DNA from: Owenia fusiformis | Lineage: Eukaryota; Annelida; Polychaeta; Sabellida; Oweniidae | NCBI GenBank assembly: GCA_903813345.2 | Contig: CAIIXF020000009.1 | Coordinates: forward strand, 26,200,740-26,264,739 | Reading direction: 5' to 3' | Length of the DNA stretch: 64,000 nucleotides | Shown: positions 1 to 64,000 of the stretch, one piece after another | Layout: every line of letters begins with the position of its first letter | Position numbering within the stretch: position 1 is the stretch's first letter | Translations under genes and position numbers: made by a program | Notes under the pieces: generated by a model | Database searches by the model: none | What the model was told of the DNA's origin: nothing | What the model saw: only the letters and a program-made list of their open reading frames with translations

Positions 1-167
1 ACATGAATTTACAAAAGCATTGAATTATACTATATATCATGAATTCTTAATTTGCAATTACAACATTGTAAGAATGATGATTTTAAGCAGAGTATAAGCT
101 ATACATGCAATATACCTATATGTCATTTTCCTGTAATGGTTAATGTTCACTGCTCTGTGTTTTATAG

Positions 168-2245
168 GATTCAGTGACCCCTATTGCATGCTGGGTATTA
201 TGCCATATCGTGACAGAAGCCAAAGTATAACATCAGCTTCCTCTGAAGATGAACTTGAAAATCGTGAATCACCGAATACACCAAAAAATCCACTGAAAAA
301 ATTCTCAAATTTAAGCTTTAAAAAGCGTAGTAAGGATAAAGGTAGTGTTGCTGTCCGAGATGAACTCCCCGCGAAATACATCAAGTCCACGTCATACAAG
401 CCAGATACTTTGAACCCAGTGTGGAATGAAAAGTTTAGATTGTAAGTACATCTTGTAAAAGTCTTTACAGTAATACAGTAATCAAGCTCCTGTACCACCC
501 TCCCATTCTCTCATGGAGTTAAGGACAGTGGGAGTAGATGGGCTTGCTGCAAGACTTTACAATAAAACCTGCGTATATTAAACATTTCCTGAGAAAAACG
601 TTCAGTGTCGATAAGTGTTCACTACAGAGAGGGTAATTTATACAGAAGTTAGTTGAGTATGTACTTTGAAAGGATGTCTCTAGTTTATACAGAAGTCAGT
701 AGAGTTTGTATGGACGAAGTATTGTCAACTAGAAACAGGTGTTCGCTAGAGAGAGGTGTTCACTAAGACAGGTTTTACTATATTTGTCCATTCTACATGT
801 ATTTAGTCTTGCATCAAACCTTTGTATCCCCACTGTCTGTAACTCAATTGTAGGATGGGGAAGCGTGTATAGGGAAACATATAGTCTGGCATCAAGCCTT
901 GGATTATAATTTTCGTTTTTCTTGATCGATTAGTATTTCATGATCTGGTCTTTAACATTCATTTTAATTACATGGCAAAAAGTGATGTTCTGTTAAGTTT
1001 ATTGGAAGATTTCTTATCTTTTGATATCATTTATATGTCCATTGATACCGTTTACCATAATTGTCCATTGAAACCATATAGTCCATTGATACCATTTATA
1101 TCCATTGGTAGCATATATGTCCATTGATACCATTTATATTATGTCGGTTGATGCCATAAGTGTGTCAGTTGACATATATCAGATAATTAAATGAATGTGT
1201 ATTATTTGAGATTTTTCCTATATTTGTAGTGATCTGGATTGTAGAGAAACTGACTGTCTGCACATAGATATATGGTAAGTGAATATTGTATACTCACTAT
1301 AAAATGAGGGGTCATATATTGTAATATCACCACCAGAAGTGAGACATATTGTTATAGTCTCCAACTTTTTTGTGGATGGTGTTTTGCAGTTGGTGTTTGG
1401 TATCTGTAACATTGTTTGGCATCTGTAGCAGTGGTTGGTAACTAACAAATGGCAGTTGGTGACATGTTTTATATGTGAATGCCTTGTTTACTAAAACAAT
1501 GTACAACTATTTAAAGGACTTTGTATTGTTACACCACAGACTCATTGTAACAATGACTAATGTCTTGCTCAAATGCTTCAATATTTGAGAGATAATTGTA
1601 AATGTACATGTATTTGCCTCTATAGGGACCATGATGATGAATTCTCCATGTTAGATGCTCAAATGCTTCATTGCTTGAGAGACCTCCACAAATGCATTAT
1701 GTACTTGCCTTTTAAGGGACCACGATGATGAATTCTCAGTGCTGGATGCTGCAAAGACACTGAATGAGGTCAGTGGATTTAAAGGATTGAACAGATTCTT
1801 TAAACAAGTGGCCCAGTCAGCACGTACAAACAACGATGACCATGTGGATGATTTCCTCGGCTGTGTGAATATCAAAGTTTCGGTAAGTTGTCATAACCCC
1901 TTTTCGCTCCGTCTGTCTATCCAACCATCCGTCAACAATTTTAGGACAAATGAAATCTGCCATTCATTTAAAAAAAATGGAGTCCATGATGTGGAATACA
2001 GATGTAAATGCGCAAAATAAGAGTATGGATTCTCTTGTCCCAAAAAGTATCACAATTACATTAAAATAAATGAGTTTTCCTGAATTGAAATATGAACTAA
2101 AATACAAGTATGAGATAAAAAAACATGTGAAAAAATGAAAACAAACTAATATTGTTGTTTGAAATGTTTTTCCAGGAGATCCCATCTACGGGTATAGAAG
2201 ATTGGTTTTCACTGGAAGGCAGATCAGATAGGTCAAACATACAAG
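168..2245 (+). CDS. C2A domain exons of the UNC13-family gene
   Basis: Four exons (168-441, 1230-1274, 1717-1882, 2176-2245) encode residues 1-184 of the visible protein. The window opens inside the C2 fold at the first Ca2+ loop ([11 protein letters not shown]). A Ser/Lys-rich insert of about 45 residues follows, then ELPAKYIKS and [12 protein letters not shown]. The third loop reads [13 protein letters not shown], so aspartates expected as Ca2+ ligands are present in both visible loops. The helix after it ([10 protein letters not shown], then [12 protein letters not shown]) is typical of the C2A-to-MUN linker in Munc13-4 and BAIAP3. The exon at 1717 uses an AAG acceptor; a duplicated TAG acceptor with a copy of the exon start lies 91 bases upstream (see findings). 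Confidence 0.88.
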
Positions 2246-5200
2246 GTAATTTGCATCTTGTTGTATTTTTTTGGCTCACACAGTGAGCCTATGGGATCGA
2301 CCAGGCGTCCGTCCGTTGGTCCGTCCGTCCGTTGGTCCGTCCGTCCGTTGGTCCGTCCGTCCGTTGGTCCGTCCGTCCGTCAACATTGGCCGCACAAATT
2401 AAAACTGCTATTCGGATTGAGTCACATGCACTTTCATTTTATGCATATCCATAACGCTTATTTGACCTATCATCGCCATTTCCCAAGCTCGCCCGGTTTC
2501 CGAGAAATTGCTGATTTTGACGTCAAAAAGTCAAATTTTCTGTAAATATTAGACACTTTGTTCAAGTAGAACTTTCAAATAACTTGTAGTAGTTGATGTA
2601 TATGCAACCTATGTCCTCTGAAGATTTCAAAGCTCTTGGAATTACAGTTTTTGGTGTTTACTCTATAAAATTTGACAAAAAGTAGGACTTTGTCATTTTC
2701 AGGAAACTTTCTCATGTATAAAGTCAATGGCAGGTTTTGTGATCAACAAGTTTCTCAAAGTTTGCTTTATACTTGATCATTTCTTGCAATGAATTACATC
2801 ATTACTAGATTTAAGCATTCCCTACATATTGCTCGATATATGTCAGCTGCATATTTTTACAGTTTTTGAGATATTTGACGTAAAAAAAACAGTAAAAATA
2901 AGTTATTTTTCAACTTGCTTCAATTTGACCAAATTTTTTTTTGAAAATCATCTACAAGTTGCCAGGAGTTCAAATATGACATTAGTATTAGGATTTGACC
3001 TTTAGTAGACCTTCATTGACCTTCGAAAGTTCAAAAAAGTTGATTTTTCAAATTGATTTTTGGATGTAAATTTTGGTCAGCTTAATCACAAAAGACCTTT
3101 AAGTTACTGAGCTCTGAATAATAAGAAAAATTTTCAAGGTCAAAAGTCATTAAACTAGGTCACACAACTGTGCTATCTAAGTTTCTCAAAGTTCGAGACT
3201 ACAAATCCAAATCAATATTCTTGTTTGAAAGTCAGGATGTACATTCCTCTGAAGGTTCCAAACTGTGTGAGCACAGGACCGTGGGTCCTATTTTTTATTT
3301 TTCCAATAATGGTGTTTCTTATTTTTCCCATAATATTTAAAATATTTAACTATCTGTGTCAGCATCATAATGTTTCATTATTTCTGTAACCGACAGTTGA
3401 AATAGTTTTTATTATGCTTCCACCAAGAATTGTTGACATATAGCCATCATATTTGATACCAGCAGTGATCAACTTCTGAAACAGATGTATAGTACATGTA
3501 TACAATTTTTTAATTGCAACCAAATGGTGACATTCTGTCATATTAACATTTTCGCATCCTCAGTCTTTAATGTGTTAGACCGACGGGGAGTCTAGTGAAC
3601 GAAGATGTCATATTCATGCCTTGAGTGAAATTACCATACATACTGTATAAGTGGTAATTTTACCTAATTACTAACCACTTGGATTAAATACCACTTATAC
3701 AGTATAATGCATAATTACTGGTCTCCAGTAAAATTCACTGATTTTGCCAAATCTTAACATGAATAATTCTTTACCAGGTGAAATTAAGCTGAACATTAAG
3801 CTAGCAACACGAGAATACAAGAATGACTACATCGAGGGGGATAACTGGGATGATTTAGCTCAGCATGAAGATCTCCTTTGTATGTTCATCAAGTATGAAA
3901 TCACAAAATTCAGAGTGAGTAATTCAAATATTTCATTTAATTTTTTCATTTATTATGTCACCATCACAAGTGTTGATACATTGTTATTATGGTATTAGTT
4001 GTTATAGTTTTCAACTTTTTTATGGTGGGGGTTGGTGTTCCCTGTTTGACATTCAGCATTCGGTGTTTGGAATTTGGTGTCTGTAACAAATGGCCGGTGG
4101 TGACATTTTGCTTGAAGCTGCCTTGTATCAATTTTTTCTTCAATCCTAACCAAGAACAACAATTTATATGTATTTATATTCATCTATTTTCTTAATAAAT
4201 ACTTATAGCCAGTCAGATTGCTAATTTACTGTTCATTATTAAACATCAACAAATAATCTTCTAAGTGAATTTTAGTGAATTACTGCAGTGTTCAAATCTG
4301 TAACATTTTTTTGCATGGATCAGTATATTCTGACATCATACCCAGGTCAGGTTGAATGTATCAATTCAACACAAAATATATTTTGATCAAATTGGATCAG
4401 GCGTGACTTTTGTACTATGAACTGAAATAGCTTAATCTGAATATACGATTTCTAGTAATCATGAAATGTACACACAATTGATAAATTGCCATATGACTGA
4501 TGTATGTACTTTGCAGTAAATATAAATTGTGTAAATAGACGTGAATCAGATTATATTTCAAATGATTATTTACATGTAAAAATTCTATGTTAAATGTCTT
4601 TATAATGTAATATTACAATTCAATGCATATAATATTGCCTCTCGATAAAAACCTTTTTATTATTCACTGGTACTTGTTTAACCAGACCTCATAGTTAACC
4701 ATGAGTGTCATATTAAGCTCAGTGTTTAGTTGAGCATACTGCCAAGTTCACTAATACACATAACCTTTGCCTGGCCATGACACTGCCACACAAACTCATG
4801 GTGTCATAAGCCATGGGCTGTGCAGTACCCATGTGTTTCTCTTCTATAAATAAAGTACAGTAATACATGTATAAAATATTTAAAAAATAAATTTCAGTAT
4901 GAGACATTCCGATGGACGGGGGATCTACCACAGGCTGCAAGAACCATACTCCATCAACATGCTATACAGGGGGATGTCACGGATGCACAACAGTCAGCTT
5001 GGTAATATTTTCTTTACATCATAGTGGTGACATATTGTTATAGCATTCAACTTTTTGTGGATGGTGTCTGGCAGTCAGTGTTCAGCTGTCAGCGTTTGAT
5101 GCTTGTTACAAATGGCAGGTTGTGACATTTTGCATGTTAATGCCTTGTTTGAATAAGAGTAAAACTTGAGTATGGTGAACACTTTTTGAGCCACAAAGTG

Positions 5201-8200
5201 TGTTCAACAATCCGAGGTGTTAAAAGGTGTTCATTACTATGCTATAAGTTATTGGATGATTTTAAGTGCAATACAGGACATATTCTGCTCGAGAATTCTG
5301 TATTGGCACGAGATGAAGTCGAGTGCCAATACAGAATATCGAGAGCAGAATATATCCTGTGTTGCACTTAAAATCATTCTATAACGTTTTTGTGGTGTGA
5401 TCCTCTGTATTGCTACTGAGAATGTCCCCTTCGTACCAATATTTTCTGTATTGCGACGGAGATGATCAATGGGGACAATCTCAGAAGCAATACAGATCGG
5501 TACAGCACAAGAACTGACCAATCGGAAGGCTTCATTTTACAGATCATACAATAAAAAGAGTTTTGATACAGAATGGTATGCTCTGGAAAATAGTACAATA
5601 CTATTACAATACAATAACACATGATACAATAGCTAGGTGTTCACTGAGATAACTTTTACTCTAAACATATCTAGATTTAATATGATTCATAGAGATTTAT
5701 GTTATCCTTTTCAAATATAGTGATTAAATGATTAAACTGATGAGCCAATGAAATAAATGAATATACTTTAACAATTATCTATCCCCATGTAATTGAGGAA
5801 TCTTTAAGAATATCGTATAAAGCCAAATCCCAGCCATGCTCTTCAGAAATGGTAAATGGGGAGGGGAGTAAATACACATATTATATAATAAGTTATTAAA
5901 TGTTATATTTTAGTCGTTGGATGGCCTACAGTAAGATGCATATACAGAATCCATTTGACTACATGTTCTTGTTAAGACTGTTGAAAGAGCTTGATGAAAT
6001 ATGGCAGCCCCCAGACTTCTCCAGAGAGGAGGTAGGAAAGTACATGTGTATTTGGCGTGTAATGGCATTAGATGTACATGTGGCATGTCATAGTTGTGCA
6101 TTTTGTGTCATTGTCTAAATGAACAACTAGCTTGTCCTGAGAAAGTTGCACAAAATTCATTTTCCGTTACATGTGTTGTCATTGTTAGTTTGTATCCATC
6201 CTGCTTATTATATTATGACTAGTGGGAAAATACATTAGTTCTGAGATTAAAGGAATGACGGGCCAAACTATAAAAAGAGTGTGATATTTGCCACATGGAT
6301 TCAGAGCCTTTATTGAGAAATGTAAAGCAGTAACTGTTGAACTAATTCCTCGCTTCATTTACCACCATTTACCTAGCTACTTTGAAATCATGATGACTTG
6401 ACTCCCTTATATCATTTTTTTTGTTGATTTAGAACAATATAAATGTTACATATATGTGTCATACATTGATTGTTAATGCAATCTATAGTTTTTTATTCAT
6501 TAGATATATGTTGTTATTTTTGAAATGTTATTAAGATTTTATTTTTAATAGAAAATATAAACCAACATCAGCGTTTTATGCAAAATTATGTACATGTAGT
6601 GAGAAACTAGATGTTTAAATTGTAGTTTGTAGTGTACACTGTCCATGTTGTAATTGATTAAGAACACCATGTAGATTATAGATGTCCCTGTAGTCTGTTG
6701 TCCAAGGTATTATGATTTTAGGCTGCGATTCTGGATTCTTTTACAGAAATGGTTGCATGCGAGGGATTTTGTAAGCTATGCTACCTTCTAACATTTCTTT
6801 CATTTCAAGCCTTTTATCTCATAGTACAGGTGCCAGCTTAATTAACAATGTTTCTTATTTGTGAAACTAATTACATTTATATTAGAGAAGGAGGGGTTAA
6901 AAACCCATGTTTTAGTCTTATGTTAAATGGCGGCAATTGAGTCTGCATACGCTGAGATGAAAAGCTTGAATTGATATGACAGAATGATTGTTAATACTAA
7001 GATCACTATAAGATGGTGTTACATCGTGCTATTGAAATACCTCTTTTTCAATCTCTTTCAATTTGTCACAAACTTTAGATCATATTTAACATTTAAATAT
7101 ATTTTGATCTCTATCTTTTGAACTCTATCTTTACTCTTTATTCACTAGGTGTTGGGTTATTAATTTATTCCTTGACCTAAACATTTAACTATGATTTAAC
7201 ATTAACATTCACCTCCCTCTTAAAGTTGAGTCACCGGAAGGCCCCCTTTGGATCATGTATGAAACTTATTTAAGTTGATAATTTGTTAAAATCATTATTC
7301 TGATTCATAGTAATTTGGAATTCAGATATAAGCAGTCTTTCTGTTGCCAAGTTTATTAGGGGGCTTATTCTGTTACCCAGCACATCTTTTTGTTTCACTT
7401 ATATCATGCTCTGATATTATGAGACATACTCATCTGATGGGAAGAGTTACAACTGTCAATAATTTTGATGATTATTTTGTGATTAGGCCAATGAACTTAA
7501 ATTTTTTTGTTTTCCATTAGGTTAAAATTGGAAATTGTCTGGCAAGCAATGTAAAAAAACAAACACAGAATATGATAATTCTGAAAAAAGTAGGAAATCA
7601 TGCACACAAGTTGATGGGAAACAAAGATTTTAAGTCCATTGGCCTTATTGCCCTTAATTACATAATAGGCATTGTATTTTACAGTAAAACCTGTGAGGAA
7701 GTGTATCTTCTAGATACAGGTGTTCACTAGAGAGAGGTGTTCACTAAGACAGGTTTTACTGTATTGTATTTTATATCATGGCATATAAGATGTCATGGCT
7801 TTACATGATTTAAGGGGGCTTTACAAACAGGTTTAACATGAAGATGTCACTGTCAAATATCAATAGTTGACAGAATTGATCAAGGTTAAACTGTGTATGA
7901 CAGTTAACAAAGAACAACTTCATGTTTCCACCTTTTGATCTCGTAAGAATAGTTCTTGATTGAACAGGAGCAATTTTTTATTTTATTTATCATAGTACTA
8001 CATAAACATATATGAATTACCAAATTATAAAAAGTACATGTATATTGAGTATCTTGAAATAAAAGAAAGTTGGAGACAGGAAATGGGTTGCTTTAAGAAA
8101 TGATCTATGGCTTTAAACTGGAGTTTTAAAACTGAATATTTTACACAATTTTATAAAAAGAAAATCAGGCCACTTCATTGGTGCTACTTGAGAAATACAG

Positions 8201-11200
8201 GATTGTATTTGAGTATATTTATCCCATGGGAAATAATAAACAAAATTATATGTACAATATTCATTTTATGTATTTTGTTAGTTTGAAATGTAAAGTTAAT
8301 TTACTAATATTACTTTTTTATATTCAGGAAGAAAAGTTGAGCCAGTCATTTAGTAGATTTATCGAGTTCTGTATGAATCTGCTACGTCGTGTTCGTGATG
8401 CGTTTCCTGGGGCAAACAAGGCAGCTTTTCATCGTTTACAAGGCATGCTCAAGTAAGGAGAAAATTGATGTTTTTTATTATTTATACTTGTTATATTTAT
8501 ACTTGTTATACATTAAACACACCAATGAAGCTATTCCCCTGTGAAAATTATATTTTTGATACTGCAATCGTTATTAAACACTATTTAATGCAAATATTGA
8601 TGGATCTTTTGTTTTTTGTCAAGAACTCTGGTCTGAACATTTATTTGATGAGCACAAGATGACTTTTTTTCATTAAAATCATAATTATAGAATTATCTGT
8701 AATAGTAAGAGTTTAGTGTGACTGGCTGATGGGAATCAGGGTAAATGACCTGCTCATTTTTGTAGATGTCTAAGTCAGATTTATGACATGGAGGTGTTTC
8801 GTTACTGCAGTCCATTCAGGAAGGAACTTAGGGCAGAAATCAAAACTGCACTCAAGGTAACTCAAGTTTGGATTTATTACACTCGGTTTCACTCAAAATA
8901 TGAGTGATTTGTCTGGTAAATTGTCCTGTATTTTCTTACTAATATCCCCATCAAACTGAATATGCAAAATATCCATCCATTTGTTTGATGGGATTTGCTA
9001 CCTTTGATATTGCTACATATTTTATTGCTTGTATATTTTACATTGTTCAGTTACTCACTACCCTTTGCATTCGTTTGACTTCACTTATTAAAACAGAGCT
9101 TCGTCTTCACTCTTTCAAACTAAAATAAACCTGTGAACTCATTGCGCCAATCTGTGTTCGTCGGCCAAATTTGACCAACGTTCTATAAATGGTCATTTCT
9201 TCTGACGTCATCGTTGAGCCCGGAATTGACCAATGACATGCACATATTTAATTAGAATGCATTTGGCGTGTTTCTTCAAGCTCGCTGATTGGTTACCGGC
9301 CTGTAGTATATTTATGACATTGTGATGTCACCGATGCTATTATGACGTCATTATACATGTCTCTTGTTATCTTACAGAGTGGGACAGAGGAGTGGTACAT
9401 GAAAACATTTGAAAACACAAGACCCAATGGTGATATGAGTGCAAAAGATGAAGAGTCCACAGTTCAGAGACTGATACAGCTCTGTGCTCTGGTCAACATG
9501 GACTTACATAAGGCAGAGAAATATTATAATAAATTATTTGTCGAGTAAGTGGCTTGTCATTAGTTGATGAGACTTGAAATTTCCTTACTCCTAATAAAAT
9601 CCTAATAACCGTGAACTTATAACGTTGATTCAAACATTGTTTTTGGCAAAATGTGTATTTGCTGAGCAGTGTGATATTTTCACAAAATGCTTGGATCTAT
9701 ATTTGTTGATGGTGCAGCTTACATATAACATTCTAATATCTACTGAGTTTATGGTTTTAAATTTGACTACGACGCAAAGGATTAATATCATATACTCTGG
9801 TCAATCATCAAACCCTATTTTCTATCTACCTTCTATTTTCTGTCCCATTGATGCATTGAGTTCAATCCATAACTTTAACAGTCTTGATTGTTACTTTTTA
9901 AATCCATAACTGTTAAATCCATAACTGTTAAATCCATAATTGTTGAATCCATAACTTTAACAGTGTTGATAATTGCTTTTTACTGTAACACTGCATTGCA
10001 CTGTGCCATTTTACTTTTCCAGTCTAGTCAATGTGAATTTCTTAAGCTCTGTATACAGGCAGTTTGAAAAACTTGTGAGTAAACGTCTTATTTTTGTACC
10101 AGTTGTAATATTAATTAGATATTAAAACAATAATTGCTTCGAATTAATGATCGCTAGATGAAAAATTTAATTGTTAAACATGTTTTTGCTATGTGCATGG
10201 CTATTTGTACAGGGTGCCTCAGACAGAATACAAATAATATGTATTTTAGTGTTAATCTATTCTTGTCTCACCCTGTAGAATTTGTTTATTCTTATATTCA
10301 ATCAAATTTTGTTGTCCTCCTTTCAAATATCGTAACTCCAAATGTTTTCTTCACAATCACATAATTACAACCTCTTATAGGTTAAAGAACAAATATAACA
10401 GTATAAATGATTTTGATTTTTAAGACTAAAAAACTTGAAACACCGCTGGTATCATATGAAAGTTTGATGTTGTTTCTGTTCACTAGATCTCAAATGATGT
10501 AGTCAGGATAGTCGGAGATGAGGTTAATATTATTGTGTGCCTTCGTTAAACACTTTGCTTCACATATAGACACTATAATTCATGCTTCACATATAGACAC
10601 TATAATTCATGCTTCACATATACACACTATAATTCATGCTTCACAAATAGACACTATGTGTATATATAATCCACGATCATTATTTTCAATTCAAATTCTG
10701 CTATGCCATTTTTACAAAATCAGCATGTTGTTTTTGGCTCATTTATTATGTCAAGTTTTCTCAATTTTACCAATTTTGCCAGAATTTATCATAGTTTGCT
10801 AGGAATTTTGCTTGTTTTTTTTTTTGATCAAGCCAACATTCCTCATAATATTTTGACAAAATTTGCCAAAACTTTCCAAAGTTTGACAGGAATTTCAACG
10901 GTTTATGCCAGAATCTTTACATGTGGTCGTGGATTGATCCTACTACAGCTTAACACTTCATTGTACAGGGCTATATACAGTAAAACCTGAATAATTGGAA
11001 TGTCACTGGCAATTGTCAAAAGTGTTTTGATTAGCAGGTGTTCACATTTCAAGGTGTTTAAATCAATGAGAGATAACCAAAATTGGGACAAAGAAAAAAT
11101 GTTAACATTGAGAGATATTTGCATTAGAGTGATATTTTGAAATACAGGTTTTACTCTGTAGCCATTAAAGGTCATGCTTTATCTGTGGAATACCAAAGAA

Positions 11201-14200
11201 ATAGGGGAGTTGTATAAGTTCATGAGTGTTCATGAATTTTCATGAATAGTCATCTTTTCTGCTATACAGTATACATACATCTATTTTGATATCTGGTTAG
11301 CATAGCTTTGTGTTCTCCATCTTATACTTTTTGGTATTTTGGATCTCCTCTTTCCAATGGTGTTTCACGTTTGTAAATGTATGAACCTTACAACGAAAAA
11401 TGTTTATGACCCATTCTAGAAGTGAAGCCATAACCTAGAGCTTTATAGCCCTGTTGTGTAAAACCTGTTTAATCTGCTGGGAATTGGCAACATATTGGTG
11501 ATAATGGGACTAACAAGTGTTCACTTTTACATATTTTTACATTTTAAATATATGTTCTTAAAATATGGAAACCGGTACAGGTTTTACTGTAGGGTCCTTT
11601 ATATTAACTTATAGCGGTAATCTTGAGTTACCGTGGAAGTCTTAGCAGAATCCCATGCCTTTCACAAAGGAATAATGAACACCAGTATAATGAGTGTTCA
11701 TAATTATGAACACCAATATAATTACCATAATTATGAACACCAATATGATTTGATTTTATATGTATAAGCCTTGGCAAAATCACCAATACACCTTAAACTC
11801 ATGACTTGTAGTAATACAGTAAAATCTTTTGTTCCTCTAAAAAGTGTTCCACTTGAGAGTTGTCCCACTTATAAAGGTTCATTTAACATTAAGTCATTTG
11901 TTCTTGGGAATCTGAAAAATGTTCCACTAACAGAGGTGTTCCACTTCTAGAGGTGTTCAACTTTACTGGTTTCATTGTAATTGCTATGTGTACGGGAAAG
12001 TCACTACATTCCTTACTGTTAATTGAAGATCACACCTATTTCTAAACAGTGCACTAAGTATGTATTCAGTGTAACATTTTAGAAGACTTGACATATTTAA
12101 CACACAACATGTATGTAGTACTTGGTAATAAACACACTATACAATATTTGTTATTAAAGGCCTCCTCACATCTGAATGAAAACTCCCCACGTCAACTTAC
12201 GTGTACTGACTTGAGCAAAATTTATTTCCATTAGTGTATGTACATTGTACATTGTTTGGGTGTTGGTATGGGAAAGTATCCTTTCAGAAAGTTTTAGACG
12301 GCTTCAGAAGCATGCCCAAAGTTGCGCTTTGGTTTGCATGTTTACGTTCCAAATAGCCAGAACTGACAATTTACCCAATTTGAAAGGCTGGATTTAGTGG
12401 ATTCGTTCATATTTGAGGAGGCCTTTAATGTTACTATAAAGGCAATATACTATATTGTTGAGTTACTTTTGATAGCATTGCCCTGTATTTGGTGTTATAT
12501 TTTAGCACCTTTCATCTTCTAATGCACTATACAGTATTTGTAATTAATCACCTTACAACCTTAGTATTCACTGTTACCTTTAAACATACTATACAGTATT
12601 TGCTATTATCTTATAACCGTAGTATTCACTGTTACCTTTAAACATACTATACAGTATTTGCTATTATCTTATAACCGTAGTATTCACTGTTACCTTTGAA
12701 CAAACTATACAGTATTTGCTATTATCTTATAACCTTAGTATTCACTGTTACCTTTGAACAAACTAAACAGTATTTGCTATTATCTTATAACCTTAGTATT
12801 CACTGTTATCTTTGAACAAACTATACAGTATTTGCTATTACCTTATAACCTTAGTATTCAATGTTACCTTTAAACATACTCCACAGTATTTGCTTTTACC
12901 TTACAAACTTAGAATTTAATGTTACCTATAAACAAACTATACAGCATTTGCTATTACCTTATAACCTTAGAATTTAATGTTACCTTTAAACACAATATGC
13001 AGTATCTAGTTTTACCTTTTAACATGCTATATAGAATATGGTGTTAGTTTTTAAAACACACTGTACAGTGATTGGTGTTACCACACTACACATTGTTACA
13101 GTTATCACACAAAGTAAATTGGTACCATATAAAGTTATTACACATATATAGTGTCCTTGTTTTTGTTTTTACCTCTATCATCTCTATCATTGGCTTTATC
13201 ATCCATTTTAAATTGTTTATTCTTATATTTTTATTATTATATTTGGTAGAGGTGATCTTCCTATAATGTAAGGCATATTATTGCAATAGATCTTGCTTTG
13301 ATTTTAGATAGCACAGTGTGCAGAAGAAATATTTTAACATATATATATCATCTAATGGACAATTCTCCCTTCCAGCTTATCTCATGCCATGTCATGCAAT
13401 TTCAACAATATATAAAGCACAAACTATTGAACTTGTGAAATTTATATTTTTTGTCTTCCGTTTTTTATTTATGAGTTATACTTGATTCATTATCAAACAT
13501 ATGGAGTGGGAATCCCAAGATACGTTTCATTATCTTTGGCTGGCTTGATACTTGATACTTCATGAAATATTTCATTTGGACTATACCTTAGAAGCATTTA
13601 AATATTTTTGGCATCCAAGAACTTTTGTTTTTTAAATGTTTTGCAAATGTAATTGTGTATCAAATTGTTCGCTAAATATTAAGAACACATATCGATTCAT
13701 TTATGTATAATTGGATCCCTAATACGAGGGCTGATCAAAAACTTTTGCTTTCAGCTAGGACCAGATGCAATGAAGAACCTAGAGCACTTGAAAGAGCTGC
13801 ATGTTGATGAGAAAGATCTTGGAAATCCCGCAACTCAACAGTCAGGAATTACACTATTTGAACTATATATGTCATTACAGGAGTTCACCAAGTTCAGGAA
13901 AGAATTGCCTTCAGAGTGAGTTGGTTTTAGGAAATTTATACAAACCTTGCAAAATCTAAACTCTGTCCATATAATTTGAATTGAAGAAAATTCTTTGAAA
14001 AAGCTTCTCTCTGATCTTATAAAATCATCCTAGAAATATGATATTGGCCTTATATGTTTTACATTTGTCTAAAACTAAATTTCTACAATTGTTTTGTATT
14101 GTGTTGATGGAAATGAAAAATCTGCAATTGGGGAAATTTAAAAACAGAAAAATGGACCTAAACGTAGTTACGTCCTTAAAAATGCAATATCAAAATATAC

Positions 14201-17200
14201 ATTGATTGTCTCATATCATAGGTAATATAATTTTCAGATATTGAAAAGAAGGAAGGTGGAAATCATTGTAATATACTAATTGTAAGTTAATTGATTCATT
14301 TACAGTGACAGAAAACAATTGGCCATTACTAAATATTATGAATGGTTCCAAGTCCCAGTAGAGAAATGGTTGGTTGTTGCAAAACTCAAGTGCATGCATC
14401 GAATCCAGAAAGCTGTGGAGTTAGATAAGGTATGTGTTGGATAGCCCTTTATAAGAGCTTGACGACTTTGTAGATAGTTGTCCAAAGAGAGGTAATTTTA
14501 CTTTAGTGTACCAGACTATATGTCCAATTGAATTTCTTGCAATCCATCCTGTCGCAATCTCTTGAGTTCTTAAGAATAGTTTTTTTACGAGGGTTGTCCC
14601 AGAAGTAATGCACTATATGCTCTAACTTGTATGTTGACAATTTAAGACACATTTGTAACAAATTCACTTCATTTTTTTATCTGAATCTTACATCTTATAT
14701 ATTGAATACAGCAGCTCTAAGTAAATCTGATCTGTGTAGTCAACCATGTGAGGATTTTGATTCTGCTGGTGTCAAATTAATCAAGAGAGCTTGCTCTTAA
14801 AGAACCCAAGTATATTGTAGCTAAGGGTCTAACGGTGCACCGAAACTGCGGTGCTCCGCGATTCTTAGGCCTCGGTCGGTACATTCGGTTCGAAAATGTT
14901 AAGGTTCGGTTTTTTAACGGTTCGTTAATTCAGATAAAGATTGCTGTTCGCAAAAATATTGACGTTCCTTTTAAAACGGTTCAATTCAAAAGATGCACAA
15001 AGTTCCCTTTTTAAAATACAGAGCCCTCATTATCCGGTCAGCGCTAAATTAGCGTTGCGATTTGCGTTGCGCTTGTGAATCAACATTATTCGCAAGCGCA
15101 AATCATGGTTTGCGTCGTATTATGCGCTTCACGCAAACGCAGACGCAACAGTATGCTAATCGCAAATAAATTGGAAACGCGGGAAATTTAAACTTAGAGC
15201 TCAAAATAGATTTATCGATTTTTTAATGTATATGTTTACGCCAGTGCGGATGTGTCAATCCCATACTTGGACGTGTTATAGGTACATAAAGCTGGTTTGT
15301 AAAAACTTTTATTCCATACTTAGTAGTGTTATAGGTATATAACATGCGGGAATATAACTGATATGTGACGTGAGCGGGAGATATATATCTCCCGCTCAGC
15401 AGATCTACGACGTCATAAATTCAGGGAGTAGATACTGAGCCAGGGGACTTTGCTATTATTCCTCACAATCTACTAAGTATAGAATAAATCAGTTATTAAA
15501 TGCTCGATTTTTGATACAGGGTATATCCCTCGGTATATACAATATATCAACCCTCGGTCCCTACGGTCCCTCGGGTTGATATATTGTATTTCCCTCAGAT
15601 ATACCCTGTATCAAAAACCTCCCATTAAATAACCTGTATATATTTTTATCAGCGGTCAGATATAGCTATTTATCCCATACTTGGACGTGTTTCAGGTACA
15701 TAAAGCCGGTTTGTAAAAACTTATATTTTCATCAGCGGGCAGATATAGCTTTACGTCCCGCTCCGAGCGGGCAGATATAGTATATCTGCCCGCTACGTCA
15801 TAATCGCCGCTCGCATATTTGTTCATAATTTGTAACGTTCGCGTAATGACTGTAAACGACAATGGAGAAAACACAGACAATCGGGATCTGTTTGATGGTT
15901 TAAAAAAGGGAAGGAGCATCCACTTAATCAATCAAAAAATTCTAGAAAATAAATGTGGGAATATTTGAGAGAACAGGAAAATCCGCCCACGGCCAAGAAA
16001 ACAAAACTGGACATGAATATTCTAAAATATTTCCACGATTGAACAATGTGAACCAGATGACCAAGATTGGTATGGGATAAACATATTATCCTATAGTCGG
16101 TTCAGGATATTGGGATCATCCCTTGGCCAATATAATATATTTTCCCTCGGGACCTGCGGCCCTCGGGCAAATATATTATATTGGCCTCGGGATAATCCCA
16201 ATATCCTGAACCTCATATAGGATAATCTCTATACATCCCGCTCTGAGCGGGCAGATATAGTATATCTGCCCGCTGACTTCATAATCGCCGTTCGCATATT
16301 GGTTCATTTTTGTAACATGCGCATAATTACTGTAAACGTTAATGGAGAAAAGGCAGACAATCGCGATCTGTTTGAAGGAAGGAAATGAGCGTATCCCTGT
16401 TAAACAAGGATTTCAGAAATAAATGTGGACGTATATCTGAAAATCAGGCTATTCTAAATGAATTCTTACGGTTGGTTGGACATTTTCTGAACTCCGGCCA
16501 ATTGAACAGCGTGAACAAAATGACCAAGATTGGTATGGGATAAACAGATCATCCTATAGTTCAATATCCTGAACCTCATATAGGATAATCTCTATTTATC
16601 CCATGATACTACTAATTCCCGATGAATAACCGGGAATATTTTTGATATTGAGAAAAAATCGTATTGAAAATTTTTGCCAAACAAAGCTTCCTCTTTCAAT
16701 CAGTTGGGTCGATATAGCATGCTAAAATGATGTTCTTATGTGAAAAACGAATTCCAGTTTTATCATCATCGCTCTGACACAGACAAAAATGCTTTCGTAT
16801 TGCTGAATGTTTTGATGTTGATGTGTTTATGTTACACATGTACAATAATTTTTTTATATTTAAAAATATCATAAAGCTAAGTCATATTTTCTTGATTAAA
16901 TATACCATTTTTTCATAGAAAAATCTAACTAATGATTTTATGAAGACAGTTATGAATATCATGGAATAAGAAGCTAATTTACTGGTCGGGATTAAATATG
17001 GGTTTATTCCTCATGACAATTTGATATTTCACATATTGTGAGGGACAATTTGGTATTTCCCTCTGACCCTCCGGGCTCTCGGTAAATATCATATTGTCCA
17101 TCATAATAAAACCCATATTGAATCCCTCCCACTACATAACCTAGTATATATATCTTGCGAAAATCTAGATCTGTCACTGGAAGGCAGCCCATCTTGAAAA

Positions 17201-20200
17201 CAAGACACGGTGTCTTTGTAATTAGTCCGACTGATATAGCCTACCTAGAGAAAACCGCCGATACCTCAGCAACAATGTTCAAAACAGTAGGTTGGGATAC
17301 CCCGAATATATCTCCATTTATCATTTGCATACAACCTGTAGCATAAAATCGTAATGAAATGAATACTTTTAGCTGACATGGAATTGCCTGAGGATTCCTT
17401 GTTCTTGACGCTAGATCCCCATCTAATATATTAATCAACTCAAGAATGAGTGGCCTCGGCATGCGATATCTGTTTAATATCTCATCGTCAGTCATCTCTA
17501 ACGGCTGACTCCTGTCTCTGAATAAGCGTAAACCTCTTCTATTGTGAACATCCTGGAATAATATGCGCCACATTTTCCAGCTTGATCGAACCCTAATATT
17601 TTAATTTTAGCAGACGATATTTGCGAAATGGAATTGCGATATTTATTATAGATTTCACAAAACCAAGGTAGCATAATCGTGCACTTTCAGACTTGATTTT
17701 GATAAGTTTTGGTTATTTGTGTCTCTAATGTTTTTCAACCTATTTTTAGTTGGATGTCTCAAAGGGCACTTCCTAGATTTCTACAACGATAATGTTAATT
17801 TAAATAGGAAAACTATCAAGATTCTTGATGATATGTTAGCGATTTATATTGCGGCAGGGTCAGGGATGCCGCAATAAAGTGGAGTTTGCGACATAAAAAT
17901 CAACTGATTTACGTGGCCGCAACTGTGCGATGACTGCATAATACCAATTTGCGTGCGATTAGCAGTGTATTTGCGATGCGAAATGAAAATAGCGATGCGT
18001 CTACCGTGTAATAAGAAAACTGCGATTAGCGCTAAAGACGCAAAACGGCAATGAATTTGCGCTAGAGTGCCTTTGAGATGACCTCATAATATCGTTTTGC
18101 GTACGATTCGCTAAATATTTACGTTGCGATTGCGATTTGCGGTGCATCGACCGGATAATGAGGCCTCTGATCTCTACAAACTCTGAAATAAAAGCTTGTA
18201 GGGCGATACATAGTCTAGCAGTAATAACAGTATGTTTTTATTCCAGTGTTATGTTTATTGTACAAACAATTCTAGTATAGACAGTAATCAGTTTCAAGAG
18301 TTATCTGATTTTTTAAACTAAGTGCAATAAGAACCGAAAAACTGAACCGACGGAAATTATAATTATGAAACCATTATAGTCCTAATTCTAATGTAGGGTA
18401 AACACCAAAATTATAAATAACACTGTACTATTACTAGGTATAGTTCTCAAGTGTACAGTATACTCACAGACTTTTTACATACTTATTTTAAGTCATTCAT
18501 TTCCTGTATAAAGAATTATGTTTGTACAATACTGTACATGTTAAACTGCCTGTTTAAAAATATTGTAAGAATTAAAGAAGTTATATAGTCTATTAGTATT
18601 GTGGCATAGAACGATCTCCATACTTTCTATTCTTCTTGGCCTCGTCTCTCCTCTCTTGGGCTCTTACATATTCTTGATAGTTCAAAAAGCCATCATTACC
18701 CCAATCATCTTTCATAAAGTCATCCACGATGTCTAAAAAAGAAAAAATGAATCATTTTCAATTGTAAATAATAAAGACCTTTTGAGCCATGTAAAGTTTA
18801 CTGTAATCAGTAGGTGTTTTCTACAGACTGAGGTTTTTGGCTCACAAAGTGAGCCTATGGGATCGACCAGGCGTCCGTCCGTTAGTCCAAATACCTTACT
18901 GAGCTCTGAATAAGTACAATTTTCAAGGTCAAAGGTCATCAAACTAGGTCACACAACTGCTATCAAAGTTTATTTCTCAAAGTTCGAGACTACAAATCCA
19001 AATCAATATTTTTGTTTTAAAGTCAGGATATACATTCCTCTGAAGGTTCCAAACTGTGTGAGCACAGGACCGTGGGTCCTATTTTTTATACAGAGGTCAA
19101 TTAAGCATGCTCTGAAAAATAGTGTTCACTAGAGACAGGTGTTCACTAGAGAGAGAGGTGCTCAATAAAACAGGTTTTTCTTTCTGTTGGATATCATATC
19201 CAGCAAATATTGTAGAAATATTTAATTCTGTTGAGGTGAATACATGCGCATCTTTTACAAGTGATATTTCATGAAGCCTGACTTGTAAAACTTGTAAAAG
19301 ATGCATAGGTATTGAACTAAAATAAAATTTGATATTTGTTGTATTATTCATTGTTAATATTCCTCACTCCCAAGATCTTCACGAATGTTTTTGATGCCTT
19401 TAATGTGTTATCTAAATGGATGTCACCATTGATTCTGTAAAATATATGAAAGTACACTGGATGGGGTATATGGTTCAGAATACACTGGATGAACTCCCAA
19501 TCAGGAATATGGCTTCTTATTTCCTAGTCTCTTGTAGGACATAGACCAATCAGAGAGGGAGGAATATGACAGTGAATAACAATTTTTATTCAACTTACTC
19601 ATAATACTGTTATGGCGATTGTTCCTAATTTTGTCTTCCATTTTTTCTTTCTCCTCTCCCTTTAATCCTAGGTTAGGCATTCTATAATTTCCCATGAAGT
19701 GACTGAACCCTTTATACAGTTCTAAGCCATCTAGCTTATTGTTATCATCATAATCATTAATCCTGGAATTACAAGAAATTATTGTTAGCAAGGTGCCTGT
19801 TATGTACAGAATTAAGTATGATGAATAAATTTTGATAATTAAAAAAATGTGTGAAAAAATAACAATGAGTATTGCTTTAAAAATTCATTGCGGATTGCCA
19901 ATGTCAATTTCTGTACATATACGATAAACCCTATACCCCCTATAGAGATAAAAGAGTAAGTGGAGGGAACAATAGAAGGTGTTAAAAGTAGAAAAATAAC
20001 AAAAATAACAATTTGTAAGGTTAAGCTCCAAGGCAAAACAGTGTTCCAATTGGAGTAAAGAACAATGTCAATTTTTAAAAATGTTTTTTTTAAATTTAAA
20101 TTTATCCCTCCCCATGCACTCAAAGTTTGACACTTTTGTATGAAATGGCAAAGATAGAGTAAGGAGAATTTAAGTTTTGAACATTTTAAAGTAATTTGAA

Positions 20201-23200
20201 AAACATTTAAGAACCCTCCCCCAAAGAAGAAAATCAAAATGAACAACAGAGCTAGCATATCAATACGGAGTGAAATTACCTGTGTATCATAAAGGATTAT
20301 GTACATTTATCAATTTAGATTTAAGGGATATTTTATTTAATTTTTGAAATGAGCAGGGTTGAATGGCTCTGCACCTTATAGTGGAAGTAAACTTACCTAA
20401 AGAAGTGAAATAGTTTTTCATTTTCATCCAATTGACTCCAGTCCACTGTATCTGCTTTTCCTTCATAATGTTCTTTCATGTGTCTGAAAGGTTAAGTTTT
20501 TTTTTTTATTTCATTAAAATATAATAACATTTGTACTGTCTTGTCTTTGTAACATTCATTTCAAAGTTAAACTCCCCAAAGGATGAAAGCTACATGTAAG
20601 ACGTATCACCAAAATCATTTGTCGTGGTCAGAGGTCAGAGGTCAATGTTGAAAGCTAACACAGAATCATGGTTGGTTGTAACTTTCATTTCACCATTAAA
20701 CTCCCATAACACATGATAAAAAATACATTTGAGACTGTAAAGATCAGCAAAATCATGTCATGGTCAGAGGTCAATGTGGTAAGCTAACACAGAATCAGGG
20801 TACTTACTCAGTGTCTTGTAGGATTTTATTCACAGCATCTGGGTCATCAGGATCTATTTCATGTGTGTGGTCATCACCATGACCTTTGACCCATAACATA
20901 TTCTGACCAATCAGCAGTAAAGTACAGATTCTTATGGACACCATGGTTACCTGGAAAAATTAAACTTATTCCCAGTGAGTATGTTACTGCCAGAATTATC
21001 AGATTCTATAAATATTTACTTATTTTCTTGCACGCAAAACTATGATATGTGTACATGTATATCAGCTTCCCTGGTAAAAAAACAATTCACAAAATAAATG
21101 AATTATTGAATTAAAACAATTCAAAGAAGTGTAACTTACTTGTTATAGAAAATAGAAAATACACACGTTGATCTACGACCTCTGCTAATGGTACAATGCT
21201 GTCCTTACATTAAATAATAAAAAGGTTGGAAGATATTTTGTTCAATAATTATACCATTTTCAAACTCCTAAAGAAATTCTAAATTACATCTTTAATTTAC
21301 TTTAATTTTAAGAACAAAAATATCTCAAGTTTACTTAGATGAAATTTAAGATTTGATATTGAAGAAAGTATGAGAGGGTTCCTTGATGTATAAATTGAAA
21401 CACAACCTGCCCCAAGCAGAATTTACAGCTTTTAATGTTCTCTTATGAGGTGTACTAAGAGGATTGGTTAGTGTTCAGCAAGACAATGTAGTACAATTAT
21501 AATTAATAAATATTACAAATGTACCATTGTTTGCTATTATAATGAATGAAGAAAATTTAAAATTCTGTGCCCATTGTTAACTTTTGTTTGAATTTCAATA
21601 TGCCCATACTTAATATACCCATAACCTAACTTATATAGGCATCTTAAAGGACAACTGAAATAGCTTTTCTCAACTTGCAGCTACAAAAATGCGGTTTTCT
21701 CCATTGTAAGCCCAACGTAGAGTTCTTGCGATAGCCATTATAAAATAAATGTTAGATAACTGCTAACGGTCATAAATAACGAAACAAAACTAACTGATCA
21801 ATCAAATTGGCCCCCACGTGATAAGTAACGTCATATACAAAATATAGCTTTGGTTTGTTGGTTCCTTAGTAATCACAACGTCACGGCAACCATAGGATTG
21901 TAGTGTAAACCAAAACAAAACATTTAGGCATTATGACGTTATGGGCCACGTGGGGACCAGTGAGAGATCACGTGGGGGCCAATAACGTCACAACCAATTC
22001 GAATATTGCTTATTAAGCAGCTATAACGATCGTTAGAGTGAAATCGTTTTCGCACTACTGATGAGAAAACATGTCCAAATGCATTTATCAAAAAATTATA
22101 TTGATTCCTGTAGGTTAAAAATACCATTTCATATCTGCTTTAATATGGCCATAATTTTACTTATACGAGGGGTGATCAATAAGTAATGGACGCTTTTTTA
22201 CACAGATACTTTTTATAGACCAATCCCTTTGATTTTCCTACCAGTGATACATCATTCAATTATCTATCAATTTTGAAGATTTGAAGACAAGATATACAAT
22301 ACATATTGATATATCCTTATTTCCGTGAAGGAGGTACAGGTACCCCGGGACCGACATTTACGTCACATTTTCACATTTTAGCCAGTTTGGTAAATTTCAG
22401 TTAGATTTGAACGTTTTATATGCAACAAGTGTTGTGTTGTTTAAAATTTTTTGCTGACTGGTAACACATAAACAGAAAGTATTGTAATGTCAGAGTGTTG
22501 TGTGGAAGGGGTTTGCAGGTCAATTTGAGAAAGCATTCAGTGGAAGAAAGGGGTGGTGAGAGAAGGGAACACCCTACTCCATAAGGACAATGCACCTGCC
22601 CAAAGATCTCAAAATGTTCAGAAAACAACATCCCTGGACCTCCAAATTGAGCCCTTGGCCAATGCACCACATTGTCCAGATCTGCTCACATGTGACTTGT
22701 TTATTTCTATACTACTTATTTCTATAGAGAAAGGACGCAGGTTTATTGACATTGATGAAATAAAACAACCCGTGCAACTGCATCTTGCTACCATGTCAGA
22801 GAATGGATTCAGCCTTGTCTCACAATCTTGAGTTAAGAAGATGAAGAATTGTGTACATGTAGCACTAGATGGAAACTATTTAGAGGGCCCTGTGGAATGA
22901 ATGTGGCATGAATACCACAAAGTGATGATAAAATAGTGGCATAACAAAATGGGGTAATTCATGACCATAATGGTTTGTTTTGTTCAGCCTGCATTCAACT
23001 GCATTGCATGTTAAACAATCTAAAATAGCTTCAGAATATGTGACGTAAATGTCGGTCCCGGGGTACCTGTACCTCCTTCACGGAAATAAAGATATATCAA
23101 CATGTACTATATATATTGTCTTCAAATCTTCAGAGTTGATAGATAATTGAATGATGTATCACTGGTAAGAAAATCGAAGGGATTGGTCTATAAAAAGCAT

Positions 23201-26200
23201 CTGTGTAAAAAAGCGTCCATTACTTATTGATCACCCCTCGTATAGGTGTCTAAATATGCCCATATTTTACTTATAGAGGTGTCTTAATATGCACATACTT
23301 TACTTATGTAGGTGTCTTAATATGCCCATACTTATACAGGTGTCTTAATATGTCCATACTTTACTTATAAAGGTCTCTTAATATGCCCATACTTTACTAA
23401 GAAAGGTGTCTTAATCTGCCCATACTTTACTTATAAAGGTGTCTTAATATGCCCATACTTTACTAAGAAAGGTATCTTAATATGCCCATACTTTACTTAC
23501 AAAGGTGTCTTAATATACCCATACTTATACAGGTGTCTTAATATGTACATACTTTATTAAGAAAGGTGTCTTAATATGCCCATACTTTACGTATATAGGT
23601 GTCTTAATATGCCCATACTTTACTTTAATAGGTGTCTTAATATGCCCATACTTTACTTATATAGGTATCTTAATATGCCCATAATTTACTTATGCTGCAT
23701 ACAGGAAGTGGATACTGGAGAGGTATATGTATTCTCGTTTGTTGTTCCCTTTGGATTTGCACATTGGTCTATTCTCAACTGATCTTTTGGTTTTAGTGTG
23801 TTACTGCTTGCATGTTCCCTTTGAAAGGGCAGTCAAATAGTTTGGCCACATTTGAATAACTTATATTTGAGTTGGAGTAACACAGCATGATTTTGTGTTT
23901 TTATTATTCTTTATTTTCAGACTATAGTTATAAATCACATTAATTATATCATGTTATGTTGTTGCACGTTTTCATATTTGTTTGTTCTTTCTTAGACCCT
24001 ACATGTTCATTTTCTGTTTGTTTTGTAATTTTTTGAAAAAATGAAAATTGACCAGATGAACAGTTTTTTTTCTTTTGCTCTAAAGTGAACAAAGGGACAT
24101 TTCAGTGACGGAAGTTCCCAAAAATTGAATGAATAAGAAAAAACTTGACCAGGGATATTTTGGGATAATCAGGGTCTCCTAGACAGACATTTAATTTGAT
24201 ATATTCAATTTTATTTACATTTAATTTGAGTTTTGAGTTTTTTGAGTTTCTAGTTTTTTTCATAGTTTTCCCATGATTAGGTTCTTTCGTAGTTGTCTGG
24301 TTATACTACTGTACTATTAAAGGATAAAGCACATTACTCAATGAATAACGGACAGATTTAAACACGAGAGTCTCATATGAGACTTTGAATGAGGGAGGGA
24401 CGCCCAAAGCAAAGGCCAGCATACATGCCACAAGTGTATTTACTTTTAAATTACCCATAATTCATTGAGTCATGTGCTTAAATTATTTTCACACAATGTC
24501 ATTGTAAAATATTTTCTACAAAGTTATGAAATTCAACTTTAGCAAGGTCTACATTTTGATCTACATAACTGCCAAATTGAAATAATGTAATTGATGAGGC
24601 TAATTTCACTGATTCTAAAGATAACTGTTCATCTGTTGTAAAATATACAATACTGTTTGAAAAATCAGTAATTAATCTTGTGCGTTTCTATTTTTTGTTA
24701 CTTTAGGGTAGTAAGACGGATGATAAGGCCAAGCACAGTACATCTGCTGTAGACATATGTGCCTGTTTCCAACAAATTGTAGACTTCTGGCGTCAGTTAG
24801 ACTGGCAGGATCACTCAACCGGTCTAGTCTTTGTCACTAGCATCACACAGGTGAGTGTAATAGTGTGTGTTAAGTGTAACAGTATGAAGTACAGTGTAAG
24901 TCTAATGATGTGCATGTAGTAGTGTGTGGTAAGTGTAACTGTGTGTGGTAAGTGTAATAGTATGTGGTAAGTGTAATAGTGTGTGTAAAGTGTAACAGTA
25001 TGAAGTACAGTGTAAGTCTAATGATGTGCATGTAGTAGTGTGTGGTAAGAATAAGGCTTAAGTGTAAAAATGGGTGAAGTGTACTATGTGTCTTAGGCGT
25101 AGTGTGTGAGACAGGTATGATATTGAATTATGTTACTCTTGCATACTTTTTACAATCAAAGTAGAAAAGAATGAAGAAGTACTACATATATGCGCCCTTT
25201 CAATGTATAAGTTCCAGTTTTCCACTGTTTCAGGACATCTGTAATGGTGCTATGTACTATGCTGACCTGATACATGATAAACTCAAGGCTGCTGGATACT
25301 ATGATGAAATAGGACAATTTGATGTCACCCAACAGGTAAAAACCCTTTACAAGACTTTGACTGTACCTACACTCTTTCAAAGAATGAGATAGATGATTTG
25401 TTGATCCAATCAGATTAGAAGTCAGAAGATCACAACACTACTTTTTCTGTCAATAATTACCAAACTTTCATTTCTCAGAAATTGCACAAAAGCTATTATA
25501 TAGTTGAGATCATGCATAATTAGAAGAGCTTATCTGATTTCCAAGAATCAATTTTAGTAGTCAGAGGGAGTTATAGCTAGCCAAAAGAGATTCAGAGTAC
25601 AATATTATTATACATTTCCAGCTGTGTATCACAATCAATGACATAGAGCAAGTACGACGTTCCTTAAAGCCACTCCCAGAGCAGCTACGTTACGAACAGA
25701 TCGCTGCGGCTCTTGACAAGAAAGGTGGCAGCACTGAGAGTGGAAAACAAGCGAGACAGAATCTGTATATGCTGATCCATAAGGCAGATGAGAATATGGG
25801 CAACAAGATTAAACTGGTCACTGATCGAGTGGCTGATAAGGTCAGTAGAGAATATTGGATCATCAATTGCAACTTCATGACACGTTTAGTCGAGATCCAA
25901 AAGTTGTGACCAAAAAAGGAATTATCCTTGTCATCGATCTGTATTGATCAAAATAGGTACAAGTAGCTGCCAAATTTTCAGACCATTGATAAAAGATTAT
26001 ACTGTTATAGTCTCCAATCTTTTTTGTGTTTGGTTGTTGGTGTTTGGCATCTAACAAATGGCAGGTCATGAATTTGTATGTTCATGTCTTGTTTTTCATG
26101 TTAGAATGTGCTTTGAAGCAAATTCTACATTAACCTATTATATTTCATGCATGTGTTTAGATGAGGCCTGCTCTCAAGAAAGATGTGTTTCACTTATGTT

Positions 26201-29200
26201 GGTCCCCTGAGAAAGTTCCTGCTGCAGAAGTAAGTTTTCCATTGACTGTTAAGGCTTCGTACAATTTGTAGTACTTATTATTTTTTGTGAAAGAAAAATA
26301 TCAAATTCCCCCTTAATCTGTCCTCACAAACAAATACTGATAAAAAATTATATTTGACTCGTTGTGCATCTTTGCCATCCTGGAGTGCTTTTATGTTATA
26401 TTGAGGGGTTGTGTGTTAATGCTTCACTTTTTACTACTTAACTCTTTTACTCTTAGCACAATAAGTGTGTATTTCAAATATCCAATATTTGACTTGTAGG
26501 CCATCAGCGCCCTTATGGAGTACTTAGATAGCAACTTACTGACCCTGAACAACAATCTTCTTCGAACCAACTTTGATCGCATCCTGGATTCTATCTGGGT
26601 AGAGGTCCTTGAGGAGATCAGAGATGTTGTAGAGTCTGAGGATCAGGTATTAATATCTCCCTAATCATGTACGGTACATGTATTTATTATGTACAAATCC
26701 ACGGTACAAATATTAAAGGCTTGCATCAGAGCTGGAATAATAATATTGACATGCTCAGATATATGCATATCATTTTTTGCAGTGCCTACATCTTATAAAA
26801 ATTCTTAAGATTTCAATATCTTATGAAATAGAAATTAGCTCTCCTAATATGCATGTACGATTCCATCTTGCACTAATTTTTAATTAATTCTACCAATTCA
26901 TTTTTCCAGAAAACTACTTTATTTCACAAACGTCTGTATGAGTCTCTGAACATCTTGGTGGACTTTTTCCATGCTAATGACAAGGGTCTTCCTCTCCAGA
27001 GGATGCACACTAAACAATATCAGGTACATGTGCACTTACTTAACAATATCAGGTACACTTGCACTTACGTAATAATATCAGGTACATCTGCACTTACTTA
27101 ACAATATCAGGCACATTTGCACTTACTTAATAATATCAGGTACATCTGCACTTACTTAACAATATCATGTACCATTGCACTTACTTAACAATATCAGGTA
27201 TATCTGCACTTAATTAACAATATCAGGTACATCTACACTAATTTAACAAGCAAAATAACATTAATAAAATAGGTTTTGGATGAAAAAAGTCTACAATGGA
27301 TTTTCTCACCAACTCGAAACTTTCGTTTGATTGAATAAATGCCACTTAAATTGCATTTAGGATGTCAATATGCCATATTTGGTTCAATTAATCAGATTTG
27401 TTTTTTTCAAAAGGAATTGAATTCCATACTGAAGCTGAGCTGTGAACATACGGATAGAGTCATAGAGGCCTACTACATTGACAAGATAAATAAACAGGTA
27501 TGGGTCAATGATATTGTTACCATGGCAAACATATTGTTACAATAGCAATCATCATATTGCAAGTGAATCAATAGTTCCATTCCAGTGTAAATTATAATGT
27601 TTGGGTTTAAATAGCAACTAACAAGATAATAAAGTTACAGAGTTGACCGTACCATACTGATAATATTGTGTTGCCAACGTTTTTTAACAGTCATAAAATT
27701 ACTAGTCAGGCATTGTAAACCCTGAAGTGATCACGTACATGTAGTTACAAAGCCGAGTTACAAAGTTGCGAGACCAACAATTCTACATCCCATGCAGACA
27801 ATTGAAGACTTAAGCATATTGATATTTCTTGATTTATTACAAATTAATGTTTATTTTAGAATACAACAGAAAGGGTTGACTTTGGCACACTGTCAGTGCG
27901 TGTGTATTACAATACAGATGCGGAGATACTATTTGTTGAGGTTCTTAATGCCAAGAACATTCTACCATTAGATGCCAATGGTGAGTTGTATTTCATAAGT
28001 GAGTTGCATTACTTTAGGTTATCACTGGTGAATTTAAACAATGAAACATTATGAGTATAGCCAGTGTAAAATATTGGGAGCAATCTTTTGGATAAACTTC
28101 TCAAATTGTATCTTATCATTCATGATGTAATCTGACAAAATTTGCATGGAAACAAACTTCAAAATCAAAGCCTGAAAACAAATCTCATGTTACATGATTT
28201 TTCAGAAAATAGGCACAACAAAAAGATATTTGAAAATTGTGTCAGCTTTAAAAAAAAAGCATTGTACCTTTAATAAAGCTAACGTAATGTTTGCAGGCCT
28301 GAGTGACCCCTTTGTTCTGATAGAGCTATGTCCTGCGCATCTCCATACGGGGCAACACCAGCAACAGACTAAGATCATCAAGAAAACACTCAACCCAACC
28401 TTCGATGAATCCTTTGAATTGTGAGTGCATATAGTAGCAAAGCATGCTGTTTATTCAAGCTTTCAAATAAAAAGCTATGTATTACCTGAATATTAGTTTC
28501 AGATTTAGGTTTACAACGATTGAAAACTTATTTTTGTAAACTTTCTGTAAATCCTTTAGATACTGTATTATAATTGAAAAGAAGATCAGAAGATGATTTG
28601 TTGATCTTCCACTGGTTGAGCCACATACCAGCCCCTTTGACTATAATGGTCGATTATTCATAAAATCATTATACATGTTATATTTTCCTGCAACATTAGC
28701 AGGGCACATTGCAAGCAGCCAGGCTCATGTGTGTTATTTACAGTGATGGACCATGATCTCATGTTTCGCAAAATCATTATATACATGTTATATTTTCCAG
28801 CAACATTAGCAGGGCACATTGCAAGCAGCCAGGCTCATGTGTGTTATTTACAGTGATGGACCATGATCTCATGTTTCGGAATGACTTTGCTGGTGAAGTC
28901 TATTTATCATTGAATCATATCCCGGGGATTTCTGGTGAAGACGTCTCAGGATTCACAGCCTTGACCCCCCTTACTTTACCCCTGATACAGCCCCCAAAGA
29001 ATGGTAAGCTATTGCTCATAGGTTTCATAGTAGTCAGGGGGGAGATCTCCACAAAATTGAGTCATGCGGTATCGACGGTATAGTCTTATTTATATTATAA
29101 ATTGTTCTAAGATAAATATTTTAACACGCTTTATGAAATATGTGTTTCCTAGTGACTGCGGACAGTCCTGCCTTAGCTGTATTAGAACGCAGACTACAGG

Positions 29201-29259
29201 ATCCAAAAGCCATGGAGTTTGTCAAACGAAGGAAACAAGTTCAAGACCAGTCAGCATAA
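168..29259 (+). CDS. BAIAP3: BAIAP3/Munc13-4-like C2-MUN-C2 protein, 3' 24 exons (5' partial)
   Basis: Exons read from splice sites: 168-441, 1230-1274, 1717-1882, 2176-2245, 3778-3914, 4898-5001, 5914-6031, 8328-8452, 8766-8856, 9378-9544, 10023-10074, 13755-13915, 14306-14429, 24707-24850, 25234-25335, 25622-25840, 26161-26229, 26500-26646, 26910-27023, 27414-27497, 27860-27980, 28297-28420, 28801-29003, 29153-29259. All use AG/GT borders, all phases join, and they give 1021 residues ending in TAA. The order is C2A, MUN, C2B. Family members lacking the C1 domain (BAIAP3, Munc13-4, fly staccato) tether and prime dense-core or lysosome-related vesicles through SNAREs in a Ca2+-dependent way. 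The C2B wording (TVMDHD, NDFAGE, ELCPAHL) is closest to what I know of BAIAP3, but separation from UNC13D is not certain. Compared with about 1090-1190 residues in vertebrates, roughly 100-160 N-terminal residues lie outside the window. Confidence 0.92.
442..1229 (+). other. Intron 1 of the UNC13-family gene
   Basis: No coding sequence is seen. Positions 560-783 hold a worn copy of the element ending in ACAGGTTTTACTRTA. Positions 1030-1160 hold a short irregular tandem repeat built on TCCATTGATACCATTTATAT. Confidence 0.6.
1320..1500. repeat. 150-bp dispersed repeat (family A), copy 1
   Basis: This is one of eight related stretches in the window. The others are near 3957-4135, 5021-5150, 25995-26095 and 30547-30625 on the plus strand, and 53485-53600, 58395-58560 and 61045-61155 reversed. 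Shared landmarks are ATTGTTATAGTCTCCAACTT, then GTTGGTGTTTGG, then TAACAAATGGCAGGTGGTGA, then TTAATGCCTTGT. No open frame, poly-A tail or clear terminal repeats were seen. It may be a SINE or a worn non-autonomous DNA element. Confidence 0.6.
1568..1749 (+). repeat. 90-bp tandem duplication spanning an exon acceptor
   Basis: Two head-to-tail copies begin at 1568 and 1658 with CTCAAATGCTTCA. Each holds intron end, acceptor and the first 30 or so coding bases. Copy 1 has TATAG at 1621-1625 followed by codons for [11 protein letters not shown]. Copy 2 has TTTAAG at 1711-1716 and codons for [11 protein letters not shown], which continue into the real exon. Copy 1 cannot be joined productively: extending it into copy 2 shifts the frame by one and meets a TGA. 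Confidence 0.8.
2271..3297 (+). mobile_element. GGCTCAC/ACGG non-autonomous element, full-length copy
   Basis: The element begins TTGGCTCACACAGTGAGCC, continues with CTATGGGATCGACCAGG and a CCGT-rich microsatellite (2311-2382), and ends near 3297 in CTGTGTGAGC followed by a small hairpin AGGACCGTGGGTCCT. The inner ends GCTCACACAG and CTGTGTGAGC are inverted repeats. The interior has no long frame. A second full copy lies inverted at 33485-34428 and an internally deleted one at 18839-19088. It sits in intron 4 of the UNC13-family gene. Confidence 0.75.
3641..3704. repeat. Small hairpin element
   Basis: Sixteen-base arms TACTGTATAAGTGGTA (3641-3656) and TACCACTTATACAGTA (3689-3704) are perfect inverted repeats around a 32-base loop. 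Weaker complementarity extends outward (GTGAAATTACC near 3625 and GTAAAATTCAC near 3728). It is probably a miniature inverted-repeat element in intron 4. Confidence 0.6.
3778..14429 (+). CDS. MUN domain, first half (9 exons)
   Basis: Exons 3778-3914 to 14306-14429 encode about residues 185-544, an all-helical stretch without signal peptide or membrane segment. Recognisable family wording includes [58 protein letters not shown] and [13 protein letters not shown]. The last two match the start of the MHD1 region of UNC13 proteins, in which the MUN rod contacts syntaxin and SNARE complexes. The exon at 10023-10074 is only 52 bases but joins both neighbours in phase. The exon at 13755 begins 32 bases after a mariner-type terminal motif. 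Introns here are long (up to 3.7 kb) and filled with repeats. Confidence 0.88.
3957..4135. repeat. 150-bp dispersed repeat (family A), copy 2
   Basis: It carries ATGTCACCATCACAAG, ATTGTTAT, TTTTCAACTTTTTTATGG, GTTGGTGTTC, CTGTAACAAATGGCCGGTGG and TGACATTTTGC in the order typical of the family. It follows the donor of exon 3778-3914 by about 40 bases. Confidence 0.55.
5021..5150. repeat. 150-bp dispersed repeat (family A), copy 3
   Basis: It holds GTGGTGACATATTGTTATAG, CAACTTTTTGTGGATGGTG, TTACAAATGGCAGGTTGTGA and TTAATGCCTTGTTT. It lies 20 bases after the donor of exon 4898-5001 and next to a TACAGTAAAACCTG-type element. Confidence 0.55.
5157..5664. mobile_element. TACAGTAAAACCTG-type element carrying two large hairpins
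   Basis: The edges resemble the small-element family (GAGTAAAACTTGAG on the left, AACTTTTACTCTA on the right, with GGTGTTCA repeats just inside). The middle holds a 140-base hairpin (5247-5386; arms include TTAAGTGCAATACAGGA and its complement) and a second one (5405-5496; arms CTGTATTGCTACTGAGAATG with its near complement). Confidence 0.55.
6032..8327 (+). other. Intron 7, mostly unique AT-rich DNA
   Basis: No exon or long frame is supported here. At 7680-7763 there is a compact copy of the inverted-repeat family: TACAGTAAAACCTG at the left edge, CAGGTTTTACTGTA at the right edge, and two GGTGTTCACTAGAGAG-like repeats inside. Confidence 0.6.
7680..7763. mobile_element. Compact TACAGTAAAACCTG element (84 bp)
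   Basis: Perfect 14-base terminal inverted repeats, TACAGTAAAACCTG and CAGGTTTTACTGTA, enclose two copies of GGTGTTCACTA. Related copies with worn ends are at about 560-783, 10976-11160, 11457-11592, 11815-11979, 29840-30026, 32680-32862 and 52860-53034. A truncated copy is near 19120-19180. Confidence 0.7.
10208..10277. mobile_element. TACAGGGTG miniature hairpin element
   Basis: A 70-bp unit begins TACAGGGTGCCTCAGACAGAA and ends TTCTTGTCTCACCCTGTA, so its termini are imperfect inverted repeats of about 20 bp. A second element with the same outer nine bases is at 30115-30211. A single end, ACAGGGTGGGCCAATAAAA, occurs near 59970. Such termini are common in Tc1/mariner-like non-autonomous elements. 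Confidence 0.6.
10553..10660. repeat. 27-bp tandem repeat, 4 copies
   Basis: The unit is close to TTCACATATAGACACTATAA followed by TTCATGC. Copies start at about 10559, 10586, 10613 and 10640 with few differences. Confidence 0.75.
10976..11160. mobile_element. TACAGTAAAACCTG element (185 bp)
   Basis: The left end is TACAGTAAAACCTG and the right end TACAGGTTTTACTCTGTA. Inside are GTGTTCACATTTCAAGGTG and ATTAGAGTGATATTTTGA. No coding capacity is seen. Confidence 0.7.
12515..13030. repeat. 58-bp minisatellite, about 9 copies
   Basis: The unit reads approximately ACTATACAGTATTTGCTATT, then ATCTTATAACCGTAGTATTC, then ACTGTTACCTTTAAACAT. Middle copies are nearly identical and outer copies diverge. 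It lies in intron 11 with no relation to an exon edge. Confidence 0.8.
15491..15634. repeat. Large hairpin with CCCTCGG core (1 of 3)
   Basis: Left arm landmarks GTTATTAAATG, TTTTTGATACAGGGTATAT and ACAATATATCAACCC recur as complements on the right in mirrored order, around a core CCTCGGTCCCTACGGTCCC. The CCCTCGG motif itself is repeated in direct orientation in both arms and so forms bulges. Confidence 0.7.
15766..15794. repeat. Near-perfect 29-bp palindrome, duplicated at 16246-16274
   Basis: The half-site AGCGGGCAGATATA is followed after one base by its complement TATATCTGCCCGCT. An identical copy lies at 16246-16274, and a shorter relative (AGCGGGAGATAT/ATATCTCCCGCT) at 15373-15396. All are inside the Harbinger element. 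Confidence 0.75.
16085..16226. repeat. Large hairpin with CCCTCGG core (2 of 3)
   Basis: Arms ATTATCCTATA, AGGATATTGGGAT and CCAATATAATATATTT pair with complements at 16160-16226 around CCCTCGGGACCTGCGGCCCT. Arm sequence differs completely from hairpin 1, while the GC-rich core is alike. Confidence 0.7.
16988..17128. repeat. Large hairpin with CCCTC/CGG core (3 of 3)
   Basis: Arms GGGATTAAATATGGGTTTATT and GACAATTTGATATTT pair with complements ending at 17128. The left arm carries an extra direct copy of GACAATTTGGTATTT. The core reads CCCTCTGACCCTCCGGGCTC. Confidence 0.65.
17241..17573 (-). pseudogene. HARBI1-like transposase fragment
   Basis: A 110-residue frame contains [34 protein letters not shown] and [19 protein letters not shown]. 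This matches the N-terminal helix-turn-helix part of Harbinger nucleases (HARBI1 family). It stops at TAG just after the region where the family continues toward the DDE catalytic core. Similarity-like remnants beyond the stop are not in one frame. No partner MADF/Myb protein was recognised. It is probably inactive. Confidence 0.7.
18237..18259 (-). terminator. Candidate poly-A signals of the MCFD2-like gene
   Basis: Two AATAAA hexamers on the minus strand (complements at 18254-18259 and 18237-18242) lie about 340 bases after the stop codon and just before the Harbinger right end at 18169. Confidence 0.4.
18593..20950 (-). CDS. MCFD2: MCFD2-like EF-hand cargo-receptor subunit
   Basis: Coding exons on the minus strand are 20808-20944 (ATG at 20942-20944), 20397-20483, 19599-19762 and 18593-18732 (stop TAA). 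Phases join and give 175 residues, near the 146 of human MCFD2. A hydrophobic start (CTLLLIGQ) could be a signal peptide. The region [10 protein letters not shown] and the first EF loop (residues 78-89, [12 protein letters not shown]) match the family signature; loop positions 1, 3, 5, 9 and 12 are all acceptable Ca2+ ligands. The second loop (139-150, [12 protein letters not shown]) has glycine at position 3 where Asp or Asn is usual. In vertebrates MCFD2 binds LMAN1/ERGIC-53 and exports glycoproteins from the ER. The gene lies wholly inside an intron of the UNC13-family gene, antisense. CGREF1 is a less likely alternative. Confidence 0.85.
18839..19088 (+). mobile_element. GGCTCAC/ACGG element, internally deleted copy
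   Basis: It starts GGCTCACAAAGTGAGCCTAT, keeps GATCGACCAGGCGTCCGTCC, then jumps to the 3' portion (TTTTCAAGGTCAAAGGTCAT) and ends in CTGTGTGAGC plus AGGACCGTGGGTCCT. About 750 bases of the full-length form are missing. It lies in the last intron of the MCFD2-like gene. Confidence 0.7.
20550..20805. repeat. About 125-bp tandem duplication beside an MCFD2-like donor
   Basis: Two diverged copies share TAACATTCATTTCA/TAACTTTCATTTCA, ATCATTTGTCGTGGTCAGAG/ATCATGTCATGGTCAGAG and AAGCTAACACAGAATCA. The second copy ends exactly where the donor of exon 20808-20950 begins. Confidence 0.6.
21140..21190 (-). promoter_or_regulatory. Probable 5' untranslated exon and start region of the MCFD2-like gene
   Basis: The coding exon begins at an acceptor (TTTTTCCAG before 20950), so a non-coding first exon is needed. 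A strong donor, CAA followed by GTAAGTTA, lies at 21132-21142 on the minus strand, placing an exon end at about 21140. The 5' limit is unknown and no TATA box is evident. Confidence 0.4.
21648..22121. mobile_element. TTAA-flanked miniature element
   Basis: It is flanked by TTAA at both ends. Termini AGGACAACTGAAATAGCTTTT and (reversed) AGCAGATATGAAATGGTATTT are imperfect inverted repeats. The interior contains CACGTGGGGACCAG and a related reversed CCCCCACGTGAT. TTAA duplication points to piggyBac-like mobilisation. It is inserted in the same 33-bp minisatellite that the mariner element interrupts. Confidence 0.45.
22166..23240. mobile_element. Mariner-like element with 201-bp inverted repeats
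   Basis: Left repeat 22166-22366 and right repeat 23040-23240 are inverted copies with few differences, beginning CGAGGGGTGATCAATAAG. TA dinucleotides flank both ends (22164-22165, 23241-23242), as expected for Tc1/mariner insertion. The flanks rejoin to the 33-bp minisatellite unit (ACTTATA and TATAGGTGTC), so the insertion point is clear. Confidence 0.8.
22500..22900 (+). pseudogene. Mariner transposase C-terminal remnant
   Basis: Frame 22553-22831 contains [13 protein letters not shown] and [12 protein letters not shown], which correspond to the second catalytic Asp motif (HDNAPAH) and the PDLAPSDY-like third motif of mariner transposases. The following EKGRRF resembles the family's L-G-RF segment. 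The N-terminal DNA-binding part and the first catalytic Asp are missing, so it is inactive. Confidence 0.7.
23243..23700. repeat. 33-bp minisatellite, about 14 copies (plus fragments at 21598-21650 and 22125-22165)
   Basis: The unit reads TATAGGTGTCTTAATATGCC followed by CATACTTTACTTA. Fragments left of the mariner-like and TTAA-type elements show that one array was split by two insertions. Confidence 0.8.
24707..27497 (+). CDS. MUN domain, second half (7 exons)
   Basis: Exons 24707-24850, 25234-25335, 25622-25840, 26161-26229, 26500-26646, 26910-27023 and 27414-27497 encode about residues 545-837. All seven have lengths divisible by three and phase 0 borders, so any could be skipped without a frameshift. 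The opening [12 protein letters not shown] and the stretch [19 protein letters not shown] with [12 protein letters not shown]-type helices (here [15 protein letters not shown]) correspond to the end of MHD1 and MHD2 in the UNC13 family. Introns are short (0.2-0.4 kb), unlike the first half. The donors after 24850 and 27023 are followed by tandem repeats that copy splice-donor-like sequence. Confidence 0.88.
24851..25060 (+). repeat. Donor-like tandem repeat directly after exon 14
   Basis: The real donor CAG/GTGAGTGTAATAGTGTGTG is followed by units of about 19 bp that contain GTGTGTGGTAAGTGTAATA. GGTAAGTGT, an excellent donor consensus, occurs at about 24928, 24947 and 24966. A larger 120-bp duplication (TATGAAGTACAGTGTAAGTC) overlies it. 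Confidence 0.65.
27007..27250 (+). repeat. 29-bp minisatellite copying the donor of exon 19, 8 copies
   Basis: The real junction AACAATATCAG/GTACATGTGCACTTACTT is repeated at 29-base spacing (CAG at about 27021, 27050, 27079, 27108, 27137, then CAT, CAG, CAG). Each unit carries the last codons of the exon and the first bases of the intron. Use of a later copy reaches an in-frame stop. Confidence 0.8.
27860..29259 (+). CDS. C2B domain and C terminus
   Basis: Exons 27860-27980, 28297-28420, 28801-29003 and 29153-29259 encode residues 838-1021. The C2B fold shows the first Ca2+ loop LPLDANGLSDPFV and the third loop [13 protein letters not shown], so all five aspartates expected to bind Ca2+ are visible. 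The basic strand [19 protein letters not shown] lies between them. The C-terminal helix ([20 protein letters not shown]) resembles the short basic tail of BAIAP3. The start of exon 28801 was chosen because TTTTCCAG at 28793-28800 is the only acceptor that keeps phase; an almost identical upstream copy at 28691 has CTG in place of CAG. The stop is TAA at 29257-29259. Confidence 0.9.
28661..28879 (+). repeat. 110-bp tandem duplication spanning the acceptor of exon 23
   Basis: The coding part CAACATTAGC to ATGTTTCG is identical in 28691-28769 and 28801-28879. Copy 1 is preceded by TATTTTCCTG and copy 2 by TATTTTCCAG, so only copy 2 has a canonical acceptor at this edge. Confidence 0.85.
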
Positions 29260-30114
29260 ATGTGTACTAAGATCTGAAAAACTATGTCATTAAGAGTTGT
29301 AGCTGTGTATAGGGCATGTGGATGTACATCGAGACAAAAGGGAGATTGAGGCAAAGGCCATGTTGATGTGCTCTGAGGCAAGGGATATAGTTATGTGCAT
29401 TGAAGCAAGGGGTTTGTTCATGTGCTCTGAGGCAAGGGGCATGTTGATGTGCTCTGAGGCAAGGGGCAAAAGTTGTGGCAACACACGACTTTAAAATAAG
29501 TGATACCATTCGCTGTATTGATAGATTTTACTTTACCAGGGATCTAACATGCAGATTCTTGTCAACCTTTTGGTAAAAAGGTTTATACTCTAAATGCATA
29601 TATTTGTGCAAACAATGATTGATATGATTATACAGAATATGTTCATATTTAAGTATGTATGCTTTGATAAAATGATCTGTTATCAAGCACCTACGAGTAC
29701 GTAGTTTATTCATTATGTGAAATTGAAATATTTTATGAGACCATGTTGACGCTTTGATTGCTGTTGTCATGGTGATACTTTAAGAGTATGAACTCCTGCT
29801 TTGAGATAATTGAAATGCTTTGGAAAACAAATGTATTTGCACAGTAAGACCTGTCTAATCTGAACACTCTCTGGTACCAGCTAAACAGTGTTTAGATTAG
29901 CAGGTGTTATATTTCAAGGTTTCATAGCCATGTACAGTGTATCAAGGGGAAATTTGAGAAAGAAAAATTGTTCACATTGAGATGTGTTGGGATTAGAGAG
30001 GTGTTTTGATATACAGGTTTTACTGTATCTTTATAAAAATGGAAATATGAATCATATCTGAGTCAGTCCGATAACCTTATGTTGAAAAATGGAAAAATAT
30101 CTATATTATGTACT

Positions 30115-30211
30115 TACAGGGTGTTCAATAAGTACTCAGTTTTAGGTGTAGGCCACCATCAACCAATTTTACTGCTTACTGCTTTTTTCAATACTTATTT
30201 AACACCCTGTA
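30115..30211. mobile_element. TACAGGGTG miniature element (97 bp)
   Basis: Ends TACAGGGTGTTCAATAAGTA and TACTTATTTAACACCCTGTA are 20-base inverted repeats with one mismatch. No coding capacity is seen. Confidence 0.7.
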
Positions 30212-30771
30212 TTTATAATTTATATATCCATGACATATGTATGTTGAGTTATCTCTTTAGTCAAGGGCAATGTGTAATATAAATGTGATTTGGTGAGAAG
30301 TAGAATTAAAACAATGAATTACATTAAAATAACAGTTATAGGAAAATACTTTTTTTCATACGCACATTCATTCTCTTACTATGTCATATGAAAAATTATT
30401 TGTATATGTAAATATGAATTATAGTATATATATTCAGATTTGACAAATACAAATTGAGAGATTTGGATATATATTACCGGTTTTTTACAGTATAATGTTC
30501 AAATTATAATTGAATAAGTTTGACCAAGAATACAAGGTATTTTTGCGACAGTGGTCATCGTCTGACATTTGGTGTCTGTAACAAATGACAGGTGATGACA
30601 TTATGTATGTTAAAGCTTTGTTCATTATTGCACGTTTGAGTATGTATGGATAAAGTGGCGAGGGTAGAAATATATCTTATAAGTGTTAAGTCCATGAATG
30701 TACATATAAAATAGTGTAGCTTTTGTAATACTCTGTACCTTGGCAGATTAGATTATGTCCTGTACTTCTAC

Positions 30772-30968
30772 TTAATTAAGTGGCCGTTTTAATTTGGCGG
30801 ATCCACCAAATTGTTAAAGTTTGCCAAATTAAGTAGCCGCCAAATTCCCCAGTAAATTTAGTACCATGTCAATTAGAACCATTAGTACATGGTAATACTG
30901 CAAGTCTGCCAAATTAAGTAGCCGCCAAATGTCCATAAAAGCAAATCTGCCATATTAAGTAGAAGTAC
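30772..30968. mobile_element. GTACTTCTACTTAAT inverted-repeat element
   Basis: GTACTTCTACTTAAT at the left and ATTAAGTAGAAGTAC at the right are inverted. The interior repeats CCAAATTAAGTAGCCGCCAA twice in direct orientation. Confidence 0.55.
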
Positions 30969-31084
30969 ACTAAGTCCCTGAACCCACTGGAAAAGATAGA
31001 TATTCGTATGTGCTTTTGTATAATTATACGGAAGTATGTGCACAATAACATTTTTGATGGAGCATGATTTCAATAATATTGAGT

Positions 31085-31971
31085 TGTTGCTTGTAGTTGG
31101 GTCATAAGTCACTAAATAATCTAAGATCTGAAAATTGGAAAAAGATCTACACTATGTATGTCGCTTGTTGTTGGGTCATAAGTCACTAAATAATCTAAGA
31201 TCTGAAAATTGGAAAAAGATCTACACTATGTATGTCGCTTGTAGTTGAGTCATAAGTCACTAAATAATCTAAGATCTGAAAATTGGAAAAAGATCTACAC
31301 TATGTATGTCGCTTGTAGTTGGGTCATAAGTCACTAAATAATCTAAGATCTGAAAATTGGAAAAAGATCTACACTATGTATGTCGCTTGTAGTTGGGTCA
31401 TAAGTCACTAAATAATCTAAGATCTGAAAATTGGAAAAAGATCTACACTATGTATGTCGCTTGTAGTTGGGTCATAAGTCACTAAATAATCTAAGATCTG
31501 AAAATTGGAAAAGATCTACACTATGTATGTCGCTTGTAGTTGGGTCATAAGTCACTAAATAATCTAAGATCTGAAAATTGGAAAAAGATCTACACTATGT
31601 ATGTTGCTTGTTGTTGGGTCATAAGTCGCTAAATAATCTAAGATCTGAAAATTGGAAAAAGATCTACACTATGTATGTCGCTTGTAGTTGGGTCATAAGT
31701 CACTAAATAATCTAAGATCTGAAAATTGGAAAAAGATCTACACTATGTATGTCGCTTGTTGTTGGGTCATAAGTCGCTAAATAATCTAAAATCTGAAAAT
31801 TGGAAAAAGATCTACACTATGTATGTCGCTTGTTGTTGGGTCATAAGTCACTAAATAATCTAAGATCTGAAAATTGGAAAAAGATCTACACTATGTATGT
31901 CGCTTGTTGTTGGGTCATAAATCACTAAATAATCTAAGATCTGAAAATTGGAAAAAGACCTACACTATGTA
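31085..31971. repeat. 74-bp satellite-like array, 12 copies
   Basis: The unit includes GTCGCTTGTAGTTGGGTCAT, AAGTCACTAAATAATCTAAG and ATCTGAAAATTGGAAAAAGA. Copies are almost identical, with variants such as TTG for TAG and one unit one base shorter, suggesting recent expansion. There is no open frame across it. Confidence 0.9.
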
Positions 31972-33484
31972 GCCTCTATTTTAATTTTACCTGAAATAAT
32001 ATACCTGTGAGAATATAGAACATTCGTTTTGGAGAAAACAAAACTTTGTACTATCTATACTTGTGTTTTGAATTGTTTTATTCGTATGTATTTAGTGGTG
32101 ATAGCATAAATAGCTTCTTTGTTGTGGACGTTTTTTTTCTTAAAGTTGAAGCTAGGTGCACCTGGGGTTCATCAATTTTAATGTTGCATATAATAAGGTC
32201 AGACAATTAAGGGTTGCATTGGTATATAGATGTTTGTCAAATGATACTTCTTTTTTTGGGGGGGTTCATTTACCAGTTTCAATACATGTGTTTTGATTAT
32301 TATGTAATTTGCTGTGATTGACAATTTAACCAAAAGATTTAAACGTGTCATGGGGTTCAAGGTTCACCACTGATCATGCAGACACTTTATAAGCAAGCTG
32401 ACTGTCACCACTCTTAATGTTGTGAGCACTTTGTTAGTGATCTCCCTTAACCTTTTTTAACACCATTTAAATATGTTTCACCTTATAAAAGCTGCAGGGA
32501 TATAACATTCCCAGTCTTGAGTATATACTGGTCTTAAATATCTGAAAGCTTTAAAATGCATGAATTATTTATTCAACAATCTAGTCGACTTGAATTTATA
32601 CATTAAAACCAAAACTTTTTATTTGATTTGTTAGTCTGTAGAAAAGAATAATGATATTGATTATAAGTCAGGAGCTGAAACCTCTTAAGTGGATCTTTAA
32701 AAAGTGTTCCATTTTGGATATGTTCCATTAACAGCAGAGTTTCATTTAAAATGAAGTCACTAAATCACAAGAATGAAGTGTTATACTTTTAGAGGTGTTC
32801 CACAAATTCTTGAAGTTGATGTGTTCCACTCGTGATCCACACGACAGTTTTACCTGTATATATTTTACTTATACATTTTAAAAAGTTAGAAAATGGATAT
32901 GTTCATTGAATTAGTGGATTTTGTGGTCTGTTGCTTTTACTCACAACTTTTCGTATATTTAACATACTATGTTACAGTATGTTCTCCATCGACTTTCATT
33001 AGAGCTCCCATAGTGGAATTTTTTTGTGTGAATAGGAATATCATATGTGATGATTTCTTAGCATTTTACTTTATTGTTTTTTTGTATAGCGTACATGTTA
33101 TTATAATGTATGTAGAAAATCAAATCATTGTTAATTTTTACTATTATCAAAATATTTTGAATTTCTGTTATTCTACTTTTAAATGTTGGTACGTACAAGT
33201 ATTGTAAGTTAGTTATTAATCACATTTTTTCAGACATTAAGAATAAATTTATGTCTATTATATATATATAAATATTATTGTGTCTGTCAATTAAAAATTG
33301 AAGCTATTTATTTAAAAAATATACCCTTACATAAAAATTATGTAATCCTGCATGAGCCCTTCTATATCCTATATCATTAAAATTATAAATAAAAGCAAGA
33401 GTAGTCTTTTTCTAAACCCATGGGCTTTCAACAGTAGATAGAAACAGTTGTCACACCAAGCCCCCACAGCTCTCAATATACTAA

Positions 33485-34428
33485 AAAATAGGACCCACGG
33501 TCCTGTTGAACCTTCAGAGGAATGTATATCCTGACTTTCAAACAAAAATGTTGATTTGGATTTGTAGTCTCGAACTTTGAGAAACTTAGATAGCACAGTT
33601 GTGTGACCTAGTTTGATGACTTTTGACCTTGAAAATTTTACTTATTCAGAGCTTAGTAAGGTCTTTTGTGATTAAGCTGACCAAAATTTACATCCAAAAA
33701 TCAATTTGAAAAGTCAACTTTTTTGACCTTTCGAAGGTCACTGAAGGTCAAGTAAAGGTCAAATCCTAAAACCTATAATGCCAGATTTGAACTCCTGGCA
33801 ACTTATAGATGATTTTCAAAAAAAGTTTGGTCAAATTGAAGCAAGTTGAAAACTAACTTATTTTTACTGTTTTTGACGTCAAATATCTCAAAAATGGTAA
33901 AAATTTGATGCTGACATATATTGAGCAATATGTAGGAATGCTTAAATCTAGTAATGATGTAATTCATTGCAAGAAATGATCAAGTATAAGGCAAACCTTG
34001 AGAAACTTGTCAATCACAAAACCTGCCATTGACTTTATACATGAGAAAGTTTCCTGAAAATGACGAAGTCCTACTTTTTGTAGAGTAAACATAATAAAAC
34101 TGTAATTCCAAGAGCTTTGAAATCTTCAGAGGACGTAAGTTGCATATACAGCAACTACTTAAAACTATTTGAAAGTTCTACTTCAACAAAGTGTCTAGTA
34201 TTTACAGAAAATTTGACTTTTTGATGTCAAAATCCGCATTTTCTCGGAAACTGGGCGAACTTGGGAAATGGCGATGATAGGTCAAATAGGCATTATGGAT
34301 ATGCATAAAATGAATGTGGATATGACGCAATCCGAATAGCAGTTTTAATTTGTGCGGCCAATGTTGACGGACGTACCAACGGACGGACGGCAGCTGGTCG
34401 ATCCCATAGGCTCACTGTGTGAGCCAAC
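33485..34428 (-). mobile_element. GGCTCAC/ACGG element, inverted full-length copy
   Basis: It reads in reverse the same order as 2271-3297: the AGGACCCACGGTCCT hairpin at the left, (ACGG) microsatellite near 34370, then CTGGTCGATCCCATAGGCTC and TGTGTGAGCC at the right. The two full copies are alignable throughout. Confidence 0.75.
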
Positions 34429-34528
34429 TATATGGGCGACTTATAATACTCTATTGAATGCAAACAAGAACTAAAATTTGAAATAAAGATGTGTTTATCT
34501 GTACTGCTCATAGAAAGAAAATTAGTAC

Positions 34529-35728
34529 CGTGGGAACTGGGCTCACATGGTGTTGCTCAAAAGTGAAGTGAATGATCGCTAAAATAACAGAAAATAAAAA
34601 AAAATGGATATAATTTTTTGCTGATTTATTTCAAGCCACTTGCCACTATTTTGGACTGACTGAGAGACAGATGGACAAATCGATGTTAAGTAAAATGGCT
34701 GAAAACAAACGGATATAATTTTTTGACAATTATTTGTAACAAAATCATTTCATACAACTACTCTTTACAGTGACATGGCTTTTTGCAATGCAGGACACCT
34801 GAAATTATTTGTAAAGCTAGGAAATGGGCCAAAATTGAATTTCGCGAGACAAAAATGGCGACCATTTTGAAAATAGGCAAGCTTTTGAACCAGGAGTCAT
34901 AGGTGAGTTTTTTGTATTGATGTTGAACAAAAATAACTTGAAACTGGAATCCTATGGACAGAGGTTTTAAGCAAATGGTCCAAAAGAGGATTTCGCGAGA
35001 CAGATGGACAAATCAATGTTAACTAAAATGGCTGAAAATAAAAAAACAGATATAATACTTTGCCGATTTTTTGTAACAAAATTATTCCATACAGCTACTC
35101 TTTACAGTGATATGGCTTTCTACAATGCAGGACAGCTGAAATTATTTGCAAAGCTAGGAAATGGGCCAAAAGTGAATTTCGCGAGACAAGAATGGCGGCC
35201 ATCTTGAAAATAGGCGAGCTTTTGAACCAAGAGTCATAGGAGAGTTTTTTGTATTGTTGTTGAACAAAATTAACTTAAAACGGGAATCCTATCGACAGAG
35301 GGTTTAAGGCAAATGGTCCAAAAGTGGATTTTGCGAGACAGATGGACAAATCAATGTTAACTAAAATGGCTGAAAATAAAAAAAATCAATATAATTTTTT
35401 GCTGATTTTTCGTAACAAAATTATTTCATATATCTACTCTTTACATTGACATGGATTTTTACAATGTAGGACACTTGAAATTATTTGTAAAGCTAGGAAA
35501 TGGGTCAAAAGTGAATTTCGGGAGACAAAAATGGCGGCCATTTTGAAAATAGGCGAGCTTTTGAACCGGGAGTCATAGGGGCATTTTCTGTATGGATGTT
35601 GAACAGAAAGAACTTAAAACAGGAATCCTATCGACAGAGGTTTTAAAACGTGCCACTATTGTTGACGGACGGACGCACAGACAGACGGATGAGTGAGTGA
35701 TTGCAAAAGCTCACCATGTGAGCTAATA
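34529..35728. mobile_element. GCTCACATGGTG element with three internal tandem units
   Basis: Left GGGCTCACATGGTGTTGCTC and right AGCTCACCATGTGAGCTAAT are inverted ends. Three internal units of about 337 bp start at GAGACAGATGGACAAATC (34666, 35000, 35337), each with AAAATGGCGGCCAT-like hairpin motifs. An ACGG-rich stretch lies near the right end, as in the other families here. Confidence 0.6.
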
Positions 35729-36040
35729 ATAAAAGCAGATGGGAATCAAAGATTGGGAGTATTCAGGAGTTTTAATAGCACAAACTTGATAGTCAGAAAT
35801 CCATTGTAATGGGAGTTTGAAATTGTTGATTCCAGTTCAGTTCAGAGATAGATCCGAGCAGTGTTTAAATGTTCTTCAAAGGGAGACCTGGGGTCTTGAA
35901 GGTGGAGAGGGTTTCCAAGATAAGGGATGTCATAGCATGTACTTGTATACTGTCAATTGTCAAAAAGTTTCTTTAACAATAAATCCTCTATGCCTCTATA
36001 CGATACATCACAATCAATACAACAGAAGAAAACAAAATAT

Positions 36041-37748
36041 TTTTCCACATTTTTATTTTAAATAATAATCGTCATTTTAACATGTACGATTTTTTTTATT
36101 TTGGAATATCTTTTATAACTAAATTGTAGATCTAGATAAAAACTAGAATGTTTTTAATGAGCCACTTGATCTGAAACTGAAACGGAGAAGTGTTACAATG
36201 AATTGTTTAAGAATGAAGAATTCAAGACCATCACCAGAGGACTAAAACCCCGACTAAAATTCAGTTGACGGAAATGTTCCGCCAAATGGTCGGACAACTG
36301 AAGGTTGAGTGCAGATGAATTGAAAATTAAAATAAATAACAATATTTAGTTTCGATTATAGCAACTATGACTACATGATGTTCACATGTAGCTTCCTCCC
36401 ATTTTACTATACTTTAACATGCTAGAGAAAACTACATGCGATTTTTGGCTATATACGGACATACTGAATGTACGAATACATTTATTTCTCAAAGGCAACA
36501 AGAATACATTGGATGTACTTTAGGCTATATATAATTGAAATTTTACAGAAGTGTCATGGCTATGTACAAAATTATAAATGCTAATAACATGTCCTTCAGA
36601 ATCTCAGAAATAGCTGTCCTTTTTTTGTAACTATAATTATCAATGGGAAATTGTATTTTAACATCAACGAGCCCCTTTGACAGACTATGCAACGTTAACT
36701 AACTACAACATAGATATGTTACCACAAATAACCCAAAGCAATCTTCAAATTTAATTTTAATTAATTGCTATTTATGGATATATTCACACGCTCTCGATAC
36801 AGATAGCAAGCATATTTAGAGCAACCTTACTAACTTCAATTGCACAAATAACCTATTGGTATAAGTTACAAACCATATGTTTCTCAACATCTCAAGAAGC
36901 TGATAAGCTAGAAAACATTGCCTGAACACAACTATCTCCTTCTTCGTACACACACAAGCACTCTGCAGTGAATATTTTACATCTTTTGATAGGCTATTCT
37001 AATGGTCCCATAAACTGGGATTTTTCTGTCAGTATTGTACAAATACAATCTAGCTTTACAATTATTATACATTTACATGTACAATTTATGTATGGTTGGT
37101 CGTTTGCTGCACACAATCGCCTATTCTTGGAATTCTTTCAAAAAATATCAAATTTCAAAAAAATAATTTTGAAAGACCTTTAAGAGCAGGCGTTAAAGGA
37201 TGAGACACATATTTGATTTCTATACAGTACAATACAGGTATAACATTTTGAATCTGAGATCTCCTGGGTGGTATTTGCAAGATATTAAATACATGAAGCA
37301 CCATTTAGTGTAATATCAACCTAGACTGGATCTAATGATGTATGTAGGCACTTTAGCCCGACACTTCGCCGCAGAAATACATATAAAAGATCCAGTCCAA
37401 GCTGTTGACCAGTTGAGAAATCAATCGTTCAAATGAATAATATATTCATATTATAATTTATATAATACTGATATATAAAAATCAATGACACTTGGATTTG
37501 CTTTGAATATAGATCTACTGCCTTTCGTTAGCAGTCCTGAATGAAAAGTACATGAGCAACTGTGCAAAACTTCTTATTTCAAACAAATAAGTTCAAAATT
37601 GGAATTCCTGCGCAAATGATGAATGACGTTTGGCTTTTTGTTGTTGTTATAATGAAGTTCTGGACTGCAGTATCGCATAATGAGATGTTTGGAGATGGTG
37701 GATGGATACTGGCAGAAGCCGGAACTATTTTTTATTGTGAACTACAGT
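36041..37748 (-). other. Probable 3' untranslated region of the PDI gene
   Basis: No coding sequence is seen on either strand. AATAAA hexamers on the minus strand occur at 36486-36481 and near 36100 and 36055, so the transcript could run 1.2-1.7 kb past the stop. The choice cannot be made from sequence alone. Confidence 0.35.
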
Positions 37749-40700
37749 TTATAATTCATCCTTCTGTTCAATCTCTTCCTCGCCTTCTTCTTCATCGACT
37801 TCATCCTCATCTTCTCCCTCCTGAAACCCAGAGATATTTTCATTAACTTTGTGAAATTTTATTTTTGAAACATTTTCATTACTTTGGTGAAGTTTTCTAA
37901 TCATCTTGGTGAATATTATCATCATATTAGTGAAATATTCACATTATCTTGGTGAAATATTTCCATTATCTTGGTGAAGTTTTCTCATCTTATCTTGGTG
38001 AAATAATCTCATTATTTTGGTGAAGTTTTCTCATCATCTTGGTGAAGTTTTCTTATTATCTCGGTGAAGTTTTTTCATTATCCCTATGAAATATTCTCAT
38101 TATCTCTGTGAAATATTCTCAACAACTTGATTTTCCAAATATTCAGCCCTTACCTCATCACTTGGGCCAGAACCCTCTTTGCCACCAGATTGCAAGAATT
38201 TAGTGAATCCTTCAAGAGTTCTCTCTCCATTGTAGTCAACAATCTAAAATCAAAGAAAAGACTATAAATGTGAAGGCAGTATAGTGTACCATTACTTGGT
38301 GGATATGGGCACAGTTTTTAAGATTGGAGTCCAAATGCTCAATTATGAATATATCATTTGCAGATTGTTCAATCCTTCCTTAAACATTGACCTTTGGTAT
38401 TGTGATAGATTTGACAAGCTTTGTACGGAGTTCAGTGCTTAAATCCTTAAACCTTTTGATTACCACCCAGATCTAAAAGAATCATGAGGTAAGTTGTTTC
38501 TTTTCCAGGCTATTTTTGGTGACGGAACACATTTCAGATATTGGCACAAAATTAAGTGTATTTCATATTAAAATAAAACAAACATCCCACTAAATATTTA
38601 CATACCTCATCAGATCCTTTGGGGAAGAATTTTAGAGTTGGGAAACTCTGTACTTTGACACTCTCAACCTCGTTGGTTGTGGAATCCATCTTGGCAACGA
38701 CGACATCTTCATTGTCCTTGAATTTCTCGGCAAGCTCATCCCAGATTGGAGCCAACTGTTTGCAGTGTCCGCACCATGGGGCATCTGTGAAGAGACATTA
38801 GGTTTAAACAAAACACAAGAAACCATGGTAACTTTATTTTAGCTAATGAAGGACATTTGAAGTTTTTTGGTGAAGAATGAGAGGTGTTGTTCTAACTTCT
38901 CTAATTCAAATATTGCTAAACATAAACAAACCTGTGTGATTTTCCAGGATAGAATTTATAGTTACAAAATGTACTGTATCAAAAAGGCATAGTAGTAGAG
39001 AGTGTAAAATGTTGGAAACAAACTTCCAAAATGATGCTTAAATTTTCTTATATGCTTATCTCCTACTTTCATCTTCTGAAAAAATTTAGATACCTGATCA
39101 GATATAGAAGTTATTGAAGATTTAAGGTCTAACTATATGAGCAAAAATATTACAAAATTGTGACAATATTTGGAAATTCGCTCTCACTACTTCTTTTTGT
39201 CCATAATAATAATATTTATTGGATATAAAAAAAAACTTACAGAATTCTACGAATACATTTTTCTCTTTGTTAAGTGCTACTTCTTCGAAGTTCTTTCCTA
39301 CGAGAACCTTAACTGGCTTGGCATCCCAATCTTCTGGTACATCTTCAGTCATAAGATGGGGTTTAAGGGATCCATCGAGGACAGAGCTGACGAACTTCTT
39401 GACGGCTTCAGTTGAGAGCTCATCAGTCTCTGGCTTGTATTTGACCATATCTTCCCCGAGAGAGATGTATCTGACAGTTGGGACATCTTCAGTCTTGAGT
39501 CCAAAGAATTCCAAGATTCTGGCATTTTCTTCATCATCAACATTGATGTAGATGAAGAGGACCTGAAATAGAAGATGGCGACAGTGAATAAACTTTACAA
39601 CCCATTTTAACCATTTACAACACGAATGATTCCAAAATGATGCAAAATATATTCTGATTTCTCTCCAAAATGTGAATGATTATTAGATTTTATTGCATTT
39701 CAAATTCAATTGCATATAATTTAGAGTGAGGTGTTTCTATAGTTTCTCTCTATTTTATAGTTCAAAACAAGAAACTTACTGTTCTCTTCCTCACGCAAAA
39801 TAAAACCAAACACTACAAGATTTTTTTTTCATCTAGGTTTCATTATTTAACAAAATGATTTAGATAGAGATTACATATACGATAGATTATAAATACATGT
39901 AGATTAAGTTAAGAGCATCAATTCGATAAAGCATGAACAGTATAGATACGATCATCATACAATTATAACACAAATGGTATACACTACTGTACCTACATAT
40001 ACAGAAGCTCAAAGGTTGTTTGGGATCAATCATAAAATAAAATATTGTTAGTAGGGAGAATCAGAGGATTCAATTGAATCCATAAACCCAAAAGCTTTCA
40101 TTTCAAAGCATCGCTAAACTATGTTATTGAATCTCTAATTCCCCTTGTATTTTAACATAATTATAACATACCAGGTTTTAATACCAAATTCCAGGTCTAT
40201 GTGTATTCCCAAACAAAAAACTGTTAAATACCTGCAGGTTCTGGTCCAGTTGTTCTTTGTATTTATACATAACCATGTCTCCGGGGAAAAATTCACCCAA
40301 ATTTAACCAAAATCAGATCTGTTCAAATGATAAGTTAAATATGTTGAATTTGTTTCAAACCAATATTTCCACTCATAATCGGTTAGTCGGGTAAAAAATC
40401 AATGAGAGGGACTGATCTATGGGCCAGATCAAATACCAAAGTATATTTCTGCTAAAAAGTATGTAGAGGAATGGGTGATTTAAGGTTAGGTTTTGTTTCT
40501 TTTAACGAAAGTGACAATGGAGAGGGGGCTTGAGTTTTGTAAAATTAGCTTCATGAAAAAACTGGTATTTTGACCTTGGCCCTTAAAATATAAAAAGTAA
40601 TAATAAAAACAAAATCAATAAAAGTCACAAAGATGAGACAAAAATATGAATCAATTTTTAGTGTTTGGGAAAATTATTTTTCACAACATGCTGTAATTCA

Positions 40701-43700
40701 CATAAACAAAAACAAGAACCAAACTACAGAATGATAAACAAACGTGAATTTGTAAAGTGTCACCTCACTACGGAACTCGGGGGCAGCCCCTTCTAGCATC
40801 TGAATCAATGCTTCTGATTGGTCGCTTTTCATACTTAAAAAGAGAAGGACATGCTGCTCGATTCTTCCACTGAAAATCTTCTCGGCAGACTGAAAGTGTT
40901 GTACAGAAGAAATGTATTAAACCAAGTTAGGAATGTGATAAAACCTCACCTCATGAAATTGAACCTGAATCACATTTGAAAGCAAATTTCCAAAAGCCAT
41001 GCCTTTTCTTATTTTCCGAAAGCTAGCTCAGAAATATGATTTCAAATGCCAATCAAAGTACACAATTTTCTGGATACGCCTTCCCCAAGTTCCTAATGGG
41101 CCTGCTGAAAAAAATTCACATTAACACGCATGTTCCATGCTTGAATAGTAGTCGACATACTTCTCCTTTGAAGTCTCCAGCGGCACCTTTGTAATCATCA
41201 AGAGTGGATTGGAAGTTATCAGTCTTCTTGCTAATGAACAACAGAATGTGTTTCTTCTGATCTCCTCCGAAGATCTTTTGTGCGCTCTATAATGAAGAAT
41301 TTGAGACTTTCTACAAATATGCAGCCTAAGAAAACAATAAATTGGAAATATCAATTCCATGTTCTAACAACTGTTTCATGTACATTTCAAAGTTCTGACT
41401 TTTTAAATTTTTTGACTATTTGATCTCTGTTTTCTATAATTGCTGGGCCATGATTAAGATATCTATGAATACTTGAAGATATCATTAAATAACTGACAAC
41501 TGAACATCTAAAGATTGAGAGCACTTCCAAAGTTTCAAAATATTTCAATATTAATGCTATAATCAATATTTATGTATAATTATGTTACGATGAACAGACT
41601 GCATCCATGTAACTATAGCAAACTTACCTCTTGGGTGAACTCAACAACCAATGGAAGCTGGTTGGCTTGAACGAAAGCAGTGATCTTTTCAGCATCATAT
41701 TCGCCATCATAGTCGTTGCGGCCCTCATCAAACTGAAAAGATATTATGATGAATTATGTACAGTCCCCATTCTAGATTCATTTTCTATTCTTCAAAGACT
41801 CAAGCTTCTGCAACTTTACTGTTCGAGAATATATAACATATTATGAAATATTAAAATTTCGTATGAAAACTAGAAAAACATGTTTTACTTTGTGCTGGTA
41901 AGAAATTGATTCGATAGGATCTTTATGAAAAATAATCATGGAGTTTCCAGAAATTGTACATTTAGTATCAAAGTAGAAATAGGAAGTATGATACATATAG
42001 TCAAATTCAGTCAGTCCTGAGTCAGTTTTAATTAATCAACCAATCCGGCTTGGTGCAATATTCTCACCTTCTTGAAAAGTACGACAGCATCTCCCTCAGC
42101 TTTGTTCTCTTTGGCAACATCCTCGTTGCTGGTGATGTAGAATGGAATGTCATCGATACCAGATGCAGCTTCCAAGAAAGCCTTGGCATTTTCATTTGTG
42201 TCATCCTAAAACACAACAAAGACCATTGGTTTTAATAGAATATAAAATGAAGTAGGATGACTTTAGAACGATCATTACACTGGTAGTTCTCAAACAAAAA
42301 GCATTTTCATTCAGATATTTATGGGTGAAATAGCTTCGTACTAGACACCCATTATAGTCTATTACATCTTTATTCAATTTCTCTTGATATAAGAGGTCAA
42401 ACTAGATTTTTGAAGCCTTGGTTTTGCAAAAAATACAACAGATGAGAGGATGATGGCAAATTTTTTTGTTAACCTAATGGTCTTCCCCTCTTCCAGCACT
42501 CAAAAATACCTGGTAATTTTATTAATATCTGCTTAAACTGAATGTTAATTTGAATTCCAGAAACATGTTTTTGTATTCAATAGAACTAAAATAATACAAA
42601 TGATCCTCAATTGCTTAATTATCAATAAATACTGCAATATTGAAAACATACTTGATATCCGGGATGTTATGAAAACCAGTAGGCCTACATGTGGCAGTAT
42701 TACTTAAGACACCTGTTGCAATCTCGAGATTGTTCATCTACTTATTGATTATCTCGGTTAATATTACAAGCTCAGCATGTATTATGAGATGGTTGTGAAG
42801 TGGACTCAAACCAAGCATTATTTCAATTGAATATAGACTGGCATTGAGCTTTGAGATAAATGAAGGATGCACAGAATGGCCATAGCCAATGGGGGTTCAA
42901 GGGGTTCATGCGAACCTCCAAGTTAAAAACTCCCCAAAATTCATTAATTAGATAAAGTTCAAACGTCTACTGCATTCATATATGTAGTGTAATGGTCCCA
43001 CTCGTATTTATAACAAGGGTGGGATGTCTAGGAGCAAAATTATTCATTAAGATATTAAGACATACAAGTATAGTAACTGGCCATTTAATTAAATTCTTAG
43101 ACTTATTTTTTTTCTGGAAGGTACTGACGCAATGGTATATCTTTTAGAATCAATATTTTATAATGAAGTGTATTTTTTTTAAATCTCAAATAAAATAAGA
43201 TTCATGTTGAAATGAGTGATAAATTATTTAACAAATCCATAATGACACAATGGTGTGTCTTTTCAAATCAATACTTTATTATGAATTGTATTTTTATTTT
43301 AATCTCAAATAAAATATGATTAATCAGAATGAAATGGATTACATAAATACGATCGAAAAAATGAGAAAGGTAGGGCATAAGGACAAAGAACATTATAATC
43401 TTTTATGATCAATATTTAACCTTGCTGGGTTTCGACTCACATGGACAAACTAGTGACAAAAAACAAATACCAACTTGACATTAAAAGGTATAGGTTATCT
43501 CAAACAATTTCAGATGGTTGAATTACAACTATTTTCTGGCCAGGTAAACAGGCATATCTTTTGAATCAATACATTATCTCAGGGTAAAGTATTGGACTGA
43601 GTAAGGTAGCGTGTGCGGTGCATGTCCATGGAAATTTAGCAAAAATAGAACCCCCCCACTTGAGAAATCTTGGCTACAGGCTTGCAGAGACTCCATGCAA

Positions 43701-46700
43701 GACTTCTTAAGACTACCATTTGTACAGTTCTCCTGTTTCTCTTTGTAATACACTGGGGGTAACCATACTTGATACACAACTTGACTTACCTAATTTAATT
43801 TATAACATGTTGAAGCAAACGGAGGCCATAAAACAATAGAATATACATGTACATTGACTTTCACTAGAAAATACTGTAAGACATGTCCTTTTCAATGCAC
43901 ATTTGTCACATTATTCATGAAGGATACTCAAATTTTTTCAATTTCAGATGTCTCAAATGAAAAATGCATAATTACGTCAACTACAATAGAAAGAGTGAAT
44001 TCATTTTGTTGTGAAGAACTGTTATAATTCAACTAATGTTTTCTGTGAAACCAGAATATTATAATTGAAAGGTTTTACAGTAATATGTCTGAAAGTAGAG
44101 TAGCTGATAACAATACATGCTATCAGAAGATAAGGCTGAGAGAAAAGCATGTGGTAATGGAAATGCGTGATCTTGGTCTTCTCATCTTACAGTGAAATGT
44201 GCAATTTTTATAGAATAAGTGGATAGAATTATGGAATATAGGGAAAGAACTGAAATTAGACACATTGAGGGGATTTAATTTAAATAAGTGATACCTTACT
44301 AAATGGACATCAGAAGTCGAACTTACATTCTGCCACATTTTCCAATGTATTGATCCAATCATGTATTAAATTGCGATTAAAACTGGAAACACTAGTTGGC
44401 TTTCTTTACTATCAAATGTGATTGATGGTAGTTTTTTCTAAAGGTATAACATACACAACCGTATATTGATTTCAAAGTTGAATGATACTGGTGAATTTAG
44501 TTTTTATATGAAATGCAGCTATTTCAGAGGAAAGGCTTGAATGATGGACAATATGCAGGTTATATTAAAATTAATACTGAAAGCACCTACGTTCATTATT
44601 ATATGTTACATTTAACATACATTTAACTCAGGTGAACATTTCACTGAAAAATTATGTTTCAATTATTCAAACCTTAAACCTCAACTCAGAGAAGGTGAAG
44701 ATATTTTCCAGTTATACACACATGTGAATAAAAGACCCTATGCTCATCTTAAACCCAGTATGTATATCAATTGTCCTACATTTTTGATGATCAAACTACA
44801 CAATCAAATTGTAAAATTTCAATTTTAAATACTATAATTATAGCTAGTCATAATAGATAATGGGGTCAAATATGTCGACATTAATTGTTTAGATCACTAT
44901 AAATGCCTGACAGCTGTTAAAACAAATTATTCAATAAAAAAGGGATGAACGTGTCGTTCTAAATGATGATGTGGACTTCCCATATATTTCACGTGGAGAG
45001 TCACACATTGTTATTACTAATGTATGGAGTGAATTGACTGAAACCCAAGGCAGTGGTCTTAGCACCAAACTTCTGTCTTGCCCTCCGATCCCCCTCCAAG
45101 TCTCCATAGCACATGCTTAGTGAAAAATTTTGAGAGAGGAGGGCAGAAGCAAGCCATTTAGAAGCTTCTCAAAAGAACACTGTTTAATAAAAGATATCAT
45201 AGCAGGAAGTTATGGTCTGCAATTCTTACAGGATGTATCCCAAGATTAAACAATGTTCAGCTGAAATGTGGATGTGAGGAGTGCCTTAATTAAACCAATA
45301 GAAAGACAAATACTTATGCTGCAAGAGGGTATTAATTCTGAATAAAATGACACATAAGTAAGCAACTAAATTGCAATTCAGCTCAGCAGCTACTTATTTC
45401 TATACGACTTCGTCTGAACAGCAAGTCAATTCTTAGTTTACCTATTTTAACATAGCTCAGCACCAAACTGATCAAAATACCCCATATAAAAGGATATGTA
45501 AAGTTCATGTCTCATGAAAATGAAAATTAACCACAAAGGGAAATATCAGATGTCAGCTTAATGGAAAACTGATTAACCAGAAAGAGAGCAGACATCAAAT
45601 GTGTGGGAATTATATGTTATTATCAAACAGTTTATGGCTATTTTGCTAAGTTTAATGGAAACAGAAAAAATGGCTTATAATTAGAATTGGAATAAGTACA
45701 ACATCAATGTTATCCTAGGTTGATATTCAACTGGGTGCTAAATCCTAATATTACATGTTCTGATAAAATATCTCTATACATGTAGATGTATTTCATTTTT
45801 GACAGGGACTAACATTCAGTTGCCTTACAATGGAGTGAACACTGAATATACTTTAAACAATAGACATACACCAATAGCAATTCAAGTTTTTTCCATGTGG
45901 GAATATATTTTGGAACAAGTCGGATAATGACAACAAAAACTGGTACACAGCGAATATGGCGAATATCAGCCATTAACTGATGTAAATATCATCTCTGCTA
46001 TGTGCACCATTCACCTATAGCTGTGCACTAGTAAATATAACTTAAGCAATGTAGCAGTACCAACCTTGAAGAATCCGATGACGGCAACCTCGTTAGCTTC
46101 GATGGCAGTTTTGGCAGCATCAACACTGTCCAAAACTGTGGCAGGGGGTCCAGTCTTCTTCTTCACCCAGTTGACGATCTCATCAGCAGTTCGGCCACCT
46201 ATATTTAGAAATTAACCACTCAAATTGTTAATTTTCTTCATACTGAAATATTTCAAAATTAACTAAATAATTTCATTTGTATATACTGTATGTTCTGTAC
46301 ACATACATAAATGAAATATATCTATTTATTGAATGCAATCAAGTGATTAATGAAGAGTAAAATAGAATACTTGATGTATATTTAAGTGATATGTGATACA
46401 GATCAATGACATAGTACTATAAATGTACTAACCCTGTTGCTAGGCAAGCTTATTTACATAGCAACTAAATTAAACAACATTTTTTGCACTCAATGTTAAT
46501 TCTGTTCTACATGAACAATATTCGCCATATATGATCATTTATAGAAAAAAAGGTTCAGCTTTGAGTTAAAATGTCTGGTTTTAAAATTTTGCCACTAAGC
46601 GAGGTTAAAATACATGCACACTGTAGTAACCACGTCATTTATGTCATTTTGAGTTTTGTCAAAATGCAACTCATGAATACCAATGCAGGAGACTCACCTG

Positions 46701-49700
46701 CATATTCCAAAGGCTTTCCATTCTTGAAGAATTTGAGAGTGGGGTAGCCTCTGACCTCGAATTTCTCGGCAAGTTTGGTTTCAACAGTTGCGTCACACTT
46801 TGCGAGTTTGATTGCAGAGCCCTCTGCTTTGAGAGCTCCAGCAGCCTTGGCATATTCAGGTTCTAGAGATTTGCAGTGTCCGCACCATGGAGCATCTGCA
46901 AATAGATAAATATATATTATATACAATCATATCACATATTAAATCATAGGAAAAATAAAAGGATGTTAGTAACATTTGTTATTATGAAGTAATAGTAATT
47001 CAGTCTAACGAATTCAGAATAGTTGATAAGGTTCTCCTTGGTGCGGCCTATTTATATCAACTTAGCCAATGAATTGAATTTGAACAACACACAAGTAGGC
47101 TTGTTTAGAGATTATTATTTCCTATGAAATATCATGCAGTTAAGAGGTCTCCTAACATGTGCTACTGTAGCTCAGTAGTGAACTTAATCAGATTATAATG
47201 AGTCTAGACAAACAGATTAGTGAGTCCTTGTACTTTGCTTGATTCGATTACATACATATCATACATTATACTGTGGATGAACATGTTCACATCGGATATA
47301 CCAATATAATGGATTATATAGCTTTAACAGCACTGATGGTTTGCAATGCAATAAAATGTTATATATGTAGAGTTGAAACTGATGAATTAAAATGGTATCT
47401 CATAGATTGTATGTGGCACCATGTTTGCCATCATTAATGATACAGATGTACAAATAAATCTTTTTTGTTAGCACTTTATAGCCCGTTCCATTTCATTGTG
47501 ACAATATCAATAAATATAATCAGAATATTATCAATAGTCTCGATTAATGTTTTATCGTAAATAAAAAAAACAATAGACTATTTTAACTTATGTGTTAGGT
47601 GTACAAAACCTGACGTGGCTTTTGCAGGATGGCTGGTTGCTATAATAAAACTGCTACTATCCTCTTTTTATTGATACAGAGTGATTGTAACTGTTATTTC
47701 TGTTATAGCATATTGTCTTTTGAGATAGAGCAGAAACATTTTATCTAATGTGAAAGAGATATCACAAGTTTAATTTTTAATGAAAATGTGATAGCACACA
47801 TTATGTATCTGTCCAATCACAGATACTGATTCCAATTCTAATGTTGAACAATGTAACACCAAACAATAAAATAAAATAATGAAAAAATCTATTTCAGACA
47901 GTTTTTAATATTTACATTATTCATGATATTAAAAGGCTGGGCAACTTAAGATGAACAGATAAGATAACAGCAAGTTATTGATTCCAGGAAGAATATGTGT
48001 TTATGTGACTATAAAGGACTATGTTCATTGTTGAAGAAATACATTATATGGTTATCGATAGCATCGGCTGTGCCTTTTGCTTTTCTGCATATGTTTTATA
48101 TGATATTAGTTCAGCTTTATCATTTTGTGGATCCCCATATGTTTAGTCATCTCCTTCCTTGACATTGTGTTTGAGAGTGAACGGGCAGGGATTTTACGCG
48201 GCAAGCCAAAGGGGAGGGGGCAGGTTTTTGATGCAACATCAGTGGTCATGGCAAAGTTGAGATACTGATAGAGAAATCAAAATCATTTTTAAATTAGGAT
48301 TAAAATGATAAAATTATTAATTTAAGAAGACAGATGTAAAAAATAACAAACATTTACAGTAACTAGATTGAAAGAGATATCTTATATTCAGGTAAGTTAA
48401 AATCATGATCCCAAAGAAAAGTTAAAATGACCTCATAAATAATTTCAAGATAACTTCAAACTTATGTTTCATACAGAATGCTCCATTCACAGCAAAGTTG
48501 TACATGTACTTATGATTAGGTTAGTCCTAAAAAGATAAAAATTGTAGCCACCATCCCCCGATGGGGAGCCATCATCCCCCGGTTTATTTCCTCACCCTTA
48601 TATGTTAGAGTGAGGGTGTTGGGAGGGTGCTTGACACAAGATTTTAGAAAACTCTGGCGCTGTACCAGTTATAACGTAGTTTTAAAAATGCATATACTGG
48701 CATTTTAACTCAATCAAATGGAAATGGTAAGCCTTACAGTTTACTGAAATTATACCCACATGTTCTGTTCTAATTAAATTTAATATACAATGCATACATA
48801 TAGCTCATACTTGCAGATGCTGCAATAAAAGTACTGTAAGTAGAATACATGATTTGGGCCAAAATTGTCAAATGTGAACCCCCCCTGGAAATTTTTGAAA
48901 ATTGAACCCCCCTTGGCAAATCCTGGCTACGGGACTGCTTGATTTCACAATCCCCTCCCTACTACCATACATGCAGTGATATAAACTACCTGAACTGAAA
49001 ATGATGCATCTTTTAAAAGCCAAACCAAACGAATACAAAGGGTACCTCCCTACTCTCTTTCTAATACATTATTGCTGAGGAAGATAGGATAGGAAAACCC
49101 TAGTAGAATACATGTATTCTGCACCAAGGTAACAGAGAATACTTTTTTGAATTCGAACATCAATGGTATTTCCCAGAGGTATTTCCTTCCTAACTTCATT
49201 GTACCGAGCATCAATCAATGTTAGCATGATCAATATATCTTTGTGTATTTTTATAATACAATATAGGTCTTCTTTCCAGGCTCCCCCCATCGTAGAACAT
49301 CTATGGGTCTAGCAATGGGTAGGGGCATGAGGTAAATAGCGATGCACAACATTGCGCACAGAATCAGACTTGAACAATGTTCAGAAGCAAGTCGGATTGG
49401 CAAAAATCTGATGATTGGTGAAACCAAGAAAATACTGGAATCAAGATGTAATTGAGAACACATGTAAAAGGAGCAGAAGTGAGATTCTACTTTTAGTTTG
49501 TATACATGACTTTCACTACACAACCACGTCATTCAATACATCTGTAGCAAAATGAAATGTACTCCACTTCCGGCTTATTCAGCACTTCTTGTAACGAAAA
49601 GTATACAGACTTTTTACATAATTACGGTCTCAAATAGTTCTATGGATAGTATATGATGATGCTTAGTATATGTGGTCATGATATGAAAATGCATTGAAAC

Positions 49701-49893
49701 GCAAAATCACAATAAAAATCGGAGACATTTTATAAAACTTACAAAATTCAGCAAGAACATAATTGTCTTCTGTAACAACTTCATCAAAGTTATCTGTTGT
49801 CAGCACTAGAACGTCCTTTTCTTCAGCAACTTCGGCGTTAACAGCAAAGAAGAGTGCCACTGCGGCCACGAGAACGGTAGAAAACTGCTTCAT
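37749..49893 (-). CDS. P4HB: Protein disulfide isomerase (PDIA1/P4HB type)
   Basis: Minus-strand exons are 49743-49893 (ATG), 46698-46895, 46065-46198, 42068-42205, 41628-41732, 41161-41286 (6A) or 40764-40889 (6B), 39241-39562, 38606-38784, 38154-38243 and 37749-37820 (TAA). With one exon 6 they total 1515 bases, or 504 residues, close to human 508. Order: signal peptide ([20 protein letters not shown]), a domain with YAPWCGHCK at 51-59, b, b', a' domain with the second APWCGHCK at about 393-400, acidic tail, KDEL. It forms and rearranges disulfides in the ER lumen and is usually also the beta subunit of prolyl 4-hydroxylase. An in-frame ATG 48 bases upstream (MDPYPK) exists, but the chosen start gives a clean signal peptide. 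No other gene overlaps. Confidence 0.97.
37821..38153 (-). repeat. Minisatellite in the last PDI intron
   Basis: From about 37830 to 38125 a unit near TCATTATCTTGGTGAAGTTT or TCATTATCTTGGTGAAATAT is repeated irregularly about ten times, with spacing of 28-32 bases. Both splice sites of the intron remain normal. Confidence 0.7.
40764..40889 (-). CDS. P4HB: PDI exon 6B, homologous alternative to exon 6A
   Basis: The exon is also exactly 126 bases and phase 0, acceptor CACTTTCAG and donor GAG/GTGACA. It encodes [17 protein letters not shown] and ends in AAPEFRSE. Identity to 6A is 18 of 42 residues by hand alignment, with the buried strand and the AA-F-E end kept. The frame is fully open and the borders intact, so decay is unlikely. 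The 271-base intron between 6A and 6B does not by itself enforce exclusive use; including both would keep frame but duplicate a helix-strand unit. Mutually exclusive splicing is the simplest inference. Confidence 0.85.
41161..41286 (-). CDS. P4HB: PDI exon 6A, start of b' domain
   Basis: The exon is 126 bases, phase 0 at both ends, acceptor ATTATAG and donor GAA/GTATGT. It encodes residues 243-284, starting [17 protein letters not shown] and ending in AAGDFKGE. This resembles the canonical PDIA1 sequence, and its basic surface (QKKH, KK) differs from exon 6B. The encoded piece is the first helix and strand of b', the domain that provides the main peptide-binding site in PDI. Confidence 0.93.
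42206..46064 (-). other. PDI intron 3, no gene seen
   Basis: This is AT-rich DNA without a supported frame. Positions 43125-43330 hold a worn tandem duplication of about 110 bp (CTCAAATAAAATAAGATTCA and CTCAAATAAAATATGATTAA). Confidence 0.6.
46896..49742 (-). other. PDI intron 1, no gene seen
   Basis: No exon or clear element was recognised. Near 48870-48950 and 43640 the motif GAACCCCCCTTGG/GAACCCCCCCA with TGGCTACGGG/TGGCTACAGG recurs, possibly a small dispersed repeat. The phrase AGCCAATGGGGGTTCAAGG near 42885 may be a third trace. Confidence 0.5.
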
Positions 49894-49959
49894 CTTGCCT
49901 TCAACCTTCAGAATGGGGGTAGTTTTTGGGTAGGGGTCCAAGTAAAACTTCTCTCTTCA

Positions 49960-50045
49960 ATCTCAACGTGGCAAAAGGCCGATTTCGAGTGCGCATGCGT
50001 ATAAATCCCCTTTAAAATTCGTGTTGAAAGCTGATTGGTTGATTG
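49960..50045 (-). promoter_or_regulatory. PDI promoter with ERSE-like and NRF1-like motifs
   Basis: On the minus strand CCAATCAGCTTTCAACACG (50038-50020) fits CCAAT-N9-CCACG, the ER stress element bound by NF-Y and ATF6, with one mismatch (ACACG) and the exact nine-base spacing. A separate CCACG lies at 49971-49967. TGCGCATGCG (near 49990-49999) fits the NRF1 core. A TTTATA stretch lies between them. All are within 150 bases of the start codon. Confidence 0.6.
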
Positions 50046-50352
50046 AAAGGGGCGTGATCATGTGATGTGGTGTTTATAGAAAGTGAAACTAGAGTATCCT
50101 CATTGTAATAACAAATCAGCTACAGGCTCAGCCTAATGAAGGGAACCAAATGGTACACCCTTATGTTGGAAATTAATTAAGGCAATTAGACAATTTAAAT
50201 GAAAATAGGATACCATTACCACTACAAGAGATTTGACACATCATCATTCTGCAGTTACAGGGTATCGTCCTGTACATGTCTGTTGTCGTGACTACATCTG
50301 CTACACATCGAGATCTTTGCACTCTTTGGAATCAGTGTATAGAAAACTAGAT

Positions 50353-51030
50353 AACGGCAACTCCGCGGAGTAGCAAATCCCAACGAACAAAATATCAATT
50401 ACCGAATTCCAATCAATTATACTTTGGTTGAAAATGAAAAAATTAGATTTTAGAATTGCGAATTCCTGCAAAGCAGCCATTTTGAATTTTCTGAGGTACA
50501 AATCTGAAAACTAATACCATAATTGTGATCTACTCCAAAATTCCTTCAATTTGAGTATAATATAGCCATACTTTGAAGGGATTGAAAAATTATTGCGAAA
50601 TCGTACATTAGACGGCCATTTTGAATTTTACGAGGCTCGAATCAGAAAATTTCTGTTTTCCTGTCCCCCCATACATGGCCCCTGGGGGTCAGGATGAAAA
50701 ACACAGAATATATGTGAAATAGATAAATGTTGTGAATACACTACCAAAATTTCAAACAATAATATTGATTACTTTGGTTTAGAATGAAAGATTTATGATT
50801 TTTGCGAAAAAGTCCCGTCATTTTTAAAGCGGCGGCGATCTTTAAAAAATTTTTTTTTGCGTAAAATTATTAACCAATATACATCTTTCCACTAAATATG
50901 AAGAAAATCTGTCAACTAGTATTTGAGTTATCTTCCGGACAGACGGACGGACTGACTGACTGACGGACTGACGGACAGACGGACGGAGGGCTTCACTATA
51001 TCCCTAACGAACTTCGTTCGTTGGGATAAT
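50353..51030. mobile_element. ATCCCA-CGAAC element, copy 1
   Basis: The left edge reads ACGGCAACTCCGCGGAGTAG, then AAATCCCAACGAAC. The right edge has an ACGG/ACTG microsatellite, then TATCCCTAACGAACTTCGTT and CGTTGGGATAAT. ATCCCAACGAAC and GTTCGTTGGGAT are inverted. Copy 2 is at 53628-54799. Confidence 0.65.
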
Positions 51031-53215
51031 GAGTGCTCAGATGTGAGCTTATTTAAGGCAGCTTAGTTATAAGCTTGACAGAATTCTAATAGTTTCTCTG
51101 GCTTGTTGCTTTTTGGAACTTTTAAGATATTTGCAAGGCTTTTACAACCCCCTAAATATATACAAAATTAATTTTCATTCAAAGCCTATATTTAGGTCCA
51201 TGAAGTTACAAACCTTTATTGAAGATTTGTTTTTAATTTTTAGGCTACTTAGTCACTTGTAATTGGGTGGGATGTAAATCAAGTTTCTATATATTAGACC
51301 TGTTATAAATAAATAGATATCGGATTTTCTCGCATATAAGCCCTGGGCGTATAACTGAAAGAAGGGGAAATTTCGTCTGTTATTTTACCTCTTATTTTTC
51401 GCCCACGGGCGTATAAGTGTACTACTTTCGATTTTTGGCCCAGTGGGCGTAAAGGTGAGAAGAGCTGATGAATACAATGGTTCATCAAAGACTACCGTAC
51501 CTACTGTTGTAGTCCTACCGCATGTTTTGTAAGAATTATAAGGAAATGTCACCTACAACCTTGGACTTAATGTTGAAACAAAGTAACAACAGAACGATCC
51601 ACCACTGCCACTTACGGCACAGCGTTGAACTTAATGTTGAAACAAAGTAACGACAGAACAATCTGCCAGTGACAAAATACTCCTGAATTTATTGAAAAAA
51701 TCAATAAATAGTCATTTTTCATAGGCCCATGGGCGTATAAGCATACTACATTCGATTTTTGGCCCATGAGCCTAAATTTAGGGGGGCGTATATGCAAGAA
51801 AATCCGGTAATATAAACTTCTCAACATTTCAATAAAACCACCATAATTTTGTATTTTTTTAAATTTGTTCACAAAAGGACTATTAACATGACAATATAGA
51901 AACTTTATTTGGGGGTTGTAAACCTTTATTGTACATGTATATGTGTAAGTCAACAAACTGTAAGGGGCTTGTCAATCAATTTTGGAGCAACAAAACTATT
52001 CTATAATATTCATGACAAAAATAAATATGTGGGTTTCCTATTGTTTATTTTATATTGCACATAGATGTATTAATTACAACCAGCATAATTAGCAAAAAAT
52101 ACACAGACATTGAAGTAATTTTAATATTACATTTAATTGTGTTGATATTATAAAGCACATTATAGCTAGTACATGTAAATGATTAATTTTCATGTCAAGT
52201 ATACATACTGTTTCCAATACTACAATCACTATATCACACTGGATAAATGTTTAGTAACTTCATAATAACAGACAATTATAACACATTTAATAGTAGTACT
52301 CTACCCAAATATTCTTTCTATTGGAATTGCTTCAACAGCCCATATCCTACTGATTTCACATACTGTCACCCATATTTTTGGTTTTAAAATAGTTTAAAAA
52401 CTGATATAAAGAAACATACTGGGAACTGAAATCCTGAATTTAAGATTCCAAAATGATATTGAGGAAGACATACAATTTACCTTAATATGTGTTTAACTGA
52501 TTCAGTCGTTTTGGAATACATTGAAAAATTATAATACAGTATATGAATATCATTATGCATACATTCTTCTTAGTGTCTGGCATATTACCAAACCTATATT
52601 GTCTAAAGTAAGATTCAACAGCCATTTTGAATTGAATGTAGGTCAATATGACAATGAAAAGTTAATCATTAACTACTGTATTATAGCAATATTAAGCCAA
52701 ATTTATCTTTAGATGGGTCTTAAGATTAGCATGTAGTGCACAAAAGATAGAACAGCATAAAACAATATTTGAGCATAGCTATCATTTAAGGTGGTGCCTC
52801 CATTCATTTATTTACCTTCTTGAGTCTGTGTGCCAGACTCTATTAAAAGTAATATAAAGGAAAACTTGTCAAATGGAACACCTCTAGAAGTCGAACACCT
52901 CTGTTAGTTGAACACCTTCAGAGTCTCAAGACCCGCTAACTTAATGCTAAATGGACCTCTGTAAATAGAACACTTCCCAAGTGGAACACCTTTTAGAATT
53001 ATCACAGTTGTTCTACTTAGACAGGGTTTACTGTATTTAATAAGTAGACTACTGCATTGTAGTTAGTGAGTAAACTACTACATTGTACTTAGTAAGTAGA
53101 CTACTACATTAGGTTACTACATGTACATTGTACTGGAATGTTCCAAACCATACAAATGCGTTATTCAATTCACATTGGCATGCTTCACATTTTTATAATG
53201 GTTTACTTCACATAT

Positions 53216-56200
53216 TCAGTTCAATCCAAGATCTGATAAATGTGAAAGTTCTTCAATGACTAGGTGTAGGATTTCATTCTGTTCTGCAGATAGATGGGGC
53301 CACAGTTCTGTTTGAAGCAGACGGATAGAGTTCAAATCTTTAGATTGACACGCCATCACCACGGACTGGAGAAGCAGGAACAAGTCTTCATTCAGATAAT
53401 TCACTGGAAAATAAGAAAAATGAAATGCATATTAATAAAGGGTCATAAAATTATATGATTTGGGAACATTTCTTTTTGACATGCAGGGGCTCACAAAAGA
53501 TACAAGGCATTAACATGCAAAACGTCACTACATGCCATTCGTTACAGATGCTGACCACTGAACACCAATCGCGGAACACCAAAATGAGGCAAAAGTTGGA
53601 GCCTCGACCAATGGTTTAACCAGAACAACGGCAACGCCAAAGCGTAGCGAATCCCATCGAACAGAAATGGCTGGCATTTTTACAAACGAATCGCAAATAT
53701 CATAAAACAACACACCAGAAAGGCCACCATTTTCAAAATGGTTGCTCACTAGCCAAGTTGTCATCAGAAGAAATAATATGCTTTTTAGTAGCCACCTCAA
53801 AAATTTTTGAAAAATCGCACACGTACTTGTAAAATAACACACATAAAAATGGTGGCCATTTTTCAAAATGGCCGGCTACTCCCTTAAGTTTTATTAGACA
53901 ATGTGCCATGCTTAAAGTATTCACATACCAAATATGAACAAAATCGCTCCACTACTTTTCAAGTTATAGTAAAATACGTTAAAATGGTGGCCATTTTTCA
54001 AAATTGTTTTCAAAATTCCCGCCTTCTACCAAAAGTGTCATAGGACAGTGTTATGCTTATAGTATTCACATACCAAATATGAACAAAATCGCTCCACTAC
54101 TTTTCAAGTTATAGTAAAATACGTTAAAATGGCAGCCATTTTTCAAATTTTTTTTCAAAATGGCTGCCTTCTACCAAAAGTGTCATAAGACAGTGTGCCA
54201 TGCTTATAGTAATCACATACCAAATATGAACAAAATCGCTCCACTACTTTTCAAGTTATAGTAAAATACGTTAAAATGGCGGCAATTTTTCAAAATGGCC
54301 GCCTTCTACCAAAAGTGTCTTTAGACAGTGTGCAATGCTTATAGTATTCACATACCAAATATGAACAAAATCGCTCCACTACTTTTTGAGTTACAGCAAA
54401 AATCGTAAAATGACGAGTAAAGGCCGCCATTTTTCAAGATGGCTGCCATGTGCTTCTTTAATATCTACATTTGTAGCATTATTAATGTCCTTTATAATTT
54501 TTTTACATTTAAAACATATTGCTATTACAGTTTTACATATTGCACCTAAATTACTGTAAAATCGTCACTAAAATGGCCGCCATTTTGAAATGAGCAGCCA
54601 TTTTGAAAATCGGCTCTCGAGCAGAACTTCTACCGCCATAGGGTATATGTGTATAAAATATGAACAAAATCGGGCCAACGGTATTTGAGTTATTGCCCGG
54701 ACGGACGGACGGACGGACGGACGTACGTACGGACGGACGTACGTACGGACGGACGGAGGCGTTCCCTATATCCCTCCGAACTTCGTTCGATGGGATAATT
54801 ACCAGTATGAACCCAACTAAAATGAATATGAGCATTATTTCAGACCAATAGCAGTTTTCATTTGTTCAAAAATTGTTGATGGCAGGACAGACAGAAGGAC
54901 AGACAGACAGAATGGAAGGACAAAAGGATGAGTGGACTGACAAGTGGGCCATTCAGAAGGGTCACCATGTGAACCAAAACAATAGTGAATACTCCATGTA
55001 TTTTTTAAAATGACTGAAGCCACATTGCCATGGTTACCATGTTCAGTATTGATTGAAAGTTGTTTGAAATAGAGTTCATCCATACATCTCTAAATAAATA
55101 GTGCATAGCGACTCCAACCATAATTTATTTCAATTTGTAACCCTTACATGTAAATTGGAATTTCTATTTCTACATTTAATACACTAGTATTTACAACAGA
55201 GATGGTAAAGCTACCGACATCAAGTTTGTCAGAATGTGTAAACTGGCACTGGGTAAAATAAATACAAACTCGAATTACATGTACCATAATAAAGCTGACC
55301 AGCAACAAGGAATTCAAGTTCAATTATTGTAACGATTCTCATGCTTATAACATCTTTCTGCTTCACTTCAATTTTAAATAATCACAGTGAGCAGTGTATA
55401 TGACACATTATCAACCAGGCACAGAAAGTAGAATTCATCACACAATCAGATCCCCAATCTGTTCATTTCATGTATGATCTTAACCAAGGGAATACACAAG
55501 TCGTGTCACCCATTCATAGTACAATGTTGTTGAAACTTGTATGAATAAATGAATAAATAATAAAATAACAATAAAAAAATTACAGTACACATATTAGTAT
55601 TTACTACGCGTGCTGGTCTTTATAACACATTGCATTATCTTGTTGTCATTATCATTTCTCATGGTATGAATATTATTATATTACATTGTATATTGCCTTT
55701 TATGATGTGTAGTATCTCTTGAAAGGCTTATATTGATATTGGATATGTAATATGTATGAAGCATGAATGTATGAAGCTAACAAGGCTGTAAATTCAAATG
55801 TTAATCTTTTTAATCAGGTAATCAATTCTCAGACGATGAGAAAAGGAGGAAGTTTTGTAATAATGTAATACAGTTTAATTCAGTCTGTATTCTTGAGAAG
55901 GGAAGTTCATGGTTGCTCCTGATAATTTCACAGCTTCTTTTATATGGTGGTAATAATTAAAACCAGCTATGTCAATAGATTAATATTTTTGTACATGATA
56001 CATGCGAAATGATCAATAGTCTAACAACATTTTTATGTCATCATATCATCATATCTATGATTTATTTATGTGAATGATATAAAATTATATGTGTGCAATA
56101 TTTCAAATGTGATGAAGCAAAACTGGAGACTATTAACTATGGAACATGAATAAAATTTTTATACTTCTCCTTTTGGAGGCAATGGGAGAATAAAGTGGCC

Positions 56201-59200
56201 ACTTAACCTACAATGTAGACCAGCCATAATAATTAAAAATGTAACTACTGTTGAATATACAGTATGGTAATTTTTTTTAAAATTGTAATCAGTCTTAATT
56301 ATGAAAGTGATAAGTTGAAAATTACTGTAACTAAATAAATGTACCCCAAATAATAGAATAATAGGGGCTGATTTCATAATATACATGTACTTCCATAATC
56401 AAGTAGTTTCTGAAATATTGATTGAAAGATGTTGTGAATAGTGAATGTAATTAAATGTCTGAACTGTATGCAGCTTAAAAATGGGTAAATAGCAATTAGT
56501 TAAACCTGTTGTCACTTTATTTCACAATCAATCATTTACTGAGAAAATTAATTATCCCAAGGGCAATGTTTAAAATGCAGAATAGAGAGGAAAGAATAGA
56601 ATAGGCAAGGAATAGGCCTAAAGGAAGCAGACATATTATATAGGCAAAAGTATAAATTATTGAATTTAAGGCGAGCAAAGTAAACTTTTTTTGATTAAAT
56701 AGAGAATAGATTAAAATAGGCACAATTAGAAAAACAGTATGAGATTGTATACTTTTTCAAATTCAACTGCAGTTTTCAAATCAACTTGTTGTTTCTTTTA
56801 CTTATATGTACATGTATATTTGTGAAGAACAGGATGTGGAGTATGCTTTGCAATCACCTGCTGCATTCATTCAAATGAAAATAAATTAAAAGTAGGCATT
56901 GACCATTTCTGCCTTTATATTTTTCCAGTGAGTTTTGCACTGTAGTTTCTTCCTAATTATCATCATTCAGCACTATACATTTCAATTTGGCTTCTCATAA
57001 TTGCTCGTATTTCAGGGTTTAGCCTTCAGCAAAAACAGACCATGTACCATCTAAACTACACATCCTTTGATATATGTAGGTAAACCAATTCTAGCCATAT
57101 GTTTCAGCTTCATGCACAAAAGAAGTGTTTTTATTTCCATAAAAATCTCAATCTGGTCTTTTTATAATTAAAAGTCCTATTGTGCAGAATTTGTTAATGG
57201 CTTTAATAAAAAAGCTGTTGATTTTAATGAATTTCTTCAAAATGATGGGGTTTAGATTGGAAAAAAGGTTGATTTAACTGATCATTTTTCCTCACGCTGA
57301 CTCGCTGAGCCCAATGGGTCTCAGTGATCAAGCATTATTCTCTGATCCATGTCTGGTTAAAACAAAATTACCCATCAGCATTGTTATGAATCAGTACAAC
57401 TGGACCATGAGCATTTAAATGGCCAACCAAAACCTTAAGTGACCATATACCCTAGTCTTGCTTTAAGGCTGTGAAACATCCCCCATCTTCTTCAAAAACA
57501 CAACACAAGGAGATAACAACAAGTAGATAAATAAATATTTGGGGGACAGGGTCTAATATGCCCAAGCATAAATGATCATTTTACTGGCTTGTCTTGAAGC
57601 ACAACTAATATACTCAAGCATTTATGATCATTTTACTTGCTTACTAAAACATTGACCCTCATATCATCAAGCATATATGCAAATCTACCTGGAGTATTTT
57701 CATCTGTAGACTCCCAAGAATATCTTTCAAGGAGCTGGGCATATTCTGGTCTGATTCTTTGTGGAGTAGGCTGAAAATAAAATATAACTGATCAAATATG
57801 TGTAATATATTTGTGGTTTTTCATTATTGTCGTTAATTTCAAATAATCTAAAATATATCTTCATAATTTGAGAAGTGTGTGGAATCATTTGGACACCAAT
57901 GTATCATATTATTGGGGCAAGGTGTGTCCCATTTTTAAGTCAATATCAGATAACGCCTATGTCAATTTTTGAAAATGCATGTATCTTGTGTCATTAACTA
58001 TTTTAAGAGTATTGGCATTCCATCCTTTAATATGTAAATATATCTAAATGAGTATGGTGCAGACACTATTAATGTTGTATAGTGAGATTGAATAGCTGCT
58101 CTTCATTCAGAAAGGAGGGTACTGAAATACCATATTCCCAACAAAGAGCACAGTCACTGTATGCTCCTGGAAAAATTTGTAAATACTGAATTTCCAAAAA
58201 GTACAAAAGGATGTTTCTCATTCTGTAGCATGGGAGAAGGTAGCATCACAGGGAAATATCACAGGATATTTCATGTCATGTGATGCTCATTCAAACTGAA
58301 TGAGTAACATGACATTAAGACAACAATTCTTCATATTGCTGGTACTCAATTTGTTGTAAAAGTAGCGGGTGCGTTCATTGGGGAGAATACAGTAACTCAA
58401 TACAAAGCATTAATATGCAAAATGTCACCACCTGTCATTTGCTACAGATGCCAACCACCAAACACCAACTGCCAAACACGGTCCACAAAAAAGTTTGAGA
58501 CTATAACAATATTTTATTATAAGACTGTTGAACATTTTGATATTGACATAATGAACCTCATACCTGTAAAAGCATAAGTAACAGCACTCGTGTGATCTCA
58601 CATCTTGCAAGTATATCAGAGAATGCTCCTAAAGGCTTGCCACTGATGGAACATCCTCCCCTCTCCTCAACAAGATAGGCCATCTCTGTGAACACCGTCA
58701 GAGCACCCTCACAGTCACCTGATAGAAACGTGGGGGATTAAAAATTATTCTAATATGATACGTGACGTCACAGTAGCTAAAACAATTGATTTACTGGTCT
58801 TTATTGGAGTATGTATGACCGATAAAATTCATAAATGCAAATAGTGTTTCTTGTCTGTTTATCATATTAGAATTGTAACAAAGACCTCGATATTTTATGA
58901 TATACAGATGTATGTCAAATATATGACCTCAAATTTTATTCTGGACATTGCCAAAGACCTCTATCACGACGCGGTCATATATTACGCCATAAATCTTAAA
59001 ATCTTGGTCTTTATTCCTTAAGTAAACATTTTAAAAACTCACTCATATTGGAAATCAAGCACTAAATTCATAAAATTCTACTTCTTTATTAAGATTCCAA
59101 TTGTAAATTAAATCTCTTCAATTGCCTGAAGGCATTACAGAAAAGTAGGATACAAGAATATAAAACAAATACAATATTATATTATACATACACGTGTATA

Positions 59201-62200
59201 TACAATATTATGATTAAGGTCAAGGTCAATTCAGTTGTAAATTATGCACTTAGGGTTTGCCATGGTGTGGAACAAAAGTTGTACTTAAAAGATATGGTCT
59301 ATCACTATAACATTATATCAGTATGGTTAATCATGTGCAAGTCTAAAGTCAGTGATCTCTCCAGTATCTGAACAACAGGGTGATACAGCCTATCAAAATC
59401 TGAAAAGTACATGCCACCCAGTTGACGATCCATTTTCAATCTGCCAAAATGGTGAAACATTGAGACATTTTAAACTAAAAAGACCCGTTGAAAAAATATC
59501 CTTGAGAGTTAGTGGATTCCGAAAATATACTATTTTTGAATTGGATATGGCAGAATATTTTGTCAACGTGACACTGATACAGTATGGAAACATCTAAAAC
59601 ACATGTTTGATTAAAGTTAACACAGCCTGTGGCATTGTAACAGGTGTTATTGAATGTTTATAAACTTTATTTTATTTTATTTAATGAAATTGCATTGAAT
59701 AAAGAAACAAATAGACATGACCTCTATATTTCACATTCAGTTGTAAATTATGACTTCTTTTTTTTTACTCGAGTTAAAATAGAAGCTCAGATATATATTT
59801 AAGCATGAATATTGTAAGTGTAAAAATCTGTAACTTTGCGTTAATAATGGGATATTTGGAAAAAAAATTGGAGTGAAATGGACAGACTAGGAGAGAAATC
59901 AATTCTGGCTCTCAAGAATATTATTGAGGTATATTACTGGAGATGATTCTACATGTATCCCCCAGTATACAGGGTGGGCCAATAAAAATAGAAATGCAAG
60001 GAAATCTGATATTTTGGACATACAGAGAAATGCAGAGTCTGAGATGTCTTTTGAACAGAATTCTAACCTGTACTGATTTTACATGTGGCCACCCTCCCCA
60101 TCGTGTGAAGACACTCTAATGGGCTCTGAATCTGTAATTCTGCCGCACGTTGGAAGTGTGGAATTGCTTCATGACATTTACCCATTTTCTACAAAACAGA
60201 ATATTAAAGATTTTATGCAATCAATTAGTGGGTTGAAACTACATGTACAAAGAAAAATGGCTCTTTAAACATTGTGTGAATATTTCTATAGTCTTCTATC
60301 AAACCATTGTGTTTTCCGTAAAAATAGATTCAACATTCTGGGTGTAGAAGTAAATAAAGGGGGCAGGGTTGGGGAGGATACTTCATCCAAGTTAAAATTC
60401 TCCACAATTATTAAGAACATATTAAAATGTAATCATGTAATGATCCAAGATGTCAATAAAAGTTATATATATATGTATATTCTGAACATTCTCTTCTAGC
60501 CTGGTGATCAATTTTGGGTAAAATTCAAATATTGGCCTTTCTACTCATAAAACTGAGTCCTGTAGTATTTCATTATGACAATGTTTTGACTTATTGTCTT
60601 ACCATGAGGGTGTTTCCCAGTTCTAAGCAGAGAGATGCTGCAAGACATGTCTGCTTTGCCTCAATGTGCACCTGCAAGTACAAAGCAATTTTGTTTATTA
60701 AATAGACAATTTTCAATTTGAAAATATGGTAAAACGTGCCTAAGAATATCATAGAGGGACTGACTGAATATTTCCACATATAAAAGTATGTTTAGACAGA
60801 CAAATGCATATAAGATTACAAAAAAGCAAAATCTGTATGTGACGTGTGATACTGACATTACTATGACCAAAATGCTCGCTCACATTTCAAAATGTTTATT
60901 TCATAGACAAGTCTTTTTCTGTTCTTTCTTACTGAAAAATATTTATTTTCAAAAAAATACAAAAAAGTGTATCAGAGTGAAAGAAATTTAATCTGTACTC
61001 TGGGTCACATGGAAATAACAATCAATTTTGCTGTACTGAGAAACAACATCACCTGCCATTTGTTACAGACATTGAATGCTGATCACCAAACACAAACTGC
61101 CAAACACCATCCATAAAAAAGTTGAAGACCATAATGCTTGTGGTGGTGACATAATCGATCCTACATGTAAGTATGTAAGCAATTTTTAAGCTTTGCATGC
61201 TATTCACAGAAAAGTAAGCTCATAGTCCATCTGGAAGGAGTGTTTAGTATCAAGGCAACAGAGAATGAATACCTTAAACAGTGGCCTTCACTGAATCTGT
61301 ATGGCTATTATAAAGCTAAAAGAAACATGATTCATGTGTAGTTTATATATTAACACACAAGGACAAGGACCTACCCGTATTGCGTGCCCATAGCAATTCA
61401 AAGCCGCATTAATATGTTCAGAAAGGCAGAAGACATAATTCACATGTGCGTGAATACTTTATATATCAACACACAAGGACCTACGTGTTCCCGTGTAGCA
61501 TGCCCATAGCAATTCAAAGCCGCATTTATATGTTCCTCATAACTAACACAACGGTAACACACAAGGACCTACCCGTATAGCATGCCCATAGCAATTCAAA
61601 GTCGCATTAATATGTTCCTCGTAACTAACACAATGGTAACACACAAGGACCTACCCATATTGCTAGCCCATAGCAATTCAAAGCCGCATTAATATGTTCC
61701 TCGTAACTAACACAACGGTAACACACAAGGACCTACCCATATTGCATGCCCATAGCAATTCAAAGCCGCATTAATATGTTCCTCGTAACTAACACAACGG
61801 TAACACACAAGGACCTACCCATATTGCATGCCCATAGCAATTCAAAGCCGCATTAATATGTTCCTCGTAACTAACACAACGGTAACACACAAGGACCTAC
61901 CCGTATTGCATGCCCATAGCAATTCAAAGCCGCATTAATATGTTCCTCGTAACTGACACAACGGTAACACACAAGGACCTACCCGTATTGCATGCCCATA
62001 GCAATTCAAAGCCGCATTAATATGTTCCTCGTAACTGACACAACGGTAACACACAAGGACCTTCCCGTATTGCATGCCCATAGCAATTCAAAGCTGCATT
62101 AATATGTTCCTCATAACTGACACAATGGTAACACACAAGGACCTACCCGTATAGCATGCCCATAGCAATTCAAAGTCGCATTAATATGTTCCTCATAACT

Positions 62201-63832
62201 GACACAATGGTAACACACAAGGACCTACCCATATTGCATGCCCAATTCCCATAGCAATTCAAAGCCGCATTAATATGTTCCTCATAACTGACACAATGGT
62301 AACACACAAGGACCTACCCGTATTGCATGCCCATAGCAATTCAAAGCTGCATTAATATGTTCCTCATAACTGACACAATGGTAACACACAAGGACCTACC
62401 CGTATTGCATGCCCATAGCAATTCAAAGCTGCATTAATATGTTCCTCATAACTGACACAACGGTAACACACAAGGACCTACCCGTATTGCATGCCCATAG
62501 CAATTCAAAGCTGCATTAATATGTTCCTCATAACTGACACAATGGTAACACACAAGGACCTACCCGTATTGCATGCCAAATTCCCATAGCAATTCAAAGC
62601 CGCATTAATATGTTCCTCATAACTGACACAATGGTAACACACAAGGACCTACCCGTATTGCATGCCCATAGCAATTCAAAGCTGCATTAATATGTTCCTC
62701 ATAACTGACACAATGGTAACACACAAGGACCTACCCGTATTGCATGCCCATAGCAATTCAAAGCTGCATTAATATGTTCCTCATAACTGACACAATGGTA
62801 ACACACAAGGACCTACCCATATTGCATGCCCAATTCCAATAGCAATTCAAAGCCACATTAATATGTTCCTCATAACTGACACAATGGTAACACACAAGGA
62901 CCTACCCGTATTGCATGCCCATAGCAATTCAAAGCTGCATTAATATGTTCCTCATAACTGACACAATGGTAACACACTAGGACCTACCCGTATTGCATGC
63001 CAATAGCAATTCAAAGCTGCATTAATATGTTCCTCATAACTGACACAATGGTAACACACAAGGACCTACCCATATTGCATGCCCAATTCCCATAGCAATT
63101 CAAAGCCGCATTAATATGTTCCTCATAACTGACACAATGGTAACACACAAGGACCTACCCGTATTGCATGCCCATAGCAATTCAAAGCTGCATTAATATG
63201 TTCCTCGTAACTAACACAACGGTGGTCCTGGTCCATTCTTTCTGCCTCAAAGAATTCTCTTGCTGCATGTGTCAAAGCTTGGGCCTCTCCGGGTGAACTA
63301 GCAATTGTGTGTTCACATCTAAACAGAAAATTGTCTTTGTACTTATTGAATTAATACATTCTAATTTAGTATACACCAATTTACATGAATGGGTGAAGCA
63401 GGTTTTGTATATTCCTGAATAGATTGGTATATGAACAGACTTGGGATCTGTTTCTGTTTTAAATGCTTGCAATTTATTCATTCCTTGTGTCATATATGTA
63501 AAGCAGATATTGACACATATTACCAGGGACAATATACTGTAATGTTAATTTATTCAGGAAACAAGCTTATTTCTAGTGGATAACAATCTGTTTCCCTCCC
63601 TTATTTCTCTACCCAGATGTGTACCTTGGTCTATACACACTATATGTACATATAAGGGGGATGTTTTACACAGGGGTATATAAAGGTGGAAACAAAGGGG
63701 TTGATTCATTCGACTACATAGACCACTAATTATTTTTCAATGAAAATACATAAGCTTACCTAGCTTGAGCAAGATAACATAGTCCTGCATATTGTGGACA
63801 TTCTTGTTGCTTTAGCGTCTTTCCCAGGGATG
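53216..63832 (-). CDS. F8A1: F8A1/HAP40 homologue, 3' seven exons (5' partial)
   Basis: Minus-strand exons are 63760-63832, 63159-63318, 60603-60671, 60068-60188, 58564-58718, 57689-57770 and 53216-53403 (TGA). Phases agree and give 282 residues. Family wording: QYAGLCYLAQARCE, EEHINAALNCYGHAIR, LAASLCLELGN, HFQRAAELQIQSPLECLH, EGALTVFTEM, PLGAFSDILARCEITRVLLL and, at the end, LFLLLQSVVMA with LWPHLSAEQNEILHLV. The protein is an all-helical, TPR-like solenoid. In mammals HAP40 clamps and stabilises huntingtin and links it to Rab5 endosomes. About 90 N-terminal residues lie beyond the window. Human F8A genes have no introns, whereas this one has at least six in the visible part. Intron 2 carries a 1.85 kb array made from exon 2 itself. 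Confidence 0.92.
53404..57688 (-). other. Last intron of F8A1
   Basis: It holds a reversed family A repeat (53485-53600), an ATCCCA-CGAAC element (53628-54799), an ACGG-like remnant (54850-54975, GGACAGACAG and GTCACCATGTGAACC), then about 2.7 kb of AT-rich DNA without a supported feature. Confidence 0.6.
53628..54799. mobile_element. ATCCCA-CGAAC element, copy 2, with internal 135-bp units
   Basis: The left edge ACGGCAACGCCAAAGCGTAG then CGAATCCCATCGAAC matches copy 1. The right edge has ACGG/ACGT microsatellite then CGAACTTCGTTCGATGGGAT. About four internal units contain AACAAAATCGCTCCACTACT and AAAATGGCGGCCATTTTTCA (53890-54420). No transposase is present. Confidence 0.65.
58395..58560. 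repeat. 150-bp dispersed repeat (family A), reversed copy
   Basis: It carries ATTAATATGCAAAATGTCAC, CACCAAACACCAACTGCCAA and AAAAAAGTTTGAGACTATAA, the complement of the plus-strand landmarks. It ends a few bases before the donor of exon 58564-58718. Confidence 0.55.
58719..60067 (-). other. F8A1 intron, no gene seen
   Basis: This is AT-rich DNA. A transposon-type end, ACAGGGTGGGCCAATAAAA, is near 59970. CATAATTTACAACTG-like or reversed phrases near 59230 and 59740 are probably coincidental. Confidence 0.5.
60672..61361 (-). other. F8A1 intron 2 left part
   Basis: No coding sequence is seen. A reversed family A repeat occupies 61045-61155 (CACCTGCCATTTGTTACAGA, CACCATCCATAAAAAAGTTG). Confidence 0.5.
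61362..63158 (-). repeat. 82-bp minisatellite of exon end plus splice donor, about 22 copies
   Basis: Each unit is 63 bases of F8A1 exon end plus 19 bases of intron start (GTAGGTCCTTGTGTGTTAC). The donor sequence GGACCTAC (plus strand) recurs at about 82-base spacing, with one ACCTTCCC variant near 62060. Some units have a 7-base insert after GCATGCC (near 62241, 62578, 62828, 63086), giving a three-to-four-unit higher-order pattern. The left end (61340-61530) is more diverged. Read-through of the first unit meets TGA after about a dozen codons. Confidence 0.92.
63159..63318 (-). CDS. F8A1: F8A1 exon that seeded the 82-bp array
   Basis: The exon is 160 bases, starts after CTGTTTAG and ends ATACGG/GTAGGT. 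Its last 63 bases (from CGTTGTGTTAGTTACGAGG) are the coding part of every unit of the array that follows in the intron. The exon itself is intact and in phase with both neighbours. Confidence 0.9.
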
Positions 63833-64000
63833 CTAGAAATAACAAAATAAAATATTTGAATGACATTCACTATATTGCCCACTTTACTAACCCACAAACT
63901 TTATGTTTGGAAATTTTTTGAAGTTCTTTGAAATTACATGTCGCTCCAATAGAAAATTTCACAGGTTTAGGGTGGTAGAAAGAATATTCAAAAAGATATC
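63833..64000 (-). other. Start of an upstream F8A1 intron
   Basis: The acceptor TTTCTAG at 63833-63839 (minus strand) belongs to exon 63760-63832. The remaining bases look intronic and the next exon is outside the window. Confidence 0.6.

Follow-up and report, generated by a model that had tools for sequence, protein, structure and literature searches.

The DNA analyzed here, a window of 64,000 nucleotides, contains a protein disulfide isomerase (PDI) gene of the P4HB type in which the sixth coding exon is present in two homologous versions, each 126 nucleotides long. These exons, termed 6A (positions 41161-41286) and 6B (positions 40764-40889), lie on the minus strand and encode alternative versions of the same portion of the b′ domain. 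From their sequences, we judge it very probable that the pair arose by an ancient tandem duplication and that a given transcript receives either 6A or 6B, such that the resulting enzymes share a pocket and differ on a neighboring face. Comparisons of codon positions and family scores show, at the level of sequence, that both copies are intact and are kept by selection as protein. Mutually exclusive splicing is the best reading that we infer from this arrangement.

The PDI gene and its surroundings

The complete gene spans positions 49893 to 37749 of the minus strand. Our spliced model, rebuilt from the sequence, comprises ten coding exons plus one extra, and all ten introns are of the GT-AG type. 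The coding part of exon 1 (49743-49893) carries the start codon and a signal peptide, the latter judged by eye only. Exon 2 (46698-46895) encodes the a domain with the first CGHC site, where the Pfam Thioredoxin family matches residues 28-130, and it is followed by exon 3 (46065-46198), by exon 4 (42068-42205), which belongs to the b domain, and by exon 5 (41628-41732), which ends in the donor GAG/GTAAGT and encodes the equivalent of the human pocket residue Phe240. Exons 6A and 6B are separated from each other by an intron of 271 nucleotides (40890-41160), and a longer intron of 1201 nucleotides (39563-40763) separates 6B from exon 7. Exon 7 (39241-39562) encodes the rest of b′, the start of a′ and six of the ten pocket residues, whereas the a′ domain with the second CGHC site is encoded by exon 8 (38606-38784). 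Exon 9 (38154-38243) precedes exon 10 (37749-37820), which provides the acidic tail, the KDEL sequence and the stop codon. The intron between these last two exons consists mostly of a tandem array (37866-38121) with approximately 11.6 copies of a 22-nucleotide unit and 77% matches.

When either 6A or 6B is included alone, the spliced product has 504 amino acids, contains CGHC twice and terminates in KDEL. The 6A form scores 532 bits against the endoplasmic reticulum (ER) PDI family TIGR01130 (cut-off 344), with its residues 26-504 aligned over positions 1-476 of 476. Likewise, the best matches of the 6B form in the Protein Data Bank (PDB) are PDI (P4HB) chains, which we take to be human (E = 3.9e-192, 642 bits), and the alignment to human PDI extends over residues 10-501. 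Matches to PDILT (257 bits) and PDIA3 (247 bits) in the same search fall far below those to the PDI chains. The gene is thus a P4HB-type PDI gene of an invertebrate, and no other close copy was found in the genome. Specifically, genome searches revealed no second allele, retrocopy or duplicate PDI gene, and an 801-bp stretch of the DNA matches once, although all match counts from these searches are lower bounds. Among the 35 matches listed, PDI protein matches outside the locus are pieces that are 31 to 67% identical. A search of the genome with the Thioredoxin_6 family returned three pieces, one of which is PDI exon 7; exon 6 was missed by this search.

The earlier note on this DNA had referred to a mollusc, which is doubtful because the genome contains matches to the erythrocruorin-linker family PF16915, presumably an annelid family. 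There are three such matches over the cut-off, one of them with an internal stop. The haemocyanin beta-sandwich family PF14830, which we take to be molluscan, gave no match in the genome, a blank that does not show absence. None of the 14 control genomes matched either family, but the named controls are prokaryotes and so this comparison is little informative. Judged by these family matches, the animal is likely an annelid.

Several other features were noted around the PDI gene. A repeat-like block upstream of it includes a tandem array at 53846-54412, with about four copies of a unit of 135-145 nucleotides, as well as AAAATGG...CCATTTT motifs and runs of CCGT near 54698-54757; a similar run is present at 50936-50987. 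The block as a whole resembles a mobile element or one of satellite origin. On the minus strand at 53216-53403, an open stretch of approximately 60 codons (NYLNEDLFLLLQSVVMACQSK...), identified by eye with an AG before it and a TGA at its end, is probably the last exon of a neighboring gene. On the plus strand at 28757-29080, a weak C2-domain match below the cut-off (E = 0.0025), which was the only match among the 10 scanned of 79 open stretches, possibly marks an exon of another gene.

The exon pair and the part of b′ that it would change

Exons 6A and 6B have phase 0 borders at both ends, are bounded by AG and GT, and contain no stop codons. The 6A acceptor ends in ATTATAG and its donor reads GAA/GTATGT, and the corresponding 6B sites are CTTTCAG and GAG/GTGACA, the latter without a G at +5. 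The two encoded peptides are identical at 18 of 42 residues and positive at 30, for a BLOSUM62 score of 96, and the exons share 60 of 126 nucleotides. The coordinates, phase, splice sites and 18 shared residues that the earlier note had given for two homologous exons are all confirmed.

This similarity was set against a chance control based on all 127,740 segments of 126 nucleotides from both strands of the window. Of these, 9,974 have an open frame, and each was compared with 6A by score. Apart from 6A and 6B themselves, the best open segment scores only 10. Open segments preceded by AG and followed by GT number 53, including 6A and 6B themselves, and the best of the others scores -13. Furthermore, when the 6B residues were shuffled 100,000 times, a score of 96 was never reached and the best was 28. 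No third exon copy or remnant emerged when the minus strand was scanned across the gene (37,700-49,900) with stops tolerated, and the next best score against 6A was 17, on exon 3.

Each peptide on its own also retrieves PDI chains first from the PDB, at the homologous place, with a best E value of 3.9e-7 for 6A and 0.0082 for 6B. Among the matches listed, seven of eight in each case are named ‘Protein disulfide-isomerase’, and the eighth matches, to BAG5 and PDILT, are weak. Pfam searches with the isolated 42-residue peptides matched nothing. When used to search the 498-Mb genome at E values up to 10, 6B matches nothing but itself and 6A. We also considered a paralogous PDI gene as the source of 6B, and rejected this origin given that 6A is the sole other match in the genome.

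The residues that form the b′ pocket are named in a crystallographic study (PMC9676403) of PDI together with a subunit of collagen prolyl 4-hydroxylase. In the sections of that study cited here, the rim is formed by Phe240, Phe249, Ile301, Phe304, Phe305 and Ile318, the bottom is formed by Leu258, Ile289 and Ile291, and His256 bonds a tyrosine of MTP. The same sections place the pocket between helices H1 and H3, in another part of the fold than the CGHC motif, which the catalytic domains carry where H2 begins. Our alignment with human PDI indicates that all ten of these residues are present in both the 6A and 6B forms. Exon 6 encodes residues 243-284 (human 244-285), corresponding to the end of H1, a strand and H2, and it supplies the equivalents of Phe249, His256 and Leu258, which do not differ between 6A and 6B. 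Exons 5 and 7 encode the remaining seven.

With segment limits that we set from the naming in PMC9676403 and the alignment, the residues kept between 6A and 6B amount to six of eight at the end of H1, five of seven in the strand and five of nine at the end of H2. None of the four residues in the loop after H1 is kept, and only two of 14 are kept in the first half of H2. The net charge of the exon-encoded segment is about +1 for 6A versus -3 for 6B. As aligned, the swap mostly rebuilds the loop between H1 and the strand together with H2, which is the equivalent of the catalytic CGHC site, and it spares the named pocket residues.

These observations bear directly on the proposal in the earlier note that either-or splicing changes the peptides bound by the b′ pocket, giving the enzyme two client ranges. 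Exchange of a portion of the b′ domain is plausible by sequence, and this part of the proposal stands. A change of clients is weakened by the identity of all ten pocket residues in the two forms, and also by the fact that helix H2, with its end, holds 16 of the 24 changes, given that the pocket lies between H1 and H3. We therefore regard a switch in peptide binding as doubtful. Because the pocket is unchanged and the changes cluster on H2, we think instead that the swap may tune affinity, domain packing or partner contacts rather than replace client choice.

Both forms should bind unfolded peptides because each keeps the hydrophobic b′ pocket, and both could serve collagen prolyl 4-hydroxylase and microsomal triglyceride transfer protein as their beta subunit. 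The two forms would differ in charge and shape on the loop that follows H1 and on H2. One tentative scenario, which we consider possible but would not bet on, is that a single PDI gene yields two enzymes that are alike in client pocket and active sites but unlike in the region of b′ corresponding to the catalytic CGHC site, and that splicing sets their partners or domain opening under tissue- or stage-specific control. If this is true, the partner roles of PDI as a free chaperone, a collagen prolyl hydroxylase subunit or a lipid transfer subunit would be at stake, and peptide recognition would be untouched.

Constraint on 6B and the readings of its splicing

The identity between 6A and 6B depends on codon position, with 20 of 42 first positions, 31 of 42 second positions and nine of 42 third positions shared. 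Silent positions are thus at chance level, which implies that the copies are old. Neutral simulations, in which 6B drifted freely for eight divergence times with 3,000 runs each, never combined a third-position identity of nine or fewer with a second-position identity of 31 or more (0 of 24,000). Looser criteria that also asked for an open frame and splice sites were not matched by any neutral simulation either. With 6A as the starting sequence, a single kappa and the base composition of introns, these simulations are rough. Indeed, when both copies were constrained, mean third-position identities were 12 to 19, above the observed value of nine, which again marks the divergence model as approximate; no more than 42 of 400 such simulations satisfied the looser criterion (third positions of 12 or fewer, second positions of 29 or more).

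Other measures were examined as well. Random sets of 24 amino acid changes to 6A retain the similarity of 6B to human PDI in just 48 of 20,000 cases. The Pfam Thioredoxin_6 score is 171.5 bits with 6B versus 168.4 with 6A, and the match stays complete (1-183 of 184) after 6B replaces 6A. The codon usage of 6B is closer to that of the rest of the gene than expected from intron composition, although this signal is moderate in that 148 of 5,000 recodings reach its level; for 6A, 2 of 5,000 do so. The frame of 6B is open, which holds for 5.4% of random intron stretches. Taken together, the similarity, the codon positions and the family score bear out the claim of an old tandem exon duplication with both copies under selection.

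The comparison with human PDI reveals 20 identical residues of 42 for 6A and 14 for 6B. There are eight positions where 6A matches human and 6B differs, and two (positions 10 and 18) where the reverse is true. Since 6B shares these two human residues without 6A, it was probably not derived from the present-day 6A. Rather, 6A and 6B have probably each diverged from a shared ancestor, with the greater change in 6B.

Under the predicted exclusive use of the two exons, exon 5 would be joined to 6A or to 6B and then to exon 7 to yield two 504-residue enzymes. Inclusion of both exons gives 546 residues, omission of both gives a product that is 42 residues shorter, and the frame holds in all four cases. 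Because 126 is divisible by three, the frame gives no help in deciding exclusivity. Likewise, selection on 6B is no proof of exclusive use, since the constraint is compatible with every way of using 6B, joint inclusion with 6A among them. As expected of mutually exclusive exons, 6A and 6B are neighboring, homologous, equal in length and in the same frame. The criteria stated in the relevant part of PMC5740500 are sequencing reads that join each exon to both flanks and none that join the two exons.

Inclusion of 6A and 6B together, always or sometimes, would lengthen PDI to 546 residues and repeat a helix-strand-helix unit within b′. The preserved frame is compatible with this outcome, as is the short intervening intron with its good branch site and acceptor. 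However, the insert splits the Thioredoxin_6 domain match, and the equivalents of Phe249, His256 and Leu258 along with most of the buried strand are kept in both copies, which is expected if each exon fills the same slot in turn but not if one is spare. The argument from the three pocket residues is weak alone, given that all three would be among the 18 identical residues of 42 approximately 7% of the time by chance. On balance, we consider joint inclusion improbable.

The least probable reading, that 6B is a relic of the duplication, without function and never or hardly spliced in, could draw on the greater distance of 6B from human PDI and on its donor lacking the G at +5, but it is highly improbable in light of the neutral simulations, the open frame, the intact AG and GT and a Thioredoxin_6 score that is not lowered. 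A very recent loss of 6B use is possible.

Proposed choice between the exons and comparison with known systems

If 6A and 6B are mutually exclusive, none of three textbook enforcing devices applies to them, be it a frame shift, a clash of U2 and U12 splice sites or a branch point less than 50 nucleotides from the donor. The acceptor side of 6B has an AG-free zone of 55 nucleotides with a candidate branch point, TCCTAAC, at -38. In an intron of 271 nucleotides, this branch point is probably more than 200 nucleotides from the 6A donor. The intron would be easy to splice, and we predict from its sequence that joining of 6A to 6B is blocked in no visible way. A distant branch point of the OGDH kind, as described in part of PMC7969005, was also considered for 6B and found unlikely, with AGs located at -55 and -60. 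An exon pair that has no textbook enforcer is not odd, since among the 629 human clusters tallied in the cited section of PMC5740500, a U2/U12 clash accounts for five, steric limits for 57 and a length not divisible by three for 377.

For base pairing between introns, which the earlier note had raised, helix lengths give no clear signal above shuffles. In this test, which considered unbroken helices only in one genome with 60 shuffles per pair, the longest helix was reached by 17 shuffles for the 5-6A and 6A-6B introns, by 30 for 6A-6B and 6B-7, and by four for 5-6A and 6B-7. For four control intron pairs, the corresponding counts were 48, 33, six and 57.

The splice sites of 6A and 6B differ in predicted strength. 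Pairing of the 6A donor with U1 (-1.9 kcal/mol) is the weakest of the ten donors, whereas that of the 6B donor (-6.7 kcal/mol) is the sixth weakest. The 6A acceptor is preceded by AGs at -20, -24 and -39, all within 39 nucleotides. Use of the AGs at -24 and -39 (region 41287-41325) would extend 6A in frame and bring in a stop, which might serve to shut off 6A. In a simple model, the weak 6A exon would need help and 6B would be the default. Because no textbook enforcer applies, RNA-binding proteins acting on the weak 6A splice sites would most likely make the choice.

One candidate class of such proteins is suggested by GCATG, the RBFOX motif. The 6A-6B intron has two copies, at +21 and +159, corresponding to 7.4 per kb versus 0.95 per kb in the introns of the gene, and the 6B-7 intron has one at +73. 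These two copies could be RBFOX sites that favor 6A and hinder 6B. This excess is slight and serves only as a lead, given that about 5% of all 271-nucleotide stretches of the window hold two copies and that 11 motifs were tried. The longer form TGCATG is absent from the 6A-6B and 6B-7 introns.

Work on PDI has mostly concerned vertebrates and yeast, where the enzyme is treated as having one form. Human P4HB has the same domains and pocket, and the gene described here differs by its extra exon; the human gene is not known to have an alternative version of this exon. In our literature search, which covered few subscription papers, none of the papers listed reported exons of this kind in PDI. In addition, the terms ‘P4HB’ and ‘disulfide’ are absent from the main text of PMC9741552 and PMC5740500. 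Automatic gene annotations may already list both PDI isoforms. No relatives of the b′ domain were found in the bacterial and viral collections searched, and four bacterial MAG records (L001-L004) that weakly matched the a′ domain were set aside.

Alternative pairs of homologous exons have been described in other enzyme genes of annelids or molluscs, including the a and e exons of COQ2 in spiralians (PMC12403961, PMC7434440) and a pair in oyster AOX (PMC5589949). According to the parts of these reports cited here, the COQ2 and AOX pairs have transcript support, whereas alternative use of the PDI pair is predicted from genome sequence. The tandem exon events treated in PMC9741552 are enriched in ion channels and other transmembrane proteins, from which PDI differs in being an ER folding enzyme.

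With this pair, the known cases of old exon swaps would extend to an ER chaperone. Two natural b′ variants with saturated silent sites form a ready-made mutant set, revealing which residues have gone unchanged (the pocket and most of the core of the strand) and which were remodeled, and the role of b′ outside the pocket thereby becomes testable in a natural system.

6A and 6B resemble the mutually exclusive exons described in the available sections of PMC9741552 and PMC5740500, which are likewise neighboring, homologous, equal in length and phase, and in the same frame. As in such tandem pairs, the copies are old, and core and binding residues are kept as the surroundings change. The two Drosophila Cacophony exons have 16 of 39 residues in common, among which are the residues binding the beta subunit (PMC9741552, section cited). 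The PDI pair keeps 18 of 42, including the pocket residues, and the likeness between the two systems lies in this retention of binding residues.
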